This document shows positions 1-64,000 of a stretch of DNA of 64,000 bases, piece after piece. The DNA lies in assembly GCF_013401555.1 (NCBI RefSeq), contig NZ_CP058552.1:6076001-6140000 (forward strand). Reading direction: 5' to 3'. The DNA is from Paenibacillus sp. E222. GTDB lineage: Bacteria; Bacillota; Bacilli; Paenibacillales; Paenibacillaceae. The stretch's first letter is position 1. Each line of letters starts with the position of its first letter. Below the pieces are notes generated by a model. It made no database searches. It was not told the origin of the DNA and saw only the letters and a list, made by a program, of their open reading frames with translations. Made by a program: the position numbers and the translations under genes.

Positions 1-613
1 GATTGGCATTGGCTGTCATTCGGTAAAGATTACCCCCTATTTTTTCTAGACCTTCAGGGTTGACAACTTTCCCAATACCCAGTTGAGTTTCACTTTCGAT
101 TGTTCCGTCAGCCATTGTTTGGTTAATCATACCGTTTTGGCCGATTGTAAAGGAAACGACATCATCAGCAATTGTGATTGGTCCACCTCCACTGTCTAGT
201 ACGAAGAGGCCGTCAGATGTAACCAGATTACGGTCCGCATCTACGTGAAAATCCCCAGCACGAGTTAGGAATGGAACTTCCTGATCCTCCGACATCGCAA
301 CCAGAAAGAAACCATCTCCATTAATACGTAAATCTGTTGGATTGTTTGTTGTCATAGGACTTCCTGCAAGATGCAATGTGTCAATTGATCCTACAGATAC
401 ACCCAAACCGATTTGCTTCGCATTCACACCACCTGTTGGAGTATCCGTTGGTGCAGTCACCCCTGCAGTGGTCTGGCTCATAATATCTTTGAACATGACA
501 CGGCTACCTTTAAAACCAACCGTATTCACGTTCGCAATATTATTACCGATAACATCAAGTTTCGTTTGAAAACCCCGCATCCCGGAAACGCCTGAGTACA
601 TTGATTTCAACAT
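1..613 (-). CDS. flgE: Flagellar hook protein FlgE, 5' part only (cut by window edge)
   Basis: Structural protein of the flagellar hook or distal rod, exported by the flagellar type III system. The visible 204 codons begin MLKSMYSGVSGM and carry the flagellar rod/hook signature (N-terminal helix with NNIANVNT at about residues 24-31), followed by the FlgE/F/G central domain start (RINGDGFFLV). The ATG at 613 is preceded by GGGAGG at normal spacing. The C-terminal part lies outside the window. It follows flgD and the TIGR02530 gene, the standard order in Bacillales. FlgE and FlgG share this N-terminus; the position after flgD favours FlgE. Confidence 0.9.
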   Translation of the reverse strand, partial: MLKSMYSGVSGMRGFQTKLDVIGNNIANVNTVGFKGSRVMFKDIMSQTTAGVTAPTDTPTGGVNAKQIGLGVSVGSIDTLHLAGSPMTTNNPTDLRINGDGFFLVAMSEDQEVPFLTRAGDFHVDADRNLVTSDGLFVLDSGGGPITIADDVVSFTIGQNGMINQTMADGTIESETQLGIGKVVNPEGLEKIGGNLYRMTANAN

Positions 614-695
614 TTTTTAAAAATCCTCCCAGCCTTAATTTGGTTACCGCGTCAGTCGGTCAGCGGCATTCCGGCTCCCGAGAAGGGCCAGCCGG

Positions 696-1079
696 TCAAG
701 AAATGATTACAGCACTATCAATCTGGGTGAATACATTATCCTTCATGCTTTCACTATCCATGGCTGTAACAACAGTACGATTTTTGACATTAACGATAAA
801 AGCCATATCTTTCATCAAAATCAAGGATTCCTTGGCTCCTTTGGCAGCAGCCTTATCCAGTGCAGTTCCAATCTGCTGCATCTGCTCAGTCTTAAGTTCA
901 ATACCGCGCTGTTCTAGCCTTTTGGCAGCATGATTACTCAATTTAAGGAGGTTGTCTTCCAATACCTGTGCAAAAGGGCGTTCAGGTACATTGGATGCTT
1001 CTCCCGCTTTGGAGCGGTTAAGCAAATTGGGTGTAATTGGACCTGAGTACAGTTGGCCTACGGTTATGCGGTCACTCAT
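696..1079 (-). CDS. Flagellar operon protein, TIGR02530 family
   Basis: Small protein (127 aa) found between flgD and flgE in many Firmicutes; its molecular role is not established and it may assist hook assembly. It has no signal peptide or membrane segment. The middle (about residues 50-80) is predicted helical with charged residues, and the end (MAFIVNVKNRTVVTAMD) looks like a beta hairpin typical of the family. The start overlaps the flgD stop by ATGA, which suggests translational coupling. The assignment rests on position and overall resemblance to the family. Confidence 0.8.
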   Translation of the reverse strand: MSDRITVGQLYSGPITPNLLNRSKAGEASNVPERPFAQVLEDNLLKLSNHAAKRLEQRGIELKTEQMQQIGTALDKAAAKGAKESLILMKDMAFIVNVKNRTVVTAMDSESMKDNVFTQIDSAVIIS

Positions 1080-1621
1080 AACATGTTTCCATTGTCTTCA
1101 GGCTGTGCTGATGGTTCTGGTTCCTTGGTTTCGTTCGTTACAGTTGAATCTGCAGCGTCCTGAACTGGAGTTTCATTTTCCTCAGCCTGTGTTGGATTAG
1201 TTACCTGAATAATTTCATCTAGCTTGATTTCGTCATTGCCCACTTTGGCGTATTGAACACCATCTCGTACGATAATGGAATCCACAATCCCCTGACGGAG
1301 GGTTCCGTTATCCTCTTTATTAGAAGAAAGCCAACTGATCTCGCGGCCAATCATACCCGATACTGTCCCAAGGGACTGATTCAAAGTCTTGAGCTGAGAT
1401 GAGATATTCACCAGTTGTTCTACCGAACTGAACTGAGCCATCTGAGCGATAAATTCCTTATCTTCCATTGGCTGCATCGGATCCTGATTTTGTAGCTGAG
1501 TGATCAATATTTTAAGAAACTGATCCTTGCCTAACTCTTTTGTTGCAGCGCTTGTTGTAGCTTTATTCGCTGCCGAATAGTTAGGCCATGTATTATTGGT
1601 AGAAATCGCTTCATTAGCCAT
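1076..1621 (-). CDS. flgD: Flagellar hook capping protein FlgD
   Basis: Scaffold that caps the growing hook and allows FlgE to polymerise. The N-terminal FlgD signature is clear: KDQFLKILITQLQNQDPMQP at about residues 32-51, then FIAQMAQFSSVEQL. The protein (181 aa) is short compared with proteobacterial FlgD, as is usual in Bacillales, and ends with an acidic, Pro/Glu-rich tail (about residues 145-181) of low complexity. It is coupled by a 4-bp overlap to the next gene and follows fliK, whose product measures hook length. Confidence 0.93.
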   Translation of the reverse strand: MANEAISTNNTWPNYSAANKATTSAATKELGKDQFLKILITQLQNQDPMQPMEDKEFIAQMAQFSSVEQLVNISSQLKTLNQSLGTVSGMIGREISWLSSNKEDNGTLRQGIVDSIIVRDGVQYAKVGNDEIKLDEIIQVTNPTQAEENETPVQDAADSTVTNETKEPEPSAQPEDNGNML

Positions 1622-1640
1622 CTTTTCACCTCATTTCTGT

Positions 1641-3014
1641 TTAAGCCTCTGCTGTAAACGTGTCTCTTTGCAGGTCGTTTCCTTCCTCATGCTCACTGCG
1701 CCAGTTGCGTAATTCTTCCTGGATTGTTGCTGTAGTTACAGCATCATCCGATTGTTCTTCACGTTCACGTGAGCGACGTTGTTGCTGAGAATTGCTCCCT
1801 GGCTGGCGTCCACCATCCTGGTACATTTGTGACCCCAGAGAACTGTTCTGAGTAACCTCAAGTCGTTCCACTTGAATGCCTTGAGCTTGAAGCGAGCTAC
1901 GCAGTTGCATCATTTGCTGTTCCAGCATGTCTTTCGCCATCGTATGCTCAGTCATAAACCGTGCAACCAATTGCCCGTTTTGCAAAGTAATTTGCACATC
2001 CAGCTTACCCAGATGCTCCGGACGTAGTGAGATAGTTGCCTCCGAAAATCCCTTTTGCTGCACGATATCCAGCTTGTTCACCACAAACTGTGTCATCTCT
2101 TTTGCAAACTGAGATGCTTGCATGACAGGTTCGGCTGGTTTACCTGCTGATGTCCCGGATGAACGTAAGGACAACTCTCCTGCCGTAATGATACTTGAAT
2201 GGTCCACTTCTAGAGCTTCATTTGCAATAGGTGTTGAGTCCGTTTCCGCTGTAACTTTAATTCCAGTATTTGAAGCGGCCGCAACAAGAACTTGTGATGC
2301 CACTGAGTCTTGCTTGGACGTTTGATTTGTTGGAGCCACTTGCACAGCCTGATCCTTAGCCACCGCTAATGTATCCAGAATGGATTTAAGTTCAGTCCAC
2401 CCTTTGTTAAGACTGGTGTCAACGCCAGCATCCTGCAGCTGACTTTGAAGAGATTGAAGCAGATGCTTGAATTCTGGAGCATTCTTGACAACTGTACTAT
2501 CCGGCTCATTCATACCCGCAATTAACTGTGTGAGCACATCCTGCAATACAAAGCGCACTGCTGCTGGATGTTCCGCCAGATCAATTGCTGATGCTGCATT
2601 TCCCGCTTCACTTGTAGGCTCATTAGAACCATCAGCTTGAATACCAGCATTATTATCTAATTGAGCGTACATCTGCTGAATCAGACTTTGTAAATCCCCT
2701 AGTAGTGACGGATCATTTTCCAAAGCTTCATCTAGTGAATCCAAATCTGCGAATAACGAACTCAAGATATCAGTGATCGATGTTTGTTCCCCGTCTTCAC
2801 TAGCTGCAAAGGTAAACATCAGCGGATTCGCTGTTAAGCTCGCTGCTGCAGCCGAACTGTTCTCAGCCGTTGCATCACCACTCAATGATTGGGCAAGAGT
2901 TTGCAAAAAATCACCAGCTCCAGCAGTTGCACCTTTGGATCCAGTTCCAGCTGTCTGTGCTGCTCCTGTTGTCTTGGCAGATGATGTGGATGCCATTTGA
3001 TATACAATCGACAT
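1641..3014 (-). CDS. fliK: Flagellar hook-length control protein FliK
   Basis: Secreted molecular ruler that switches the flagellar export apparatus from hook to filament substrates. The N-terminal two thirds of the 457 aa are Ser/Ala/Thr/Gln-rich and low in complexity. The C-terminal Flg_hook domain at about residues 305-390 is recognisable (ATISLRPEHLGKLDVQITLQ, then LRSSLQAQGI). The tail is Gln/Arg/Glu-rich. ATG at 3014 has a strong AGGAGGTGA ribosome binding site. It lies between the motE-like gene and flgD, as expected. A second FliK-like protein is encoded at 27397-29454. Confidence 0.92.
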   Translation of the reverse strand: MSIVYQMASTSSAKTTGAAQTAGTGSKGATAGAGDFLQTLAQSLSGDATAENSSAAAASLTANPLMFTFAASEDGEQTSITDILSSLFADLDSLDEALENDPSLLGDLQSLIQQMYAQLDNNAGIQADGSNEPTSEAGNAASAIDLAEHPAAVRFVLQDVLTQLIAGMNEPDSTVVKNAPEFKHLLQSLQSQLQDAGVDTSLNKGWTELKSILDTLAVAKDQAVQVAPTNQTSKQDSVASQVLVAAASNTGIKVTAETDSTPIANEALEVDHSSIITAGELSLRSSGTSAGKPAEPVMQASQFAKEMTQFVVNKLDIVQQKGFSEATISLRPEHLGKLDVQITLQNGQLVARFMTEHTMAKDMLEQQMMQLRSSLQAQGIQVERLEVTQNSSLGSQMYQDGGRQPGSNSQQQRRSREREEQSDDAVTTATIQEELRNWRSEHEEGNDLQRDTFTAEA

Positions 3015-3056
3015 TTATTTTCACCTCCTCTCCGTAGTAAACAGAAGTTACTACTC

Positions 3057-3992
3057 TTACTTGTTACCCATTAATTTATTTAATATTTTTGCAGTCTCAA
3101 CCGAATTTTCAGTCGACATATTTTCCAGCAATTGAGATCGTGTAGCATCGTCGACAGAATTCAAAATGGTCAAGGTTTTGTCCGGACTCAGCTTGTATGT
3201 TTCGAGCAACAGCTTGGCTCCACTAGAAGCTGACATGGAAGCAAACGTTTGACTAAGCTGATTTTTATCCAAGTTTTTGGAATTGGTTGTAGACGCCGTT
3301 GATGTCGTTGCAGTCTCTTTCTTTAATCGAGATTGCAGTGCATCCAGAGCCAGATCACCGGATGGTTTCGCATCCTTCATCATCATCGTGACATCAGCCG
3401 CTGTTTTTGGGTCCATCTTTTCCAGCACCTTGGTCCGTGCAGCCGATTGCATCGCACTCAGAAGCAGTACCATCTCTTCATTCGTCATATTTTGCAAAAT
3501 CGGCGCGGCTTTACTAGGACTCATCTCTGCATACATCTTCGCCAAATCTTTAATTTGTTTCTGATAATCAGACTCGGTCTCTGGATTCTGCGCAGCGGTT
3601 TCAGCAGCTTTTTCCGCATCATCCAATTTCTTTTGCAAATCGCTTGCTTTCTTCGCCTCTGTGGTTGTGGCATCCTTTGCTGCTTTGAGCTCTGTTTCTT
3701 TCTCGCTTACTTGTGCCTTAAGCTTATCAATTGTCGCTTCTGCACTCTCGACCTGCTGCTCGCTCTTCTCCAGTTTCTTTTTCTCCGGATCTAGCACAGG
3801 ATCAGGTACCCAGTCCTTCACGACAGGAATTTTGTTAGCTACTTCAAGCAGGTTGTTGCGAATATCTACATTAAATAGCGTGAGCAAAACACCCAACAAA
3901 ACCACAGTGAACACAATTGGGATTGAAATCATCAAGAACTTTTCCCAACCGCCGCTCGACTCTTTTTCCATATCTGTGTCTTTAACAGCCAT
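3057..3992 (-). CDS. YlxF/MotE-like flagellar protein with MgtE-N-like domain
   Basis: This 311-aa protein has one N-terminal membrane segment (about residues 20-42), then a long Lys/Glu/Ala-rich coiled coil (about 85-155) and a C-terminal MgtE-N-like helical domain (LAKMYAEMSPSKAAPILQNM and following). That layout is the YlxF/FliJ-associated family of Bacillales, related to MotE chaperones that stabilise flagellar parts. It sits in the canonical ylxF place between fliJ and fliK. A chaperone or stator-support role is inferred from the family; nothing in the sequence proves it. Confidence 0.8.
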   Translation of the reverse strand: MAVKDTDMEKESSGGWEKFLMISIPIVFTVVLLGVLLTLFNVDIRNNLLEVANKIPVVKDWVPDPVLDPEKKKLEKSEQQVESAEATIDKLKAQVSEKETELKAAKDATTTEAKKASDLQKKLDDAEKAAETAAQNPETESDYQKQIKDLAKMYAEMSPSKAAPILQNMTNEEMVLLLSAMQSAARTKVLEKMDPKTAADVTMMMKDAKPSGDLALDALQSRLKKETATTSTASTTNSKNLDKNQLSQTFASMSASSGAKLLLETYKLSPDKTLTILNSVDDATRSQLLENMSTENSVETAKILNKLMGNK

Positions 3993-4036
3993 TGTTCATT
4001 TTCCTCCTTCACGAGACAACTTCGCGTCCGGCCACA

Positions 4037-4489
4037 TCAATTCGCGCGTCCGGCTTTGGCAGCGAAGCGTACAGTAGCCATCTCGTCCAGATCGTTCTGT
4101 TCCCGGAGGAGCATCTCCTGCTGAAATTTGATTTTGGCCTTGTCTCTCGCCCCAAGCCATACTTTTTCGTCCATCATTTTGCCGTTCAGAAACGTCTGAT
4201 TCCGTTGCACATTGACCTCAGCATGTCTGACATCACTGCTTTTGCGTGAGATGCACTCGTCAAGGTGATGGACATACCGTTGCATCTCCTGCAAGCTGGA
4301 TACGGAAGCTGAACTTTCCGTAGCGGATTGAATGACATCAATCAGTTCTTTTTTATCATTTAATAGTTGTAAAAGATGCTCTTCCTCCGTCTGAAGTTTC
4401 CCGATGGCTGTGGATAACATCCATTCCGCTTGCGTTTTTTCATTGCTTTTCAGGTCAACAACCTTCTGGAAATGATATCGAAATTTCAT
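4037..4489 (-). CDS. fliJ: Flagellar export protein FliJ
   Basis: Soluble, almost wholly alpha-helical 150-aa protein that forms the stalk of the flagellar export ATPase and helps deliver substrates to FlhA. The N-terminus MKFRYHFQKVVDLKSNEK fits the family, and the heptad-like Glu/Lys/Leu pattern through residues 10-135 fits the FliJ coiled coil. It starts 11 bp after the fliI stop, which suggests co-translation. FliJ is poorly conserved in sequence, so the assignment leans on size, helical character and position. Confidence 0.88.
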   Translation of the reverse strand: MKFRYHFQKVVDLKSNEKTQAEWMLSTAIGKLQTEEEHLLQLLNDKKELIDVIQSATESSASVSSLQEMQRYVHHLDECISRKSSDVRHAEVNVQRNQTFLNGKMMDEKVWLGARDKAKIKFQQEMLLREQNDLDEMATVRFAAKAGRAN

Positions 4490-4500
4490 CGTTTACCCAT

Positions 4501-5820
4501 TCATCTCCTTGCAAATTCAAGAATCAAACGTTCCTGCACTTCACTCAGCGTTACTTTTTCATCAACTTTCTGCCTTGTAAAATTCCAGATGCTATCAATC
4601 TGGTCTATGGATTCATCAATGGCAGCATTTGAACCTCTTTGATAAGCCCCAATGTTGATTAAATCCTCAGATTCCTTGTACACAGCCATCAGTCTCTTCA
4701 TATTATTAACGGCTTCCAGCTGCTCTTCAGGAGCAATATCCTTCATAACCCGGCTAATGCTTGCAAGCACATCAATGGCAGGGAAATGACCTTTGTTCGC
4801 GATGGACCGATTCAGTACAATATGACCATCCAATATACCTCTCACCGCATCTGCGATCGGTTCGTTCATATCATCCCCGTCGACAAGGACGGTGTAAAAA
4901 GCAGTAATCGAACCTGTGGGTCCAGTCCCTGCTCGCTCAAGCAGCTTGGGCAAACTCGCAAAAACAGAAGGAGTATATCCTCTCATTGCAGGAGGTTCCC
5001 CCACAGCAAGTCCCACTTCCCTCTGTGCCATGGCATACCGTGTAACGGAGTCCATCATCAACATGACATTCATGCCTCTATCTCTGAAATACTCCGCAAT
5101 CGTAGTTGCGATGACCGCACCTTTGATTCGAATCAGAGCAGGTTGATCAGAGGTAGCCACAATAACGACGGATCGTTCCAGTCCTTCCGGACCCAGATCC
5201 CGTTCAATAAAGTCACGAACCTCACGGCCCCTCTCCCCCACCAAAGCAATGACATTGACATCTGCCGCTGTATTGCGGGCGATCATACCCATCAACGTAC
5301 TTTTACCAACACCCGATCCGGCAAAAATGCCGACCCTCTGTCCTTTGCCAACCGTCAACAGACCGTCAATGGCTCTCACACCTACACTCATCGTTTCGAG
5401 TACCCGTGGACGGTCCATCGGATTCACAGGCGTGTTGGATGTGGAGTACATTGGCATTCTGGAGGGCAACAAGGAACCATCCAAAGGTTGTCCCAAGCCA
5501 TCTAATACCTTGCCGAGCAATTCAGATCCAACCTGAACCCCAAGTGGTTTACCCGTTCCGACCACATCACATCCAGGACCAATGGACTGAAGTTCACCGA
5601 GCGGCATGAGCAATACTTTGTTATCCCGAAACCCGACAACCTCTGCCTGAAGAGGCTTGGCAGATTTTCCGGGGTAGATGTAACATACATCACCAATGCT
5701 AGCATCCGGACCTTCAGACTCAACCATAAGACCAATGACCTGAGTGACCTTACCGTTAATGCGAACGGGATCAAATTGTTTAAGATGTTCCATGTATCGC
5801 TGTGAGCTAAGAATCTTCAT
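4501..5820 (-). CDS. fliI: Flagellar export-specific ATP synthase FliI
   Basis: Hexameric F1-beta-like ATPase that powers unfolding and entry of export substrates. Walker A (GSGVGKST) lies near residues 168-175, followed by GERGREVRDF and the Walker B-like segment VMLMMDSVTRYAMAQREVGL. The reading frame extends upstream to 5847, but ATG 5820 (MKILSSQRYMEHL) gives 439 aa, the usual FliI length, and a GAGGGG motif precedes it by about 13 nt. That start overlaps the fliH end by 14 bp, which suggests translational coupling with its negative regulator FliH. Confidence 0.94.
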   Translation of the reverse strand: MKILSSQRYMEHLKQFDPVRINGKVTQVIGLMVESEGPDASIGDVCYIYPGKSAKPLQAEVVGFRDNKVLLMPLGELQSIGPGCDVVGTGKPLGVQVGSELLGKVLDGLGQPLDGSLLPSRMPMYSTSNTPVNPMDRPRVLETMSVGVRAIDGLLTVGKGQRVGIFAGSGVGKSTLMGMIARNTAADVNVIALVGERGREVRDFIERDLGPEGLERSVVIVATSDQPALIRIKGAVIATTIAEYFRDRGMNVMLMMDSVTRYAMAQREVGLAVGEPPAMRGYTPSVFASLPKLLERAGTGPTGSITAFYTVLVDGDDMNEPIADAVRGILDGHIVLNRSIANKGHFPAIDVLASISRVMKDIAPEEQLEAVNNMKRLMAVYKESEDLINIGAYQRGSNAAIDESIDQIDSIWNFTRQKVDEKVTLSEVQERLILEFARR

Positions 5821-6667
5821 GTTGATTTTTTCGCCCCTCATCCTCAAGTGCTATGCGGATCAGTTCTTTTTTAATTTCAGCGAGCTGGGTATCAATTCTG
5901 GCATCTACACTTCCAAACGACGACCGTATAACACACCCCTTGTCTTTTACCGTAGCGTCAGGCAAAATCTGTAACTCTGCCTGAGAGTCAATTGCCATAG
6001 CCAACTCTTCACGTGCAGCCTGCACAAAAGAAAATTGCTCAGGTGCCACACATAAGGTGATCATCCCCTGTTCACGTTTGCGGGACAAACTTTGACGAAT
6101 CAGTTCAAGCGTGTGTTCCGGTTCAACGGAGAGTTGTTTGTCAATCACCTTCTCAGCGATACCACAGGCGAGATCCACAAGGAAGGGCTCTGCTTCCTGA
6201 ATAATCAGGTCTTTGGCAACGTAAGCTTCTTCAAGCACTCCACGGGCTTCCTTCATCATCTCTTCGATCTTCACCTGGAGATCCAGTTCGGCCTGTACTT
6301 TGCCTTCTTCAAAACCCTGCTGAAAACCTTGTGAACGAAGCGCTTCAGTCAGATGTTCATCCTGCTGACGCTGCTCCTGCCACCAGCTATCAATCTGTTC
6401 ACGGGCTTCTTGAAGCAATCGCTCCGCTTCCTCCGAAGCTTCACGTACCTGCTTTTCTGCAAACTCCTTGGCATCCTCCAGCATTTCCGCAGTAAGACGT
6501 TGTGTTTCTTCGTCCACGCGTGCCTGCAGCATCTCAGCTTCGGAACCTTCAGCACGTTCACCATCTAACTCCGCATCAGACTCCTGTCCACCATAATGAT
6601 GATGATTTTCGAGTCGTTTGCGGTCATCAACCGGCACATACTGGAAAGATTTAATCAAATTAGACAA
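5807..6667 (-). CDS. fliH: Flagellar assembly protein FliH
   Basis: Regulator and stator of the FliI ATPase, linking it to the C ring. The protein is Glu/Gln-rich and coiled-coil in the middle (about residues 60-140), with a conserved C-terminal domain containing ACGIAEKVIDKQL and IRSSFGSVDARIDTQL. Start choice: the upstream ATG at 6676 directly abuts GGAGGAG, too close for initiation, whereas TTG at 6667 (reading SNLIKSFQYVPVDDRKR after the start) is spaced 9 nt from it. TTG 6667 overlaps the end of fliG by 8 bp. The start is therefore probable, not certain. Confidence 0.88.
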   Translation of the reverse strand: MSNLIKSFQYVPVDDRKRLENHHHYGGQESDAELDGERAEGSEAEMLQARVDEETQRLTAEMLEDAKEFAEKQVREASEEAERLLQEAREQIDSWWQEQRQQDEHLTEALRSQGFQQGFEEGKVQAELDLQVKIEEMMKEARGVLEEAYVAKDLIIQEAEPFLVDLACGIAEKVIDKQLSVEPEHTLELIRQSLSRKREQGMITLCVAPEQFSFVQAAREELAMAIDSQAELQILPDATVKDKGCVIRSSFGSVDARIDTQLAEIKKELIRIALEDEGRKNQHEDS

Positions 6668-7676
6668 TGATATCATCTCCTCCACCACGAGCGATAATGA
6701 TCTCACCAGCTTCTTCCAATCTACGGATCGTTCCTACGATACGGGTCTGAGCTTCCTCAACATCACGCAACCGAACGGGTCCCATGAATTCCATTTCTTC
6801 CTTGAACGTCTCGGACATCCGTTTCGACATATTCCGGAATACAGCATCCCGTACTTCTTCGCTTGCCACTTTGAGTGCCAACTGCAAATCGGCGTTGTCG
6901 ATATCCCGGATAATACGCTGGATCGAACGATCGTCCACATTGACGATATCTTCGAATACAAACATCCGTTTTTTGATTTCTTCTGCGAGTTCTGGATCTT
7001 GGATTTCTAGCGAGTCGAGAATAGTACGTTCCGTACCACGGTCGACGCCGTTCAAGATCTGAACGATGGATTCGATACCACCCGCATTTGTATAATCTTG
7101 CGTAACAGTAGAAGATAGTTTCTGTTCGAGCACCCGCTCCACTTGAGAAATGACTTCTGGAGAAGTACTGTCCATAACAGCAACCCTACGTGCTACATCG
7201 GCTTGTTTCTCTTGTGGTAACGAAGACAAGATCGCTGCTGCCTGCTCAAATTGCAAATACGATAATACCAGAGCAATCGTTTGCGGACTTTCGTTCTGAA
7301 TAAAGTTCAAGATTTGATTCGGATCGGCCTTACGCGCAAAGTCAAATGGTCTAACTTGCAGCGTAGCCGTCAAACGGTTAATAACTTCGAGTGCTTTTTG
7401 CGACCCGAGTGCTTTCTCGAGAATTTCTCTCGCGTACGTAATACCACCTTGAGAAATGTATTCCTGTGCGAGACAGATCTGGTGAAACTCAGACATAATC
7501 ATATCTTTTTCGGAAGCATCTACTTTGCGAACGTTGGCAATTTCCAACGTCAGTTGTTCGATCTCCTCATCCCGCAAATGTTTGAAGATTTGCGCGGATA
7601 CTTCCGGACCTAATGTAATCAACAAAATTGCTGCTTTTTGTCTTCCAGTCAGACCTTGACTGCTTGCCTTCGCCAA
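6660..7676 (-). CDS. fliG: Flagellar motor switch protein FliG
   Basis: Rotor protein of the C ring that interacts with the stator and sets rotation direction. All three FliG parts are visible: the N-terminal domain binding FliF (LTGRQKAAILLITLG), the middle domain (residues about 110-190), and the C-terminal torque domain with FVFEDIVNVDDRSIQRIIRD. The frame is open to a GTG at 7685, but that GTG overlaps the AGAGG ribosome binding site. TTG at 7676 is spaced 8 nt from it and gives 338 aa, the B. subtilis length. It lies 11 bp after fliF. Confidence 0.94.
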   Translation of the reverse strand: MAKASSQGLTGRQKAAILLITLGPEVSAQIFKHLRDEEIEQLTLEIANVRKVDASEKDMIMSEFHQICLAQEYISQGGITYAREILEKALGSQKALEVINRLTATLQVRPFDFARKADPNQILNFIQNESPQTIALVLSYLQFEQAAAILSSLPQEKQADVARRVAVMDSTSPEVISQVERVLEQKLSSTVTQDYTNAGGIESIVQILNGVDRGTERTILDSLEIQDPELAEEIKKRMFVFEDIVNVDDRSIQRIIRDIDNADLQLALKVASEEVRDAVFRNMSKRMSETFKEEMEFMGPVRLRDVEEAQTRIVGTIRRLEEAGEIIIARGGGDDIIV

Positions 7677-7687
7677 TGCGTTCACCT

Positions 7688-9271
7688 CTATTCGTCAGCC
7701 AGCCACGTACGCAGCAGATTGACGAATTCGTCTGGCTTTTTCTTGGCCAAACTCTCCAATTGTTTGCGCACTTGACTTTCGTTCGTTACACTGTCCAACG
7801 TAATGGACGGAAACTCTGTTGCTACCGGAAGAGGAATGTCCTCTTCTTCTATTTCGTTCTGTTTGCGACGACGGCGCACTAACAAAATAACAACCGTTGC
7901 AATCAATGCTGCCACCAGTGCTCCTATGCCCCACATCATTCCGGTGGAAAGCTGGAAGCCTGTATTGGTTGCCGCAGCAGTCTGGAAACCTTGAGACATT
8001 ACCGAAACTTTTTTGGCCAAATCTGCGTCACTTATTACAGTGCCTGAGTCCGCCAATGATGCACGAACAATGTTAACCAAAATATTTTCAATTGCATCGT
8101 GAACCGGTGCTTGTATTTCTGTTTGTCCTGCCGGTGGTTCAACCGCGACGTTAATGGTTAAATCTTTTACAGTATATGGACTGGAAATGATATCTTTAAC
8201 AATTCGGTTGACATCGTAGTTTTTAGTGCTAGATGTTTCTTCAGAGGTTGAATTTCCAGATGCATCCGATGACGGATAACCCGGAACTTCCTCTTGGCCT
8301 GTGCCAGCAACACCACCTGTCGGGTTGCTTGCCCCAGTGTAGCTTTTTTGAATCTCTTGCACACTGATCTCGATGCCTTTCATATTATCTACATCGACCG
8401 GTGTAACCAGGTTTTCTTTCCGTGTTTCCTTGTCAAAATTAAGCTTGGAAGCAACCAGAACATTAACATTCTCGTCACCCACAATCTGGGAAAGAAATTG
8501 TTTCACATTATTGCGAACATCATTTTCGAATTTCTTCTGTAACGCCATGTTCTCTTGGACTTCAGAAGACAATCCCCCGCTACCACCTCGGGCCGTCGGA
8601 ATCAGTTCCGCTTCATCCGTGTTCGTTATTGTTATGTTTTCAATAGGTAGATTCGGAATGGCTGTCTTGACCAAATTAAAATATCCATCTACCGCAGCCT
8701 GATTGGGGTGATAACCCGGTTTAAACTGCAAGGCCACTGATGCTGATGCTTTATCCTGTTCTTCCAGGCCAGCAAAGATATTATCTTTTGGCATATTGAC
8801 CAGTACTTTAGCATCCTGTATGCCTTGCATCCGTTGAAGCAGCTGCTCCACTTCTCCGTTCAATGCGTTGTTATACTTCACATCGAACTCTTTATCCGTC
8901 ATCCCGATTGGAGATGATGACTCCTCGAATGACTTATATCCTAATGAACCGTTCTGAATAATTCCTTGTGATCCGATATTTACTTTTGCAATAGCAACAT
9001 CCGTGCTCGGTACAGATATAGTCTTGCCGTCTGCACTTAATTTGTATGGAATACTGGATGAATCAAGATAACTAATGACGCCTGCGGAGTCACTTGCATT
9101 CAAATCCGTGAAAGCAACTTCATATTCCGTCTTTGACAATTGCATGGTTAGTACAACTGCAGCCAAAATTAAAAACAGGAAGGTGGAAATAAATAATACT
9201 TTTTGCTTTTTGCTGAAACTATTCCAATACTGGGATGCCTTATCCCTGTACTGGGCAATTCTCTCATTCAC
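7688..9271 (-). CDS. fliF: Flagellar MS-ring protein FliF
   Basis: Membrane ring on which the flagellar motor and export gate are built. It has a membrane segment at about residues 27-46 and a second near 440-462, with the paired YscJ/FliF ring-building domains (PKDNIFAGLEEQDKASASV) between and a cytoplasmic tail ending in VNLLRTWLADE that binds FliG. At 527 aa it is normal in length. It begins with GTG after a GGGGTG motif. A Gly/Ser/Thr-rich linker (about residues 325-350) is typical of the periplasmic loop. Confidence 0.95.
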   Translation of the reverse strand: MNERIAQYRDKASQYWNSFSKKQKVLFISTFLFLILAAVVLTMQLSKTEYEVAFTDLNASDSAGVISYLDSSSIPYKLSADGKTISVPSTDVAIAKVNIGSQGIIQNGSLGYKSFEESSSPIGMTDKEFDVKYNNALNGEVEQLLQRMQGIQDAKVLVNMPKDNIFAGLEEQDKASASVALQFKPGYHPNQAAVDGYFNLVKTAIPNLPIENITITNTDEAELIPTARGGSGGLSSEVQENMALQKKFENDVRNNVKQFLSQIVGDENVNVLVASKLNFDKETRKENLVTPVDVDNMKGIEISVQEIQKSYTGASNPTGGVAGTGQEEVPGYPSSDASGNSTSEETSSTKNYDVNRIVKDIISSPYTVKDLTINVAVEPPAGQTEIQAPVHDAIENILVNIVRASLADSGTVISDADLAKKVSVMSQGFQTAAATNTGFQLSTGMMWGIGALVAALIATVVILLVRRRRKQNEIEEEDIPLPVATEFPSITLDSVTNESQVRKQLESLAKKKPDEFVNLLRTWLADE

Positions 9272-9408
9272 TCTGTCACCCCATCCGAAACTTTGCTTGG
9301 TCTGTCCTTCCGCAATCTCTATAGGTTCTAAAGTTTAACGGTCAGGAGCAGCATTGCAGCTGCTTGTTGTAGTAATCAGCGCTGTTGTCGAAGCGCATGT
9401 AAGCCATT

Positions 9409-9720
9409 TTATAATTGCGTACGCATAATCTCCTGATATGCTTCGACTACTTTGTTTCGGACTTGAGTCGTAAGTTGAAGACTCAGCAGAGCCTGTTCAG
9501 AAGCGATCATCACCTGATCAACGTTCGCTTTTCCAACCAGGAATTGGTTTGACATTTCATGTGCTTGGGTCTCCTGTGCAGCTACAGACCCTAGCGCATT
9601 CTGTAGGTATGTACCGAAGCTCTCAATGGTTTCGGCTGGTGTAGATGGTTTACTTTGTGCCGTACTTTGCATCTGAAGCGGTTGAATCCCCTGTGTGCTA
9701 AACATGTTGTTCTGAATCAT
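9409..9720 (-). CDS. fliE: Flagellar hook-basal body complex protein FliE
   Basis: Small (103 aa) secreted junction protein between the MS ring and the rod, one of the first export substrates. The conserved C-terminal half is present (VDQVMIASEQALLSLQLTTQVRNKVVEAYQEIMRTQL). It follows flgC with a 63-bp gap and precedes fliF by 137 bp; that second gap contains a short inverted repeat (AGCAGC...GCTGCT) that may set relative expression. ATG 9720 has GGGAGGG upstream. Confidence 0.93.
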   Translation of the reverse strand: MIQNNMFSTQGIQPLQMQSTAQSKPSTPAETIESFGTYLQNALGSVAAQETQAHEMSNQFLVGKANVDQVMIASEQALLSLQLTTQVRNKVVEAYQEIMRTQL

Positions 9721-9783
9721 TAATGTCCCTCCCTTTCATCTGTGTTCTTTGATTTTATGAACATTTCCACCTTTAGCCGTTAA

Positions 9784-10236
9784 CTAGGCTCTTCCAATTT
9801 CCAATGCCTTGGATATCATCGCTTTGGTTGAGTTCAAAGCTGTGACGTTTGCTTCATATGATCGTGAAGCTGAGATCATATCCACCATTTCTTTCGCGAT
9901 ATCGACGTTAGGCATGTACACGTACCCTTCAGCGTTGGCATCCGGATGTGAAGGATCATAGACCGGTTTCAGTGGCGACTGATCTTCACGAATCTCTGAT
10001 ACTCGAACTCCCTCTCCAGACCCACTGCTTTTCATCTGATTTTGAAGCAAACTGTTGAAGGAAGTCTTGTTGGGCTCAAGTACAACCATCTTGCGCTTGT
10101 AAGGAACCGCCTCGCCGTTGGTTACACTCGCGCGCGTCGTCTCTGCGTTGGCAATGTTGGAAGATATAACGTCCATCCGCAAACGCTGAGCTGTTAGAGC
10201 CGATGCACTGATACTGAAACTGTTACTGATATTCAC
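9784..10236 (-). CDS. flgC: Flagellar basal-body rod protein FlgC
   Basis: Proximal rod protein, 150 aa. It has the rod/hook N-terminal signature (ALTAQRLRMDVISSNIANAETTRA as a stretch near residues 13-36; key part SSNIANAE) and the conserved C-terminus VDMISASRSYEANVTALNSTKAM. It begins 5 bp after flgB, so the two are surely co-transcribed. It acts outside the membrane after export through the FlhA/FlhB gate. Confidence 0.95.
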   Translation of the reverse strand: MNISNSFSISASALTAQRLRMDVISSNIANAETTRASVTNGEAVPYKRKMVVLEPNKTSFNSLLQNQMKSSGSGEGVRVSEIREDQSPLKPVYDPSHPDANAEGYVYMPNVDIAKEMVDMISASRSYEANVTALNSTKAMISKALEIGRA

Positions 10237-10241
10237 CTAAG

Positions 10242-10649
10242 TTATCTCCCTTCGACTCCAACACGCATCATTTTAATCTGTTCATTCACTTGCTGAATAT
10301 AAGCGTTGTAACGCAGCTGGTTCTCCGCCAGAAGACTCATCTCTTTGTCTACATCGACGTTGTTCTGGTTGTTATTCATGGAGGTTGACTGGTCCATATT
10401 AACTACAGGTGTAGGTATGGAAGAGGAAGGACCTATGACAAAATGCCTTGAATCCGTTACTTTTCCTTTAAGAACAGGCATATCTCCATTCATTTTTTCC
10501 TGTAGCATTTCTTCAAAAGCAACGTCCGAACGCTTAAAATATGGGGTGTCCGCATTCGCAATGTTGTCAGCAATCGTTCGTTGTCTAATGTTGGAGGCAT
10601 CGAGTGCACCTTGTAGCCTTTGAAAACTAATATCATTCAAAAGATTCAT
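10242..10649 (-). CDS. flgB: Flagellar basal-body rod protein FlgB (first gene of the flagellar operon)
   Basis: Proximal rod protein, 135 aa, with the family N-terminus (RQRTIADNIANADTPYFKR) and the C-terminal ENQLRYNAYIQQVNEQIKMMRV. It is the first gene of the minus-strand flagellar operon: a terminator and a 1-kb gene-free stretch lie upstream, so a promoter must lie between about 10660 and 10825. ATG 10649 has an excellent GAGGAGGG ribosome binding site. Confidence 0.95.
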   Translation of the reverse strand: MNLLNDISFQRLQGALDASNIRQRTIADNIANADTPYFKRSDVAFEEMLQEKMNGDMPVLKGKVTDSRHFVIGPSSSIPTPVVNMDQSTSMNNNQNNVDVDKEMSLLAENQLRYNAYIQQVNEQIKMMRVGVEGR

Positions 10650-10716
10650 AATCGCCCTCCTCTCTTTAGAAATTATGGAAATAGATTCAATCTTTTTCCG
10701 TCAGGATGCTTATGTT

Positions 10717-10741
10717 TTTTCGACAAAAAACATTCGCTTTT
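10717..10741 (-). promoter_or_regulatory. Weak sigma-D-like promoter candidate for flgB
   Basis: On the minus strand TAAA is followed after 14 bases by GTCGAAAA, resembling the sigma-D pattern TAAA-N15-GCCGATAT (5 of 8 in the -10, spacer one short). The position, about 70 bp upstream of flgB, is right. The match is weak, and a primary-sigma promoter could serve instead. Confidence 0.25.
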
Positions 10742-10825
10742 ACACGGTTTTCTAGGACTTAAGTAGAATTAACTCTGATGTTGTCGTATAACATAAGTTT
10801 CTTCGAGATTGGGATATATTACAAT

Positions 10826-10865
10826 AAGAAAAAAGCCCTATCTTTTCTGAAAGACAGAGCTTTTT
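10826..10865 (-). terminator. Intrinsic terminator upstream of flgB
   Basis: On the minus strand a 14-bp stem (AAAGCTCTGTCTTT pairing with AAAGATAGGGCTTT, two G-U pairs) with a 4-nt loop is followed by a run of T. It insulates the flagellar operon from transcription arriving from hslU. Confidence 0.85.
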
Positions 10866-11490
10866 GTGTATTTTCTGCAAATTATGAATTTTTTCGTAAA
10901 TGTCGGGGCCCAAAACAAAAATAAGCTTAAGTGCTCGATATGAGCTCTTAAACATTCTTAAAATTTATACTCTGCTTCAACACATTTGAGCACATCATAA
11001 TAATACATACAAGGGATTCATCGAAAAGCTTCAAACGATTTCCAGTTAGAAATATTTACCGATATAATAAGCTTTCTTATTAATTCATCTACACTCTTTG
11101 AACTTCAATGAAATAGATAATTGACAAAATATCGATATTACATTATTTGATTTTACTGAATTTCCCCAACACTTTTTTAACATTTATATCTTGTATGCAG
11201 ATTTTGATGAAACGATATTTTTTTGTCACATCCGCAATGAAATCCAATTCATATTTTGCACATTTGCGCAAACTCATCTTCTCTTGTTAATTAAACCGAT
11301 AACCAGACTTGGAAAAAATAAATCCTTTTATTGGCATTTTTAGAACTATAAATTATTAGCTCCCACTATACCGATAATCTTAAATTCATTATATCTGCGG
11401 CACAAGTCCTAGATTATCTTTCGTCTTATAACAACTCCATCTCTTTTATCGGTTGTAATCCAGCATTATATTAGGTTATAACAAAAATAA

Positions 11491-11596
11491 ACGGCATACA
11501 GATGGGTTCAATAAAGTCTACTACAGTCAGAACCAGGACCGGTTATCCTATATCCCTGTAGTCTTTTAACCTTTATTGATCCATAATGTATACCGT
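11491..11596. repeat. 106-bp imperfect inverted repeat downstream of hslU
   Basis: The left arm 11491-11526 (starts ACGGCATACA, ends CTACTACAG) pairs with the right arm 11556-11596 (starts CTGTAGTC, ends TATACCGT). ACGG, ATACA, TCAATAAAG and ACTACAG match between one arm and the reverse complement of the other. A short inner repeat AGGA...TCCT lies in the 29-nt centre. It begins 44 bp after the hslU stop and has no T run, so it is not an ordinary terminator. It could be a small palindromic repeat element or a structured 3' untranslated region. Confidence 0.65.
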
Positions 11597-11639
11597 CATT
11601 CTACTTCCAATACACTTTGAACAGAGCATTACATCTATG

Positions 11640-13040
11640 TTACAAGATATATTGACTTAAATCACGATCAAGTGCAATGTCATTCAATTTCTCACGTACA
11701 TATTCCGGAGTGATTATCATACGCTCCAGCGTAAGCTCTGGTGCTTCAAAAGACAGATCCTCAAGAAGTTTCTCCAGAATAGTATGCAGGCGCCGTGCAC
11801 CGATATTTTCGGTATTCTGATTCACGGACTCAGCCAGCTTGGCAATCTCACGAATAGCATCATCCGAGAACTCAATCTCAATATTCTCCGTACGCAGCAA
11901 ATCCACATACTGCTTGGTTAACGCATTTTTAGGTTCCGTGAGGATTGATACAAACTCATCAAGCGTCAGGCTGTTCAGTTCTACACGGATTGGGAAACGC
12001 CCCTGGAGCTCTGGAATGAGATCCGAGGGTTTCGCTACGTGAAATGCACCGGCTGCCATAAACAGGATGTAATCCGTTTTGACAGGACCATACTTTGTCA
12101 TTACCGTAGACCCTTCCACGATTGGCAAAATATCACGCTGTACACCTTCACGGGATACATCGGGGCCGCTACCACGTCCTTGACTGGCCACTTTATCAAT
12201 TTCGTCAATGAATATGATACCTGTCTGTTCCGCCCGGCGAATGGACTCCTGAGTAACATCATCCATATCGATCAACTTGCCCGCTTCTTCCTGAATGAGC
12301 ACTTTGCGGGCTTCCTTAATCGCCAGTTTACGTTTCTTGGTACGACGAGGCAATAAACTGCCAAACATCTCCTGCATGTTCATCCCCATCTGATCGTTCC
12401 CTTGACCTGCGAACATGTCCATCATGTTAGGCGCGGTATCTTCCACATCAATCTCGATAACGTCATCTTCCAGTTTGCCAGATAACAAATCGAATTTGAT
12501 TTTGCGTCGACGCTCAGCCACTCCCGTATCCGGTTCTTGCTCATCGGTTTCTGGCGTGTTGCTGCCATTATTGCCAAAAATCATTTCGAACGGATTCCGC
12601 TGATTTTTGGATTTGGATTGTGAAGGGACCAAAATATGTACAATCCGCTCATTGGCAGCCTCTTCCGCTTTGTCCTTGACCTTTTCAGTACGTTCCAGCT
12701 TGACCATCCGCAGCGATGTTTCAATCAAATCACGAATCATAGATTCCACGTCACGGCCAACATAACCCACTTCCGTGAACTTCGTAGCCTCGACCTTGAC
12801 GAATGGGGCTCCTACCAACTTAGCCAGTCGGCGTGCAATCTCTGTTTTACCGACACCAGTAGGTCCAATCATCAGAATATTTTTAGGTACAATATCATCT
12901 TGGGTATGTTCGGGCAAAAGGCTACGGCGATAACGATTGCGAAGGGCGACCGCTACCGATTTTTTAGCCTGTTTTTGACCTACAATGTACTTATCAAGCT
13001 CTGTAACGATTTGTCTTGGCGTTAATGCTTGAGTATTCAT
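11640..13040 (-). CDS. hslU: ATP-dependent protease ATPase subunit HslU (ClpY)
   Basis: AAA+ unfoldase that feeds substrates to the HslV peptidase. Walker [10 protein letters not shown] is at residues 59-67, the pore motif GYVGRD follows near residue 90, Walker B is [10 protein letters not shown], and the intermediate (I) domain at about residues 110-240 is rich in charged residues. The C-terminal tail ends DRDLSQYIL, the type that docks into HslV. At 466 aa it is of normal length. hslV lies 138 bp upstream. The gene is not followed by codY as in B. subtilis. Confidence 0.96.
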
Positions 13041-13178
13041 ATAGCTTCCCTCCTACCAGTATGCGAACCTTGTTTATGCGATAGAATGTTATAAATTTTA
13101 CCTACAAGGACAAAGAATCTCCACGAAGTAACTGGAGCCGATTTAATCATCATGCCCCATAACGGGAGATTGCTTTCC

Positions 13179-13721
13179 TTACAACTCTTCAACAATTATA
13201 TTATTGTTGGTATATACACATAACTCTGAAGCAATCTGGAGTGATTCACGAGCAATGTCTTTTGCTTCCAAATCCACCGCATGACGTTTTAACGCACGTG
13301 CAGCAGATAGGGCGAAGTTTCCTCCTGAACCAATGGCAATAACATCATCATCCGGCTCGATAATTTCGCCCCCACCCGAAATCAGCAGCATACCCGTTTT
13401 ATCCATAACAATAAGGAGTGCCTCCAATTTGCGCAAGATCCGATCCTGCCGCCAATCCTTGGCAAGCTCTACAGCTGCGCGCTGCAGATTACCATGGTGC
13501 TCCTCCAGCTTGCCTTCGAATTTCTCAAACAAGGTAATGGCATCCGCTACGGAACCGGCAAAACCGGCTACAACCTGCCCACGATATAAACGTCTTACCT
13601 TTTTGGCTGTATTTTTCATCACAACACTTTGCCCCATGGTTACCTGACCATCACCGGCAATGGCTGCTTTGCCATTATGACGAACTGCACAGATCGTTGT
13701 AGCATGAAATGACATATCCAT
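13179..13721 (-). CDS. hslV: ATP-dependent protease subunit HslV (ClpQ)
   Basis: Proteasome-like N-terminal nucleophile peptidase forming dodecamers that pair with HslU. Family blocks are clear: [33 protein letters not shown]. The N-terminus reads [14 protein letters not shown]. coli HslV starts at the TT pair, whereas B. subtilis has the extension MSSFHATTI and uses an N-terminal serine. Here the GGGAGGAGG site is spaced 8 nt from the first ATG (13721) but 14 nt from the second (13715), so the extension probably starts MDMS and the mature nucleophile is unclear. It lies 26 bp after trmFO; no xerC intervenes. Confidence 0.95.
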
Positions 13722-13747
13722 GATATCAGCCTCCTCCCACGATTAAT

Positions 13748-15091
13748 TTACACGCGTTCCGGAACGGTTAGACCTTCTGCTGCTGCAAAACGGGCAATGC
13801 CATCCAGTGCACGCTGCGCAAGTGCTTCATTTTTTTCCTTTTTGTTGCGTATTTTAGTTTCCAGCTTTGGCAGCAATCCGAAGTTTGCGTTCATGGGCTG
13901 GAAGTGTTTGAAATCAGCTGTTGTAATATACTGTGCCATACTGCCCAGCGTGGTCTCCACAGGCAATACCACCAGTTCCTGCCCAAGCGCTGCTTTGGCC
14001 GCATTCATACCCGCGATTAAACCGGATGCCGCAGATTCAACATACCCTTCTACTCCCGTCATTTGACCTGCAAAGAACAGGTTCGGACGCTCTTTGAACT
14101 GATACGTTGGACGAAGCAGTTTAGGAGAATTGATAAATGTATTACGGTGCATTACGCCATAACGGACGAATTCCGCATTATCAAGTCCTGGGATCAAAGA
14201 AAATACACGCTTTTGTTCTCCCCATTTCAGATGCGTCTGGAATCCTACCAGATTATACAGTGTTCCTGCCGCATTGTCCTGTCTAAGCTGAACAACAGCA
14301 TGAGGCAGTTCTCCAGTATGCGGATTGACAAGTCCTACAGGTTTCATTGGGCCAAACAAAGCTGTTTGTTTACCACGTTTCATCATGACTTCAATTGGCA
14401 TACAGCCTTCGAAATAAATTTCTTTCTCAAACTCTTTCAGTTGAGCCACTTCCGCTGTGATCAATGCTTCATAGAACACATCGAATTCCTCTTCTGTCAT
14501 CGGACAGTTCAAGTATGCTGCTTCGCCTTTATCATAACGTGAAGCCAGATAAACTTTATTCATATCAATGGAATCTTTTTCGATAATTGGCGCAGCCGCA
14601 TCATAGAAGTAAAAGTATTCTTCACCCATAAGTGCCTTGATTTGCTCGGACAATGCGGGTGAAGTCAAAGGCCCCGTTGCAACTACAACGATTCCGTCTT
14701 CAGGCAAAGAAGTCAACTCTTCATTGACAACTTCGATGAGTGGATGCTGATGAAGCGTAGATGTGATCTCACCTGAGAATCCGTCCCGGTCCACTGCAAG
14801 TGCTCCACCTGCCGGAACGGCATGACGGTCTGCTGCACCCAAGACCAGAGAATTAAGCATTCTCATTTCTTCCTTCAATACACCGACTGCGTTGGTCAAC
14901 CCATTGGCACGAAGCGAGTTGCTGCACACCAGTTCTGCAAATTTATCTGTATGGTGAGCCGGCGTTTTCACAACCGGTCTCATCTCGTATAGTTTTACGC
15001 GCACACCACGACTTGCGATCTGCCAAGCTGCTTCTGTTCCTGCGAGCCCGGCACCAATAACGGTTACTTGTTGTTCATTCGTCAAAATCAT
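13748..15091 (-). CDS. trmFO: Methylenetetrahydrofolate-tRNA-(uracil-5-)-methyltransferase TrmFO
   Basis: Folate- and FAD-dependent enzyme that makes ribothymidine at tRNA position 54. The dinucleotide-binding motif GAGLAG is at residues 13-18. The two conserved cysteines are seen at about residue 56 ([12 protein letters not shown]) and in [11 protein letters not shown] near 228. The C-terminal FAD-binding stretch [19 protein letters not shown] is intact. At 447 aa it has the usual length. It sits between topA and hslV with short gaps, as in B. subtilis (gid), but without the intervening xerC/codV gene. Confidence 0.96.
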
Positions 15092-15114
15092 TTACCCCCA
15101 TTAAGCTAATCCGC

Positions 15115-17205
15115 TCATTCTTCTTCCGGTTCCTCTACCGGCTCTTGATGATCACATGAAGTACACTGCAATCGTGTTCCCTGTTTGTTCCGCTTCTCAA
15201 TCATTAGTGAGCCACAACTTGGACATGGTTTCGCTGACGGTTTATCCCATGATACAAAATCACATTCAGGATATTTGTCGCAACCATAGAAAATACGTCC
15301 CTTTTTACTGCGGCGTTCAACCACATGCCCTTCCTTACACTTCGGACAAGTTACACCGATATCCTTAATGATCGGTTTGGTATTCCGGCAATCCGGAAAT
15401 CCGGAACATGCGAGAAACTTGCCGAAACGGCCCAGCTTATAAACGAGCGGTTTGCCGCACTTCTCACATATTTCATCCGATACTTCATCTTCAATCTCGA
15501 TTTCTTTCATTTCTTCTTCTGCAAACTCAAGGCGTTTCTCAAAAGATTCGTAGAATTCTGCGAGTACTTTGACCCAATCCTCCGACCCTTCCTCCACATG
15601 GTCAAGATCACCTTCCATGTTGGCGGTGAACTCCACATTCAGGATCTCCGGGAAAAACTCCTCCATCTGTTCGATGACGAGTTCGCCCAATTCCGTTGGC
15701 ATGAACTTCTTCTCTTCAATGGCAACATATCCACGCTTCTGAATGGTCTCCAGCGTTGGCGCATATGTACTCGGACGCCCTATGCCCAGTTCCTCAAGTG
15801 TTTTAACCAACCTTGCTTCCGTATAACGTGGCGGCGGCTGTGTAAAATGCTGTTTCGGCTCAATTTCCCGATTCTCCAGCACATCTCCATTTTTCAGCGG
15901 AGGCAGCAGACGATCTTCTTCCGTTGTGCCGTCATCATTACCTTCTACATATACCTTCATGAATCCTTGGAAACGAACCTTCGAACCAGCTGCCCGGAAA
16001 ATTGTATCTCCTGCAGCAATGTCCACGGAGAGTGTATCCAGAACGGCAGATGACATCTGGCTCGCTATAAAACGTTCCCAAACCAGTTTGTACAACCGGA
16101 ATTGATCACGACTCATAAACGATTTAATGGAATCCGGATCACGCAAAATTGACGTTGGACGAATCGCTTCATGCGCGTCTTGGGCATTGGCTGCTTTTTT
16201 GGAATAGTTTCTAGGCGTCTCTGGTGCAAATGGCTCACCGTACTTGCCAATAATGTATTCCTTGGCTTCTTCCTGAGCCGATGCTGCAATTCGGGTAGAG
16301 TCCGTACGCATATACGTAATGAGACCGACTGTGCCTTCTTTTCCGAGGTCTACCCCTTCATACAGCTGTTGGGCGACAGACATCGTCTTGGAAGCTCTGA
16401 AATTCAATTTACGCGCTGCTTCCTGCTGCAAGGAACTCGTTGTAAACGGAGCAGAAGGGTTACGGCTGCGTTCCTTCTCTTTAACTTCTTTGACTGTAAA
16501 AGAAGCGCCCTCGATCTGTTTTAAAATGGCCTGTACTTCTGCCTCACTGCCAAGTTCGGTCTTGGTGCCGTTTAACTGATGGAATTTGGCTTCAAACGGA
16601 TTTCCGTCCGCTGTCAGTTTGGCAGTAATGCTCCAGTACTCTTCCGGTTCAAAATCATTAATTTCGTTTTCACGATCCAAAATGATTTTGACAGCCACGG
16701 ACTGAACGCGGCCAGCGGACAATCCTTTTTTGACTTTCTTCCATAATAATGGACTAATTTTATATCCTACGAGCCGATCCAGAATACGTCTTGCCTGCTG
16801 CGCGTTAACCAGATCCATATTGATCTTGCGCGGCGTTTTGAACGCATCTTTGACAGCCTGTTTCGTAATTTCATTAAATACGACTCGGCAATCGGCAGTT
16901 TCATCCAGTTCAAGTGCATGGGCCAAATGCCAAGCAATAGCCTCACCTTCGCGATCCGGGTCAGCTGCGAGATACACTTTTTTCACTTTCTTTCGTGCAT
17001 CCTTCAGTTCTTTCAAAATTGAACCTTTGCCGCGGATCGTAATATATTTCGGATTAAAATCGTTTTCCACCTCAACGCCGATCTGACTCTTTGGCAAATC
17101 GCGTACATGTCCCATCGAAGCTTTCACGATGAACTTGCTGCCTAAATATTTGCCGATCGTCTTCGCCTTTGAGGGCGACTCCACGATTACGAGTGCATCC
17201 GCCAT
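15115..17205 (-). CDS. topA: DNA topoisomerase I
   Basis: Type IA topoisomerase that relaxes negative supercoils by single-strand passage. The N-terminal Toprim domain starts [19 protein letters not shown] and contains [12 protein letters not shown]. The active-site tyrosine lies in [14 protein letters not shown] near residue 300. Three C-terminal zinc ribbons follow from about residue 575 (CEKCGK...CSGFPDC; CPKCKEG...CDKYPEC; CPSCG...CTSC). At 696 aa it is normal for Firmicutes. It is 109 bp downstream of dprA (start of topA to stop of dprA about 120 bp) and 23 bp upstream of trmFO. Confidence 0.97.
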
Positions 17206-17325
17206 AGGTTCATCCTCCTCTCAGTCATGAAACTGCTGCTTGTTTTTATGATTCATACTTCATCAACAGCAGGACTAACTTCCGCTAATAATCTATTTTC
17301 ACATGCTGCCTTGATCGCAGCATCG

Positions 17326-18456
17326 TCATACCCTTGCGTATTTAGTTCCAGGTAATTGGCTAATCTGCTTTTTTATGATTAAAGATAACAGAACTGAATG
17401 CAAATGTCCAAAATCCCAGTTGAGCTGTTCCACAAGTTGATCCAGTGATTGTTCTTCCTGCTCTAGCAGATAAATAACACGTTCTTCATCTGAAGATAGT
17501 TTTACGACAGGGAATATTCCTTGATTCGAAGTTTCACTACTTTCCGCCGAACGTCCTCTATTGTAAGGAAGTTGCTCCGCATTTGGCAAGTCCAATCGAA
17601 ACTCTTCCAATAAATCTGTGGCACATGTCACCAATTTTGCTCCCTGACGAATCAGATTGTGCGAGCCTCGGCTTTTGGGAGATGTAATGGGACCTGGGAC
17701 TGCAAAGACGTCTCTTCCCGCTTCGAGTGCAGCATCTGCAGTAATGAGTGATCCGCTTCGGATATCAGCCTCAACGACTAGCGTACCGAGGGTTAACCCT
17801 GCAATGATTCGATTACGTTCAGGGAATAACCCCTGACGCGCCCGTGTTCCCGGAGGATATTCTGACAAAAGCAGCCCTGTTTCGGCAATTCGTTCGGCAA
17901 GACTTGTATTTTCGGGAGGATAAATGTTGTCAATTCCTGTCCCAAATACCGCAATTGTTTTGCCGTTTGCACGAAGAGCCGCATCATGACATACGCTATC
18001 TATTCCTCTAGCAAGCCCGCTTACAATGGTCAGCCCTGCCTTGCATAATTGCTCGGTCAGTTTTTCACCAATTTTACGTCCGTATACAGTGGGCATGCGG
18101 GTTCCTACCATTGCAATGGATTGAGCGTGCAAGAGATTTAGATCTCCGCGACCATACATTACCCAGGGCGGCTGAACGGTTTCCTTCATTAATATGGGGT
18201 AGTCCTGATCCAAATAGGTAACGACTTTAATTCCCTGTTTATAAACACTCTCTTGTCTCTGCTCAATCCAGTCGATATTAAATTGCTTGGTTAGACGGTC
18301 AGCCTGATCCTTCCGTAAACCCGCGGCAATCCAATCCCCTTCTTTATAATCCAGAAAATCCGTCAGTTGATGTTGTCCTGATAGCAGTTTCGAGATTGTT
18401 TTCTTACCAATACCATCCGTTTCATGCAGTCCAATCAAAATCCATCTCTCTTCCAT
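17326..18456 (-). CDS. dprA: DNA-processing protein DprA (Smf)
   Basis: Loads RecA onto incoming single-stranded DNA during natural transformation. The Rossmann-like core is clear: SIAMVGTRMPTVYGRK, IVSGLARGIDSVCHDAAL, TIAVFGTGIDNIYPPEN and RNRIIAGLTLGTLVVEADIRSGSLITA. An N-terminal SAM-like helical part and a C-terminal winged-helix-like end complete 376 aa. The reading frame extends to 18582, but that extension runs into the sucD terminator. ATG 18456 (MEERWILIGLHETDG) has GGGAGGT at 8-nt spacing. Confidence 0.95.
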   Translation of the reverse strand: MEERWILIGLHETDGIGKKTISKLLSGQHQLTDFLDYKEGDWIAAGLRKDQADRLTKQFNIDWIEQRQESVYKQGIKVVTYLDQDYPILMKETVQPPWVMYGRGDLNLLHAQSIAMVGTRMPTVYGRKIGEKLTEQLCKAGLTIVSGLARGIDSVCHDAALRANGKTIAVFGTGIDNIYPPENTSLAERIAETGLLLSEYPPGTRARQGLFPERNRIIAGLTLGTLVVEADIRSGSLITADAALEAGRDVFAVPGPITSPKSRGSHNLIRQGAKLVTCATDLLEEFRLDLPNAEQLPYNRGRSAESSETSNQGIFPVVKLSSDEERVIYLLEQEEQSLDQLVEQLNWDFGHLHSVLLSLIIKKQISQLPGTKYARV

Positions 18457-18579
18457 AATCAGAAACCTCCCATAACGGGAAGAAAATCTTCCCTCATATT
18501 GTGTGATAAGTGACAACGGATTGCAAGCGTTTACTCTTACAGGCTGACAACAGCTTCCTTTTACACCCGTAAAAAAACG

Positions 18580-18621
18580 CAAAAAAGCAACCCTTCGCCC
18601 TGTTCAGGACAAAAGGTTGCT
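18580..18621 (-). terminator. Terminator after sucD
   Basis: A 16-bp minus-strand stem (GCAACCTTTTGTCCTG with CAGGGCGAAGGGTTGC, some G-U pairs) with a small loop is followed by six T. It separates the sucCD operon from dprA. Confidence 0.9.
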
Positions 18622-18703
18622 TACCTTTTCCGCATTATCAATAGTCGGCTCACCAGAAAAATAAATTTCCTGCACCGTTTCTTCTATTATAACGAAAAAA
18701 GAA

Positions 18704-19633
18704 TTAGTGTGTCGTGCACAAATTCAGAATTCCGCGTTCTTCAAGTACGCTCACAAGAGTCGAGCCCATTTCAGCTGGCGTTGGAGCAACTTTGATTCCG
18801 CAAGATTCCAGTTTCGCAATTTTTTCTTTGGCTGTACCTTTACCACCAGAGATAATAGCACCCGCATGACCCATACGTTTGCCTGGAGGCGCCGTAACCC
18901 CACCGATAAATCCAACTACCGGTTTGGTCATGTTTTCGCGTACCCACTCTGCAGCATCTTCTTCAGCCGTACCACCGATTTCACCGATCATGATGACCGC
19001 ATGTGTCTGCGGATCTTCATTGAACCGTTTCAGGATATCAATGAACTCGGAGCCTTTAACCGGGTCGCCACCGATTCCCACAGCAGAAGATTGTCCAATT
19101 CCACGTGCAGACAATTGATGAACAGCTTCATACGTGAGTGTTCCACTACGGGAAACCACGCCAACGTGACCAGGCATATGAATATAACCCGGCATGATGC
19201 CAATTTTGCATTCACCTGGTGTAATAACGCCCGGACAGTTTGGTCCGATCAGAACGGTATCTTTGCCTTCCATGAAACGGTCAACCTTGACCATATCAAG
19301 GACCGGAATACCTTCGGTAATACAGATCACGAGATCCAGCTCTGCGTCAACAGCTTCCATGATGGAATCCGCTGCAAATGCCGGAGGAACGTAGATGACG
19401 CTCGCTGTTGCGCCAGTAGCTTCCTTCGCTTCCTGTACTGTATTAAACACCGGCAGACTGACTACTTTGCCATCTTCCAGCGTGATATCAACATTGGTTC
19501 CGCCTTTACCCGGTGTAACGCCGCCTACCATCTGGGTTCCGTAGTCCAATGCGCCCTTCGTGTGGAACATTCCCGTTGAACCCGTAATGCCTTGCGTAAT
19601 GACTTTTGTATTTTTATCAATCAAAATACTCAC
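18704..19633 (-). CDS. sucD: Succinyl-CoA synthetase alpha subunit
   Basis: Catalyses the substrate-level phosphorylation step of the TCA cycle together with SucC. The CoA-binding domain starts [42 protein letters not shown] follows, and the phosphorylated histidine lies in [15 protein letters not shown] near residue 250. The 309 aa are normal. It is 79 bp downstream of sucC; the gap includes a short GC-rich inverted repeat (TCCGGAGCTGTCCGG) that may affect message stability. Confidence 0.97.
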
Positions 19634-19712
19634 GTTGCTTCACATCCTTACGGTTATTTTTCAAGTGCCGGACAGCTCCGGAACTAAGGCAGCAATTTGC
19701 CCAGGAATGAAC

Positions 19713-20873
19713 TTATTTTACGAGGGCAACAATTTTCTGTGCACCATCGGCCATGGAATCGGCAGGAACGATATTCAGGCCAGATTCACCCAAAATACGT
19801 TTGCCAAGCTCCACGTTAGTTCCTTCAAGACGAACAACCAGCGGTTTAGTCAGGCCCAGCTGCTTCGCTGCTTCAACAACACCATTGGCAATGACATCAC
19901 AACGCATAATGCCGCCAAAAATGTTAACGAAGATACCCGCCACTTTGGCGTCAGACAAAATGATTTTGAAAGCTTCGGTCACTTTCTCTGTTGTAGCACC
20001 GCCCCCAACATCGAGGAAGTTGGCCGGGTCGCCGCCATAGTATTTGATGATATCCATCGTCGCCATCGCAAGTCCCGCACCATTTACCATACAGCCGATG
20101 TTGCCATCAAGTGCTATGTAGCTCAGGTCGAATTTGGAAGCTTCGATTTCTTTTTCGTCTTCTTCATCCAGGTCACGCAGTTCCAGAATGTCTTTGTGAC
20201 GGAACAAGGCGTTGGAATCAAAATTCAATTTTGCATCCAGCGCGATAACGTTTCCATCTCCGGTAACAACGAGTGGATTGATCTCGGCAATGGAGCAATC
20301 TTTTTCGACAAATGCTGTGTACAACGCAAGCATAAACTTAACTGCTTTGTTCACCAACTCATTCGGAATACGAATGCTGTACGCCAGTTTACGTGCCTGG
20401 AACACTTGCAATCCAATTGCAGGGTCAATAATTTCTTTGAAAATTTTCTCAGGTGTAGCCTCAGCTACTTCTTCGATCTCTGTACCGCCTTCTTCGGAAG
20501 CCATCATTACGACGCGGCCTGTGGCACGGTCCACAACAACACCCACATAATACTCTTTGCGGATGTCGCACCCTTCTTCAATCAGAAGACGCTTCACTTC
20601 TTTACCTTCAGGTCCAGTCTGGTGTGTTACCAATACTTTTCCCAAAATTTCGGATGCATAAGCACGAACTTCGTCGATACTTTTCGCTACTTTCACACCG
20701 CCGGCTTTCCCCCGGCCACCTGCATGAATTTGCGCTTTGACTACAGTCACCGGACTGCCCAGTGCCTCTGCGGCCGCAACCGCTTCATCGACTGTATAAG
20801 CAACCTTTCCGTTTGGAACGGTGACTCCATACTGTTTCAGTACTTCTTTTCCTTGATATTCATGGATATTCAT
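19713..20873 (-). CDS. sucC: Succinyl-CoA synthetase beta subunit
   Basis: ATP-grasp subunit that binds nucleotide and succinate. It starts [17 protein letters not shown], the family signature. [17 protein letters not shown] is the glycine-rich nucleotide loop, [19 protein letters not shown] carries Mg-binding residues, and [18 protein letters not shown] and [10 protein letters not shown] follow. 386 aa is standard. It is the first gene of the sucCD operon, with AGGAGG before the ATG. An extended -10 promoter and a possible catabolite-responsive site lie upstream. Confidence 0.97.
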
Positions 20874-20964
20874 TCTCGAATCCTCCTATCAACATGACTG
20901 CAACAAGGCGGGTTGGTAGACTAACAAAAGACAAATGTTGACTATTTTCACTTAAACCCAATTC

Positions 20965-20994
20965 ATTGTAACATGTTTTTAAAACGCTTTCCTT
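20965..20994 (-). promoter_or_regulatory. sucC promoter region with possible CcpA (cre) site
   Basis: On the minus strand TGTTACAAT forms an extended -10 (TACAAT at 20965-20970) about 92 bp upstream of sucC, without a good -35. Just upstream, at about 20979-20994, AGGAAAGCGTTTTAA matches the cre consensus WTGNAANCGNWNNCW at all but two positions. Catabolite control of TCA genes by CcpA is known in Bacillus; here it is inference. Confidence 0.4.
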
Positions 20995-21069
20995 AAAAAA
21001 GTAATGGTTAATAGACAGTATTTTGATATGGGTATGATCCCATATTGTGAATGCTTGGATATTAATGGA

Positions 21070-21098
21070 AAAAACCTCGGCTAATAAGCCAAGGTTTC
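21070..21098 (-). terminator. Terminator after the OhrR-type regulator
   Basis: Minus-strand stem AAACCTTGGCT / AGCCGAGGTTT with loop TATT, followed by a T run, 25 bp after the regulator's stop. Confidence 0.88.
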
Positions 21099-21121
21099 TA
21101 ATAGTAATACAACGATGCAGT

Positions 21122-21577
21122 TTATTTTCTGGCTTCTTTGGTGTTGGTCTGATGGACTTTCTCCAGAAGCCCCTTGAACTGTCCCAGTAAAGATTCAAAC
21201 TCTGAACTGTTCAGACATGCATCTTCCCGGATCGCTTCAGGTATAGACAAGGCTTTATGGCGAAGTTCCCGCCCGGCGTCGGTAAGTGTAATCAATACTT
21301 TTCGTTCATCCTGAACTGAACGTTCGCGATGAATAAGTCCCGCTGACTGCAAACGTTTCAGAAGAGGTGTCAAAGTCCCTGAATCGAGGTAAAGTGCCTC
21401 TCCGATTTCCTTAACCGTACATTCTTCACGTTCCCACAATACCATCAAGACCAGGTATTGAGAATAGGTTACACCAAGCACCTCAAGGTAGGGCTGGTAC
21501 ATCTTCGTAATTTCACGTGAACAAGCGTATATGGCAAAGCATAATTGATTATCCAGCTTCAAACTTTCATTCTGCAT
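21122..21577 (-). CDS. MarR-family regulator, OhrR type
   Basis: Winged-helix transcription factor of 151 aa, probably a dimeric repressor that senses organic peroxides. The N-terminus LDNQLCFAIYACSREITKMY is close to B. subtilis OhrR, and Cys13 occupies the place of its redox-sensing Cys15. A second Cys at 19 is noteworthy. The wing-helix region LYLDSGTLTPLLKRLQSAGLIHRER is likewise OhrR-like. No ohr peroxidase gene is adjacent; the neighbours are sucC and, divergently, comM. The target may be elsewhere or the gene may be only autoregulated. The ATG at 21577 has a modest AGGTGAG site. Confidence 0.88.
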   Translation of the reverse strand: MQNESLKLDNQLCFAIYACSREITKMYQPYLEVLGVTYSQYLVLMVLWEREECTVKEIGEALYLDSGTLTPLLKRLQSAGLIHRERSVQDERKVLITLTDAGRELRHKALSIPEAIREDACLNSSEFESLLGQFKGLLEKVHQTNTKEARK

Positions 21578-21605
21578 ATATCTGTCTCACCTACCTATTG
21601 TGCAT

Positions 21606-21634
21606 TCTATATTTCTTATAATTGAGGCTTACAA
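21606..21634 (-). promoter_or_regulatory. Promoter of the OhrR-type regulator
   Basis: On the minus strand TTGTAA (21629-21634) and TATAGA (21606-21611) are 17 bp apart. Each matches the primary-sigma hexamer at 4 of 6. The start codon is about 30 bp downstream. Confidence 0.4.
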
Positions 21635-21647
21635 CTGTTATAACCGC

Positions 21648-21665
21648 TATAATTCGCGAATTATA
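21648..21665. promoter_or_regulatory. Perfect 18-bp palindrome, probable OhrR operator
   Basis: TATAATTCGCGAATTATA is a perfect palindrome immediately upstream of the regulator's -35. MarR/OhrR proteins bind AT-rich inverted repeats of this length (the B. subtilis site is of the TACAATT-AATTGTA kind). Its binding by the adjacent gene product is inference. Confidence 0.55.
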
Positions 21666-21666
21666 A

Positions 21667-22101
21667 GGAGCCCTTCATCTATCTTATCATAAATTAGAAA
21701 AAAAACAGAATAATTGAGCACAAATGATTTTACTTTTCTATTTAATAGTGATAAATTTAATTGTATAAAATATAATTTGAGACATAGATGATCAAAATCA
21801 TATGACTACTTAACAAAAAACTATTGATTGTTGAAACAGCTCAACCAGCTTCTACATTCTTTTTTCCCAACAGCGCGACATTGATTCAGAACTGAACATT
21901 CTATACATCTGCTAGAAACTTCATGCGGTAACTGTAAACAATCCAGGAGTCAGGGAATGATATACAACAGCTATGACGATGACGGGTTGACGCCCTGATT
22001 TCTTTTATATAAAATGCTTGTTAGAAGCTGAGGAAGCACCTTAATTCGTAGACTGGCCCGTATTATGCGCGCCAAGGACGAAGTGAGGTGTTTCTTTTAT
22101 T
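21667..22101 (+). promoter_or_regulatory. comM upstream region with a near-consensus promoter
   Basis: This 435-bp stretch contains no gene that I can support. On the plus strand TTGACG (21987-21992) and TAAAAT (22010-22015) are separated by 17 bp, each 5 of 6. The predicted start is near 22022, giving an 80-nt leader before comM. The rest (21667-21980) is AT-rich with no clear element. Confidence 0.7.
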
Positions 22102-23706
22102 ATGTACGGAAAACTGCATAGTGCCTGTTTATATGGAATTGACGGCGTTTTGATTGAAGTGGAAACAGATTTGTCGAATGGTCTACCCCAGACGTCTATT
22201 ATCGGATTGCCGGATTCGGCTATTCGTGAAGCGGTTGAACGCGTTCGTGCCGCTATAAAAAACTGTGGCTATCAGTATCCGCTGCAGCGGATTACGATTA
22301 ATCTGGCTCCTGCCGATTTGCGAAAGGAAGGATCTTCTTTCGATCTTGCCATTGCTATTGGTTTACTGACAACAAGTGGTCAGCTGGTACTTCCTGCACA
22401 GGAACGGACATTGGTGGTGGGTGAGCTGGCATTGGACGGTTCAGTGAGATCTGTGCCTGGTATTTTGTCCATGGTCGATTTGGCGAAACGGCAAGGCTTT
22501 ACCTCTGTTCTTCTGCCCGCCGATAATCTGGAAGAGGCTTCGTTGATTCGGGGTATACGGGTATATGGCATTCGTCATTTGCAAGATATCGTACCTGAAC
22601 AGGAAACGAATTCAAAGAACAAGGAAGGACGGCTACAGAATACCAGGCCTGTTGTTTTAAAAAATTACACCCATCTGTCTGCTCTGAATCCCAATGTCGG
22701 TGATATGGAGCGACGTGAGGGTCCAATGCGATCTCCGTCGTTGGACGATGATTATAGTGATGTTTTGGGACAGCATCATGTGAAGCGTGCACTCCTGATT
22801 GCCGCAGCAGGCATGCACAATATTTTGCTCGTCGGACCACCAGGAACAGGGAAAACCATGTTAATTAAACGACTGCCTACAATTCTCCCACCGTTGTCCG
22901 AAGACGAAGCGCTGGAAGTCACCAAAGTGTTAAGTGCTGCTGGCAAGCTTAAAGATACCTCGAATGGTCTCATCGCGGACAGACCCTTTCGCTCTCCACA
23001 CCATACGATCTCCACTTCAGGTCTAATTGGAGGCGGCGGCATCCCCAAACCGGGCGAGGTAAGTCTTGCTCACCGGGGGATATTGTTTCTGGATGAGCTG
23101 CCTGAGTTTCAGCGGCAAGTCCTAGAAGTGTTAAGACAACCATTGGAGGATCGTAAAGTCACCATTAGCCGGGCAAGAGCTGCCTTCACATTTCCAGCAC
23201 AATTTATGCTCGCCTGCTCTATGAATCCCTGTCCTTGCGGATATCTCTCTGCCCAATCGGAGGATCAGCGCTGTATATGCAGTCCTGCTCGTGTTGCCGC
23301 CTACCGTGCCAAAATCTCGGGACCTCTGCTAGATCGCATCGACCTTCAGGTCGAAGTTCCTCCCCCAGGCGAGTGGCGCAAGGCAGGCGCTTCTCCTTCA
23401 TCTGCGGAAATGCAGTCCAAAGTCATTCATGCTCATCATATTCAGGCCGCACGATATGCGAATCGTTCTGTTCGCTGGAACAGCCAGCTATCAGGTACCC
23501 TTCTGCGTCGAACGATCCGTCTGCCTGAAGAAGCTGACCAACTGCTTCAGCGGACACTGCAAACACTGAATCTGAGCATGCGTGCACATGATCGAATTAT
23601 TAAGATGGCCCAGACAATCGCAGACTTGGATCATGATGGCGTCATTTTGACAGCTCATGTGGCTGAGGCGATTCAGTATCGTCAACTGGATTTGAATTTA
23701 TTTTGA
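22102..23706 (+). CDS. comM: YifB/ComM family Mg-chelatase-like AAA+ ATPase
   Basis: AAA+ helicase-like protein related to ComM, which promotes branch migration during natural transformation. The N-terminal ChlI/Lon-like domain spans about residues 20-145 (NGLPQTSIIGLPDSAIREAVERVRAA begins it; key part GLPD-AIRE). Walker A GPPGTGKT is at 245-252, FRSPHHTIS and GILFLDELPEF (Walker B) follow, and a Cys-rich segment (CSMNPCPCGY...RCIC) lies near 375-395. 534 aa is slightly longer than usual because of a linker at about 165-215. The gene is monocistronic. With dprA 4 kb away, two transformation genes lie close together. The start has a weak GAGGTG site. Confidence 0.93.
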   Translation: MYGKLHSACLYGIDGVLIEVETDLSNGLPQTSIIGLPDSAIREAVERVRAAIKNCGYQYPLQRITINLAPADLRKEGSSFDLAIAIGLLTTSGQLVLPAQERTLVVGELALDGSVRSVPGILSMVDLAKRQGFTSVLLPADNLEEASLIRGIRVYGIRHLQDIVPEQETNSKNKEGRLQNTRPVVLKNYTHLSALNPNVGDMERREGPMRSPSLDDDYSDVLGQHHVKRALLIAAAGMHNILLVGPPGTGKTMLIKRLPTILPPLSEDEALEVTKVLSAAGKLKDTSNGLIADRPFRSPHHTISTSGLIGGGGIPKPGEVSLAHRGILFLDELPEFQRQVLEVLRQPLEDRKVTISRARAAFTFPAQFMLACSMNPCPCGYLSAQSEDQRCICSPARVAAYRAKISGPLLDRIDLQVEVPPPGEWRKAGASPSSAEMQSKVIHAHHIQAARYANRSVRWNSQLSGTLLRRTIRLPEEADQLLQRTLQTLNLSMRAHDRIIKMAQTIADLDHDGVILTAHVAEAIQYRQLDLNLF

Positions 23707-23848
23707 GCGAGGGTCATCCAGGCAATAAAGGCTATTAGGGCAAGGCTATAAGGGGAAATACGTGCCTCACCTTTAAGCATCATGAAAGGTTCAAGCGAGA
23801 TATCTGTAGATTTCAAATTCAAGGTTAAATATTTTCACAAATCAAATA

Positions 23849-23898
23849 CCCCTGCATATATATCCTCTTTATAAAAGAAGAATGCATACGTGCAGGGG
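23849..23898. terminator. Possible bidirectional terminator between comM and the nitroreductase gene
   Basis: CCCCTGCA (23849-23856) and TGCAGGGG (23891-23898) form a perfect 8-bp stem with a 34-nt AT-rich centre, between two convergent genes. There is no strong T run, so the call is tentative. Confidence 0.45.
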
Positions 23899-23945
23899 CT
23901 TGGCATATAACATCACGTTCGAAAGTATAGCGAACAAGATATCAA

Positions 23946-24497
23946 TTATTCAAATATAGTCAGCTTGTCCTTGGCTGGTGTACGTTCTTTGGCAGAAGGA
24001 ATAACCTCCGGATACCCCATGTAAACCATTCCGATAATTTTTTCTCCAGCCTGAATGCCAAGGGACTTCCGGAATTTGGGTCCATACAGGAAAGGCTTGG
24101 TTACCCAGAACGTTCCGATGTCTTCACTCCATGCAGCGAGTAGGAAGTTCTGTACCAATGCACTCACTGCAGCAAAATCTTCATCCCAAATATTCTGGCG
24201 CGGATCTTCTTCCATAACGACAAGCATGACGGAAGGGACCTGTTTGATATTGGCAGAGAACTTGTTATCCTCTCCCATCTCTGCATCAATAGCGTCTGCG
24301 AGCTTGTTCAGTCCATTTCCGCTAAACAATAAAAACCGCCACGGCTCACGCAATTTATGATTGGGTGCCCATACGGCTGTATCTAACAAATCAATAATCT
24401 GCTGTGTGGGAACAGCTTCTTTTTTAAACTTTTTGACGGTACGACGATTTTGAATGGCTTCTCTTACAACGTTACCCGTTTGAGTAGATTTACTCAT
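23946..24497 (-). CDS. Nitroreductase family protein
   Basis: FMN-dependent NAD(P)H oxidoreductase-like protein, 183 aa, substrate unknown. The family start is clear (AIQNRRTVKKFKKEAVP), with APNHKLREPWRFLLFSG (FMN contact region) and the C-terminal GMVYMGYPEV. The short form resembles YdjA/TdsD-like nitroreductases. Two in-frame ATGs exist; the second (24497) is spaced 7 nt from GGGAGG and is preferred over 24503, which is only 1 nt away. It appears monocistronic, between two terminators. Confidence 0.92.
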   Translation of the reverse strand: MSKSTQTGNVVREAIQNRRTVKKFKKEAVPTQQIIDLLDTAVWAPNHKLREPWRFLLFSGNGLNKLADAIDAEMGEDNKFSANIKQVPSVMLVVMEEDPRQNIWDEDFAAVSALVQNFLLAAWSEDIGTFWVTKPFLYGPKFRKSLGIQAGEKIIGMVYMGYPEVIPSAKERTPAKDKLTIFE

Positions 24498-24684
24498 GAC
24501 CATGCCTCCCAGGTTATAAAAAATTATCCATGACCGCAGTTCAAGCCTGCGGTGTGAATCGACTCATTTATGAAAAATCAAACGGTGCAGCAAAACTGGA
24601 TTACCCTCTTGATTATACACTGATCTGTTCATTGGATTCAAAGGAATGCGGATAACATTATTTCGTTCTGATTATTTCGGATGC

Positions 24685-24743
24685 AAAAAGGCGACTTCGA
24701 CTCTTCCCCCACGGAGGGATTCTTAGAGTCAACGTCGCCTTTC
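24685..24743. terminator. Strong hairpin terminator after the repeat protein gene
   Basis: AAAGGCGAC / GTCGCCTTT encloses GACTCT / AGAGTC and CCC / GGG, giving a long nested stem. On the minus strand it is followed by TTTTTGC, 23 bp after the stop of the upstream gene. It could work in both directions. Confidence 0.9.
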
Positions 24744-24765
24744 TTCATTATAAATAGCTATTTAA

Positions 24766-25977
24766 TCAATAAGGGTATGATCCTGCTCCTTCATATTTCC
24801 CATTCACAAAATCCATTTTGTTTATTTTTTCTTGGTTGCCGGCGATATCCGTGCTGAAATACTCCACTGTTTTGACATCAGGAGCATAAATTTTTATTGG
24901 TCCGGTAAACGTGATCCATTGCCCGCCATTGATTCTGTACTGGGTCATCTTCAAGCCAGATCCGTTAACTTCATCCGTTGCCTTTAACTTAAAATTAAAA
25001 CCATTAATATATTGTTTTCCGTTAGATACCTCTGTTAGAGGAATTAAGGCATATTTGGTTATAGGCGCGGTTTTGTCCACATTACTCTTGAGAATAAAAT
25101 CAAAATTATTGTTAGGTCCTTTGACCAAAGTTACCCTAATCGTTTGCTTGATATAACCATCCGCTTCGACAGAGATTGTGCTTGGTCCCGGAAGCTGCTG
25201 TTTCATCGTATACTTACCTTGTTTGTCTGTTGTTGTCTGTAAACCATTGATTGTCACTTTGGCGCCTATGATCCCCTTTCCACTCTCAGCGATCACCACG
25301 CCGTTTACAGCTGCAGCCTCTTGCAGATAGAAATTCAATTTATTCGTAGTTCCATAGGATACTGTCACATATTTCGTGTACGGAACATAGTCATTCGCAT
25401 TGACCTCAACATCAATGTTTGTGGTTTGATATGCGTTAATCCCCGTGATGGCGTAGTTGCCATCCTTGTCTGTTTTAATTGTTTGGCTTACCGTTGTAGC
25501 TTTTACAATTGCACCCACAATAGGTTTGCCCGATTGGTCAGTCACTGTACCTACGATGGTGGCTGGCTCAAAGAGTACTAAATTCACTACTTTCGTATCC
25601 CCCGGATTCAAGGTTACATAACTAAAATTCATTCCTGAATCCAAGTACCCCTTCGCTACCGCTTTAATGGAGAAATCTGTGCTTTCACCTATCGCCGTTT
25701 CAAACCGAAAATCTCCTTTGGAATCGGTCTTCACTATTTGTTTTTGTTCCCCACCCGTTTGCTGCGTAATATGTACGTTCACATCTTTTACTGGAAAACC
25801 ATCGAGATCAGTAATTTGTCCAATAATATACGCAGTTTGAGCGAAACGATTCCCCATTTCCCTGACAGAAGCATCTTTGGATGCTGCATATGTCGTTTCA
25901 GAATGCAGCAGACCAAACACCCCAGAAAATAATAAAAACACACTTAAACGAATCATCCATTTCCATTGAATACTCAT
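24766..25977 (-). CDS. Secreted protein with carboxypeptidase-regulatory-like repeats
   Basis: A 403-aa exported protein of unknown function. It has a signal peptide (about residues 1-32, cleavage near TYAAS) and three beta-sandwich repeats of the carboxypeptidase-regulatory type at about 50-135 (IIGQITDLDGFPVKDVNV), 137-218 (IVGTVTDQSGKPIVGAIV) and 222-295 (VNGVVIAESGKGIIGAKV). A C-terminal Ig-like or OmpL47-like domain (YRINGGQWITFTGPIKIY) completes it. No sorting signal is seen, so it is probably released or loosely wall-bound. It follows by 64 bp the small RiPP-precursor-like gene on the same strand, perhaps in one transcript, and ends at a strong terminator. Confidence 0.85.
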   Translation of the reverse strand: MSIQWKWMIRLSVFLLFSGVFGLLHSETTYAASKDASVREMGNRFAQTAYIIGQITDLDGFPVKDVNVHITQQTGGEQKQIVKTDSKGDFRFETAIGESTDFSIKAVAKGYLDSGMNFSYVTLNPGDTKVVNLVLFEPATIVGTVTDQSGKPIVGAIVKATTVSQTIKTDKDGNYAITGINAYQTTNIDVEVNANDYVPYTKYVTVSYGTTNKLNFYLQEAAAVNGVVIAESGKGIIGAKVTINGLQTTTDKQGKYTMKQQLPGPSTISVEADGYIKQTIRVTLVKGPNNNFDFILKSNVDKTAPITKYALIPLTEVSNGKQYINGFNFKLKATDEVNGSGLKMTQYRINGGQWITFTGPIKIYAPDVKTVEYFSTDIAGNQEKINKMDFVNGKYEGAGSYPY

Positions 25978-26041
25978 GACAATCGTTCACCTCATCCAAA
26001 TATAATAGTAAATTTTAACAATATGAAATTGTTACATCTAT

Positions 26042-26203
26042 CTAACTGACTAACATTTCGAGCTTCCAAAATTCCCCGCCCCATACATATTGCCAAATCT
26101 CCTCGCCACCGTTCATGGTTTCACTTATATCCAGGACTTCCATTCGAGGAGTCTCCCAGACCTGTTTATCTTTCTTTTCTGCAGCAGATTGAATTTCCTT
26201 CAT
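26042..26203 (-). CDS. Small peptide with paeninodin-type lasso peptide leader
   Basis: A 53-codon gene with GAGGGTG about 7 nt before the ATG. Residues 15-30 read VWETPRMEVLDISETM, which resembles the leader of paeninodin-family lasso peptides of Paenibacillus (aromatic-x-x-P, EVLD, then a penultimate Thr before the core). The presumed core from Asn31 is Trp/Gly-rich (NGGEEIWQYVWGGEFWKLEM) and lacks the Asp/Glu at core position 7-9 needed for the usual macrolactam ring; Glu is at 4, 5 and 14. No cyclase, protease or recognition-element gene is in the window. It may be an orphan precursor, a diverged peptide of another class or a decayed copy. TATAAT at 26243-26248 is well placed as -10. Confidence 0.7.
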   Translation of the reverse strand: MKEIQSAAEKKDKQVWETPRMEVLDISETMNGGEEIWQYVWGGEFWKLEMLVS

Positions 26204-26251
26204 AGTTCACACCCTCTTTTTAATATTTTCTTTTCTTATTTTATTATAAAT

Positions 26252-26266
26252 GATACATTTTGTATC
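26252..26266. promoter_or_regulatory. Palindrome GATACA-N3-TGTATC, copy 1 (at the small peptide promoter)
   Basis: GATACATTTTGTATC lies just upstream of the minus-strand TATAAT (26243-26248) of the small peptide gene and covers the usual spacer. No -35 is recognisable, so a regulator bound here could act as activator or repressor. An almost identical site lies at 26540-26554. Confidence 0.55.
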
Positions 26267-26539
26267 TATTTATTTTAATACTTCAATCTCTTTTGTCGTC
26301 TAGCAATAAGTTAGAACACATCGCGAGGCTTTATTGTTTATGGAATTAGAATGAACTTGGGAATGGACATATATGGCAAGGAGAATGAGTGCACTTTATA
26401 ACAAGCAACTCAGTAGCATAGACTGGTTTGAAACACATCGTTTGAGCTCTTATTTAGAGAATTATTAATGAGATGTAGTCCATTAACGATCGGAAAAGGA
26501 AATATTAACAATGAGGATAATTTCAATTACTCGCTTTTA

Positions 26540-26554
26540 GATACAAATTGTATC
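26540..26554. promoter_or_regulatory. Palindrome GATACA-N3-TGTATC, copy 2
   Basis: GATACAAATTGTATC, in the 410-bp gene-free stretch 26204-26612. With flanks, the two copies share TAGATACAAAWTGTATCAT in opposite orientation, which argues against chance. The binding protein is unknown. The rest of the gap shows nothing else I can support apart from AT-rich sequence. Confidence 0.5.
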
Positions 26555-26612
26555 ATCATTACTGCATGTGAAGCAGTTATGTTCTTAATTTCTTTTTACC
26601 TATAACCAGCCC

Positions 26613-26666
26613 AAAAAAAATAACCCACAGGAGAGTCACTTTTTCAAGTGTCTTTCCTGTGGGTTA
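26613..26666 (-). terminator. Terminator after the YraN-family gene
   Basis: TAACCCACAGGA / TCCTGTGGGTTA stem extended by inner pairs (GTCACTT / AAGTGTC-like), followed on the minus strand by TATTTTTTTT, 34 bp after the upstream stop. Confidence 0.92.
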
Positions 26667-26699
26667 ACACATCAGAAGAATCCCTTATATAGTAGGAAC

Positions 26700-27098
26700 T
26701 CAAAATGCATTAATAATATGATCAACCGAGACGGTTTCGCCTGCTTTATCCAGCATGACTGCGATCACATCAAAACGAATTTGATGATTTGTCTCTCCCG
26801 TCATTTGCAAATATACAGATGCAGTTGCACGTACCTGCTTCATTTTACGGATATCTACCGACTCCTGGGGTGTACCATACTGCATAGTTCCGCTTCTACT
26901 GCGGACTTCAATAAAAATAATCATGCCTTCATGGGAAGCAACGATATCAATCTCTCCGCTACGGCAACGCCAATTGCGCTTCAAAATGCGATAATCATGC
27001 TCCTGAAGCCAGTCGCAAGCAGCTTCTTCACCCAATCGTCCTTTTTGCTGACGTGTCAGTTTTGAAGCTGGAGCTTGTTCTGATCTGCGCTCTACCAC
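26700..27098 (-). CDS. YraN/UPF0102 family endonuclease-like protein
   Basis: A 132-aa protein of the UPF0102 family, whose fold resembles Holliday-junction resolvases and restriction endonucleases. The conserved pattern is intact: GRLGEEAACDWLQEHDYRIL, RSGEIDIVA (Asp) and IIFIEVRSR (Glu-x-Lys/Arg-like). Its cellular role is not established. It overlaps the preceding gene by 7 bp and is the last gene of the unit, before a strong terminator. It has the same neighbours (rnhB, ylqG, ylqH) as in other Bacillales. Confidence 0.93.
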   Translation of the reverse strand: MVERRSEQAPASKLTRQQKGRLGEEAACDWLQEHDYRILKRNWRCRSGEIDIVASHEGMIIFIEVRSRSGTMQYGTPQESVDIRKMKQVRATASVYLQMTGETNHQIRFDVIAVMLDKAGETVSVDHIINAF

Positions 27099-27400
27099 GA
27101 TTCCTCTTCCTCTCGTCCAGAAGCCAGACGGTCAGCACGATAAATGTAGGTCAACACTTCGGCCACCAGTTGATACAGTTCGGACGGAATCTGTTCATCC
27201 AAATCCAGCTTGGAAAGCACTTCAACAAGTGCGGCATCCTCCTGAACCGGCACACCATTTTCCTTGGCTTTATCCAGAATGGCCTCTGCTACTTTGCCAC
27301 GGCCTTTGGCTACGACCACTGGCGCTTCGCTCTCACCAGGTACATATTTTAAAGCAACGGCCTTTTTGGATATCAGGTCCGGTTGCGAATCCTCTTTCAT
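27092..27400 (-). CDS. Free-standing FlhB C-terminal-domain homologue (YlqH type)
   Basis: A 102-aa soluble protein matching the cytoplasmic autocleaving domain of FlhB/YscU. AVALKYVPGESEAPVVVAKG and ENGVPVQEDAALVEVL align with FlhB after its NPTH cleavage motif. The NPTH itself is replaced by ISKK, so it resembles an already cut fragment and cannot self-cleave. A role in export switching is only inferred. It overlaps the upstream FliK-like gene by ATGA and the downstream yraN by 7 bp, so all three are coupled. Pairing of a FliK-like with an FlhB-like gene suggests the products act together. Confidence 0.9.
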   Translation of the reverse strand: MKEDSQPDLISKKAVALKYVPGESEAPVVVAKGRGKVAEAILDKAKENGVPVQEDAALVEVLSKLDLDEQIPSELYQLVAEVLTYIYRADRLASGREEEESW

Positions 27401-29454
27401 ACCCGCATGTCCACCCCTTTGTATCGTTCAGGACTGTAGTCCGAGGCAGTCATTTTACGTTCAGCACCCTGTTCCTGGCCAACAGGCCAGGGTTCCGCCT
27501 TGAAAGTCAGCAACTGATAACCCAGCTTGTCCAGCGCCCGATGGATCTCTTCACGCCCACTTTCTAGAAGCGGTCCCATTCCTTCGCCGTCATTCAGTAC
27601 ACGCAGACTGACGATATTGTTGACAACATGCACATCGACCAGTGTTGGACCGAGACTTTTCATATCCAGATCGAACCACAGGCGACAGTTGGATGCATCC
27701 AACTCACCACGTTGTCCGCGGCGTGATTGAATTTGGACGGAAGCCGTCTCTTCTCCATCAGGTCCGGTAATGGGGATAAACCAGTGCATCTGTGCAAAGG
27801 TAGCACTCCGATCTGTTGTTAGCAATAACTGCTGACCTGTCAGAAATTGCACAGCCTGTCCGGCGGCATCCTTAAGCGCCGCCGGTGCACCATCGCTGCT
27901 GGCAAGCTGCAGCAGCAAGCCCTTGAGCGTGTCCGCGGTTCCCGGACTCGCCACATCCCCCACGCGCGCCTGCGCAGCCGCGCCGTGCACTGCCTGCTGC
28001 TCGTGCTCCGCACCGAGCAGCTTCAACACGCGCCCCACCCACGGGTCCCCCTCGTGGGTGACGGGCGCCGCCGCAGCTCCCGCAGGTGCTGCGGCACTAC
28101 CGCCAGCCGGCAGCGCATCCGCGCCGGCTGGCAAAGGCTGCGGCACGCCTCCGGCAGCCGCAGCCGCCTGGCCGCCCTGCGATGCAGGGGCGGCCTGTGT
28201 CGCCGCACCCGGCTGTGCCGGTGCGGCTGTGGACGCGCTGCGCAGCGCGTCCAGCAGCGCCAGCAGCTTGGGCGCCAGCTGCGCTGCCGATGGAGCTGCT
28301 GGCGCCGCCTGCCCTGCTGCGGAAGGGCTAGGCCCCGCAGCAGCAGGCGTTTCACCGCGGCCGTCGGTTCGTCCGGCCACGCCACCCTCAGGCTGGCCTG
28401 CAATCACTCGGCCAACCGCAGCTTCCACTGCCGCCCCCGTCGTGCTCGGGCGGCTTCCAGCAACGCCCGCGTCAGCTGCACGCAGGCTCTCGCCAGGTAT
28501 TCCGGTTCCTGCCGGAATACCTGTACCCACCTTGCCAGCAGTTTCAACATGGCTGGCCCCAGTCTTAACCCCAGCCATCTCGGCAGTCCCTGCTCCAGTC
28601 TGTCCATTGCCTTTCACCGCACTACTACCAACAGCATCCTCCGGTCCATCTGCCATTGGAGTACCACCAGCAGCTGCCCCAGGCACAGGTTGCCCAGATA
28701 AACCACTTGTTCCTCCTACCTGACGGTTACCGCCTAAGGCAGCTACCGTTTCTCCCGCCTGCTCTCTGTTTAACGGTACAGGCACTCCCCCCATAATGTT
28801 ATTCTTCACCGTAGCCGCCTGTTCTCCGGTCGACAGCGTTTTACCCGCGGTTTGGGTTAGCATGGACTCCAGCTGTTCAGCCAACCCCTTCAACAACTGA
28901 TGTAGTGGCGGGCCAAATACCGCTTGATGCAAGCCCTTTACCGTTTCCGCCGTAACCGGAAGACCACGCTGAAAAGCAATACCTGTTGCCTGCACCCACT
29001 CTTCAACAGGCACCTGCGCAGGTTTGGCTGTCATCATATTTTGAACCATGGCTACATTATCCTTGGTTAAAGGTAATCCGCTTCGCTGCATAGCTAACAG
29101 CAGTTCCCGATTCCCCTTGGTATCCGGTAAACCTACCTCCTGAAGCAAATTGTTCAAAGATGCCTGTGGCAGTTCTGCCAATGTACCCGTCAGAGGTTTC
29201 ATTACCGTTACGCCATTTTCACCTGGAGGCTGGACCTGAAGCAGTGTTGTTTCGCCTGGGCGAAGCGGGGTTTCCAGTTTTGCACGCACCTGTACACCCT
29301 GAATCTGAAGAACCGCATCTGCTCCATCATCGGATACACTAACCACAGAACCCCGTACAACCTGACCTTCCTTTAACTCCAGCGGTTTGGCATTTCCCGG
29401 TTTACTATCCCCTAGCAACCCACGTATCACGGAACTTATATTCAAAACCTTCAC
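27397..29454 (-). CDS. FliK-like protein with long Ala/Gly/Pro-rich middle (YlqG type)
   Basis: A 685-aa protein with three parts. Residues 1-220 form an N-terminal domain of the YlqG type (LELKEGQVVRGSVVSVSDDGADAVLQ begins an OB-like stretch; key part VVRGSVVS). Residues about 232-500 are low-complexity Ala/Gly/Pro/Gln, encoded by GC-rich DNA (27957-28761) with small repeats. Residues 540-665 resemble the FliK hook-length domain (DLDMKSLGPTLVDVHVVNN). It has no signal peptide. It is adjacent to the FlhB-like gene. Whether it still takes part in flagellar export is unknown. Codon and base use in the middle differ sharply from the flanks. Confidence 0.85.
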   Translation of the reverse strand: MKVLNISSVIRGLLGDSKPGNAKPLELKEGQVVRGSVVSVSDDGADAVLQIQGVQVRAKLETPLRPGETTLLQVQPPGENGVTVMKPLTGTLAELPQASLNNLLQEVGLPDTKGNRELLLAMQRSGLPLTKDNVAMVQNMMTAKPAQVPVEEWVQATGIAFQRGLPVTAETVKGLHQAVFGPPLHQLLKGLAEQLESMLTQTAGKTLSTGEQAATVKNNIMGGVPVPLNREQAGETVAALGGNRQVGGTSGLSGQPVPGAAAGGTPMADGPEDAVGSSAVKGNGQTGAGTAEMAGVKTGASHVETAGKVGTGIPAGTGIPGESLRAADAGVAGSRPSTTGAAVEAAVGRVIAGQPEGGVAGRTDGRGETPAAAGPSPSAAGQAAPAAPSAAQLAPKLLALLDALRSASTAAPAQPGAATQAAPASQGGQAAAAAGGVPQPLPAGADALPAGGSAAAPAGAAAAPVTHEGDPWVGRVLKLLGAEHEQQAVHGAAAQARVGDVASPGTADTLKGLLLQLASSDGAPAALKDAAGQAVQFLTGQQLLLTTDRSATFAQMHWFIPITGPDGEETASVQIQSRRGQRGELDASNCRLWFDLDMKSLGPTLVDVHVVNNIVSLRVLNDGEGMGPLLESGREEIHRALDKLGYQLLTFKAEPWPVGQEQGAERKMTASDYSPERYKGVDMRV

Positions 29455-29476
29455 CCTCCCTCCGTGTATGGTTTAA

Positions 29477-30181
29477 TTAGAATAAAGTGTGCTGTTCTCC
29501 AAGCAGATTGCCGAGAAAACTGCGACGGTGCATGGGTGTAGCACCAAGAGCCATAATTTGTTCACGATGAAATTTCGTTGCATATCCCTTATGTATCGAT
29601 AAACCATATTCCGGATATAACGTATCCCAATCCTCCTTGCAAAGCCTATCCCGGGTAACCTTCGCAATAATGGATGCTGCCGCAATGGATTGACTGTTGG
29701 CATCGCCTTTAATAATGGACAACTGCGGTATATTCACATCTACCTTTTCGGCATCCACCAACAGGTAGTCCGGCACGCCCTCAAGCGCTTCTACCGCACG
29801 TTTCATGGCAAGCCTTGCAGCCTGTTTAATATTCAGTTGATCAATCGTTTCCGCATCCGCATAACCGATCCCCACTGACAACGCCTTTTCCATAATGATG
29901 TCATATAATGCGTCGCGCTTTTTCTCCGTTAATTTCTTGGAATCATTAACCCCTTCCAGAATCAGATCACGAGGTAAAATAACGGCTGCCGCTACTACAT
30001 CTCCAAATAAACAGCCACGTCCCACTTCATCAATTCCGGCAATATGTTCAAATCCGCTTTCCCAATATTCACGCTCATAGATCAGCAGATCTTTGGGCTC
30101 CACCAATTCTTTTTTCTTCTTTTTCGGTTCAACCAGGGCATCCAGTTGGGTCAATTCAGTTAACTCATTCATTTCCTTCAT
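29477..30181 (-). CDS. rnhB: Ribonuclease HII
   Basis: Removes ribonucleotides misincorporated in DNA. The catalytic motif AGIDEVGRGCLFGDVVAAAV is intact, as are DSKKLT, the Asp in YLLVDAEK, and GDANSQSIAAASIIAKVTRD. A Lys-rich stretch near the N-terminus (KKKKKELVEPKD) precedes the domain. The frame opens at a GTG (30205) without a ribosome binding site. ATG 30181 lies about 11 nt after GAGGAG and gives 234 aa. It heads the short unit rnhB - fliK-like - flhB-like - yraN; a terminator separates it from rbgA. Confidence 0.95.
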   Translation of the reverse strand: MKEMNELTELTQLDALVEPKKKKKELVEPKDLLIYEREYWESGFEHIAGIDEVGRGCLFGDVVAAAVILPRDLILEGVNDSKKLTEKKRDALYDIIMEKALSVGIGYADAETIDQLNIKQAARLAMKRAVEALEGVPDYLLVDAEKVDVNIPQLSIIKGDANSQSIAAASIIAKVTRDRLCKEDWDTLYPEYGLSIHKGYATKFHREQIMALGATPMHRRSFLGNLLGEQHTLF

Positions 30182-30205
30182 TACAGTGTCATCTCCTCTG
30201 CCCAC

Positions 30206-30523
30206 TCTTGCTTCAACACATCATTTTTATATCATTTTATTATATAGACGTAGATTCCCCGATTTTTGTTCTATCAGATCCAATTAAACAAGAAATAAAC
30301 TTCTGTGAAGCATACATGATCATACGATGGTGAGTTATTATTTTATCGGTATCTGATGGCTTAAATTGAAGATATTCAACATTGAGCTGGCTAAATCTTT
30401 ATCACTCATCATAGCATGATTTAAGAGACCCAGATATACTTACAATGCAATCCCATAAAGTGCAATTTTCTAGAATCACCTTCCAGATCAATCACGGTTC
30501 CTCTATTTTAATTCCAGTACGGC
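30206..30523. other. Gene-free stretch upstream of rnhB
   Basis: About 320 bp with no credible gene. On the minus strand TATAAT near 30240 lacks a clear -35. I see no RNA element. With the rbgA terminator next to it, this must contain the rnhB promoter. Confidence 0.5.
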
Positions 30524-30565
30524 AAAAAGCGACCGCTCCCGGTTATCCGGTAACGGCCGCTTCTT
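30524..30565 (-). terminator. Terminator after rbgA
   Basis: AGCGGCCGTTACCGG pairs with CCGGGAGCGGTCGCT (one mismatch, G-U pairs), loop ATAA, then TTTTT on the minus strand, about 20 bp after the rbgA stop. Confidence 0.9.
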
Positions 30566-30583
30566 TCGGCAGTTGTTTCTTAT

Positions 30584-31447
30584 TTAATAAGGAGCTTCCA
30601 TAGAGAAACGTCCCATTTTGCCCGCACGCAGTTCACGCAGAAATGCTCGCGATGCCTTTTCCAAATCGATACGCCCACCACTTACCACACAACCACGTAT
30701 ACGACCAACCTGTTCCATGATCGCAACAACGCTGTCCGAATCATCCGCATCCTTGGAGAACTCCTGAAGTCCATAGCGTTCTTCAAGTGAATCCCAGTAA
30801 TAACGCATCAGATAACTGATGCCAAAAAAGGCGATGTCTTCTGCATTCAGAATCTCTTCCTTAATTGCACCAGTTACCGCAAGACGATAACCCACGTTTT
30901 GATCTTCAAATTTCGGCCAAAGAATACCCGGGGTATCCAGCAGTTCCATCTCTTTACCCACTTTAATCCACTGTTGTCCCTTCGTCACACCAGGACGATC
31001 TCCCGTTGCCGCAATGTTCCGTCCAGCCAGTCTGTTAATTAACGTGGATTTACCCACGTTTGGAATACCAACAATCAGTCCACGAACCGCTCGAGGGTTA
31101 ATCCCTTTAGCTACTTGACGGTCAATTTTTTCTTTAAGGAGAAGCTTGGCTTGTGTTGGGATGTCTTTCACGTTGGTTCCTGTTGAAGCATCTACAGGGA
31201 AAGCAGTGATTCCCTCTTTTTTGAAATATTCAATCCATTCTTGCGTCACTTTCGCATCCGCCAAGTCGGACTTATTCAACAAAATCATCCGGGGTTTGCC
31301 CTGTAAAATCTCGTCAATCATCGGGTTGCGGCTGGAGACAGGCAGACGGGCATCCAGCAGTTCGATGACCACGTCAATCAGCTTTAATTTATCCTGAATC
31401 TGGCGTCTGGCTCGGGTCATATGACCTGGAAACCATTGAATCGTCAC
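30584..31447 (-). CDS. rbgA: Ribosome biogenesis GTPase RbgA (YlqF)
   Basis: Circularly permuted GTPase for late 50S subunit assembly. Motif order is G4 (NKSD at about 58-61), G5-like (VDAS), G1 (GIPNVGKST at about 127-135), G2 and G3 (DTPG near 170). It starts [17 protein letters not shown], diagnostic of the family, and has the C-terminal helical domain ([25 protein letters not shown] as part). 287 aa is normal. It lies downstream of lepB with a 165-bp gap in which I see no terminator, so co-transcription with lepB is possible. Confidence 0.96.
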
Positions 31448-31612
31448 CTTGTCTTCACCTCATTATTTGTTGATGTACAAGCTTTTTCTATAACATGCAC
31501 ACCGCATCACTTTGCTGGCAAAACCATCTTAGATCTCTATTATCCCCAGATTAGTTCTACCCTTAACGTTTAGTGCACATTCCATATTTTGCTTATACAT
31601 CCTGCATTCATA

Positions 31613-32233
31613 TTAATGGTTAATCCACTTGATATCGCCGATCGGCCAGAAAATCACATCTGCACGACCTACAATATCCTTCAATGACACATAACCGATC
31701 ATCCGGCTATCTGTACTGTTCGGACGGTTATCCCCCATTACAAAAACATGACCTTCAGGTACTTTCCCATCCGGGAATTGCTCATTAGGGAAGTCCTTCA
31801 CGTTATAGGTTCCACCGTTCGCTTCAGCAGCATCGATGGCTCCCTGAATGTAAGTCTCATCGACTTTTTTACCATTGACGAGAACCGTATCATCCTGGAC
31901 CTCGACGGTATCACCAGCGACAGCAATGACACGTTTAATGAAATCACGGCCTTCAGATGGAACGTGGAATACGATAACTTCTCCGCGCTGTGGCTCTCTG
32001 ATATCATATAAAATTTCATTGACGATCACACGTTCACCTGTATGAAAATTCGGCTGCATGGAAGGCCCGTCCACAACAAACGGTTTGAACAGCAACCACC
32101 GAATCAAAATGACAAGTACTAGTGCGATCACGATGGCTTTGAGCCATTCGAAAATTTCATTTTTGGCTTTTTTGGATCGACTGCCTTTCTCTTCGACAGT
32201 ATTGCCCTGGTCCTGTTGAACTTCCTGTTCCAT
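31613..32233 (-). CDS. lepB: Type I signal peptidase
   Basis: Membrane serine protease that releases exported proteins from their signal peptides. A Lys/Glu-rich N-terminal tail (residues 1-25) precedes one membrane segment (about 29-49). The catalytic Ser58 is in DGPSMQPN and the Lys100 in RDFIKRVIA, with GDNRPNSTDSR later. Start: the frame opens at GTG 32254, but ATG 32233 has GAGGAAG at 7-nt spacing, giving 206 aa. It lies between rplS and rbgA, an arrangement common in Paenibacillus-like genomes. Which of possibly several paralogues it is cannot be told. Confidence 0.94.
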   Translation of the reverse strand: MEQEVQQDQGNTVEEKGSRSKKAKNEIFEWLKAIVIALVLVILIRWLLFKPFVVDGPSMQPNFHTGERVIVNEILYDIREPQRGEVIVFHVPSEGRDFIKRVIAVAGDTVEVQDDTVLVNGKKVDETYIQGAIDAAEANGGTYNVKDFPNEQFPDGKVPEGHVFVMGDNRPNSTDSRMIGYVSLKDIVGRADVIFWPIGDIKWINH

Positions 32234-32439
32234 TAATGATCTTCCTCTCTTCACAGTACATGTTATAGCAGTTTTTACACATCATCAGTTATGTAATCTT
32301 TCACGCAAGCATTACCAGTACATTTAATCCACAATTCAAATGTCCTTCAATAACTGATTCCACAAGCCTCCCGGACTATTCGCGCGTGTGCCGCCATACC
32401 ATTTTACTCGGAAGTGCACCTCCGGTTCAACTTTTCCCG

Positions 32440-32472
32440 GACAAAAACGAAAAGGGCTTGTCTCCAAGCCCT
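32440..32472 (-). terminator. Terminator after rplS
   Basis: AGGGCTTG / CAAGCCCT with loop GAGA, followed on the minus strand by TTTCGTTTTT, 18 bp after the rplS stop. Confidence 0.9.
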
Positions 32473-32489
32473 CCCCGGTATCCGTTATA

Positions 32490-32831
32490 TTAACGAATTT
32501 CTTTAATTCTCGCTGCTTTACCGCGTAGTTCACGAAGATAATAAAGCTTCGCACGACGCACTTTACCACGGCGAGCCACTTCGATTCTATCGATTTTAGG
32601 GGAATGAAGCGGGAAAGCTCTTTCCACACCTACACCGTAAGAAATTTTACGAACTGTAAAAGTCTCACTGATTCCACCACCACGGCGTTTAATCACAACA
32701 CCTTCGAACAATTGGATACGCTCACGAGTTCCCTCGATTACCTTAACGTGCACTTTCAAAGTGTCACCAGGACGAAAACTCGGAATATCTTTACGAAGTT
32801 GTTCTTGTGTAATCGCTTGAACGATATTCAT
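32490..32831 (-). CDS. rplS: 50S ribosomal protein L19
   Basis: Structural protein at the 30S-50S interface, 113 aa. The family is unmistakable: [35 protein letters not shown], with [21 protein letters not shown] later (key parts LFEGVVI and GVGVER). In B. subtilis rplS directly follows trmD; here three genes intervene, so rplS needs its own promoter, and one is present. It is monocistronic, with its own terminator. Confidence 0.98.
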
Positions 32832-32933
32832 CTATGACTCCCTCCTTCCGTACAGGCGTTCATACTTCTTCCAGAGAACACCTTGTCTCCTTCATTATCC
32901 ATAGAGGACCGCCGTATTCCACATAACAGACTT

Positions 32934-32962
32934 ATTGTATCACGCACCATAACAAAACACAA
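32934..32962 (-). promoter_or_regulatory. rplS promoter, with about 95-nt leader
   Basis: On the minus strand TTGTGT (32957-32962), 17 bp, then extended -10 TGATACAAT (TACAAT at 32934-32939). Transcription would start near 32927, leaving a leader of about 95 nt. Firmicute rplS leaders can bind L19; whether this one folds accordingly was not tested. Confidence 0.65.
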
Positions 32963-33225
32963 GGAAAAATAAACAAATTGCTGACAGCACTCTTTGGTTC
33001 TTCAATCGCCTTCTTTAATGACCTTTATTCCAATTAGTCGTTATCCACTATAACGTTCATCTTAAACAAATCCTGAATTCTATTATAGTCACATTACACT
33101 CCCATTAAGCTACATCTCTCCATCCTCTTTTCTGCACAATTCCTTTATGCACATCGAAGATTCGCCCCTATGGATTGTCATAATTAGTATTCTGGAATAA
33201 GTCAAGCATGAGACGGAAAAAATAC
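32963..33225. other. Divergent intergenic region between rplS and the deacetylase gene
   Basis: Together with its flanking promoters this region spans 509 bp (32832-33340). Between the rplS promoter and the ECF-like promoter I see no gene or hairpin that I can support; it is AT-rich. Confidence 0.5.
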
Positions 33226-33252
33226 TGTAACTTTCTGTCAAGAAAGATCGTC
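33226..33252 (+). promoter_or_regulatory. ECF-sigma-type promoter of the deacetylase gene
   Basis: TGTAAC (33226-33231), exactly 17 bp, CGTC (33249-33252). This matches the sigma-X/V class of B. subtilis extracytoplasmic-function promoters (TGTAAC-N17-CGWC). It lies 89 bp before the start codon of an envelope enzyme. Which ECF sigma factor of this organism uses it is unknown. Confidence 0.6.
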
Positions 33253-33340
33253 TATGATATAGCTTGTTGGATTACGTGCTGAGCATCTAAAATGTAATTC
33301 CACGAAGAAATGAAATGGCAAAAGGAGAACCAATCGACTT

Positions 33341-34306
33341 ATGAAACACTTCAAAAAAATTGCTCTTGCTGCACTCGCATTACTCACTTGTACCATTACA
33401 ATGTATGCGTATGCGGTAACTCATCCTACCAATGCAATGTCTCACAAAGCATGCACGTCCTGGGATATGGTCAAACGTAAGGCATTTCTAATGTCTCACT
33501 CCGACTATTCCAGCAAACCTGCACTTGATCTGGCTACCTTTCACATCGCACCAGGTTCGGCTACTGAAGTACCTGTACTGATGTATCATTACATACTGCC
33601 CAAAATCAACAATCACGAATCAAACAACAAATCGATCATTAATCTGGAAGATTTCGAAGAAAACATGAAATATTTGCATGAAGAAGGCTATAACACAATT
33701 ACACTGGAGCAGCTAGAGCAATACGTGAATGGACAGATCTCCCTGCCCAAAAAGTCAATTGTCATCACCTTTGATGACGGATATCAGAACAATTATACGT
33801 TAGCCTACCCTGTGCTCAAAAAATATAATTTCCATGCTTCCCTGTTTGTAATCGGCAGCAAAATTCAGGATCAGCCTTCGGCTTTTGATCCAACCAAAAA
33901 TACGTTTATCTCCAAACAGGAGATGCAGGCCGCTAAAGACGTCTTTGAGTTCAATAGCCATACCTATAATCTGCATCACAAAGGATATATGCGTTGCGGC
34001 GACAACGTACCTGTTGGACTCGACACAAGCCTGTTGAATGATGACGTAAAGCTGATGAAAGAAACGGGTATTGATACGCCATATCTTGCCTACCCTTTTG
34101 GTTATACCAGCACACAGATGATCTATCAACTTCAGCAAAATGGATATCGCATGGCCTTTTCCGTACGTTCAGGATTTGTTCGACCTGGGGATAATCCTAT
34201 GAAGCTCCCACGATTAACGGTTACAACAGGAACCGATTTGGCTGCATTGCTCCATCATGAATCAGACCAACAGGAAATCCTTCCTGTCGTAGAGATCAGT
34301 CATTAA
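33341..34306 (+). CDS. Secreted polysaccharide deacetylase family protein
   Basis: Metal-dependent NodB-type deacetylase, probably acting on cell-wall or exopolysaccharide amino sugars. It has a signal peptide or anchor (residues 1-27), then a Phe-Glu-Glu-type YheN/PgaB-like domain: VPVLMYHYI at 78-86, catalytic TFDDGY at 143-148, metal motif HTYNLH at 207-212, and YLAYPFGY near 248-255. All key residues are present, so it should be active. ATG 33341 has AAAGGAG 13 nt upstream. It is inserted between rplS and trmD, on the opposite strand to its neighbours. Confidence 0.92.
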   Translation: MKHFKKIALAALALLTCTITMYAYAVTHPTNAMSHKACTSWDMVKRKAFLMSHSDYSSKPALDLATFHIAPGSATEVPVLMYHYILPKINNHESNNKSIINLEDFEENMKYLHEEGYNTITLEQLEQYVNGQISLPKKSIVITFDDGYQNNYTLAYPVLKKYNFHASLFVIGSKIQDQPSAFDPTKNTFISKQEMQAAKDVFEFNSHTYNLHHKGYMRCGDNVPVGLDTSLLNDDVKLMKETGIDTPYLAYPFGYTSTQMIYQLQQNGYRMAFSVRSGFVRPGDNPMKLPRLTVTTGTDLAALLHHESDQQEILPVVEISH

Positions 34307-34307
34307 G

Positions 34308-35564
34308 TTAGATTGAAACTTCCCCGCCTGGATAAAGAGTCGAGCTATACAGCCTTTTCGGCTGAAGCTGGGCTCTTTTTAAGTTCACAGAGGTTGGAGT
34401 GGTTACATCCATCACTGAGCTGGAATAGATCACCGCCTCATGTGCATCATAAATGATGACCTGTTCCCTTCCGCTTTGACACAAGTCTGCGTGTACGGCA
34501 TAGCCCTCTTTTCCGAACGCTGCAACCGTTTGCATGTTACCATTAATCAAAGATGGCAGGTCGCCCCCACCTCGGCGATAAGCCAGGATATAGTCAAGCC
34601 CGCTGTCATCCCAGTTGCGTACAGGCTCAATAATGGTTAACCAGCCACGAGTTTTACGATCTTCTTTCCATAGTTCTTTTCCGTCGCGATCCAGCATAAA
34701 TAGTCCATCCTTACCATTCTCATCTCCACGAATAATCCGATCCAGACCTGCAATCTGTAATCCTTGTCTTTCGCCATAAAATTTCCCCAATGCAATATGC
34801 TGTGATTCAATCGAATCCTCATATCGCCATTTTTCATTACCGTGCCGATCCATCATCACCGTGACACTGCCACCGATAACAATTTCAACCTCTCCATCCT
34901 CGTCCACATCGCCAAACCATATACAGTCTGCATGATCATCAAGATTATGACAGGACCATAATAATGTTCCATCATGATCCAGCATGTCATACCCGGCCAT
35001 CACTTCATCCTTGCCATCCCCATCGATATCGTATACCCACGGAAAATGACCTATATTGCCTTCATGCTTCCACAACACATTGAAATCATGGTCTAAAGCC
35101 CATAACGTCTTATACCGATCCTTCAGCAGGATATCCATTGTGTGTTGGTCCCCAGTCAGGTTTGCAAGGATAATACAGTCATGCGCTTGCTCTCCAGGCA
35201 AATCATGACGTTTCTTTATCACCCCGGTTCTTCCGTCCAGAATAAGAAATTGTTTGTTCATTACACACAGCACTTCATTATTTCCGTCCCCATCCCAATC
35301 TGCAATCTGAGCGGGATAGTCTGATCCTGGACCGCCTGCGTCCGGATTTGGTGTTCCGACCTGCCACATTAATGTTCCATCCAGATCATATGCCGACAAA
35401 CAGCATACCTGATGCGGAACGTAACGATCGTCTATGCCCCCATCTGCCTGTACCAACAGCATCTCAAGCCTGCCATCTCCATTCAGATCCCCCAGAAGCA
35501 TCTTGCAGCGCTCTCCAGCTTCACTAATATTCATTCTGCCAACTTCATAAGGCTGATGATTCAT
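34308..35564 (-). CDS. FG-GAP/VCBS-like beta-propeller repeat protein
   Basis: A 418-aa protein with repeated calcium-binding-type motifs: LLGDLNGDGRLEMLLV near 30, IADWDGDGNNEVLCV near 85, VYDIDGDGKDEVMAGY near 180 and FGDVDEDGEVEIVIGG near 215. These are typical of FG-GAP beta-propellers as in rhamnogalacturonan-lyase-like or integrin-like proteins. There is no signal peptide, which is odd for a fold that usually binds calcium outside the cell. ATG 35564 has GAGGAGG at 6 nt and is preferred over the frame start at 35582. The function is unknown; polysaccharide binding is a guess. Confidence 0.8.
   Translation of the reverse strand: MNHQPYEVGRMNISEAGERCKMLLGDLNGDGRLEMLLVQADGGIDDRYVPHQVCCLSAYDLDGTLMWQVGTPNPDAGGPGSDYPAQIADWDGDGNNEVLCVMNKQFLILDGRTGVIKKRHDLPGEQAHDCIILANLTGDQHTMDILLKDRYKTLWALDHDFNVLWKHEGNIGHFPWVYDIDGDGKDEVMAGYDMLDHDGTLLWSCHNLDDHADCIWFGDVDEDGEVEIVIGGSVTVMMDRHGNEKWRYEDSIESQHIALGKFYGERQGLQIAGLDRIIRGDENGKDGLFMLDRDGKELWKEDRKTRGWLTIIEPVRNWDDSGLDYILAYRRGGGDLPSLINGNMQTVAAFGKEGYAVHADLCQSGREQVIIYDAHEAVIYSSSVMDVTTPTSVNLKRAQLQPKRLYSSTLYPGGEVSI
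34342..34381 (+). terminator. Terminator-like hairpin inside the convergent neighbour
   Basis: Plus-strand GAGC...CAGCC-TTTTC-GGCTG...GCTC followed by TTTTTAA, 36 bp after the deacetylase stop. Since the convergent gene ends at 34308, this lies in its coding sequence. Confidence 0.65.
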
Positions 35565-35707
35565 ATTCTTCCTCCTCAGCATGTCGTCATACGCTTCTAG
35601 CTGAGATCACCATAAAGAAATTTTTCAGTTTATACAACCCCATTTCGGAACAAGCAAAAATGTTCAAAGCGGCAAGAGTGTTCAATAGTAGGAGTAAGCT
35701 TGTTAGC

Positions 35708-36088
35708 TTATGGCTTAATCCATTCTAGAAATTCAAGTCGATTTCCAAAGGGATCATTGATATAGAACCTTTTTACACCTTCATCAGTCCGCGCTTCATC
35801 ATCAATGACTTGAATATGGTTACGATTCAGAACGTCACGCAACGCATCTAAATTCTGTACGTGAAATGCCGGATGTGCTTTTATAGCGGGAACAAAATCT
35901 TTTTGCACTCCAATATGTACTTGATGCATGCCACATTGAAACCAAACACCACCACGTTTTCTCAACATTTCAGGTTTGGGAATCTCGTTCCAACCTAACA
36001 CTTTAATAAAAAAATCACGTGCATCCGTTTCACACTCTTCTGGTGCAGCAAGTTGCACATGGTCAAGACCATAAAAGTGATAAGACAT
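35708..36088 (-). CDS. VOC/glyoxalase family protein
   Basis: A 126-aa metal-dependent enzyme or binding protein of the vicinal-oxygen-chelate superfamily. The single domain shows the two beta-alpha-beta3 modules: LDHVQLAAPEECETDARDFF with His8-type metal ligand, HQVHIGVQKDF, HPAFHVQNLDALRDVL and the C-terminal FYINDPFGNRLEFLEW with Glu ligand. The substrate cannot be told. The preferred start ATG 36088 has AAAGGTGG at normal spacing; the frame is open to 36124. It is monocistronic or follows trmD's terminator with its own promoter. Confidence 0.9.
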   Translation of the reverse strand: MSYHFYGLDHVQLAAPEECETDARDFFIKVLGWNEIPKPEMLRKRGGVWFQCGMHQVHIGVQKDFVPAIKAHPAFHVQNLDALRDVLNRNHIQVIDDEARTDEGVKRFYINDPFGNRLEFLEWIKP

Positions 36089-36192
36089 ATATAAGCCACC
36101 TTTCGTTTCATTTGATGAAACCAAGTTTCATATTATACTCACATTTTATAGTACCTGCCAATGAAAATCCAGTTTTTTCACATTCTTCAATA

Positions 36193-36232
36193 TAAAAAAA
36201 GACCAACCTATATATCACTAGGCTGGTCTTTC
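36193..36232 (-). terminator. Terminator after trmD
   Basis: AAAGACCAGCCT / AGGTTGGTCTTT stem, then seven T on the minus strand, about 50 bp after the trmD stop. Confidence 0.92.
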
Positions 36233-36281
36233 AGACTTTCGAAAGAGATTATTTTACGTGCTCAAACGAAATACCATCAAA

Positions 36282-37049
36282 TTACTCAACATTCTTTTCA
36301 CGTTCGGAACGAATCTTATTTAGCCAAATTCGTTCTTTGTCCGTCAAGTCCGCCGTCTCCAACATATCGGGTCTACGTTCCAGCGTACGAAGCAAGGATT
36401 GCTCTCTGCGCCATGCCTCAATATTCAGATGATGTCCGGATAACAGCATATCTGGAACCTTCATACCTCTGAATTCGGGAGGACGTGTATAATGCGGGTA
36501 TTCAAGCAATCCGGTACTAAAGGAATCCGTTACAGCACTTGTCTCATTGCCAAGCACACCCGGAATAAGGCGCACAATACTGTCAATCGCCACCATCGCA
36601 GGCAGCTCGCCACCCGTCAGCACGTAATCACCAATCGACAACTCGTCCGTCACGAGAAATTCACGGATACGCTCATCGTAGCCTTCATAATGTCCGCAAA
36701 TAAAAATCAGATGATCTTCTTGTACAAGTTCCTCTGCTTTTTTCTGTGTGAACGTCTCACCTTGCGGACACATTAGAATAATACGTGGCGGTTTCATCGT
36801 TGCCGCAGCTTCGCCCCGCTGCTCTAATACATCTTCAACAGCAGCAAAGATGGGGTCTGGCTTTAATACCATACCTCCACCTCCACCATAAGGTGCATCG
36901 TCGACTGTATTATGTTTATTGGTCGCAAAATTCCGAAAGTTTGTTGCTCCCAGAGATACAAGCCCTTTGGTTTGGGCTTTACCCAGAATACTGGTTCCGA
37001 ACACACCGTCAAACATTTCCGGGAATAGGGTTAATACATCCACTTTCAT
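36282..37049 (-). CDS. trmD: tRNA (guanine-N1)-methyltransferase TrmD
   Basis: Methylates G37 of tRNAs with S-adenosylmethionine and prevents frameshifting. The knotted SPOUT fold is shown by [10 protein letters not shown] and [21 protein letters not shown], and [19 protein letters not shown] is the conserved N-terminal loop. 255 aa is normal. It begins 1 bp after the rimM stop, so it is coupled to it. In B. subtilis it is followed by rplS; here a terminator and three unrelated genes follow. Confidence 0.97.
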
Positions 37050-37050
37050 G

Positions 37051-37563
37051 TTACAGCAGCCCTTCCATCAGGTGAACCTTGACTTGCTTCTCTGTAACAT
37101 CCACATCAAGAACAACATCATCAATAACCGGGAGCAGAATTTCTTTGCCTGCCGGCGTTTTGACAACCCATACATCATTCGCTCCAGGAGTCAAAATCTC
37201 AGAGATGGTTCCAAGTGTTTCACCCTCATCGGTGATGACAGAACACCCTACGATTTGATGGAAGTAGTATTCACCTTCCTCCAGCTCAGCCAGATTCTCT
37301 TTTAACACTTTGGCCATGCCGCCTTTAAACTTCTCTACTTCATTAATGTTGTCATACTCTTTCAGACGAAGAATATACATGTTTTTATGCAAACGTGCAG
37401 ATTCCACGTTAACCATGACTGGATGATTATCGGGTGTAAAGAAAAACAACTCTGCATTTTTCGCAAAGCGCACTTCCGGGAAATCAGTTAAAGGCATGAT
37501 TCTCACTTCTCCGCGAATGCCATGCGTATTGACGATTTTGCCTACATTCATAAACTCTGCCAT
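37051..37563 (-). CDS. rimM: 16S rRNA processing protein RimM
   Basis: Assembly factor for the 30S head, binding ribosomal protein S19. It starts [30 protein letters not shown], the classic RimM N-domain, with the C-terminal PRC-barrel ([26 protein letters not shown] as part). 170 aa. GGAGGAAA precedes the ATG. The 240-bp gap upstream, after khpA, contains a terminator, so rimM-trmD may use its own promoter. ylqD, found here in B. subtilis, is absent. Confidence 0.96.
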
Positions 37564-37760
37564 ACTTTCCTCCTACAATCCATTCATATTGGTACTCATA
37601 TGTGATGATCTCCCTGCTGCCGTTCCGGTTATGGATTCATTCTTCGACTCGCTGTTATCCTAACGCTTCTTCAGTATCGATTCCATACCCTCACTACTTC
37701 CGCAGATCATCATATTTGACGAGCTATTTCAATTCTATGATTTAAGTTTCAGCATGCACG

Positions 37761-37795
37761 AAAAGGGGCTAGGACATGCATCCTAACCCCCTTTC
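37761..37795 (-). terminator. Terminator after khpA
   Basis: AAGGGGGTTAGGA / TCCTAGCCCCTT (one bulge), loop TGCATG, followed by TTTCG on the minus strand, 10 bp after the khpA stop. The short T run suggests partial termination between the rpsP and rimM units. Confidence 0.75.
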
Positions 37796-37803
37796 GTATA
37801 TCT

Positions 37804-38034
37804 TTAAGATATGATATCAACGGTTACCCGTTTATCCATCTTAACTGCTGCTGATGTGACGACTGTACGAAGAGACTTTGCGATTCGTCCCTGTTTACCA
37901 ATCACTTTCCCAACATCGTCAGGATGAACGGTTAACTCATAAACGACAAGCCGGTCTTTCTCAACCGTCCGAACCGCCACATCTTCCGGATGATCGACCA
38001 AAGCCTTAGCAATTATGCTTACTAATTCTTCCAT
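37804..38034 (-). CDS. khpA: KH-domain RNA-binding protein KhpA (YlqC)
   Basis: A 76-aa single KH domain with the GKQGR (GxxG) RNA-binding loop in DDVGKVIGKQGRIAKSLR. In related Gram-positive bacteria KhpA pairs with KhpB/Jag and affects cell elongation and small RNAs. It lies 23 bp after rpsP, the usual neighbour. Confidence 0.94.
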   Translation of the reverse strand: MEELVSIIAKALVDHPEDVAVRTVEKDRLVVYELTVHPDDVGKVIGKQGRIAKSLRTVVTSAAVKMDKRVTVDIIS

Positions 38035-38057
38035 AGAGGACCCTCCGAATCAGCACC

Positions 38058-38330
38058 TTATTTAGTCAATTTAGACTCGTGGAACTTCTTCATCACGCCC
38101 GCTTTGCTCAGCAAGTTGCGGACAGTGTCAGATGCTTGTGCACCGTTTTGAAGCCATTGCAATGCTTTATCTTCATCGATCTTAACAACAGCCGGTTGTT
38201 CAACCGGGTTGTAGTAACCGATCTCCTCGATAAAACGACCGTCACGTGGGGAACGGGAATCCGATACCACTACGCGGTAGAAAGGAGCTTTGTGAGCACC
38301 CATACGTTTCAGACGAATACGAACTGCCAT
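38058..38330 (-). CDS. rpsP: 30S ribosomal protein S16
   Basis: Small ribosomal protein of 90 aa with the family start [22 protein letters not shown] and [20 protein letters not shown]. The open frame extends to 38351, but ATG 38330 follows GGAGGTG at 9 nt and matches the family N-terminus exactly. It is 54 bp downstream of ffh. Confidence 0.98.
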
Positions 38331-38384
38331 TTGAAAATTCACCTCCTTCAATGAAATCTGTATATCGTTCAGCTGCTCCCGGAA

Positions 38385-39761
38385 TCAACGGAAAGGAAAC
38401 TTCATTCCTTTGCCCAAACCTTTGAGCTGCTTCATCGCTTTGTTCTTGCCGCCTTTAGGTCCCATCATATCTGAGAACTGTTTCATCATGCGGCGCATCT
38501 CATCAAACTGCTTGATCAGACGGTTTACTTCGGCCAGGGATGTTCCACTACCTGTAGCAATCCGCTTCCGACGGCTATGGTTGATCATATCCGGGTTACG
38601 TTTCTCTTCGGTCGTCATGGAGTACACGATCGCTTCGATCCGGCCCATCTGTTTATCATCAACCTTCAGGTCCTTGGCTTGTTTCATCTTGCCCATACCA
38701 GGAATCATATCCATGATCTGATCAATTGGCCCCAGCTTTTTCACTTGGTCCATTTGCTCCAGGAAATCTTCGAACGTGAATTCTGCATTACGCATCTTCC
38801 GTTCCATTTCCTTGGCTTTTTCGGTATCAATGTTGGACTGTGCCTTCTCAATCAGAGAGAGCATGTCACCCATACCAAGAATACGTGAAGCCATACGTTC
38901 TGGATGGAAAGGCTCAAGTGCGTCCAGTTTCTCTCCAAGAGAAGCAAACTTAATCGGACAACCGGTGACTGCTTTAACCGAAAGCGCGGCACCACCACGA
39001 GTATCTCCATCAAGCTTAGTCAGAACCACCCCGGTCAGATCAAGCTGCTGGTTAAAGTGTTCTGCCACATTAACTGCATCCTGACCCGTCATGCTGTCTA
39101 CGACAAGCAGTACTTCATCCGGGTTCACTACGCTGTGAATCTGACGAAGCTCTTCCATCAGTTCTTCATCGACATGCAGACGTCCAGCTGTATCGATAAT
39201 GACGTAGTCATTACCGTTATCCTTGGCATGCTGCAGACCCTGACGTGCGATCTCTACAGGGCTTGTCTGATCTCCCAGTGTAAATACTGGCGCTTTGATC
39301 TGCTCGCCGAGCACTTGCAACTGCTTGATCGCTGCTGGACGATAAATATCTCCTGCAACAAGTAACGGTCTGCTATTTTGCTTTTGCAGCATTTTGGCCA
39401 GTTTACCGGATGTGGTCGTTTTACCCGCACCCTGCAAACCAACCATCATCAATACCGTAGGCGGTTTGTTGGCTTTGGCCAGCTTCGACTGGCTTCCACC
39501 CATCAAATCCGTCAGTTCCTTGTTTACGATGTCGATAATGACCATTCCGGGCGTGAAGCTCTCCATCACTTCTTTGCCGACAGCCTTCTCTTTCACCTTG
39601 GCGATGAATTCCTTGACCACTTTGAAGTTTACATCCGCTTCGAGCAATGCCAGACGTACCTCGCGCATCGCTTCGGCAACATCTTCATCAGACACCTTGC
39701 CTTTGCCGCGCAGCTTGCTGAACACATTCTGCAATCGGGTCGTTAATCCTTCAAATGCCAT
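38385..39761 (-). CDS. ffh: Signal recognition particle protein Ffh
   Basis: GTPase that binds signal peptides and SRP RNA and delivers ribosomes to FtsY. The NG domain shows GLQGAGKTTTSGKLAKML (G1), DTAGR (G3) and TKLDGD (G4). The C-terminal M domain (about 300-458) has the RNA-binding part TGSGTSLAEVNRLIKQF and a Met/Gly/Lys-rich tail. 458 aa is somewhat long but normal for the genus. The upstream ylxM is its standard partner. Confidence 0.97.
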   Translation of the reverse strand: MAFEGLTTRLQNVFSKLRGKGKVSDEDVAEAMREVRLALLEADVNFKVVKEFIAKVKEKAVGKEVMESFTPGMVIIDIVNKELTDLMGGSQSKLAKANKPPTVLMMVGLQGAGKTTTSGKLAKMLQKQNSRPLLVAGDIYRPAAIKQLQVLGEQIKAPVFTLGDQTSPVEIARQGLQHAKDNGNDYVIIDTAGRLHVDEELMEELRQIHSVVNPDEVLLVVDSMTGQDAVNVAEHFNQQLDLTGVVLTKLDGDTRGGAALSVKAVTGCPIKFASLGEKLDALEPFHPERMASRILGMGDMLSLIEKAQSNIDTEKAKEMERKMRNAEFTFEDFLEQMDQVKKLGPIDQIMDMIPGMGKMKQAKDLKVDDKQMGRIEAIVYSMTTEEKRNPDMINHSRRKRIATGSGTSLAEVNRLIKQFDEMRRMMKQFSDMMGPKGGKNKAMKQLKGLGKGMKFPFR

Positions 39762-39826
39762 GATCCCACCTCCTTAAGCTGTAATACTGTTTTCAGGACC
39801 GATACGTTTCGTTCAACTCTTACAAA

Positions 39827-40177
39827 CTACTCTCTGAGCTGATGAATAATATCGTTTATTTGTTGGTTGTTATCAATGGAAACGCCTGCGCGCTCCAATG
39901 CATTTTGCAAATCTTCAAGATTACGGTTGCGCCGTTCGTGCTTCTCCAGCAAGCCAAGCTTGCTTTCGTAATTTTCCAGCACTTGTTCGGCACGCTTGAT
40001 ATGCTCGTATACCGCCTGGCGGCTGATCTCGAACTCGGCTGCAATCTCGCCCAGCGAGAAATCATCATGAAAGTAATACTTTAGAAACGTCTGCTGTTTC
40101 TCGGTAAGCAACCGTTCATAGAAAGCAAACAGCAAGTTAATCCGGTTTGTCTTCTCAAGCCGGTTTTCTTGACTCAT
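39827..40177 (-). CDS. YlxM family DNA-binding protein
   Basis: A 116-aa helix-turn-helix protein of the YlxM/p13 family (LTEKQQTFLKYYFHDDFSLGEIAAEFEISRQAVYEHIKRAEQVLENYE, of which FSLGEIAAEFEISRQAVYEH is the HTH). In streptococci its homologue interacts with SRP; in Bacillales it always precedes ffh. It heads the ylxM-ffh-rpsP-khpA operon, with a near-perfect promoter. Function in this organism is inferred from the family. Confidence 0.93.
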   Translation of the reverse strand: MSQENRLEKTNRINLLFAFYERLLTEKQQTFLKYYFHDDFSLGEIAAEFEISRQAVYEHIKRAEQVLENYESKLGLLEKHERRNRNLEDLQNALERAGVSIDNNQQINDIIHQLRE

Positions 40178-40232
40178 AACGGGGCACTCCCTTCGTCAAG
40201 GAAAAACACTTTACACTCTTGCAACGTTCCTA

Positions 40233-40261
40233 ATAATACCTAAAACAAATCAGGTTGTCAA
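40233..40261 (-). promoter_or_regulatory. Primary-sigma promoter of ylxM-ffh-rpsP-khpA
   Basis: On the minus strand TTGACA (40256-40261), 17 bp, TATTAT (40233-40238), about 56 bp upstream of the ylxM start. Confidence 0.88.
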
Positions 40262-40378
40262 GCAAAAATACTTGTCACAATAAAAACGTTCATTTTGCAC
40301 TCATTTTTCGTGCCTACACGGTTGATCTTAGCCATTCCTATACAGTAGAATACGACCTACTGCATCCTTTATATAGAA

Positions 40379-40421
40379 CAAAAAACGAATGGGCCTCCAC
40401 AGATGGAGCCGATTCGTTTTA
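40379..40421 (-). terminator. Terminator after the hemolysin III family gene
   Basis: AAACGAATCGGCTCCA / TGGAGGCCCATTCGTTT with loop TCTG, followed by TTTTTTG on the minus strand, about 17 bp after the stop. Confidence 0.92.
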
Positions 40422-40437
40422 CGCTATCTACCGTGTT

Positions 40438-41085
40438 CTAGCGAAGTGGTGTCAGGTACAGCAGTACCATAAAGAAATGAAGAATACTGCCTGCTAACAC
40501 AAAGAGATGCCAAATCGCATGGTGATACGGAAATCCACGCCACACATAAAAAAGCGTACCCAGTGTATACATCAGGCCTCCTGCAACCAGCAGCACGATT
40601 CCGCCTGTAGGAATGGCAGCCATAAGCGGTTGCCAGGCAATAACGATGAGCCAGCCCATCGCAATATAGAAAATCGTGGACATGAATAGAAACTTTTTCG
40701 TAAAAAACGCCTTAAAGATCACGCCGAATAATGCGATTCCCCAGATTACACCGAACAGGGTCCAACCAAGTGTGCCGCGAACAGCAATAAACAAAAGCGG
40801 AGTGTACGAACCCGCAATAAACAAATAAATGGAAGAATGGTCGAAAATCTCAAATAAATCTTTCATTTTTCCATCTTTCCATGCATGCACGAGTGTAGAG
40901 CTCGTATAGAGCAGCAGCATAGTGATCCCGTAGATCGTGAAACTGACCACATGCCAAGCCGTGCCTTTCATACTCGAAAATACAATCAACAGCACCAGTG
41001 CAGCTACACTGAGCGCAGCTCCGATTCCATGAGTCACCGCATTGGCGACTTCCTCACGGCGGGAATAGGTATAGGTATTGGCCAT
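40438..41085 (-). CDS. Hemolysin III / PAQR family membrane protein
   Basis: A 215-aa seven-helix membrane protein. The family markers are NAVTHGIGAALS near residue 14 (His in helix 1), DHSSIYLFIAGSYTPLLF near 80 (Asp-His) and PYHHAIWHLFVLAGSILHF near the C-terminus; His and Asp residues form a metal site in PAQR proteins. Despite the name, hemolytic activity is not implied; membrane-lipid or stress roles are known in relatives. Start ATG 41085 follows AAAGGACGG; the longer frame to 41139 runs into the hairpin. It is inserted between ftsY and ylxM. Confidence 0.92.
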   Translation of the reverse strand: MANTYTYSRREEVANAVTHGIGAALSVAALVLLIVFSSMKGTAWHVVSFTIYGITMLLLYTSSTLVHAWKDGKMKDLFEIFDHSSIYLFIAGSYTPLLFIAVRGTLGWTLFGVIWGIALFGVIFKAFFTKKFLFMSTIFYIAMGWLIVIAWQPLMAAIPTGGIVLLVAGGLMYTLGTLFYVWRGFPYHHAIWHLFVLAGSILHFFMVLLYLTPLR

Positions 41086-41138
41086 ATCAACCGTCCTTTC
41101 TAGCCCTTTAGCCTTGCCTTCTTTATTCCCATTATACA

Positions 41139-41193
41139 CGTATTGCCAGTGACATTACACGTGACACTTATCACGTATATCACTGGCAATACG
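41139..41193. repeat. 55-bp double inverted repeat upstream of the hemolysin III gene
   Basis: CGTATTGCCAGTGA (41139-41152) is perfectly repeated inverted at 41180-41193 (TCACTGGCAATACG). Inside it ACGTGA / TCACGT form a second inverted repeat. On the minus strand TATAAT follows 4 bp after the outer arm and could be the -10 of the next gene. No T run follows, so a regulatory site or a processing hairpin is as likely as a terminator of ftsY. Confidence 0.7.
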
Positions 41194-41230
41194 GTTAACG
41201 CTATTCATTCATCCCACTTTATTAATGGTT

Positions 41231-42244
41231 CTAGGAACTGGCTTCCTCATCTTCAGCACTTTCAGCTGGCTGTTCCTGGATCAGTCCGGCAAACAACGCA
41301 TGCACGAATTGCTCTGAGTCGAACGGCTGCAGATCATCAATTTTTTCACCAAGTCCGACCAGCTTCACAGGCAGATCCAACTCCTGACGAATTGCAACAA
41401 CAATACCACCTTTGGCGGTACCGTCCAGCTTCGTCAGTACAAGTCCGGTTACCCCACTCTTCTCTCCGAAGAGTTTGGCCTGATTCAGTGCATTCTGACC
41501 AGTAGTTGCATCCAGCACCATTAATACTTCATGTGGTGCTTCCGGAATTTCACGTTGAATGACACGGTAAATTTTGTTGAGTTCGTCCATCAGGTTCGAT
41601 TTATTTTGCAGACGGCCCGCAGTATCACAGAGCAATACATCAGCACCCCGCTGTTTCGCAGCCTGCACCGCATCATACATTACAGCGGCAGGGTCAGAAC
41701 CTGATTGCTGCTTGATGACTTCCACACCGGCACGTTGTCCCCATACTTCGAGTTGCTCAATCGCTCCGGCACGGAACGTATCGCCTGCTGCCATAATGAC
41801 CTTTTTACCCTGCTGTTTGAAGCGATGGGCCAGCTTACCAATCGTTGTTGTTTTACCCACACCATTAACACCGACAAACAAAATGACCGTAATGCCATCC
41901 GGATTCATTTTCAATTCATTATTCTGCTCTCCACGAAGCAAATCCGTCAGTTTCTCGGACAATACAGGCTGTAGTTCAGCCGCATCCTCAATTTTGCGTT
42001 TTTTGACTTCATCACGCAGATCTTCAATCAGTTTCATAACCGTATTGACACCTACGTCGGCTCCAATCAGAATTTCTTCTAATTCTTCATAGAATTCCTC
42101 GTCGATTTTTTTACGACGGATAACGAGATCCGACACTTTCTCTACAAGACCTTTACGCGTCTTTTCCAACCCGTCCTTGAACTGCTTGGTAACCGACTCT
42201 GTTTTGCTTGCAATGCTGTCTCTCAGCTTTTTAAAGAAACTCAT
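41231..42244 (-). CDS. ftsY: Signal recognition particle receptor FtsY
   Basis: GTPase receptor for Ffh at the membrane. The G1 motif is GVNGVGKTTTIGKLAHRF, DTAGRLQNKSNLMDEL is G3, TKLDGTAKGG is G4, and the N domain at residues 1-90 is rich in Lys/Glu. 337 aa, with a short N-terminal extension as usual in Firmicutes. It lies 75 bp after smc, the standard rnc-smc-ftsY order. Confidence 0.97.
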   Translation of the reverse strand: MSFFKKLRDSIASKTESVTKQFKDGLEKTRKGLVEKVSDLVIRRKKIDEEFYEELEEILIGADVGVNTVMKLIEDLRDEVKKRKIEDAAELQPVLSEKLTDLLRGEQNNELKMNPDGITVILFVGVNGVGKTTTIGKLAHRFKQQGKKVIMAAGDTFRAGAIEQLEVWGQRAGVEVIKQQSGSDPAAVMYDAVQAAKQRGADVLLCDTAGRLQNKSNLMDELNKIYRVIQREIPEAPHEVLMVLDATTGQNALNQAKLFGEKSGVTGLVLTKLDGTAKGGIVVAIRQELDLPVKLVGLGEKIDDLQPFDSEQFVHALFAGLIQEQPAESAEDEEASS

Positions 42245-42319
42245 AAAGCCCCTCCATCGTGTACATTTCTTAGTTTAAATGATATTAGATGAGTTCATGC
42301 GTGACCACCAACTCAAAGA

Positions 42320-45300
42320 TTAGGCAATGACAGCTTCCTCATCTTCCAGTTTAACCGAAACGAGCTTGGATACTCCGCCCTCTTCCATCGTGACACCATA
42401 CAGCACATCCGCTTCTTCCATTGTGCCTTTGCGATGTGTAACAACGATGAATTGTGTTTGTTCCGAGAACTCACGTAAATACTGGGCAAAACGCACCACG
42501 TTGGCTTCATCCAGCGCCGCTTCCACTTCATCCAGTACGCAGAACGGTACAGGCTTAACATGCAGTATAGCGAATAAGAGTGCCATTGCGGTCAACGCTC
42601 GTTCCCCACCGGATAATAGCTGCAGGTTTTGCAGCTTTTTGCCTGGTGGCTGGGCGACGATATCAATACCCGTATCGAGCAAACGCTCAGGGTCCATCAA
42701 TACAAGATCCGCGCGCCCTCCGCCAAACAGCTTGGTGAAGACCGTGCCGAACTCCCGGCGAATCGCATCAAATGTTGCCTTGAATCGTTTGGCCATCTCG
42801 TCTTCCATTTCTCGAATAACCTGATATAACGTTGTTTTGGCTTCGACCAGGTCATTCTTCTGCGTGCTGAGGAACTCATATCGCTCATTAACCCGCTGGA
42901 ATTCCTCGATGGCTCCCAGATTGACATCGCCGAGAGCCGCAATGCTGCGCTTCAGTTTCTGCACCTCAGCCTGTGTGCTCTCCACATCTTCCGGTACTGG
43001 ATAACGCTCTTTGGCAAGTTCATAGCCGAGCTCATACTCATCCATCAGTTTGCGCAAAATGTTTTCCAACTCGACATCCAGTCTGTTCACGGAAATTTCC
43101 GTTTGTCGCATCTGTTCCTCCACAGCTTTCAGCTGTGTGCGCTGTTCCTTCGTTTCACTCTCGGCAAGCTCAAGCTTCTTCGACAGTTCGCTTCGGGCAG
43201 CACGCTTGAAGTCCAGCTCCTGTGCGGATTCCGCTTTTTTCAGCTTGTATTGGTTAAGATCTTCAATCTGTTTAACACTTTCAGTCTCTGTTTTCTTCAG
43301 ATCGGCTTCCATGGAGGCCAGCAACGTACGATTTTGACGAAGATCCTTCACCAGTGAATCCACTTCGCGCTCCAGACGGCGTAATTGCTCCTCGTTGGAG
43401 AATCGCTCCTGATCCAGTTTCCCCTCTCGGACTTTCAGATCAGTGAGCTGAGTCTGCAATTCCTCCTTCGCGGATTCATTCGCTTTACGCGCAAATTCTG
43501 CCGCATGAATGGCACGATGGGTCGCCTTCTCTTCTTCCTCAAGCTGCTCCAGCTTCTTCACAGCGACATCACGGGCTGTATCCATCTCTTTGATTTCTTC
43601 AGTAAACCCGCTCTTCTCCTGCCCGGCTACGGCAACCTGTTCCAGTACGTGGCGCAGTTCATGCTCAACCTGCTTCATTTCCATTGAAGCCTGCTGTTCT
43701 GCATTCCGGGTGTCGTCTCCGGACTGACGCAGCTCGTCCAGCTTATCCTGGCACTGCTCCAGTTGGGCTTTTATATCATCCACACTGCGATGCAGTTTTA
43801 CGATCTGATTTTCAGTATCCAAAATATCCTGATCCAACTGATCCAGCTGCCGTTTACGGCTGAGCAGACTACCATTTTTCTTGTGCTGGCTACCACCAGT
43901 CATGGAACCACCCGCGTTAACCACATCGCCTTCCAGGGTTACGACCCGGAAACGATATTGACAGCGAGCAGCGATCTTATTGGCATCCTCCAGCTTCTCC
44001 GCAATAATGACGTTACCGAGCAAGCTTCCAATGATCGCAGCATAACGGGATTCGTATTGTACGAGATCTGCACCAATTCCCACAAAACCATCCATGCCTT
44101 CAATCATCGAACGTTCACCCGCGCCAATGGTACGTGCACGAATAACATCCAACGGGAGGAACGTAGCTCTGCCCAATTGGCGTTGTTTCAGAAAAGCGAT
44201 TGCCTGTCTGGAAACCGATTCATTTTCCATGACAACATGCTGCAGGGAAGCGCCCATCGCTGTCTCTACCGCAAGCTCGATCTTCTCAGGCACTTTAACG
44301 AGCTCTGCAACGGCTCCATGAACCCCGTTCAGTGTGCCTTTGCGTGACGCCTTAAGAACTTCTTTGACACCCAGCATGAAACCGTCAAAATCATCCTGCA
44401 TCTCTTTCATTGTATCGCGACGGGAGACCTGGGCCTCACGCTTCTGCTCCCATTTACGAACAGTTCCCCGGCTTTCTTCAAGCAGCTTCTGCAGCGATTG
44501 GAGACGTTCACTTTCCGTAATATATCCACCGCGCAGATCACTGATTTCCTTGCCTAAGCGAACGACTTTCTTCTCAATCTCCGTTTTGCGGGCTTCCAGC
44601 GTTTCCTTCTGGCCTTCCCACTTGCCGGATTCCTCAGTCGCGCGATTCATTCGCCGTTCCAGCGTTTCTTTCTGTTGGTCCGCGTAACGAATTTCATTTC
44701 GTGTCTGAGCCATCTGATTCATCAGTTCCAGCAAGTTTCCCTTAAGGCTCTCCTCCTGCTGTTGGCTAATGCCACCAGTGACACCGATGAGTTTGGCCTC
44801 TTCTTCGGACAGACGGTTTCTCACGTCACTCAGTTCAAGCTCAAGCTTGGAAAACTTCTCGCGTAATGCCAGTAACTCAGCTTCACGCTCCCGATGTCTC
44901 TCTTCACTCGCTGCAAGCGTCACTTTAAGCTGTTCCTGGTTCGTCTGCAGATGACGCGAACGCTCCTTGAGCAGTTCCCCGAGGCCTTCACTTTTCTCCG
45001 TTGCTTCACTGAATTGCAATAAGGCCGATTGCAGCTGTTCGGTCTCCGTTTCCAGCGTCCGCAGTGCATTCCGGTCACTTTCCAGCTTGGCATCATGAGT
45101 GGAGACGATAGCCGCCAATCCGACTTCTTCCTGTTTCAACGATTCAAGTCGTTGGTTTGCTTTGCTCCATGAAGCGTGAATTTGTTCGATCTGATACACA
45201 TACATGGAGATTTCCTGTGATTTCAACTGTCCACGCAATTCTTTGTAGTGGATTGCTTTCTCCGATTGTTCCTTTAACGGACCAATCTGGTCTTCCAACT

Positions 45301-45889
45301 CGGTCACCAGGTCATGAATACGCAACAAATTCTGTTCCGTCTCATCCAGTTTGCGAGTAGCATCCCGTTTGCGAGATTTATATTTAACAATACCTGATGC
45401 CTCTTCAAAGATCCCCCTGCGATCCTCTGAACGGGTACTCAGAATCTCTTCAATTCGTCCCTGTCCAATAATCGAATAAGCTTCCTTGCCGATCCCGGTA
45501 TCCATAAACAATTCGGTAATATCCTTCAACCGACACGACTGCTTGTTAATAAAATATTCACTGTCTCCGCTGCGATGTACACGACGCGTCACCGTTACTT
45601 CACCAAAATCCAAAGCAAGCGCATGATCTTCATTATCCAGCGTCAACGAAACTTCACCATAATTAACAGCCTTACGTGCATCACTGCCGGCAAAAATGAT
45701 ATCTTCCATTTTGCCACCACGCAGTGATTTGGCGCTTTGTTCTCCAAGAACCCAGCGTATGCCGTCTGAAATGTTACTTTTTCCACTTCCGTTCGGGCCC
45801 ACAACAGCGGTTATGCCACGAACGAATTCCATTTCCGTTTTGTCGGCGAATGACTTGAATCCACCCAGTTCAATCCGTTTCAAAAACAT
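42320..45889 (-). CDS. smc: Chromosome segregation protein SMC
   Basis: ATPase that, with ScpA and ScpB, organises and segregates chromosomes. Walker A GPNGSGKSN lies near residue 32, two long coiled coils span about 170-500 and 680-1000, and the globular hinge sits between (LNGVHGAVAEL...GRATFLPLD). The C-terminal head has the signature LLSGGERALTAMALLFAIL and Walker B PFCVLDEVEAALDEAN. ATG 45889 (MFLKRIELGGFKSFAD) matches the family N-terminus and gives 1189 aa; the frame opens at 45916, and AGGAGGTGA lies about 11 nt upstream of 45889. Confidence 0.97.
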   Translation of the reverse strand: MFLKRIELGGFKSFADKTEMEFVRGITAVVGPNGSGKSNISDGIRWVLGEQSAKSLRGGKMEDIIFAGSDARKAVNYGEVSLTLDNEDHALALDFGEVTVTRRVHRSGDSEYFINKQSCRLKDITELFMDTGIGKEAYSIIGQGRIEEILSTRSEDRRGIFEEASGIVKYKSRKRDATRKLDETEQNLLRIHDLVTELEDQIGPLKEQSEKAIHYKELRGQLKSQEISMYVYQIEQIHASWSKANQRLESLKQEEVGLAAIVSTHDAKLESDRNALRTLETETEQLQSALLQFSEATEKSEGLGELLKERSRHLQTNQEQLKVTLAASEERHREREAELLALREKFSKLELELSDVRNRLSEEEAKLIGVTGGISQQQEESLKGNLLELMNQMAQTRNEIRYADQQKETLERRMNRATEESGKWEGQKETLEARKTEIEKKVVRLGKEISDLRGGYITESERLQSLQKLLEESRGTVRKWEQKREAQVSRRDTMKEMQDDFDGFMLGVKEVLKASRKGTLNGVHGAVAELVKVPEKIELAVETAMGASLQHVVMENESVSRQAIAFLKQRQLGRATFLPLDVIRARTIGAGERSMIEGMDGFVGIGADLVQYESRYAAIIGSLLGNVIIAEKLEDANKIAARCQYRFRVVTLEGDVVNAGGSMTGGSQHKKNGSLLSRKRQLDQLDQDILDTENQIVKLHRSVDDIKAQLEQCQDKLDELRQSGDDTRNAEQQASMEMKQVEHELRHVLEQVAVAGQEKSGFTEEIKEMDTARDVAVKKLEQLEEEEKATHRAIHAAEFARKANESAKEELQTQLTDLKVREGKLDQERFSNEEQLRRLEREVDSLVKDLRQNRTLLASMEADLKKTETESVKQIEDLNQYKLKKAESAQELDFKRAARSELSKKLELAESETKEQRTQLKAVEEQMRQTEISVNRLDVELENILRKLMDEYELGYELAKERYPVPEDVESTQAEVQKLKRSIAALGDVNLGAIEEFQRVNERYEFLSTQKNDLVEAKTTLYQVIREMEDEMAKRFKATFDAIRREFGTVFTKLFGGGRADLVLMDPERLLDTGIDIVAQPPGKKLQNLQLLSGGERALTAMALLFAILHVKPVPFCVLDEVEAALDEANVVRFAQYLREFSEQTQFIVVTHRKGTMEEADVLYGVTMEEGGVSKLVSVKLEDEEAVIA

Positions 45890-45980
45890 AGGGTTTCCCG
45901 TCACCTCCTCTTGCAAATTTCAATTGTTGCATTCAGCGCCTAGTTATCGAACAGGAAAAGAATATCCTGATCCTCCTTAC

Positions 45981-46051
45981 AAAAAAAAGAGCAAAAAGCA
46001 GTCCGGCCGATAAATTCCGCCAGGCGGACCCGCGGGCTGCTCTTTGCTCTT
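45981..46051 (-). terminator. Long hairpin terminator between rnc and smc
   Basis: AGAGCAAAGAGCAG... pairs with ...CTGCTTTTTGCTCT across a GC-rich interrupted stem and is followed by TTTTTTTTG on the minus strand, 28 bp after the rnc stop. It suggests that smc-ftsY are not simply co-transcribed with rnc. Confidence 0.88.
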
Positions 46052-46078
46052 CGTTTGTCTATGCGCTTACGGTAAAGC

Positions 46079-46777
46079 TCAGGCTTCCGGAAGCTTCAGT
46101 CGATCCAGTGCTGCGGATGCAGCCTGTTGCTCGGCTTCCTTTTTGGAACGTCCTGTACCTCTGCCAAGCCGTTCTTGACCCATATGGACCTCGGAGACAA
46201 ACTCCCGTTCATGGGCAGGGCCCCGTTCCTCAACAATACGGTATTCCAGAGCTCCCATATTGTGATGCTGAGTGAGTTCCTGCAATTCCGTTTTGTAATC
46301 GCTCATTTGCAGCTTGCTGCCCAGAACAATTAACGGAAATACATGCTGATCCAGAAATGTCCGGACAGGCGCCAATCCCTGATCCAGATATAATGCACCG
46401 ATGAAAGATTCAAACACATCCGCTAGCAAAGCCGGTCTAGTTCGTCCTCCCGTCAGTTCCTCACCTTTACCAAGAAGTACATACTGCCCAAAACCCAACG
46501 CTTCAGCAAATTTGACGAGGGAAGGCTCGCAGACAATGGATGCCCGCAGCTTAGTTAATTCACCTTCCGGCCGGTTAGGAAACAAGTGATACAAGTATTC
46601 CGACACAGTCAGTTCCAGTACCGCATCGCCCAGAAACTCCAGACGCTCGTTATCCTGATGCTGACTGAACCGGTGTTCGTTTACATAAGAAGCATGGGTA
46701 AACGCTTGTTTTAAAAGCTGCCTGTTGTCAAATTTGATTTGAAGTTTGTGTTGTAACTGCTTCAGATCTTCACTCAA
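46079..46777 (-). CDS. rnc: Ribonuclease III
   Basis: Double-strand-specific endoribonuclease for rRNA and mRNA processing. The catalytic signature [20 protein letters not shown] is at about residues 41-60, and the double-stranded-RNA-binding domain fills the C-terminal third ([14 protein letters not shown]...[20 protein letters not shown]). The frame is open far into fabF, but TTG 46777 (reading [15 protein letters not shown] after the start) follows AAGGGG at 9 nt and gives 232 aa, the expected length. It starts 14 bp after the fabF stop. Confidence 0.94.
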
Positions 46778-46790
46778 ACGAACTAGCCCC

Positions 46791-48029
46791 TTATGCTTCA
46801 AATTTTTTGAGAATAATGGTGGCATTGTGACCGCCGAACCCAAATGAATTGGACATGGCAATATTGACCTTAGTTTGACGTGGAACGTTTGGAACATAAT
46901 CCAGATCACATTCCGGGTCCTGATTTTCCAGGTTGATTGTTGGAGCAAGCGTCTGATGTGTCAGCGACAATCCGCAGATTACGGCTTCCACGCCACCAGC
47001 AGCACCAAGCATATGACCTGTCATCGATTTGGTTGAACTCACCGCAAGCTTGTACGCATGATCACCAAACGCTTTTTTGATCGCAAGCGTTTCGGATCTG
47101 TCACCTACAGGTGTTGATGTACCGTGTGCATTGATATAGTCCACTTCTTCTGGTTCGATTCCCGCATTACGCAGAGCCATCTTCATGCAACGAGCTGCTC
47201 CGTCCGGATCAGGCTCCGTCATGTGATGTGCATCGCCAGTGAGACCGTAACCAATCACTTCGCCATAAATACGAGCACCACGTTTTTGAGCATGCTCAAG
47301 GGATTCAAGGATCAGAACACCCGCGCCCTCGCCCATAACAAACCCGTCACGCTCTGTATCAAAAGGACGGCTCGACTTCGCCGGATCATCATTACGTGTA
47401 GACATGGCACGCATTGCACAGAACCCAGCCAGACCAGTTGGTCTAATGGTTGCTTCCGCACCGCCACAAATCATCGCATCCGCATCACCGTTGGCAATCA
47501 GCTTGAAGGAATCTCCAATGGAGTGTGTTCCTGTAGCACATGCGGTTACCACGTTGATGTTAGGACCTTTCGCCCCGAGAGAAATCGACATTTGGCCAGA
47601 AGCCATGTTGGAGATCATCATCGGAATGAAAAATGGGCTTACGCGTTTAGGACCTTTTTGCAGCAATGCATTATGCTGGTCCTCCCAAGTACCCAATCCA
47701 CCGATACCCGATCCGATGGACACACCGAAACGCTCTGCATCAATGTTCTCGTCAATTTTCAGACCACTGTCTTCAACGGCTTTGAAACCAGCTGCCACAG
47801 CGAACTGAACAAAACGGTCCATTTTACGTGCATCTTTGCGATCCATGTATTCTTCAGGGTTGAAATCCTTGATCTCGGCTGCAATTTGAGTGGTGTATTC
47901 ACTTACATCAAACGCCTCAATCTGAGAGATTCCGGACTTGCCTGCCATTAAACTGCCCCAGAACGTTTCCAAATCTTTTCCGAGCGATGTCATTACGCCC
48001 ATTCCGGTAATTACAACTCTTTGTTTCAA
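46791..48029 (-). CDS. fabF: 3-oxoacyl-ACP synthase II (FabF)
   Basis: Condensing enzyme for fatty acid elongation. The catalytic Cys is in [16 protein letters not shown], the two His in [11 protein letters not shown] and [12 protein letters not shown], and the C-terminal [11 protein letters not shown] is intact. 412 aa is typical. In B. subtilis fabF lies with fabHA elsewhere; here it is inside the fapR cluster after acpP, separated by a 180-bp gap with a hairpin. Confidence 0.97.
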
Positions 48030-48168
48030 ACCGACTCACCTCTATATCGACTGCATTACGCAATTATTTTGTGGGAATATCCGCAAGCAGACGTCTAGCC
48101 AAGCAGGACCCGAAGATCCGTTTGACCAGCGCCGCTTGCGGAATGAGAAAAACCAATGAATGATGAGA

Positions 48169-48200
48169 AGTCCCGCCTGTTCGAAAACAGGTGCGGGACT
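48169..48200. repeat. Hairpin between acpP and fabF
   Basis: AGTCCCGCCTGTT / AACAGGTGCGGGACT with loop CGAA (one bulge). On the minus strand it lies 10 bp after the acpP stop without a T run, so it may protect or attenuate the acpP message and raise acpP expression relative to fabF. Confidence 0.75.
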
Positions 48201-48209
48201 GAATTGACT

Positions 48210-48443
48210 TTAGGTATGAGATTGTATGTAGTTTACAACTTCACCTACGGTCGTAATTTTTTCTGCATCTTCATCAGAGATTTCCAAATCGAATTCATCT
48301 TCCAATTCCATGACCAATTCCACTACATCCAAAGAATCAGCACCCAAATCTTCTTTGAAAGATGCTTCAAGTGTAACTTCAGCTTCGTCTGCGCCCAAGC
48401 GGTCGACGACGATGCGTTTTACACGCTCCAATACATCGGACAT
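48210..48443 (-). CDS. acpP: Acyl carrier protein
   Basis: A 77-aa acidic carrier that holds growing acyl chains on phosphopantetheine. The attachment Ser is in the DSL motif ([21 protein letters not shown]). The frame extends upstream to 48503, but ATG 48443 ([16 protein letters not shown]) has AAGGAGGTGA at the right distance. It follows fabG by about 150 bp; that gap holds a GC-rich hairpin (GGCCGGG / CCCGGCC). Confidence 0.98.
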
Positions 48444-48594
48444 CCGGTTCACCTCCTCCTTGGTATTATACGAGAATCGCAGGCAAAATGCCATAGAAGA
48501 CATATGCGGCTCCCGGCCGGGGAACCCGGCCTTTTTCCGGCATTTCGGATCGTCCAGCGCCTGTTCCCCGACTATTGTTCAAGTCCGGGAAGAA

Positions 48595-49344
48595 TTACAT
48601 GTACATGCCACCATCAACATGCAGTGTCTGCCCTGTCATATAAGATGAAGCTTCTGAAGCCAGGAACGTGACAACACCGGCAATTTCATCCGGCTGGCCC
48701 AGACGGGACAACGGAATACCGTTCAACATGTTGTCCACGATCTCCTGGGACAATTCCTTCGTCATATCGGTCTCAATAAATCCGGGTGCAACGCAGTTAA
48801 CTGTGATGCCGCGGGAGGCAAGCTCACGTGCAGATGCCTTCGTCAAACCGATGACCCCTGCCTTGGCAGCAACATAGTTTGCTTGTCCAGCATTTCCGAG
48901 CACACCCACAACAGAGGAGATATTGATAATTCTACCAGACCGTTGCTTCATCATTGGACGCGTAACCGCCTTAAGACAGTTAAACACTCCTTTGAGATTG
49001 GTTTCGATTACCTGATCAAATTCCTCTTCTTTCATACGCATGATCAGATTATCACGGGTAATTCCAGCATTGTTGACAAGAATATCAACGTTGCCCCACG
49101 CCTCAATCGTAGCTTTGACCATTTGTTCGGCTTCGTCCATCTGGCCCACATTCGCTTGAATCGTAATGGCCTCGACACCTTTGGCACGAATCGCTTCCGC
49201 TACTTCCTCAGCTGCCGCTTGACTGCCCGCATAATTCACGGCCACGTTGGCGCCAGCCTCAGCCAAAGCGAGTGCAATACTACGCCCGATACCACGGGAT
49301 GCACCGGTAACGAGCGCATGTTTACCTTGTAATGGTTTAGACAT
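48595..49344 (-). CDS. fabG: 3-oxoacyl-ACP reductase FabG
   Basis: NADPH-dependent short-chain reductase of fatty acid elongation. The cofactor loop is [19 protein letters not shown], with NNAG at about 90, catalytic Ser in [11 protein letters not shown], and YVAAKAG with Tyr and Lys. The end LHVDGGMYM is typical. ATG 49344 has AAAGGAGG at 7 nt; the frame is open to 49365. 249 aa. It lies between fabD and acpP as in B. subtilis. Confidence 0.97.
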
Positions 49345-49381
49345 AATCATTCCTCCTTTCCCCAAATCTAATCATGGTTAA

Positions 49382-50314
49382 TCAAATTAGTGCAGCTGCT
49401 GTTGCTTCGAGCGTCTCAAGACTGTTTACATTATACAGTTTAACGGTTTTATCTGTTTTTTTAATCAAACCTGTTAGCACACTGCCAGAGCCAATCTCGA
49501 TAAAGGTATCCACACCTTGCTCAATAAGCCATGTCACACTGTCTTCCCATAAAACCGGAGAATAGACCTGAGCTGTCAATAAATCCTGAACCTTACCGTC
49601 CTCCACAGGTCTTGCAGTCACATTCGCGACTACAGGGACCGACCCAGGTGAGAACGAAACAGTTTTCAATTTCTCAGCCAGCTTCTCTGCTGCATCCTTC
49701 ATTAAGGAAGAATGGAACGGACCGCTTACTTCAAGTGTGATGGCGCGTTTGCCGCCTGCTTCCTTAACCCGTTCAGCGACAGCAGCTACCCCTTCCTTCA
49801 CACCGGAAATCACGATTTGTCCCGGGCAGTTGATGTTGGCAAGTTCAACGGCATGACCACTTTCGGATACGTCCCGGCAAAGCACCCCCAGCGCTTCCCG
49901 ATCCGCACCCAATACCGCCGCCATCGCACCCTGTCCACCAGGAACAGCCTGTTCCATGTATTGACCGCGTGCTCGCACAATGCTTACCGCGTCCGCGAAC
50001 GAAAGAACGCCCGCCGCGACCAGTGCACTGTATTCACCCAGACTGTGTCCGGCCGTATAATCAGGCTGAATTCCTTTTTCTTTAAATGCCTCAAGCAATG
50101 CAATACTTGCTGTCAACAGAGCCGGTTGCGTATTTGATGTCTGTTTCAACTCGGTCTCGGGTCCCTCAAAAACAAGATTGCTCAGCGAGAAACCTAGCGT
50201 TTCATCGGCTGTGCGAAAAATCTCTGTTGCCGCAGGCACAGACTCATACGCGTCCTTGGCCATGCCTACAGTCTGCGATCCCTGTCCGGGAAATACAAAT
50301 GCTATTTTACCCAT
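49382..50314 (-). CDS. fabD: Malonyl-CoA:ACP transacylase FabD
   Basis: Charges ACP with malonate. It starts GKIAFVFPGQGSQTVGMAKD, the nucleophile Ser is in TAGHSLGEYSAL, and the catalytic His is in VSGPFHSSLM. 310 aa. Of two near in-frame ATGs, 50314 is spaced 9 nt from GGGAGAG and 50323 abuts it, so 50314 is preferred. Confidence 0.96.
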   Translation of the reverse strand: MGKIAFVFPGQGSQTVGMAKDAYESVPAATEIFRTADETLGFSLSNLVFEGPETELKQTSNTQPALLTASIALLEAFKEKGIQPDYTAGHSLGEYSALVAAGVLSFADAVSIVRARGQYMEQAVPGGQGAMAAVLGADREALGVLCRDVSESGHAVELANINCPGQIVISGVKEGVAAVAERVKEAGGKRAITLEVSGPFHSSLMKDAAEKLAEKLKTVSFSPGSVPVVANVTARPVEDGKVQDLLTAQVYSPVLWEDSVTWLIEQGVDTFIEIGSGSVLTGLIKKTDKTVKLYNVNSLETLEATAAALI

Positions 50315-50341
50315 CCAATTCATCTCTCCCAGCTGTCTAGT

Positions 50342-51331
50342 TTACCAAATGAGCACCGATGCGCCCCACGTCAATCCGCCGCCGAAACCAACCATAAGCA
50401 CGGTATCTCCGGCTTTCATGCGGCCTTCTTCAGCAGCTTCTACCAGAGCAAGCGGAATGGAGGCTGCAGATGTATTGGCATATTTATCCACGTTGACTAC
50501 AACTTTCTCTTCAGGAAGCTCAAGTCGCTGCATTGCAGATTGGATAATCCGGATATTGGCTTGGTGAGGAACAAACAAATCCACGTCCGTACGTTCCAGA
50601 CCAGCCTTGCGCAGCACTTCGACTGTCGCTGTACCCATCACCCGTACTGCAAATTTAAACACTTCACGGCCATTCATGTAAATGTAATGTTTTTTGTTCT
50701 CAACCGTTTCTACGGATGCAGGCAGACGTGAACCCCCGCCTTCCATTTGAAGCAGGCTTCCGCCTGCACCTTCAGCTCCGAGATCAAATGATTTAAATCC
50801 ACGGCCTTCCGGCACTTCACCAACGATAACCGCACCCGCGCCATCGCCAAACAGCACACAGGTATTACGGTCGGTATAGTCCGTAATGCGAGACAAGCAA
50901 TCTGCACCAATAACAAGTGCATTATTGTACATGCCGCTTTGGATAAAGCTCGTTGCTGTTGCCAGACCGTATACAAAGCCGGAGCAGGCAGCAGACAAGT
51001 CAAATGCCGCAGCACCCTTGGCACCAAGCTTATCTTGCAAAATACAAGCAGTAGAAGGGAAGGAAGAATCCGGTGTAATGGTTGCCACAATAATCAGATC
51101 CAGATCACTGCCAGTCATGCCAGCCGATTCAAGTGCTTTAATAGCTGCCTCGTATGCCAGATCCGAAGTCGCCTGATCCGGTGCAGCGATATGACGCTCC
51201 TTGATCCCTGTACGACTGACAATCCACTCATCATTCGTATCAACCATTTTCTCCAAATCGCTGTTTGTCAAAATTTTCTCTGGTACATATTTACCTGTAC
51301 CGATGACCCCTACCGGGCGCAAATTATTCAT
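50342..51331 (-). CDS. fabH: 3-oxoacyl-ACP synthase III (FabH)
   Basis: Starts fatty acid synthesis by condensing an acyl-CoA primer with malonyl-ACP; in Bacillales FabH selects branched primers. Catalytic Cys in LSAACSGFVYGL, His in VPHQANIRII and Asn in YANTSAASIPLAL are present. Start options are GTG 51343, overlapping the plsX stop by GTGA, and ATG 51331 (MNNLRPVGVIGTGKYVPEK), which fits the family N-terminus better; GGGAAG is about 11 nt before it. 329 aa with the latter. Its location between plsX and fabD differs from B. subtilis. Confidence 0.95.
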   Translation of the reverse strand: MNNLRPVGVIGTGKYVPEKILTNSDLEKMVDTNDEWIVSRTGIKERHIAAPDQATSDLAYEAAIKALESAGMTGSDLDLIIVATITPDSSFPSTACILQDKLGAKGAAAFDLSAACSGFVYGLATATSFIQSGMYNNALVIGADCLSRITDYTDRNTCVLFGDGAGAVIVGEVPEGRGFKSFDLGAEGAGGSLLQMEGGGSRLPASVETVENKKHYIYMNGREVFKFAVRVMGTATVEVLRKAGLERTDVDLFVPHQANIRIIQSAMQRLELPEEKVVVNVDKYANTSAASIPLALVEAAEEGRMKAGDTVLMVGFGGGLTWGASVLIW

Positions 51332-51339
51332 GTCGTCAC

Positions 51340-52335
51340 TCACTTCCCACTAATTTCCTTAGATATGCTCTCCACCAGTTGGTTCTGTACTGCAATCCGT
51401 GCTTGGCGCACAGCATTTTTGATGGCATTGCCATCAGCCGATCCATGACTTTTCACCACAAGTCTGCTCAAACCGAGGAGCGGCGCACCGCCATGCTCGG
51501 TATAATCCAGCTTTCGTTTCAAACCGCGCAGTTCAGGCATAAGCACAGCAGCAGCCAGTTTGCTTTTGAGCGACGATGAGAATTGTTCCTTAAGCAGAGC
51601 AAAAATGGCACCTGCTGTGCCTTCGAGCGATTTGAGCAATATATTTCCGGCAAACCCATCACATACAAGTACATCACACGCACCTGTAAGCACGTCACGG
51701 GCTTCCACGTTACCAACAAAACGAATTGGAAGTTGCTCCAGCAACGGATAGGCATGTTTGGTCAACTCATTCCCCTTACCCGGCTCCGTTCCCACATTGA
51801 GCAGACCCACTCTTGGTGACGCGATCCCCTGCACTTTTTGCCGATACAAGCTTCCCATCAGACCATACTGTGCGAGGTGTTCCGGTTTGGCATCCATATT
51901 CGCGCCGAGATCAAGTGCAAGTACACCCACATCATCGATCGTGGGAATCATGGGTGCAAGCGCCGGGCGCTCAATGCCTTCCATACGGCCTACTACAAGC
52001 AAGCCGGCAGTCATCAATGCTCCGGTATTGCCCGCTGAGATCATGGCGTCTGCTTCACCTTCCTTAAGCATACGCCCCGCAACCACCATGGAGGCATCCT
52101 TCTTGCGACGGACTGCCTTCACCGGTTCATCATCCGAACCGATGACTTCGGAAGCATGCCGAATAGTCAGATTAGCAGGTTTGGCTCCTGACTGACTCAG
52201 AAGAGGTTCCAGCTTGGCTTCATCGCCGACCAGGACGATCTGTGTATCCGCCCATTCCGTAGCCGCGGCGATCGCACCTTCTACTGTTGCCGCAGGGGCA
52301 TTATCGCCTCCCATGGCATCAATGACGATTTTCAT
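51340..52335 (-). CDS. plsX: Phosphate acyltransferase PlsX
   Basis: Converts acyl-ACP to acyl-phosphate for phospholipid synthesis; peripheral membrane protein. It starts MKIVIDAMGGDNAPAATVEG and has MISAGNTGALMTAGLLVVGR and CDGFAGNILLKSLEG, all family markers. 331 aa. It overlaps fapR by 4 bp (ATGA), so regulator and enzyme are coupled. Confidence 0.97.
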   Translation of the reverse strand: MKIVIDAMGGDNAPAATVEGAIAAATEWADTQIVLVGDEAKLEPLLSQSGAKPANLTIRHASEVIGSDDEPVKAVRRKKDASMVVAGRMLKEGEADAMISAGNTGALMTAGLLVVGRMEGIERPALAPMIPTIDDVGVLALDLGANMDAKPEHLAQYGLMGSLYRQKVQGIASPRVGLLNVGTEPGKGNELTKHAYPLLEQLPIRFVGNVEARDVLTGACDVLVCDGFAGNILLKSLEGTAGAIFALLKEQFSSSLKSKLAAAVLMPELRGLKRKLDYTEHGGAPLLGLSRLVVKSHGSADGNAIKNAVRQARIAVQNQLVESISKEISGK

Positions 52336-52934
52336 CCCAAATGACCTCCTTCTACGCTGTCTTCTCCACCTGAACGGTAGATTACAAAGTTGCCTTGAAA
52401 CACCATTTCTTCACCCACATAAGTGAACACTTCCACTTTGGCTTTGCCCTTTTGACCCGAGATCGATCGCACATAAGCCTTCGCAATACATTTCTCAGAC
52501 AAATGGACCGAACGGACAAAACGAATGTCTGCGGAAGCCGTCAAAGCTATCTCGTCGTTAATAACGGCTACAGCCAACGAGTTGGCCTGTGCAAAAACAT
52601 AGTGTCCCCTTGCAATGCCCGTTCTCGAGAATACGTGCTCTTCCTTAATCTCAAACAAGGATATCCCGCTCTTGTCCAGTTGCAGGTCCACAATATCACC
52701 GATAATCTCATGCAGGGGCAAGGAGCGCACCTGATCATAGGAACGCTCCGCCATCAGTTTCATCCGTTCCCGAAGCTCGGGAATCCCAAGCTCCAGTCTG
52801 TCGAGACGAATCGTCTGAATACTTACCTTCAATTGGCGTGTAAGTTCCTGATCCGTCACAAACGGGTTGTCTTCGATCATTTTGGTTAACTGCTGCTGCC
52901 TCTGTCTCTTCGGTACACGTTCGATGCCTGACAC
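52332..52934 (-). CDS. fapR: Fatty acid and phospholipid biosynthesis repressor FapR
   Basis: Malonyl-CoA-responsive repressor of lipid genes. N-terminal DeoR-like helix-turn-helix at about 15-60 (SIQTIRLDRLELGIPELRER), followed by a hot-dog effector domain with EEHVFSRTGIARGHYVFAQANSLAVAVIND (key part GIARGHYVFAQANSLAVA), where malonyl-CoA binds in B. subtilis. 200 aa. The start GTG 52934 lies directly after a G-rich stretch, so initiation may be weak or the start slightly different. It heads the lipid operon; its own operator lies in the promoter. recG, the B. subtilis neighbour, is absent. Confidence 0.95.
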   Translation of the reverse strand: MSGIERVPKRQRQQQLTKMIEDNPFVTDQELTRQLKVSIQTIRLDRLELGIPELRERMKLMAERSYDQVRSLPLHEIIGDIVDLQLDKSGISLFEIKEEHVFSRTGIARGHYVFAQANSLAVAVINDEIALTASADIRFVRSVHLSEKCIAKAYVRSISGQKGKAKVEVFTYVGEEMVFQGNFVIYRSGGEDSVEGGHLG

Positions 52935-53071
52935 CCCCCGCTGTATCGTTTAAGGAACCACCTAATCCGGTCAGTTCAATATATTCTTTCACATTGCTTC
53001 TATAGTTGCATCCCTGTTCAGCAGGGGCGTTCTCACACGAATCATGGTTCATGTTTATGTAACGTCAAATC

Positions 53072-53115
53072 TTAGAACCTGGTACTAAACTATAGTATAT
53101 CTCATCCCGTGTCAA
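53072..53115 (-). promoter_or_regulatory. fapR promoter with FapR operator
   Basis: TTAGAACCTGGTACTAA at 53072-53088 differs by one base from the palindromic FapR box TTAGTACCTGGTACTAA. Directly upstream on the minus strand are TATAGT (53089-53094) and TTGACA (53110-53115), spacer 15 bp. The box thus covers the start of transcription, as in B. subtilis autoregulation. The remaining 5' leader (52935-53071) has no other feature I can support. Confidence 0.85.
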
Positions 53116-53281
53116 AAAGAAAGGCTGGCAGAGCAAAAACAATCCTGCCTTGCAAAGCCCGGCTTCACAGCCCCAAACACAACCTGTAACGAGCCTTACT
53201 AAAATAGTAAAAACGTATATTGAACTTTATTCAAGAAGATAGAATACAGGTAGAAGTAGTCGTTCTTGTGATGTTATAGTT

Positions 53282-53321
53282 TAAAAAAAGTAGCACCTCA
53301 TCGAAATGAAGTGCTACTTAA
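53282..53321 (-). terminator. Terminator after rpmF
   Basis: AAGTAGCACTTCAT / ATGAGGTGCTACTT, loop TTCG, followed by seven T on the minus strand, about 10 bp after the rpmF stop. Confidence 0.95.
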
Positions 53322-53331
53322 TGTCTAGCTA

Positions 53332-53505
53332 TTATTGAGAGATGATCTCTCTTGCTTTGTACGTTCCGCACACTTTGCACACGTGGTGACTAAGTTTAAG
53401 TTCGCCACATTGTTCACATTTCACCATGCCCGGTACAGCCAATTTAAAGTGAGTGCGACGTTTGTCGCGACGCGTCTTGGACGTTCTCCGTTGAGGTACT
53501 GCCAT
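53332..53505 (-). CDS. rpmF: 50S ribosomal protein L32
   Basis: A 57-aa ribosomal protein starting [21 protein letters not shown] with a zinc ribbon of two Cys pairs (CEQCG and CKVCG). The zinc-binding form suggests that a zinc-free paralogue may exist elsewhere. ATG 53505 follows AAGGAGGTG; the frame opens at GTG 53514. It is 65 bp after ylbN, the usual partner. Confidence 0.97.
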
Positions 53506-53570
53506 TATTCCCACCTCCTTATCAAAATCAACCTTTGCAGGTAGTTGTTACGTTCGATTTTCACTCATGC

Positions 53571-54077
53571 TCATTTAAAAAAATCCTTGAGCCCTGCAAG
53601 CCGCGGATCGATAACTTGGTTATCACAACCGCAGTCACCTTCGTTCAGCTCATGGCCACACTTGGGGCATAACCCTTTGCATGTATCGCTGCATAGCGGT
53701 ATAAACGGAAGATCCAGCAGAAAAGCTTCCTCGGCATAACCTTTCAGATCAACGCTCTCTCCATCCACGTAGAAAGTATCATCGTCTTCGGGCAATTCCT
53801 CTGGCTGTTTCCCCTGCTTGAATTGCTCATGAAAATCAATATGAAAATGTTCATTAATCGGCTTAAGACATCGGGAGCATAACATGTCCACTCCTACTGT
53901 CAGTTTGCCATGAACATCCACAACGTCGCCCTCTCTGTGTTCTGCAGATAAATCCGCAGTCAGCGGGGTAACGGCTGTGATATCCTGTCGGTTAGAAACC
54001 AGTTCCTTGATATCCCACTGTTCATTGAACTGCAGGGGTCGGTCACTGGTAGCCACTTTGCGAAATGGCATTAACAT
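53571..54077 (-). CDS. YceD/DUF177 family protein (YlbN)
   Basis: A 168-aa protein of the DUF177/YceD family, which nearly always precedes rpmF and, by homology to plant relatives, may help 23S rRNA or large-subunit maturation. Two conserved Cys pairs are seen (LCSRCLKPI and CSDTCKGLCPKCGHEL). The start could be ATG 54077 (9 nt from GGAG) or 54071. It has a consensus promoter and a long leader. Confidence 0.9.
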   Translation of the reverse strand: MLMPFRKVATSDRPLQFNEQWDIKELVSNRQDITAVTPLTADLSAEHREGDVVDVHGKLTVGVDMLCSRCLKPINEHFHIDFHEQFKQGKQPEELPEDDDTFYVDGESVDLKGYAEEAFLLDLPFIPLCSDTCKGLCPKCGHELNEGDCGCDNQVIDPRLAGLKDFFK

Positions 54078-54241
54078 TTCCCATCACTCCAAACGAAACC
54101 AATCTCATAATGTAAGTTAAACGCCTTACGACAGTTATACAGGTCAAGCCTGACTCTTGCAACACATCATATTCCTGACTGTATGTATTCTGACGATTCC
54201 TCGTTAAAAGTATTATGAAATTGACTTAACAAACAAAAATC

Positions 54242-54271
54242 ATTATACCGATTTTTCAAGACGTTTGTCAA
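54242..54271 (-). promoter_or_regulatory. Consensus promoter of ylbN-rpmF
   Basis: On the minus strand TTGACA (54266-54271), 18 bp, TATAAT (54242-54247): both hexamers perfect. Transcription would begin near 54235, leaving a leader of about 157 nt in which no classical riboswitch was recognised. Confidence 0.9.
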
Positions 54272-54443
54272 CACTTTTAACTTTACACCCTTTTTGAAAA
54301 TGACGAGCTAATCCGCATTCGATCTCTGAACCATTATAGGCTTACTGTAAGTTAAACTACAAGTCATGCATTTTGAGGGCGTGTTCGGGCTATATCGACC
54401 AGCAGGATTCTTTTCTTTTCCGGTGTATACACTGCGATATGAT

Positions 54444-54473
54444 TTGAACAAAAGCATACCCATGTCCTATTAT
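54444..54473 (+). promoter_or_regulatory. Probable ylbM (tmcAL) promoter
   Basis: Plus-strand TTGAAC (54444-54449), 18 bp, TATTAT (54468-54473), about 85 bp upstream of the start codon. A further TATAAT near 54494 lacks a good -35. The 482-bp divergent region 54078-54559 holds no gene. Confidence 0.55.
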
Positions 54474-54559
54474 GGAACAAGATGAGCTCGTATATAATCG
54501 GGCTAGGAGTGAATGATTAAACCGCCATTGAATATTTACCGAAAGGAGCGCGTTCTCAT

Positions 54560-55792
54560 ATGAAAGCCGTTGGCGTCATTGTTGAATATAACCCTTTACA
54601 TAACGGACATGTCTATCATCTAAGTGAAGCCAGACGGCTCAGTGGAGCAGACGTAGTTGTGGCTGTGATGAGCGGCCCTTTCCTCCAGCGCGGCGAACCC
54701 GCCATCGTGGGTAAAAGGGCCCGCACGGAGATGGCGCTCCATGCTGGCGCCGATCTGGTGATTGAACTGCCGGTTGCCTATGCTGTACAACCGGCCGAGT
54801 GGTTCGCCTTTGGTGCGGTGTCACTGCTGCACCGCACAGGCGTGGTGGACTCGCTCTGCTTTGGCAGCGAGTCCGGCGACCTGGACAGCCTGCAGCGCAT
54901 TGCGCGCGTGCTGGCTGTGGAGCCCGCAGGGCTGCGCGAGGATATCGCGCGCCGCCTGCGGGAAGGCGCCAGCTACCCCGCCGCATACGCAGGTGCGGCG
55001 GCAGCGCTGGCGCCTGGCGGCGTCGATGCGAACGACGCCGCTGCACTGCTGGGGCAGCCCAACAATTCGCTTGGGCTGCATTACCTGATCGCGCTGCAAC
55101 GGCTGGGCAGCGCGATCAAGCCCTTTACGGCGGCGCGTACCGGTGCCGCGTATCATCAGGCGACGCCCGGACCAGGGGCGATCGCCAGTGCAACCGCCGT
55201 CCGCCGCCTGCTGATGGCGGACGGGCCCGAAGCCGCCGCGCCATACGTGCCGGCGGCAACTCTTGCCATTCTGCGACGCGAATGGCAGGAAGGGCGCGCT
55301 CCCGTGCACTGGGAGCGCTTTGCACAGCCGCTGCTGCACATCGCGGCCACACGCCGTGCCTCCGAGCTGGAGCAGATCGCCGAGGTCACGGAAGGACTCG
55401 AACACAGGCTGAGCCGCACGCTCGCTCAGCTCCCGGAGCCTTCAGTCGAGGCGTTGCTGAATACACTCAAGACGAAACGCTACACCCGCACAAAGCTACA
55501 GCGCATGCTGACCCATATCCTGCTGAATCATACCAAGGCCGAATGTTCGCCCGAGAAGCTTGCTGAAGGGCCAGCATATCTTCGAGTGCTTGGGTTCAAT
55601 GCACAAGGACAGGGCCTTTTGAAACAAATGAAAAAGACGGCTTCTCTGCCCGTTCTTCTGAAACCATCAACCTTTGTCCATAACCAGTTGGAGCTGGATG
55701 TACAAGCACAGGCAGCATATGCACTCGCCTGCAAACACACCAATACACGCATGATGTACAGCGACTACTATGACCCTCCTGTGAGGCTCTAA
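54560..55792 (+). CDS. tmcAL: tRNA(Met) cytidine acetate ligase TmcAL (YlbM)
   Basis: Makes N4-acetylcytidine at the wobble base of elongator tRNA-Met from acetate and ATP. The nucleotidyltransferase-like N-terminus shows GVIVEYNPLHNGHVYHL (HxGH type), MSGPFLQRGEPAI and KRARTEMAL. The C-terminal part has LKTKRYTRTKLQRMLTHILLNH. 410 aa. The middle (54800-55450) is strikingly GC-rich, with Ala-rich coding, unlike both ends. GAAAGGAG precedes the ATG. As in B. subtilis, it runs opposite to ylbL and ylbN. Confidence 0.95.
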   Translation: MKAVGVIVEYNPLHNGHVYHLSEARRLSGADVVVAVMSGPFLQRGEPAIVGKRARTEMALHAGADLVIELPVAYAVQPAEWFAFGAVSLLHRTGVVDSLCFGSESGDLDSLQRIARVLAVEPAGLREDIARRLREGASYPAAYAGAAAALAPGGVDANDAAALLGQPNNSLGLHYLIALQRLGSAIKPFTAARTGAAYHQATPGPGAIASATAVRRLLMADGPEAAAPYVPAATLAILRREWQEGRAPVHWERFAQPLLHIAATRRASELEQIAEVTEGLEHRLSRTLAQLPEPSVEALLNTLKTKRYTRTKLQRMLTHILLNHTKAECSPEKLAEGPAYLRVLGFNAQGQGLLKQMKKTASLPVLLKPSTFVHNQLELDVQAQAAYALACKHTNTRMMYSDYYDPPVRL

Positions 55793-55993
55793 CCCTACGT
55801 TCAGTCCTATCCTTAGCAGGCTCAACATAAACGATTTTTGAATTCCTCACACTATTTTATTTGGATCAACTTGTACGTTTTTTGCCTGGTGCGTGCCCAA
55901 GCTTGTATCTGGATTGATCCAATCCTGATCTGCGGGTATAAGCTTGTTCAAACTCTGTTGATCATGCGTTGTTTAATATCAATTACCCAAAAC
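55793..55993. other. Intergenic stretch after tmcAL
   Basis: Part of a 306-bp gap between convergent genes. No credible gene or RNA is visible before the terminator at 55994-56043. Confidence 0.5.
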
Positions 55994-56043
55994 AAAATCC
56001 CCCTACTGCATACCGATTCGGCATCGTTGCAATAGGGGGATTT
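55994..56043. terminator. Bidirectional terminator between tmcAL and ylbL
   Basis: AAATCCCCCTA-TGCA / TGCA-TAGGGGGATTT stem around a 16-nt centre containing GATTCGGCATC. It lies between convergent genes, with A and T flanks on both sides. Confidence 0.88.
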
Positions 56044-56098
56044 GACATTATTCTACTATTCTTTATTCAAGGCATACTGCTCACTAATGATAATTGTT

Positions 56099-57139
56099 TT
56101 AGGATTTAACAGACAAGGTTTTCAGATAAGCCAGCGCATCATCCACTGTGCTGACAGGAATGAGTTTCATTTTGGTACCAATCTGTTCAGCCTTGGCTTC
56201 GGCTTCTTTATAATTGTCCTTCGGCACAAAGAAAAACTCCGCTTCTTTCCGGTCCGCCGCAACAATTTTGTGCACAACGCCACCGATTGCACCAACCACA
56301 CCTTCTTTGTTAATGGTGCCTGTGCCAGCAATCCGGTGACCTTTCGTCAAATCTCCAGGAGTCAACTGATTATAAATCTCCAGGGTGAACATCAGTCCGG
56401 CAGAGGGGCCACCAACCTGAGTATCCGTGAAGGATATCTGTTTATCCGGATCTTCTGCTTTCACCTTCTGAACCGCTCCGATCATGACACCCAGTGCCGG
56501 GCGAACTTCACCGGTTTTGCTATCTTTCACTTCAATCAATTGAACGTCGCGGCTGATGGTCTCTCCGCCTCGCTCCAATTGCATCTCAACCGTATCCCCG
56601 ACCTTTTTGTTCTTTAACTGCTCAGACAACACCGTATTGTCTGGAGTTGCCGTTCCGTCCACACCCAAAATAATATCTCCGGGCTCAATATCTCCCTTAG
56701 GCTTTGGATCTTCGGACAGCCCGAATACAAAAATATGCTCAGGAACAATGGAGTATTTCACTCCCGCCTGCTCATAAGCCGCCTCCATGGCCGAGGATTG
56801 TGAATCACTCATGAACCAGACCTGTTCGGCAGAATATTCCGCTTCGCTTTTGCCGCGCAGCCGATCTTCTTTTTTATCCACTTGGGCATTTCGATTAAAC
56901 AAGGAGGTTCCTAGCAAAAACACATTGGCGTATGTTGCCGACACTGTCGTCATCATAAACACACCGCGTTCTTCCTTATCCCCCTCTTTCACGGTAACCA
57001 TGGGTTTTACCTCATCGGCACTGCCAGGCATATAAATGATATATGGCGTTGGCATATATACCGCAACATAGACGACTAGAGCCACCACGATCACAAAGAT
57101 CGAAGCTCTGAATCCGCCAGATTTCCGAATCCGATTCAT
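56099..57139 (-). CDS. Membrane-anchored PDZ-Lon-type serine protease (YlbL/SepM)
   Basis: One N-terminal membrane segment (about residues 14-33), then a PDZ-like domain at about 125-215 (GDIEPGDIILGVDGTATPDN) and a Lon-type catalytic domain. Ser is in GGPSAGLMFTLEIYNQL, Lys in GAIGGVVHKIVAADR. The active site faces outward, like streptococcal SepM, which trims competence peptide. Start ATG 57139 (8 nt from GGGGG) is chosen over TTG 57172; 346 aa. It lies between ylbM and ylbJ. Substrates are unknown here. Confidence 0.93.
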   Translation of the reverse strand: MNRIRKSGGFRASIFVIVVALVVYVAVYMPTPYIIYMPGSADEVKPMVTVKEGDKEERGVFMMTTVSATYANVFLLGTSLFNRNAQVDKKEDRLRGKSEAEYSAEQVWFMSDSQSSAMEAAYEQAGVKYSIVPEHIFVFGLSEDPKPKGDIEPGDIILGVDGTATPDNTVLSEQLKNKKVGDTVEMQLERGGETISRDVQLIEVKDSKTGEVRPALGVMIGAVQKVKAEDPDKQISFTDTQVGGPSAGLMFTLEIYNQLTPGDLTKGHRIAGTGTINKEGVVGAIGGVVHKIVAADRKEAEFFFVPKDNYKEAEAKAEQIGTKMKLIPVSTVDDALAYLKTLSVKS

Positions 57140-57342
57140 TGCTTGAGCCCCCGTTCTTTGCGTATCTTTCAATAATTATAAGTCTAACACTCTCATGCTT
57201 TTGCATACAATGGTACAGGCCGGATAGGCCGCTGTTTACAGTAGCTTATCCGGTCAAGGCCGAAGCGTCTACGGACGTCTTTCGGCCGTCCACAACTAAT
57301 CCTGGCCGAGTGTATGCGGCACGATCCATATGAGGTGAAACA

Positions 57343-58599
57343 ATGACAATGCAGAGCGAAGTTACGGGCTCAGGGCCGTTACAAACGGTACTTATGAGTA
57401 CCGGCGCTTTAATGCTGGTAATTGCAGTAGTTGTATCTCCAAAAGATGCATTTGATGCCTCTATTCAAGGTTTGGACATTTGGTGGAAAATCATCTTTCC
57501 GGCCATGCTTCCATTCCTGATGTTATCCCAAATGCTGACTGCGTTCGGCTTTACTCACGCGCTCGGTGTCTTGCTTGGGCCATTGATGCAGCGCTGGTTC
57601 CGTCTGCCGGGCAAAGCCGGACTGGCTATTGCTGTCGGCATGTGCGGCGGCTTTCCGGCTGGAGCAGATACCGCCTCCCGCCTAGTGCAGGATCAACAAA
57701 TTACCGCCAAACAGGCGGGCATTGTCGCTGCAGCATCTCATTTCGCCAATCCATTGATGATTATACTTGTCATTGGTGCAGCTTTTCTACACCAGCCTGT
57801 GGCCGGATATTTCCTTTTGATCGTTCACTGGGTTAGTGGCTGGATGGCCACCATGATCGGAGTACGACTCCTGCCCAAAGAATCAAAAGGGGAAAAACAA
57901 TCAACTGCAAACCCTTCTTCGTCCAAACGACAGAGCCTATGGTCCCAGATGATGCTTGCAGCCCGTGCAGCCCAGGAACGTGACGGACGCGGGTTCGGCA
58001 AATTGCTTGGTGACACCGTCTCCCAAGCTGTACAAACCTTAATGATGACGGGAGGATATATGATTGTGTTTGCCGTGTTTGTTCGGCTGCTCACCCTCTA
58101 TATCACCCCCGGTGCTTCAGTTGCTTTTTGGCCCTCCCTGCTGGAGCACCATCTGGGAACGTATCACCTGAGTCAGAGCCCATTAACGCCTGTTCTGCTC
58201 ATGTCTTTGCTTGCAGCCGTCCTCGGCTGGGGAGGTCTATGCTCTCATCTGCAAGTTTCCGCCGTGCTGAAAGCTGCGGGACTTGCCGCAACGTCCATGA
58301 TGTATTTTGCCGGAATCCGTCTGCTTCATGCATTGGTTGCAGTTTTCCTCAGTTTGCTGCTATGGCTGCCATTCAGCCGTTACAGCTCAGAAGTCTTGCC
58401 CACGTTTCAGACCAATCCAGGCAATGGTTGGGCACCATTCTTAACCAATCAATCTCTGGTAGGCATGAACACCTCCGACATTATCGAAGTCTTTTGGATT
58501 GGTTTCCCTGCTGCCTGTATCGGTCTGGCATTGCTGCTCACCGTCATGATCAGCCTGTCCGGGCTGACTTTCTGGTTTAACCGCCGGTTTTCTCGCTAA
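57343..58599 (+). CDS. ylbJ: Sporulation integral membrane protein YlbJ
   Basis: A 418-aa protein with about eight membrane segments, related to nucleoside-recognition (gate) domains of transporters ([17 protein letters not shown] and [20 protein letters not shown]). In B. subtilis YlbJ is made in the mother cell and is needed for spore cortex formation. Its presence supports an endospore-former. GAGGTGA precedes the ATG. Its 3' end overlaps that of coaD by 23 bp on the opposite strand. Confidence 0.93.
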
Positions 58600-59092
58600 T
58601 TTTCTGACGCAGCGCAGCTTCCACTTCAGGTGAGACCAGATCGGTGACATCTCCGTGGTAGTGGGCAATTTCCTTGACGATGCTGGAGCTCAGGTACGAA
58701 TATTTCGGATTGGTCATCATAAAAATGGTTTCCGCATCCGGATTTAACTTGCTGTTCGTCGAAGCCAGCTGAAGCTCATACTCAAAATCCGTCACCGAGC
58801 GGATACCGCGGACGATGACCTGAGCATCTTTTTGCCTTACATAATTTGCTGTCAGATCACGGAAGCTATCCACTTCCACATTAGGCAGGTAACTCGTGAC
58901 TTCTGAAATAAGACTTTTCCGTTCTTCCACCGTAAACAGTGGGTTTTTACTCATATTATTCAATACAGCCACGATGACGCGATCAAACTGCTTCGACGCG
59001 CGGGCAATAATGTCCAGATGGCCCATCGTTACGGGATCAAAACTCCCTGGATATACGGCAATTCGTTCCTGACGATGTATCATTTCACTCAT
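58577..59092 (-). CDS. coaD: Phosphopantetheine adenylyltransferase
   Basis: Penultimate step of coenzyme A synthesis. The nucleotidyltransferase motif is [23 protein letters not shown] (TxGH: TMGH), with [17 protein letters not shown] and [19 protein letters not shown], all family markers. The frame is open to 59275, but ATG 59092, with GAGGAGG at 6 nt, overlaps the rsmD stop by 8 bp and gives 171 aa; ATG 59083 is an alternative. Confidence 0.96.
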
Positions 59093-59696
59093 GAGGAGCC
59101 TCCTCTTCCGCTGTGCTAGGTTGTCCATCTTCTGTTGCTGCAGCAGGTGCATAATGATAGATGGATACAGCTGTCTCCCCATACAATGCCTTGCGCGTTT
59201 GTTCAAACGGGCCGAATTGCTCAGGGTAATTATATTTGGATTCATATTCAAGCACGATGGTCGCTTCCGGTTCAAGCAAGCCCAGCTCGTGCATCGTAAG
59301 CATTAACTCGTCCCCATTTTTCATACGGTAGGGCGGGTCCAGAAATACGAGATCAAATTGTGTGCTTCGCTTGGCGAGCGCCTTCAATGCACGACTGGCA
59401 TCATTCCGGTATATGGCCGCCTGATCTTCCAGCTTGGTTGCCTTCAGATTTGCACGAATCACTTCAATACTTTTCGATTCCAAGTCAACAAAAACAGCCT
59501 TGTCCATGCCGCGGCTCAGCGCCTCAATCCCGAGACCTCCACTGCCTGCAAACAGATCCAATGCTGTACCGCCCTCAAAATAAGGGCCAATCATACTAAA
59601 CAACGCTTCCTTCACCTTGTCGGTGGTCGGCCGCGTTCCTGTGCCAGGAACAGCCTTCAGCGGTCTGCCTTTCGCACTCCCAGATACCACTCTCAC
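59085..59696 (-). CDS. rsmD: 16S rRNA (guanine966-N2)-methyltransferase RsmD
   Basis: S-adenosylmethionine-dependent enzyme with [18 protein letters not shown] (cofactor loop) and the catalytic DPPYR. It starts [17 protein letters not shown] from GTG 59696, with AAGGTGA at 7 nt. 203 aa; the acidic C-terminal tail runs into coaD. rsmD-coaD is the conserved pair ylbH-ylbI. Confidence 0.95.
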
Positions 59697-59801
59697 TGAT
59701 GAGTCACCTTTTCTCTCTATGTAAGTTTATTGATAAAGCTATCGTACCACAATCGGGTTCAGTTTGAAAAATAGTCCGTCTGCTTTCTCGCCGAAATATT
59801 G

Positions 59802-59830
59802 TTGACGAATTGTTGACGCATATGTATAAA
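59802..59830 (+). promoter_or_regulatory. Promoter of the candidate small RNA
   Basis: Plus-strand TTGACG (59802-59807), exactly 17 bp, TATAAA (59825-59830); each hexamer is 5 of 6. No plus-strand gene follows, only a structured stretch ending in a terminator. Confidence 0.75.
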
Positions 59831-59836
59831 AAGGAA

Positions 59837-59978
59837 ACTTTCCGGCCATCCTGTAATTATCGACATCACAAGTGTCGTAGACAACCGCGGAGAAGACTTA
59901 CGTTTCCCCATAAGCTCTTCGTCCGGTTTCTCCTCTCCCATGAAAGATAGGCCCTCGAAAGAGGGCCTATTTTTGTTG
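59837..59978 (+). ncRNA. Candidate trans-acting small RNA with C-rich segments
   Basis: About 140 nt between a near-consensus promoter and an intrinsic terminator, without a reading frame of note. A first small hairpin is CGACA-TCACAAG-TGTCG at 59871-59887. A long stem pairs ACC..GGAGAAGA (starting at 59883) with TCTTC.TCC.GGT, and its tip CTTA/TAAG presents the loop CGTTTCCCCA. Then TTCTCCTCTCCC is unpaired before the terminator. C-rich loops of this kind (UUUCCCC, CUCCUCUCCC) pair with Shine-Dalgarno sequences in Firmicute small RNAs such as RsaE/RoxS and FsrA. The family identity is not known. Confidence 0.65.
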
Positions 59979-59979
59979 T
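59947..59979 (+). terminator. Terminator of the candidate small RNA
   Basis: ATAGGCCCTC-GAAA-GAGGGCCTAT, a perfect 10-bp stem with a stable tetraloop, then TTTTGTTGTT on the plus strand. On the minus strand only CTTTC follows, so the plus strand is favoured, though it may also stop the AraC-family transcript. Confidence 0.9.
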
Positions 59980-60009
59980 TGGAACGTTGGTTGCTGATCA
60001 TTTCCTGAA

Positions 60010-60897
60010 TCATTTAATATGATCTACTTTTTTACGAACTGGAATCCACACTTCAGTGATGAAATCTTGCTGCTGATCATCAACCCATTCATATTTCTCG
60101 ATACATGGTCCTTCCGCTTGTTCAAAACTCGTTGACGGAAACCACTCCGTGTAGATACGTTTCCAGATATTCATTATACTTAAATCAATTTCGACATCTT
60201 CAGTCATCGTCCCGCGACTGTCAAAGACCGCATAGATTTGACCAGGTACATGAAGAACGGTAAATCCATCAGGGACCTGAATACCATCTGGCACTTCTGC
60301 TCCCATTAAATAACGTTTTGAACCATCCTCATCAAAGTCAAAATGATAACCATACAGCAATGCGCCAGCATGTCTCCCTAAAAGCTTGTTAATCTGATCA
60401 TGAGTACCATCTTTCCAAATTTCCTCCACAAATACAGGTATCTCTTTGTACGCATCCTTATGGACGATAACACTTTTTCCACATACAGTAGAGCCTTTTT
60501 CCTCAACCATTCGATAATTCATCTCTGTTTCCCCTCTAACCTGAATTTGAAAGGAGATTCGAGGGAAAGCTTTAAGTTTCACATTCATTTTCTTGGCTTC
60601 AAGCGGTGTTACCCCGTGCATTCTTTGAAATGCTTTCGTAAAAGCCGCCGGGCTGTCATAACCGTACTTCAGCGCAGCATCAATGACTTTACAATTCGTT
60701 CCCACTAAATCCTGTGCCGCAAGCGTAAGCCTCCTATTTCTCACGTATTGGGTCACGGTAACACCAGTTACTGCATGAAACATTCGCTGAAAATGGTATT
60801 TCGAACTCATAGCTGCCTTAGCAATGTCCTCAATCTCAATCGGCAAGTGCAGATGTTGTTCCACGTAATCAATGGACTGGCCAAGCAGTTTAAACAT
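60010..60897 (-). CDS. AraC-family regulator with GyrI-like effector domain
   Basis: A 295-aa transcription factor. Two helix-turn-helix units occupy residues 1-105 (IEIEDIAKAAMSSKYHFQRMFHAVTG and KVIDAALKYGYDSPAAFTKAFQRMHGVTP, of which YGYDSPAAFTKAFQRMHG is diagnostic). The rest is a GyrI-like/SRPBCC-type ligand-binding domain, as in Rob and BmrR-like multidrug sensors (IPVFVEEIWKDGTHDQINKL; ending EVWIPVRKK). The ligand is unknown. It seems monocistronic. The start ATG 60897 has TCTGGAG close by; an alternative could exist. Confidence 0.9.
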   Translation of the reverse strand: MFKLLGQSIDYVEQHLHLPIEIEDIAKAAMSSKYHFQRMFHAVTGVTVTQYVRNRRLTLAAQDLVGTNCKVIDAALKYGYDSPAAFTKAFQRMHGVTPLEAKKMNVKLKAFPRISFQIQVRGETEMNYRMVEEKGSTVCGKSVIVHKDAYKEIPVFVEEIWKDGTHDQINKLLGRHAGALLYGYHFDFDEDGSKRYLMGAEVPDGIQVPDGFTVLHVPGQIYAVFDSRGTMTEDVEIDLSIMNIWKRIYTEWFPSTSFEQAEGPCIEKYEWVDDQQQDFITEVWIPVRKKVDHIK

Positions 60898-61129
60898 CTC
60901 CAGAAACTCTCATCTCCTTTCTCCTACAGTGTAAAAGAACCCCTGAATATCTTCTTGTTTAGGAATGCTCCAATTTGTCTATTCGTACAGCCAAGAGATT
61001 AACTCTCATATGTATTCGTTGCATTGTTCCATTTTGAAGATCGGAAGAACGAGAAGAGGAACTCCCCAGTCACATACCTCATGGGTAGCTGTGCGTTTCA
61101 TTCTCGCCCGATTTCCACAATACAGATAT

Positions 61130-61567
61130 TCACGATCCATACTTCTCCTTGAACTCAGCCAGCTCAGCTTCCTCTTCTATCAGTAACCATCCAATCTCCT
61201 TGAGCCAAACACCCATATCTGTAATAAATTCCTCAGTATTCAAATGCGCTATCTTGTACTTCTTTATCTTTTCACTCAAAAAAGTATAAAACGCATGGCT
61301 TAAGGCATGTCGCTGTTTGCTTACGCTCCAGGTCTTGTACTGGTCTTCACTCACCGTTTGATCAAAATAGATGACCTTCTCCGCCTTCACATGCCTGACG
61401 CTGGATTTACGTCCATAATCGTCAGGCAGGCAGCGGAATACAAAGTACAATTCAATATCACACAGAGCATACTTGTCGGCAGCTCTTTCAAAAACGGGCT
61501 GTAATTCATTTGATAGCTCCGCAACCTTGGTCAGCCCTGAAGTATCTGTTGTTTTGCCCAGAATCAT
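61130..61567 (-). CDS. Hypothetical protein (145 aa)
   Basis: I do not recognise the family. The protein is soluble, without a signal peptide, mixed alpha/beta in the first half (DIELYFVFRCLPDDYG) and helical, rich in Lys/Glu, towards the end (LKEIGWLLIEEEAELAEFKEK). The ribosome binding site AAGGAGGG is very good, so it is translated. It is 16 bp downstream of a small membrane protein gene on the same strand, so the two are probably co-transcribed. Confidence 0.7.
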   Translation of the reverse strand: MILGKTTDTSGLTKVAELSNELQPVFERAADKYALCDIELYFVFRCLPDDYGRKSSVRHVKAEKVIYFDQTVSEDQYKTWSVSKQRHALSHAFYTFLSEKIKKYKIAHLNTEEFITDMGVWLKEIGWLLIEEEAELAEFKEKYGS

Positions 61568-61583
61568 AGCGTGCCCTCCTTAT

Positions 61584-61883
61584 TCACTGCAAAGAAGCTG
61601 ATTCCCGTTTAATGCGCTCTCTGTGCTTTCTATTCGAAATCCGCATATTCATTAATGGTATGATAAGGAAGACAGCAGGCAAGATCGTAGAAGATGACCA
61701 CGATTTAATGCTATAAAATACAATAAATATCAAAGCAAGCCAAGTCATAATTTCTAAAATTTCGTATTTCGTCAACGTTACTTTAAACCCTTTTTTGGAT
61801 ATCAAACGGATTAAAAAATAAGCAAGCAAACTATAAAAAGCAAACATGCCGAGCAAAGCAAGAGCAACCAAGAAAATCATCAT
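61584..61883 (-). CDS. Small membrane protein, hypothetical (99 aa)
   Basis: Three hydrophobic segments are visible at about residues 3-27, 44-62 and 66-80, with a very basic C-terminal tail (RISNRKHRERIKRESA). There is no recognisable domain. It is followed after 16 bp by the 145-aa gene. The upstream gap to the next small gene is 136 bp, in which I see no terminator. Confidence 0.65.
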   Translation of the reverse strand: MMIFLVALALLGMFAFYSLLAYFLIRLISKKGFKVTLTKYEILEIMTWLALIFIVFYSIKSWSSSTILPAVFLIIPLMNMRISNRKHRERIKRESASLQ

Positions 61884-62019
61884 TCTGTATCACTCAATTC
61901 TCATTTTTTCCTTAATTTTACTATAGAAGTAGAGATATGTCTCCTCAAGTTGGTTGGCCTTGCTCTGGACCGCCCGAACACTCGTCACTTTCATCTATCT
62001 CTCAACCCTCTGCAAGCCT

Positions 62020-62325
62020 TTACTTCTCTTCCGTCACTACCGTTGCATTATAGATCACAATACGTTTGCCGTTCAGGTCAAACAGCACCTTGTTTCCATA
62101 CTCGGTATCCTGCACATCGATCTTGCCTTCATAGGTCTGGATCAGCTCACCTGAGCTGCTGTACACCTTCACTACACGCTCCAGCCCTCCGGCATTATTG
62201 GATCTCATCGTTTTGAGTGCGCGCTCACCAGAAGCTGTATTGAAATACCAGATAAATGATCCAACAATAATGCCCAGAACGGCCAGCACCGTCAGCCACA
62301 TCCCTGTTTTTGCTTTTCTGCTCAT
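62020..62325 (-). CDS. Small membrane-anchored protein, hypothetical (101 aa)
   Basis: An N-terminal membrane anchor (about residues 8-27) precedes a small beta-rich domain (SGERALKTMRSNNAGGLERVVKVY; then GELIQTYEGKIDVQDTEYGNKVLF, of which RVVKVYSSSGELIQTYEGK is typical). Similar proteins occur in Firmicute phages and genomes (SGERA...KVYS pattern) without known function. It has a good GGAGGGGC site. No phage gene lies near. Confidence 0.7.
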   Translation of the reverse strand: MSRKAKTGMWLTVLAVLGIIVGSFIWYFNTASGERALKTMRSNNAGGLERVVKVYSSSGELIQTYEGKIDVQDTEYGNKVLFDLNGKRIVIYNATVVTEEK

Positions 62326-62439
62326 CCTGCCCCTCCTTCACCTCTTTGTTTCTGTACATTACGAGAACGAAGCGAGTACGGTTTCAATCATGCATATGCT
62401 CAGCTGCTCTGATTCACTCTTCTACACTCTCCGTTATGC

Positions 62440-62482
62440 AAAATAAAACAAAACAGAGGCCCTCATCATCGAGGAACCTCTG
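62440..62482 (-). terminator. Terminator after the beta-galactosidase gene
   Basis: CAGAGGTTCCTC / GAGGGCCTCTG (one internal mismatch), loop GATGAT, then TTTTGTTTTATTTT on the minus strand, about 75 bp after the stop. Confidence 0.88.
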
Positions 62483-62557
62483 CTTCGGCTTTTGCTACAA
62501 ACCATGGCATACAGACTTCATATAAGACTGTGCACCAAGTCTTATTAAGCCTCTCTC

Positions 62558-64000
62558 TTACAATGAACGGATGACAAATTCGAAGCTCAACTCACCATTG
62601 GAAGGAATTTGGTATTCCGGATGTACCGGAGCGCCCCAGCTGTCGTCACCGCCAACACCCATTTGTTTGCCGGCTACGGTCACTACCGTGTAGTGAACGG
62701 GCGGTAATTCATATACATGCTGCGCATTCTCCAGCTCAAATGCTGTATATGGTGACACATTCAGTTCAACCGGCGCGCCGGAAGCTTCGATCTTGAACCC
62801 ACGTCCGGCATTGTCCGTCAGCTTGGCCCAGCGTACGCCCGTGCGGTTACCAGACTCCTGTGGTACAAGATACGGCGCCATCGTGTCCGCTACTTTGCTG
62901 CCATGGATGCCCAGACGTGCACCGAATGCACGATCGGAGTAGTTCTCCTCTGGTCCCATCGCCAGCCATTCCACATTTACATAGTCTGGAGACGTTCTGA
63001 ACGAAAGAGCGTGGATTGGCAGGTTTGGCAGGCCCTCGGTGCCTTTGTACGTGTTATGCACATGTACACTGCCATCTGCAAGCACAGTATAAATCACTTT
63101 CACCTCTACATCTGCGGAGATGTTGAGCTTGTAAGTGAACTCAATGCGGTATTGATCCGGTTTCTGTTCATGCTTCCATTCTACACATCGCGGCAGCAGG
63201 CTGGCAGCATACCATGCGCCAAGCTCAAAGCCCATCGCTGTACCCTTATCATTGTCTGTCGTTGCACGCCAGAACAGTGGTGCGGGCGGGATTGCAATCG
63301 TTTCGCGTCCAGAGAATTTCAGGGAAACCAGTGTTCCAAATTGCTTGGAGAACAGAGCATGCGTTTGACCGATGCGAACACCGATGTTTACGTCACCTTC
63401 AACCACTTGTATATTGCTCACCAGATTTTGATCCACAGCTACAGCCGTTTGTTTGCCTTCTTGTGTGAAAACAAACTGTCCAAAGGCAACTTCCTCGCCT
63501 TTTTCTGCCCATAAAGTTGCTGCTTTTAATACAAACGCGGTATTCACTGCATATTCCCCACCAGCAAGAGATTGCACATCAAGAGGAAGTTTCACAACGG
63601 TCTCGCTTTGTGGGCCCACGTTTACCTCCAGCGTTCCACGCAGCACTTCTTGACCTTCACGATCCAGACTGTATACCAGTTCGAATTCAGACGTGTCCGC
63701 AAACAAATTACTGTTAACGATTTTCACACCTTCCCGATCCGGGAACAGCTTGATGTTTTGGTACAGGAATTTGACTTCCTGCATCTTGGCAGACACTTTG
63801 CGGTCTGCGTGCACAATGCCGTCTCCACAGAACGAATAGTCCGAAGGACGATCACCGAAATCTCCGCCATAAGCAAGGAACTCTTTGCCGTAACGATCTT
63901 TTTTGAAAATGGCTTGATCAATGTAATCCCAAATGAAGCCGCCCTGGTACATCGGATACTTGTCTTCCAGCTCCGTATACTTATGCATACCGCCAATGGA
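62558..64000 (-). CDS. GH2 beta-galactosidase, C-terminal part (5' end outside window)
   Basis: The 480 visible codons are the C-terminal half of a LacZ-type glycoside hydrolase. MYQGGFIWDYIDQAI, near the start, closes the catalytic TIM barrel, followed by the beta-sandwich with NSNLF and the small-chain domain with FWRATTDNDKGTAMGFELGAWYAA and the end GVGGDDSWGAPVHPEYQIP. These match the 110-kDa LacZ class. Codons upstream of ATG 63988 (Ser-Ile-Gly-Gly) stay in frame to the edge, so the ATG is internal. Lactose may or may not be the substrate. Confidence 0.93.
   Translation of the reverse strand, partial: SIGGMHKYTELEDKYPMYQGGFIWDYIDQAIFKKDRYGKEFLAYGGDFGDRPSDYSFCGDGIVHADRKVSAKMQEVKFLYQNIKLFPDREGVKIVNSNLFADTSEFELVYSLDREGQEVLRGTLEVNVGPQSETVVKLPLDVQSLAGGEYAVNTAFVLKAATLWAEKGEEVAFGQFVFTQEGKQTAVAVDQNLVSNIQVVEGDVNIGVRIGQTHALFSKQFGTLVSLKFSGRETIAIPPAPLFWRATTDNDKGTAMGFELGAWYAASLLPRCVEWKHEQKPDQYRIEFTYKLNISADVEVKVIYTVLADGSVHVHNTYKGTEGLPNLPIHALSFRTSPDYVNVEWLAMGPEENYSDRAFGARLGIHGSKVADTMAPYLVPQESGNRTGVRWAKLTDNAGRGFKIEASGAPVELNVSPYTAFELENAQHVYELPPVHYTVVTVAGKQMGVGGDDSWGAPVHPEYQIPSNGELSFEFVIRSL

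Follow-up and report, generated by a model that had tools for sequence, protein, structure and literature searches.

What is the short transcription unit that lies on the plus strand of the Paenibacillus sp. E222 genome between rsmD and an AraC/GyrI-like gene, both on the minus strand, and when and on what would its RNA act? A reading made from the DNA letters only (hereafter the sequence-only reading) had proposed an independent, terminator-ended sRNA with C-rich regions in the style of RoxS and FsrA, expressed under the primary sigma factor, which it could not assign to a known family. We analysed the whole stretch of DNA that contains it, a window of 64,000 nucleotides (positions 6076001-6140000 of the 7.5-Mb genome), and compared the unit with its counterparts in other genomes. 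The best overall explanation, which we hold with high confidence, is that the unit is csfG, probably made in the forespore, and that its C-rich regions may block ribosome-binding sites.

The locus and the predicted RNA

The features of the locus, in window coordinates, are the following:
57343-58599, plus: ylbJ-like sporulation membrane protein gene (TIGR02871, 212 bits, below the cut-off of 305)
58577-59083, minus: coaD, behind rsmD, with its start inferred from the likely first Met (TIGR01510, 206 bits, cut-off 103)
59085-59696, minus: rsmD (ylbH), 16S rRNA methyltransferase gene, divergent from the sRNA (TIGR00095, 185 bits, cut-off 117.5)
59802-59830, plus: sigma-A-like TTGACG (59802-59807)-N17-TATAAA (59825-59830), overlapping the GTATA -35 element
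59824-59855, plus: putative sigma-F/sigma-G-type promoter (sequence pattern), GTATA at 59824-59828, 15 nt and GGCCATCCTGTA at 59844-59855
59861-59877, plus: 5' hairpin of the sRNA, CGACAU/GUGUCG, close to the predicted transcript start (predicted fold)
59885-59926, plus: main hairpin, CCGCGGAGAAGACUUA...UAAGCUCUUCGUCCGG (predicted fold and kept pairing)
59903-59909, plus: C-rich region 1, UUUCCCC, in the apical loop of the main hairpin
59927-59939, plus: C-rich region 2, UUUCUCCUCUCCC, the most conserved segment
59947-59974, plus: intrinsic terminator, a perfect 10-bp stem (59947-59956/59961-59970) with a GAAA loop and a T run at 59970-59974
59885-59979, minus: match to the Rfam family RF00516, 'ylbH leader', on the strand opposite to the sRNA (covariance model)
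60010-60897, minus: gene of an AraC-type regulator with a GyrI-like domain, convergent (PF12833, PF06445)

The TTGACG-N17-TATAAA hexamers, the GNRA-capped 10-bp terminator with its T run and the apical loop showing UUUCCCC are all present as the sequence-only reading had described them. Its unpaired segment before the terminator is indeed mostly unpaired, although the first letters (UUUCU) may join the stem in the predicted fold. The unit contains three C-rich regions (UUUCCCC, CUCUUC.UCC and the segment at 59927-59939). The predicted RNA folds more stably than its dinucleotide shuffles, with z-scores of -4.5 for 59837-59979 and -6.2 for 59859-59975 and none of 200 shuffles as good in either case, the terminator contributing to both values. 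The product would be an sRNA of about 115-120 nt, composed of the 5' hairpin, the hairpin that shows UUUCCCC, the largely unpaired C-rich region 2 and the terminator.

Identification of the unit as csfG

The Rfam covariance search, proposed by the sequence-only reading, gave RF00516 at 59885-59979 on the minus strand (75.1 bits, gathering threshold 50, E 9.1e-16), the only gathering-level Rfam match in the whole window; the opposite strand of this family is CsfG. The match ends at 59885, so that the 5' hairpin is excluded from it. RF00516 reportedly corresponds to a motif published by Barrick in 2004, and CsfG is said to have been named by Marchais in 2011. A chance combination of promoter and terminator was ruled out by the score of the match (E 9e-16) and by the presence of the unit in 57 of 59 genomes.

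In B. subtilis, CsfG is described as an RNA under sigma-F and sigma-G control, made in the forespore and bearing C-rich regions (excerpts of PMC8216469), three in number according to the relevant passage of PMC4409812. Our own reading is that UUUCCCC, CUCUUC.UCC and the region at 59927-59939 are those three published regions. The unit of the window shares with B. subtilis CsfG (S547) the family model, the C-rich regions, the adjacency to rsmD, divergent transcription, a forespore-type promoter and occurrence in spore formers. Since it adjoins rsmD in the same manner, shares the C-rich motifs and has its own terminator, we identify the plus-strand unit, with near certainty as to the family, as csfG of a Paenibacillus; the proposal of an independent terminator-ended sRNA with RoxS/FsrA-style C-rich regions is thereby borne out.

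The far neighbour is different, being an AraC-type gene here and ylbG in B. subtilis. In a B. velezensis record, whose gene table lists no RNA genes, we found the order ylbJ-coaD-rsmD, the RF00516 match and ylbG, and the window repeats this order with a ylbJ-like gene, coaD and rsmD, beyond which the sRNA is followed by the AraC-type gene and not by ylbG. Of 195 loci examined, five have a relative of the AraC-type neighbour close to the sRNA. The ylbG neighbour describes the B. subtilis locus and is no defining trait of the CsfG RNA. Many Bacillus-like csfG loci also have an extra hairpin, whereas here the terminator lies directly 3' of C-rich region 2.

The literature, in the passages available, groups CsfG with RoxS and FsrA because of the C-rich regions (PMC8216469, PMC4409812). 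RoxS/RsaE is likewise a Firmicute sRNA whose C-rich regions pair with ribosome-binding sites, but it is distinguished by the ResDE regulator and by known targets (PMC4409812, in part); FsrA, which also has C-rich regions in predicted single strands, is instead a Fur-controlled iron-sparing RNA. We rejected membership of either family, as there was no Rfam match: RsaE gave none in the window and none at E up to 5 over 59500-60300, and FsrA gave none at E up to 5 over the same interval among the Rfam models searched.

Conservation and maintained pairing

A lack of conservation in close relatives had been named by the sequence-only reading as a ground for refutation, and RF00516 was in fact found at E <= 0.001 in 57 of 59 genomes (the genome of the window itself and others of its genus and order), 55 of them above the cut-off. 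Four genomes (G161, G182, G218 and G239) each gave two matches; the second match of G218 has no C-rich core and was taken as chance, and the stretches examined in the other three hold one good copy each.

For the order we aligned 31 loci, drawn from the 54 of 57 with an exact core after removal of near-identical ones. The segment from ACAACCGCGG to CTCTCCC is almost invariant, and the 5' hairpin and the terminator vary in sequence. Covariation counts are weak in this nearest set because 11 of the 14 pairs of the main stem are constant (paired cells make up 97.3%, vs 96.6% in shuffles). Covarying stem pairs, which the sequence-only reading had proposed to look for, did appear at greater distance. 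A model built from 41 diverse sequences gave 69 matches in 78 sources, and in the resulting alignment 94.5% of cells pair vs 83.7% in shuffles (0 of 500 shuffles equal it), two-sided changes occur in 17 of 20 pairs and no slid structure exceeds 49.6% pairing; the model itself served to fit this alignment, the weakest rows of which (e.g., L157 at E 0.23, L272 and L261) may be chance matches or wrecked copies. Pairing is maintained in the 5' hairpin (helix 1) while its sequence varies, and in the main hairpin (helix 2), with two-sided changes in distant relatives; the terminator hairpin varies in sequence among species and is constant in position.

The C-rich regions behave differently from the stems: the comparison reveals that the stem is replaceable and that certain letters are fixed, foremost those of C-rich region 2. 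Region 2 is exact in 157 of 157 non-redundant loci, which were partly chosen by its first letters, and UUUCCCC is conserved across Bacilli and mostly kept in other classes (it is absent in G297 and G173).

Putative mechanism and targets

The C-rich regions may pair with the purine-rich ribosome-binding sites of forespore mRNAs and block their translation, the hairpin being a possible presentation device for the pyrimidine-rich sequence UUUCCCCAUAAGCUCUUCnUCCGGUUUCUCCUCUCCC. The C-rich region of RoxS is described as blocking ppnKB translation (PMC4409812, in part), and by analogy we lean, by a small measure, towards mRNA base-pairing as the mechanism of CsfG. Papers of 2021 and 2022 speak, in their passages on CsfG, of an RNA for which no mRNA target has been identified (PMC8216469, PMC9147052); a 2025 paper words it, in the sentence concerned, as regulating sporulation, germination and competence mRNAs, citing the 2011 CsfG paper (PMC12456014).

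In its own genome, 16 other sites match the complement of GGGAGAGGAGAAA (region 2) with at most one mismatch, vs nine for the reversed pattern, and at six of these candidate sites (L213, L215, L220, L223, L224 and L227) a start codon follows after 1-9 nt. The ORFs at these sites, of at least 50 aa, were called mechanically, and that of L213 is TipAS-like by eye. The loop complement has 56 sites, including csfG itself, vs 46 for the control. Predicted binding of the core below -15 kcal/mol was obtained for 58% of translation starts and 27% of coding windows (225). Nevertheless, when 40 shuffled versions of the core and 40 of region 2 were compared over 130 of the 225 starts, 7 and 8 of them, respectively, bound at least equally well. 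Since shuffled cores bind almost equally, Shine-Dalgarno affinity alone does not explain the invariance, and anti-Shine-Dalgarno mimicry found little support as its cause, the binding being hardly better than that of composition shuffles. We also rejected a universal RNA partner such as rRNA, as the own genome contains no second perfect complement of region 2.

The near-equal pairing of shuffled cores with translation starts also fits a reading in which the C-rich segment binds a protein, either Hfq or some other RNA-binding protein of the forespore, and serves as a sponge instead of pairing with mRNAs, as does the constancy of region 2 in most copies while the stems vary. CsfG of B. subtilis is reported, in the passage at hand, to be enriched with Hfq on co-precipitation and to be modestly less abundant in its absence (PMC3574147). 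An mRNA-pairing sRNA would bind Hfq too, however, so that this observation also suits base-pairing, and we regard the protein-site reading as unlikely while taking it seriously. To our knowledge, no protein is known for the C-rich motif of CsfG, which also speaks against it.

Promoter and transcript start

Of 157 non-redundant loci, 151 have the element GTATA at 73-90 nt 5' of UUUCCCC, where shuffles would give 4.9%; it is followed after 14-16 nt by a G in 151 of 151 and, after 12-26 nt, by CAT or CAA in just 100 of 151. In the window, it takes the form GTATA-N15-GGCCATCCT (GGCCAT type) at 59824-59852, and the pattern GTATA-N15-GGNNATNNT occurs a single time in the 64 kb, against 0.04 expected. 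We take the layout GTATA-N15-GGCCAT to be that of the sigma-F/sigma-G -35/-10 type; the literature search gave no match to a sigma-F/sigma-G promoter consensus. SASP genes were considered as a yardstick for SigG and then set aside: in the upstream regions of two of five such genes the -35 pattern was not found, and CATAATA is present in one of the two (L207).

The conserved promoter, judged by its pattern, is of sigma-F/sigma-G type, from which it follows that CsfG is probably made in the developing spore, and expression of the unit under forespore control is highly likely in this species too. Since the conserved promoter is the GTATA type, the 5' end probably lies near 59858-59862 and not at 59837, where the sequence-only reading had placed it.

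That reading had also assigned the unit to the primary sigma factor. In the corresponding rival explanation, the sRNA would come mainly from the sigma-A-like TTGACG-N17-TATAAA in growing cells. The hexamers are there, and TTGAC occurs at such a spacing in 14 of 54 relatives, all of them among the 19 close relatives listed, to be set against GTATA in 151 of 157 loci. The -35 element is, however, absent or changed in the near relatives L014, L023, L031, L036 and L043, matches of at least 5/6 are found in 13 of the 151 non-redundant GTATA loci, and the best sigma-A-like scores in 46 loci are 8.3 vs 7.8 in shuffles, while the sigma-F/G-type element is retained throughout. Primary-sigma expression is thus mostly unsupported, and we consider it improbable as the main source of the RNA; an extra sigma-A (vegetative) promoter in the close clade is possible. 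A simple promoter scan omits the TTGACG/TATAAA pair because it demands T as the sixth -10 base.

We also observed that TTGTTGACG is repeated at 59800-59819, upstream of the -35 element, in close relatives only, one copy being lost or mutated in several of them. This repeat could be an operator or a sigma-A -35 element.

The transcribed strand

In Rfam, RF00516 bears the label of a cis-regulatory leader, and its strand is not the one from which the CsfG transcript was detected experimentally. The element of the window is the same; Rfam takes the other strand and the cis-leader label. It would accordingly be a minus-strand cis leader, or an orphan riboswitch, of rsmD (ylbH), and in papers of 2013 and 2015, in the parts seen, it figures among the cis elements or leaders, assigned to ylbH (PMC3766115, PMC4342826 and, likewise, PMC4634765). 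We examined 195 neighbourhoods, 16 of 211 loci being excluded from the strand and promoter set, as their core pattern was either missing or too close to an end. Within 600 nt of rsmD, the sRNA is divergent from it in 179 of the 195, a position that would also suit a leader, and is on the same strand in five (L022, L063-L065 and L088); in three (L123, L128 and L156) the distance is 1.1-1.8 kb, seven have no rsmD in the available piece, and L161 was read at the wrong site. When the conserved part is folded as a whole, the plus strand is the more stable one in just 35 of 158 loci, which is in favour of a leader, and for the 5' hairpin it is so in 121 of 158; these two counts include the misread L161, and later ones use the 157 loci without it.

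Nevertheless, the loci flipped relative to rsmD indicate that the sRNA is no leader of this gene, and those lying 1.1-1.8 kb away also argue against it. At its start, the RF00516 consensus has a run of A and then a G+C hairpin, which is a terminator in reverse, and in relatives the plus strand of the unit is bounded by a promoter of forespore type on one side and a terminator on the other. In B. subtilis, the northern analysis, as reported in the passage concerned, gave a signal solely from the strand opposite to the ylbH leader, and the sRNA was named CsfG (PMC3574147). The leader is therefore largely refuted and, in our judgement, very improbable, and the comparison gives grounds to turn RF00516 to the other strand in Rfam.

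A small protein gene on either strand, for which one could invoke the open frames of 46 aa (plus) and 84 aa (minus) that overlap the unit, is highly improbable and was rejected, as nearly every letter is invariant with no codon-position pattern and, in the conserved part of 82 nt, each of the six reading frames is interrupted by stop codons in between 25 and 157 of the 157 loci.

Co-occurrence with sporulation

The genome of the window has SpoIVA and SigG. Among 250 genomes of the class, RF00516 was found at E <= 0.001 in 157 (131 above the cut-off) and SpoIVA in 179; 156 genomes have both, 23 have SpoIVA only, one has RF00516 only and 70 have neither. The one match among the 71 genomes without SpoIVA, in G275, is weak (E 2e-4). 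A genome of the same family as that of the window (G103; 5.6 Mb, 100% complete) is without SpoIVA and without a SigG-level match (best 134 bits, cut-off 457), and CsfG is absent from it both by the model and by the core pattern at up to three mismatches, with nothing similar in the region upstream of rsmD.

In the opposite direction, CsfG was not detected by the searches of G045 and G052, which have SpoIVA, nor in any of the 14 SpoIVA-positive genomes sampled from one family, f13 (e.g., G084, G117, G209 and G230). This family accounts for 14 of the 23 SpoIVA-only genomes, and 13 of its 14 genomes have a divergent SpoIVA (E 1e-141 to 1e-168); a lineage loss of CsfG is possible. We searched 16 genomes for rsmD and inspected its upstream region in 14, the other two having weak rsmD matches. 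A diverged CsfG was seen in five (G173, G068, G297, G180 and, weakly, G073), and none in the remaining nine, including all five f13 genomes inspected and the non-sporulators G103 and G275. As far as seen, CsfG is associated with sporulation but dispensable for it, because some sporulators apparently lack it.

The pyrimidine-rich core beyond Bacilli

In diverged copies, the stem is altered or rebuilt and the C-rich pieces persist. Thus, G180 has GAGG-UUUCCCCAU-CCUC followed by GGUUUCUCCUCUCCC, and G297 and G173 have lost UUUCCCC and kept GGUUUCUCCUCUCCC. Region 2 itself is shortened in L056 and changed in G073 and L272.

A search of the phylum with the model gave matches in 47 of 398 genomes and in 35 of the 382 outside class Bacilli; its filters were strict, and most sporulators outside the class gave no match. 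SpoIVA is present in 46 of the 47 matched genomes, for a baseline of 336 of 398, the exception (G373) being 72% complete. We examined 18 of the 35 loci outside the class: rsmD was found in 16 and coaD in 14, and 17 give RF00516 matches, none of at least 50 bits. Their consensus is UUUCCCCAUAAGCUCUUCCUCCGGUUUCUCCUCUCCC, the last 13 letters of which served as the anchor. Four loci (L311, L313, L318 and L324) have almost no stem in the 68-nt piece (-0.7 to -2.0 kcal/mol), and two (L314 and L315) have a strong stem of different sequence (-22 to -24 kcal/mol). These are likely CsfG orthologs in other classes of the phylum, and target searches can accordingly seek one partner common to all classes. 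Because the C-rich pieces persist while the stem differs or vanishes, the ordered pyrimidine-rich sequence of about 37 nt presented above as the one held by the hairpin appears, in the loci compared, to outlive it and to be the most invariant part of CsfG.

We tentatively raise the possibility that CsfG, as a forespore RNA, arose before the class Bacilli and that its function resides in this fixed sequence, not in the hairpin. If so, the sequence and its adjacency to rsmD would predate the split of Bacilli from other classes of the phylum, and the stem would be a lineage-specific holder, absent from some lineages. The core would then act on an equally invariant forespore partner, either the Shine-Dalgarno signal or one conserved partner, and CsfG might, for instance, silence translation broadly as the spore goes dormant; the core would also be constant enough to be used as an attachment site by temperate phages, as tRNA genes are. 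The literature search returned neither the core of about 37 nt outside Bacilli nor a link with phages, and the 2011 CsfG paper is known to us through papers citing it.

Viral contigs and a plasmid record

No convincing match was found among 17 phage records (best E about 2). Three contigs of viral collections carry TTCnTCCGGTTTCTCCTCTCCC (L325, L326 and L327); a match in a further contig (L328) lies inside a long ORF and was taken as chance. In two contigs from IMG/VR, the CsfG 3' core stands behind an integrase gene: in L326 (1365-1650), it follows by 90 nt a full-length tyrosine integrase gene (417 aa, PF00589), and in L325 (5938-6060) an ORF with only the integrase C-terminal part (138 aa). 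In both, the core lies within a stem whose two sides co-differ (AAUAUCAAGGC/GCCUUGAUAUU and AAAUCAAGGC/GCCUUGAUUU) and is flanked by arm-like GCGCACAAAA repeats, 242 nt apart in each. By its layout, this region looks like a phage attachment site, so that csfG may be the bacterial target; the other reading is that these phages bear a CsfG-like RNA of their own. The third contig (L327:1-70) starts inside a csfG resembling those of the order of the window, with a weakly amidase-like gene near that end (AmpD model, 34 bits, cut-off 143), and this start might be a prophage end at csfG.

Finally, an 807-kb B. velezensis 'plasmid' (L329, NZ_CP083716.1, 380243-386297) carries a chromosome-type ylbJ-coaD-rsmD-csfG-ylbG locus, and this record may represent chromosomal DNA deposited under a plasmid label.
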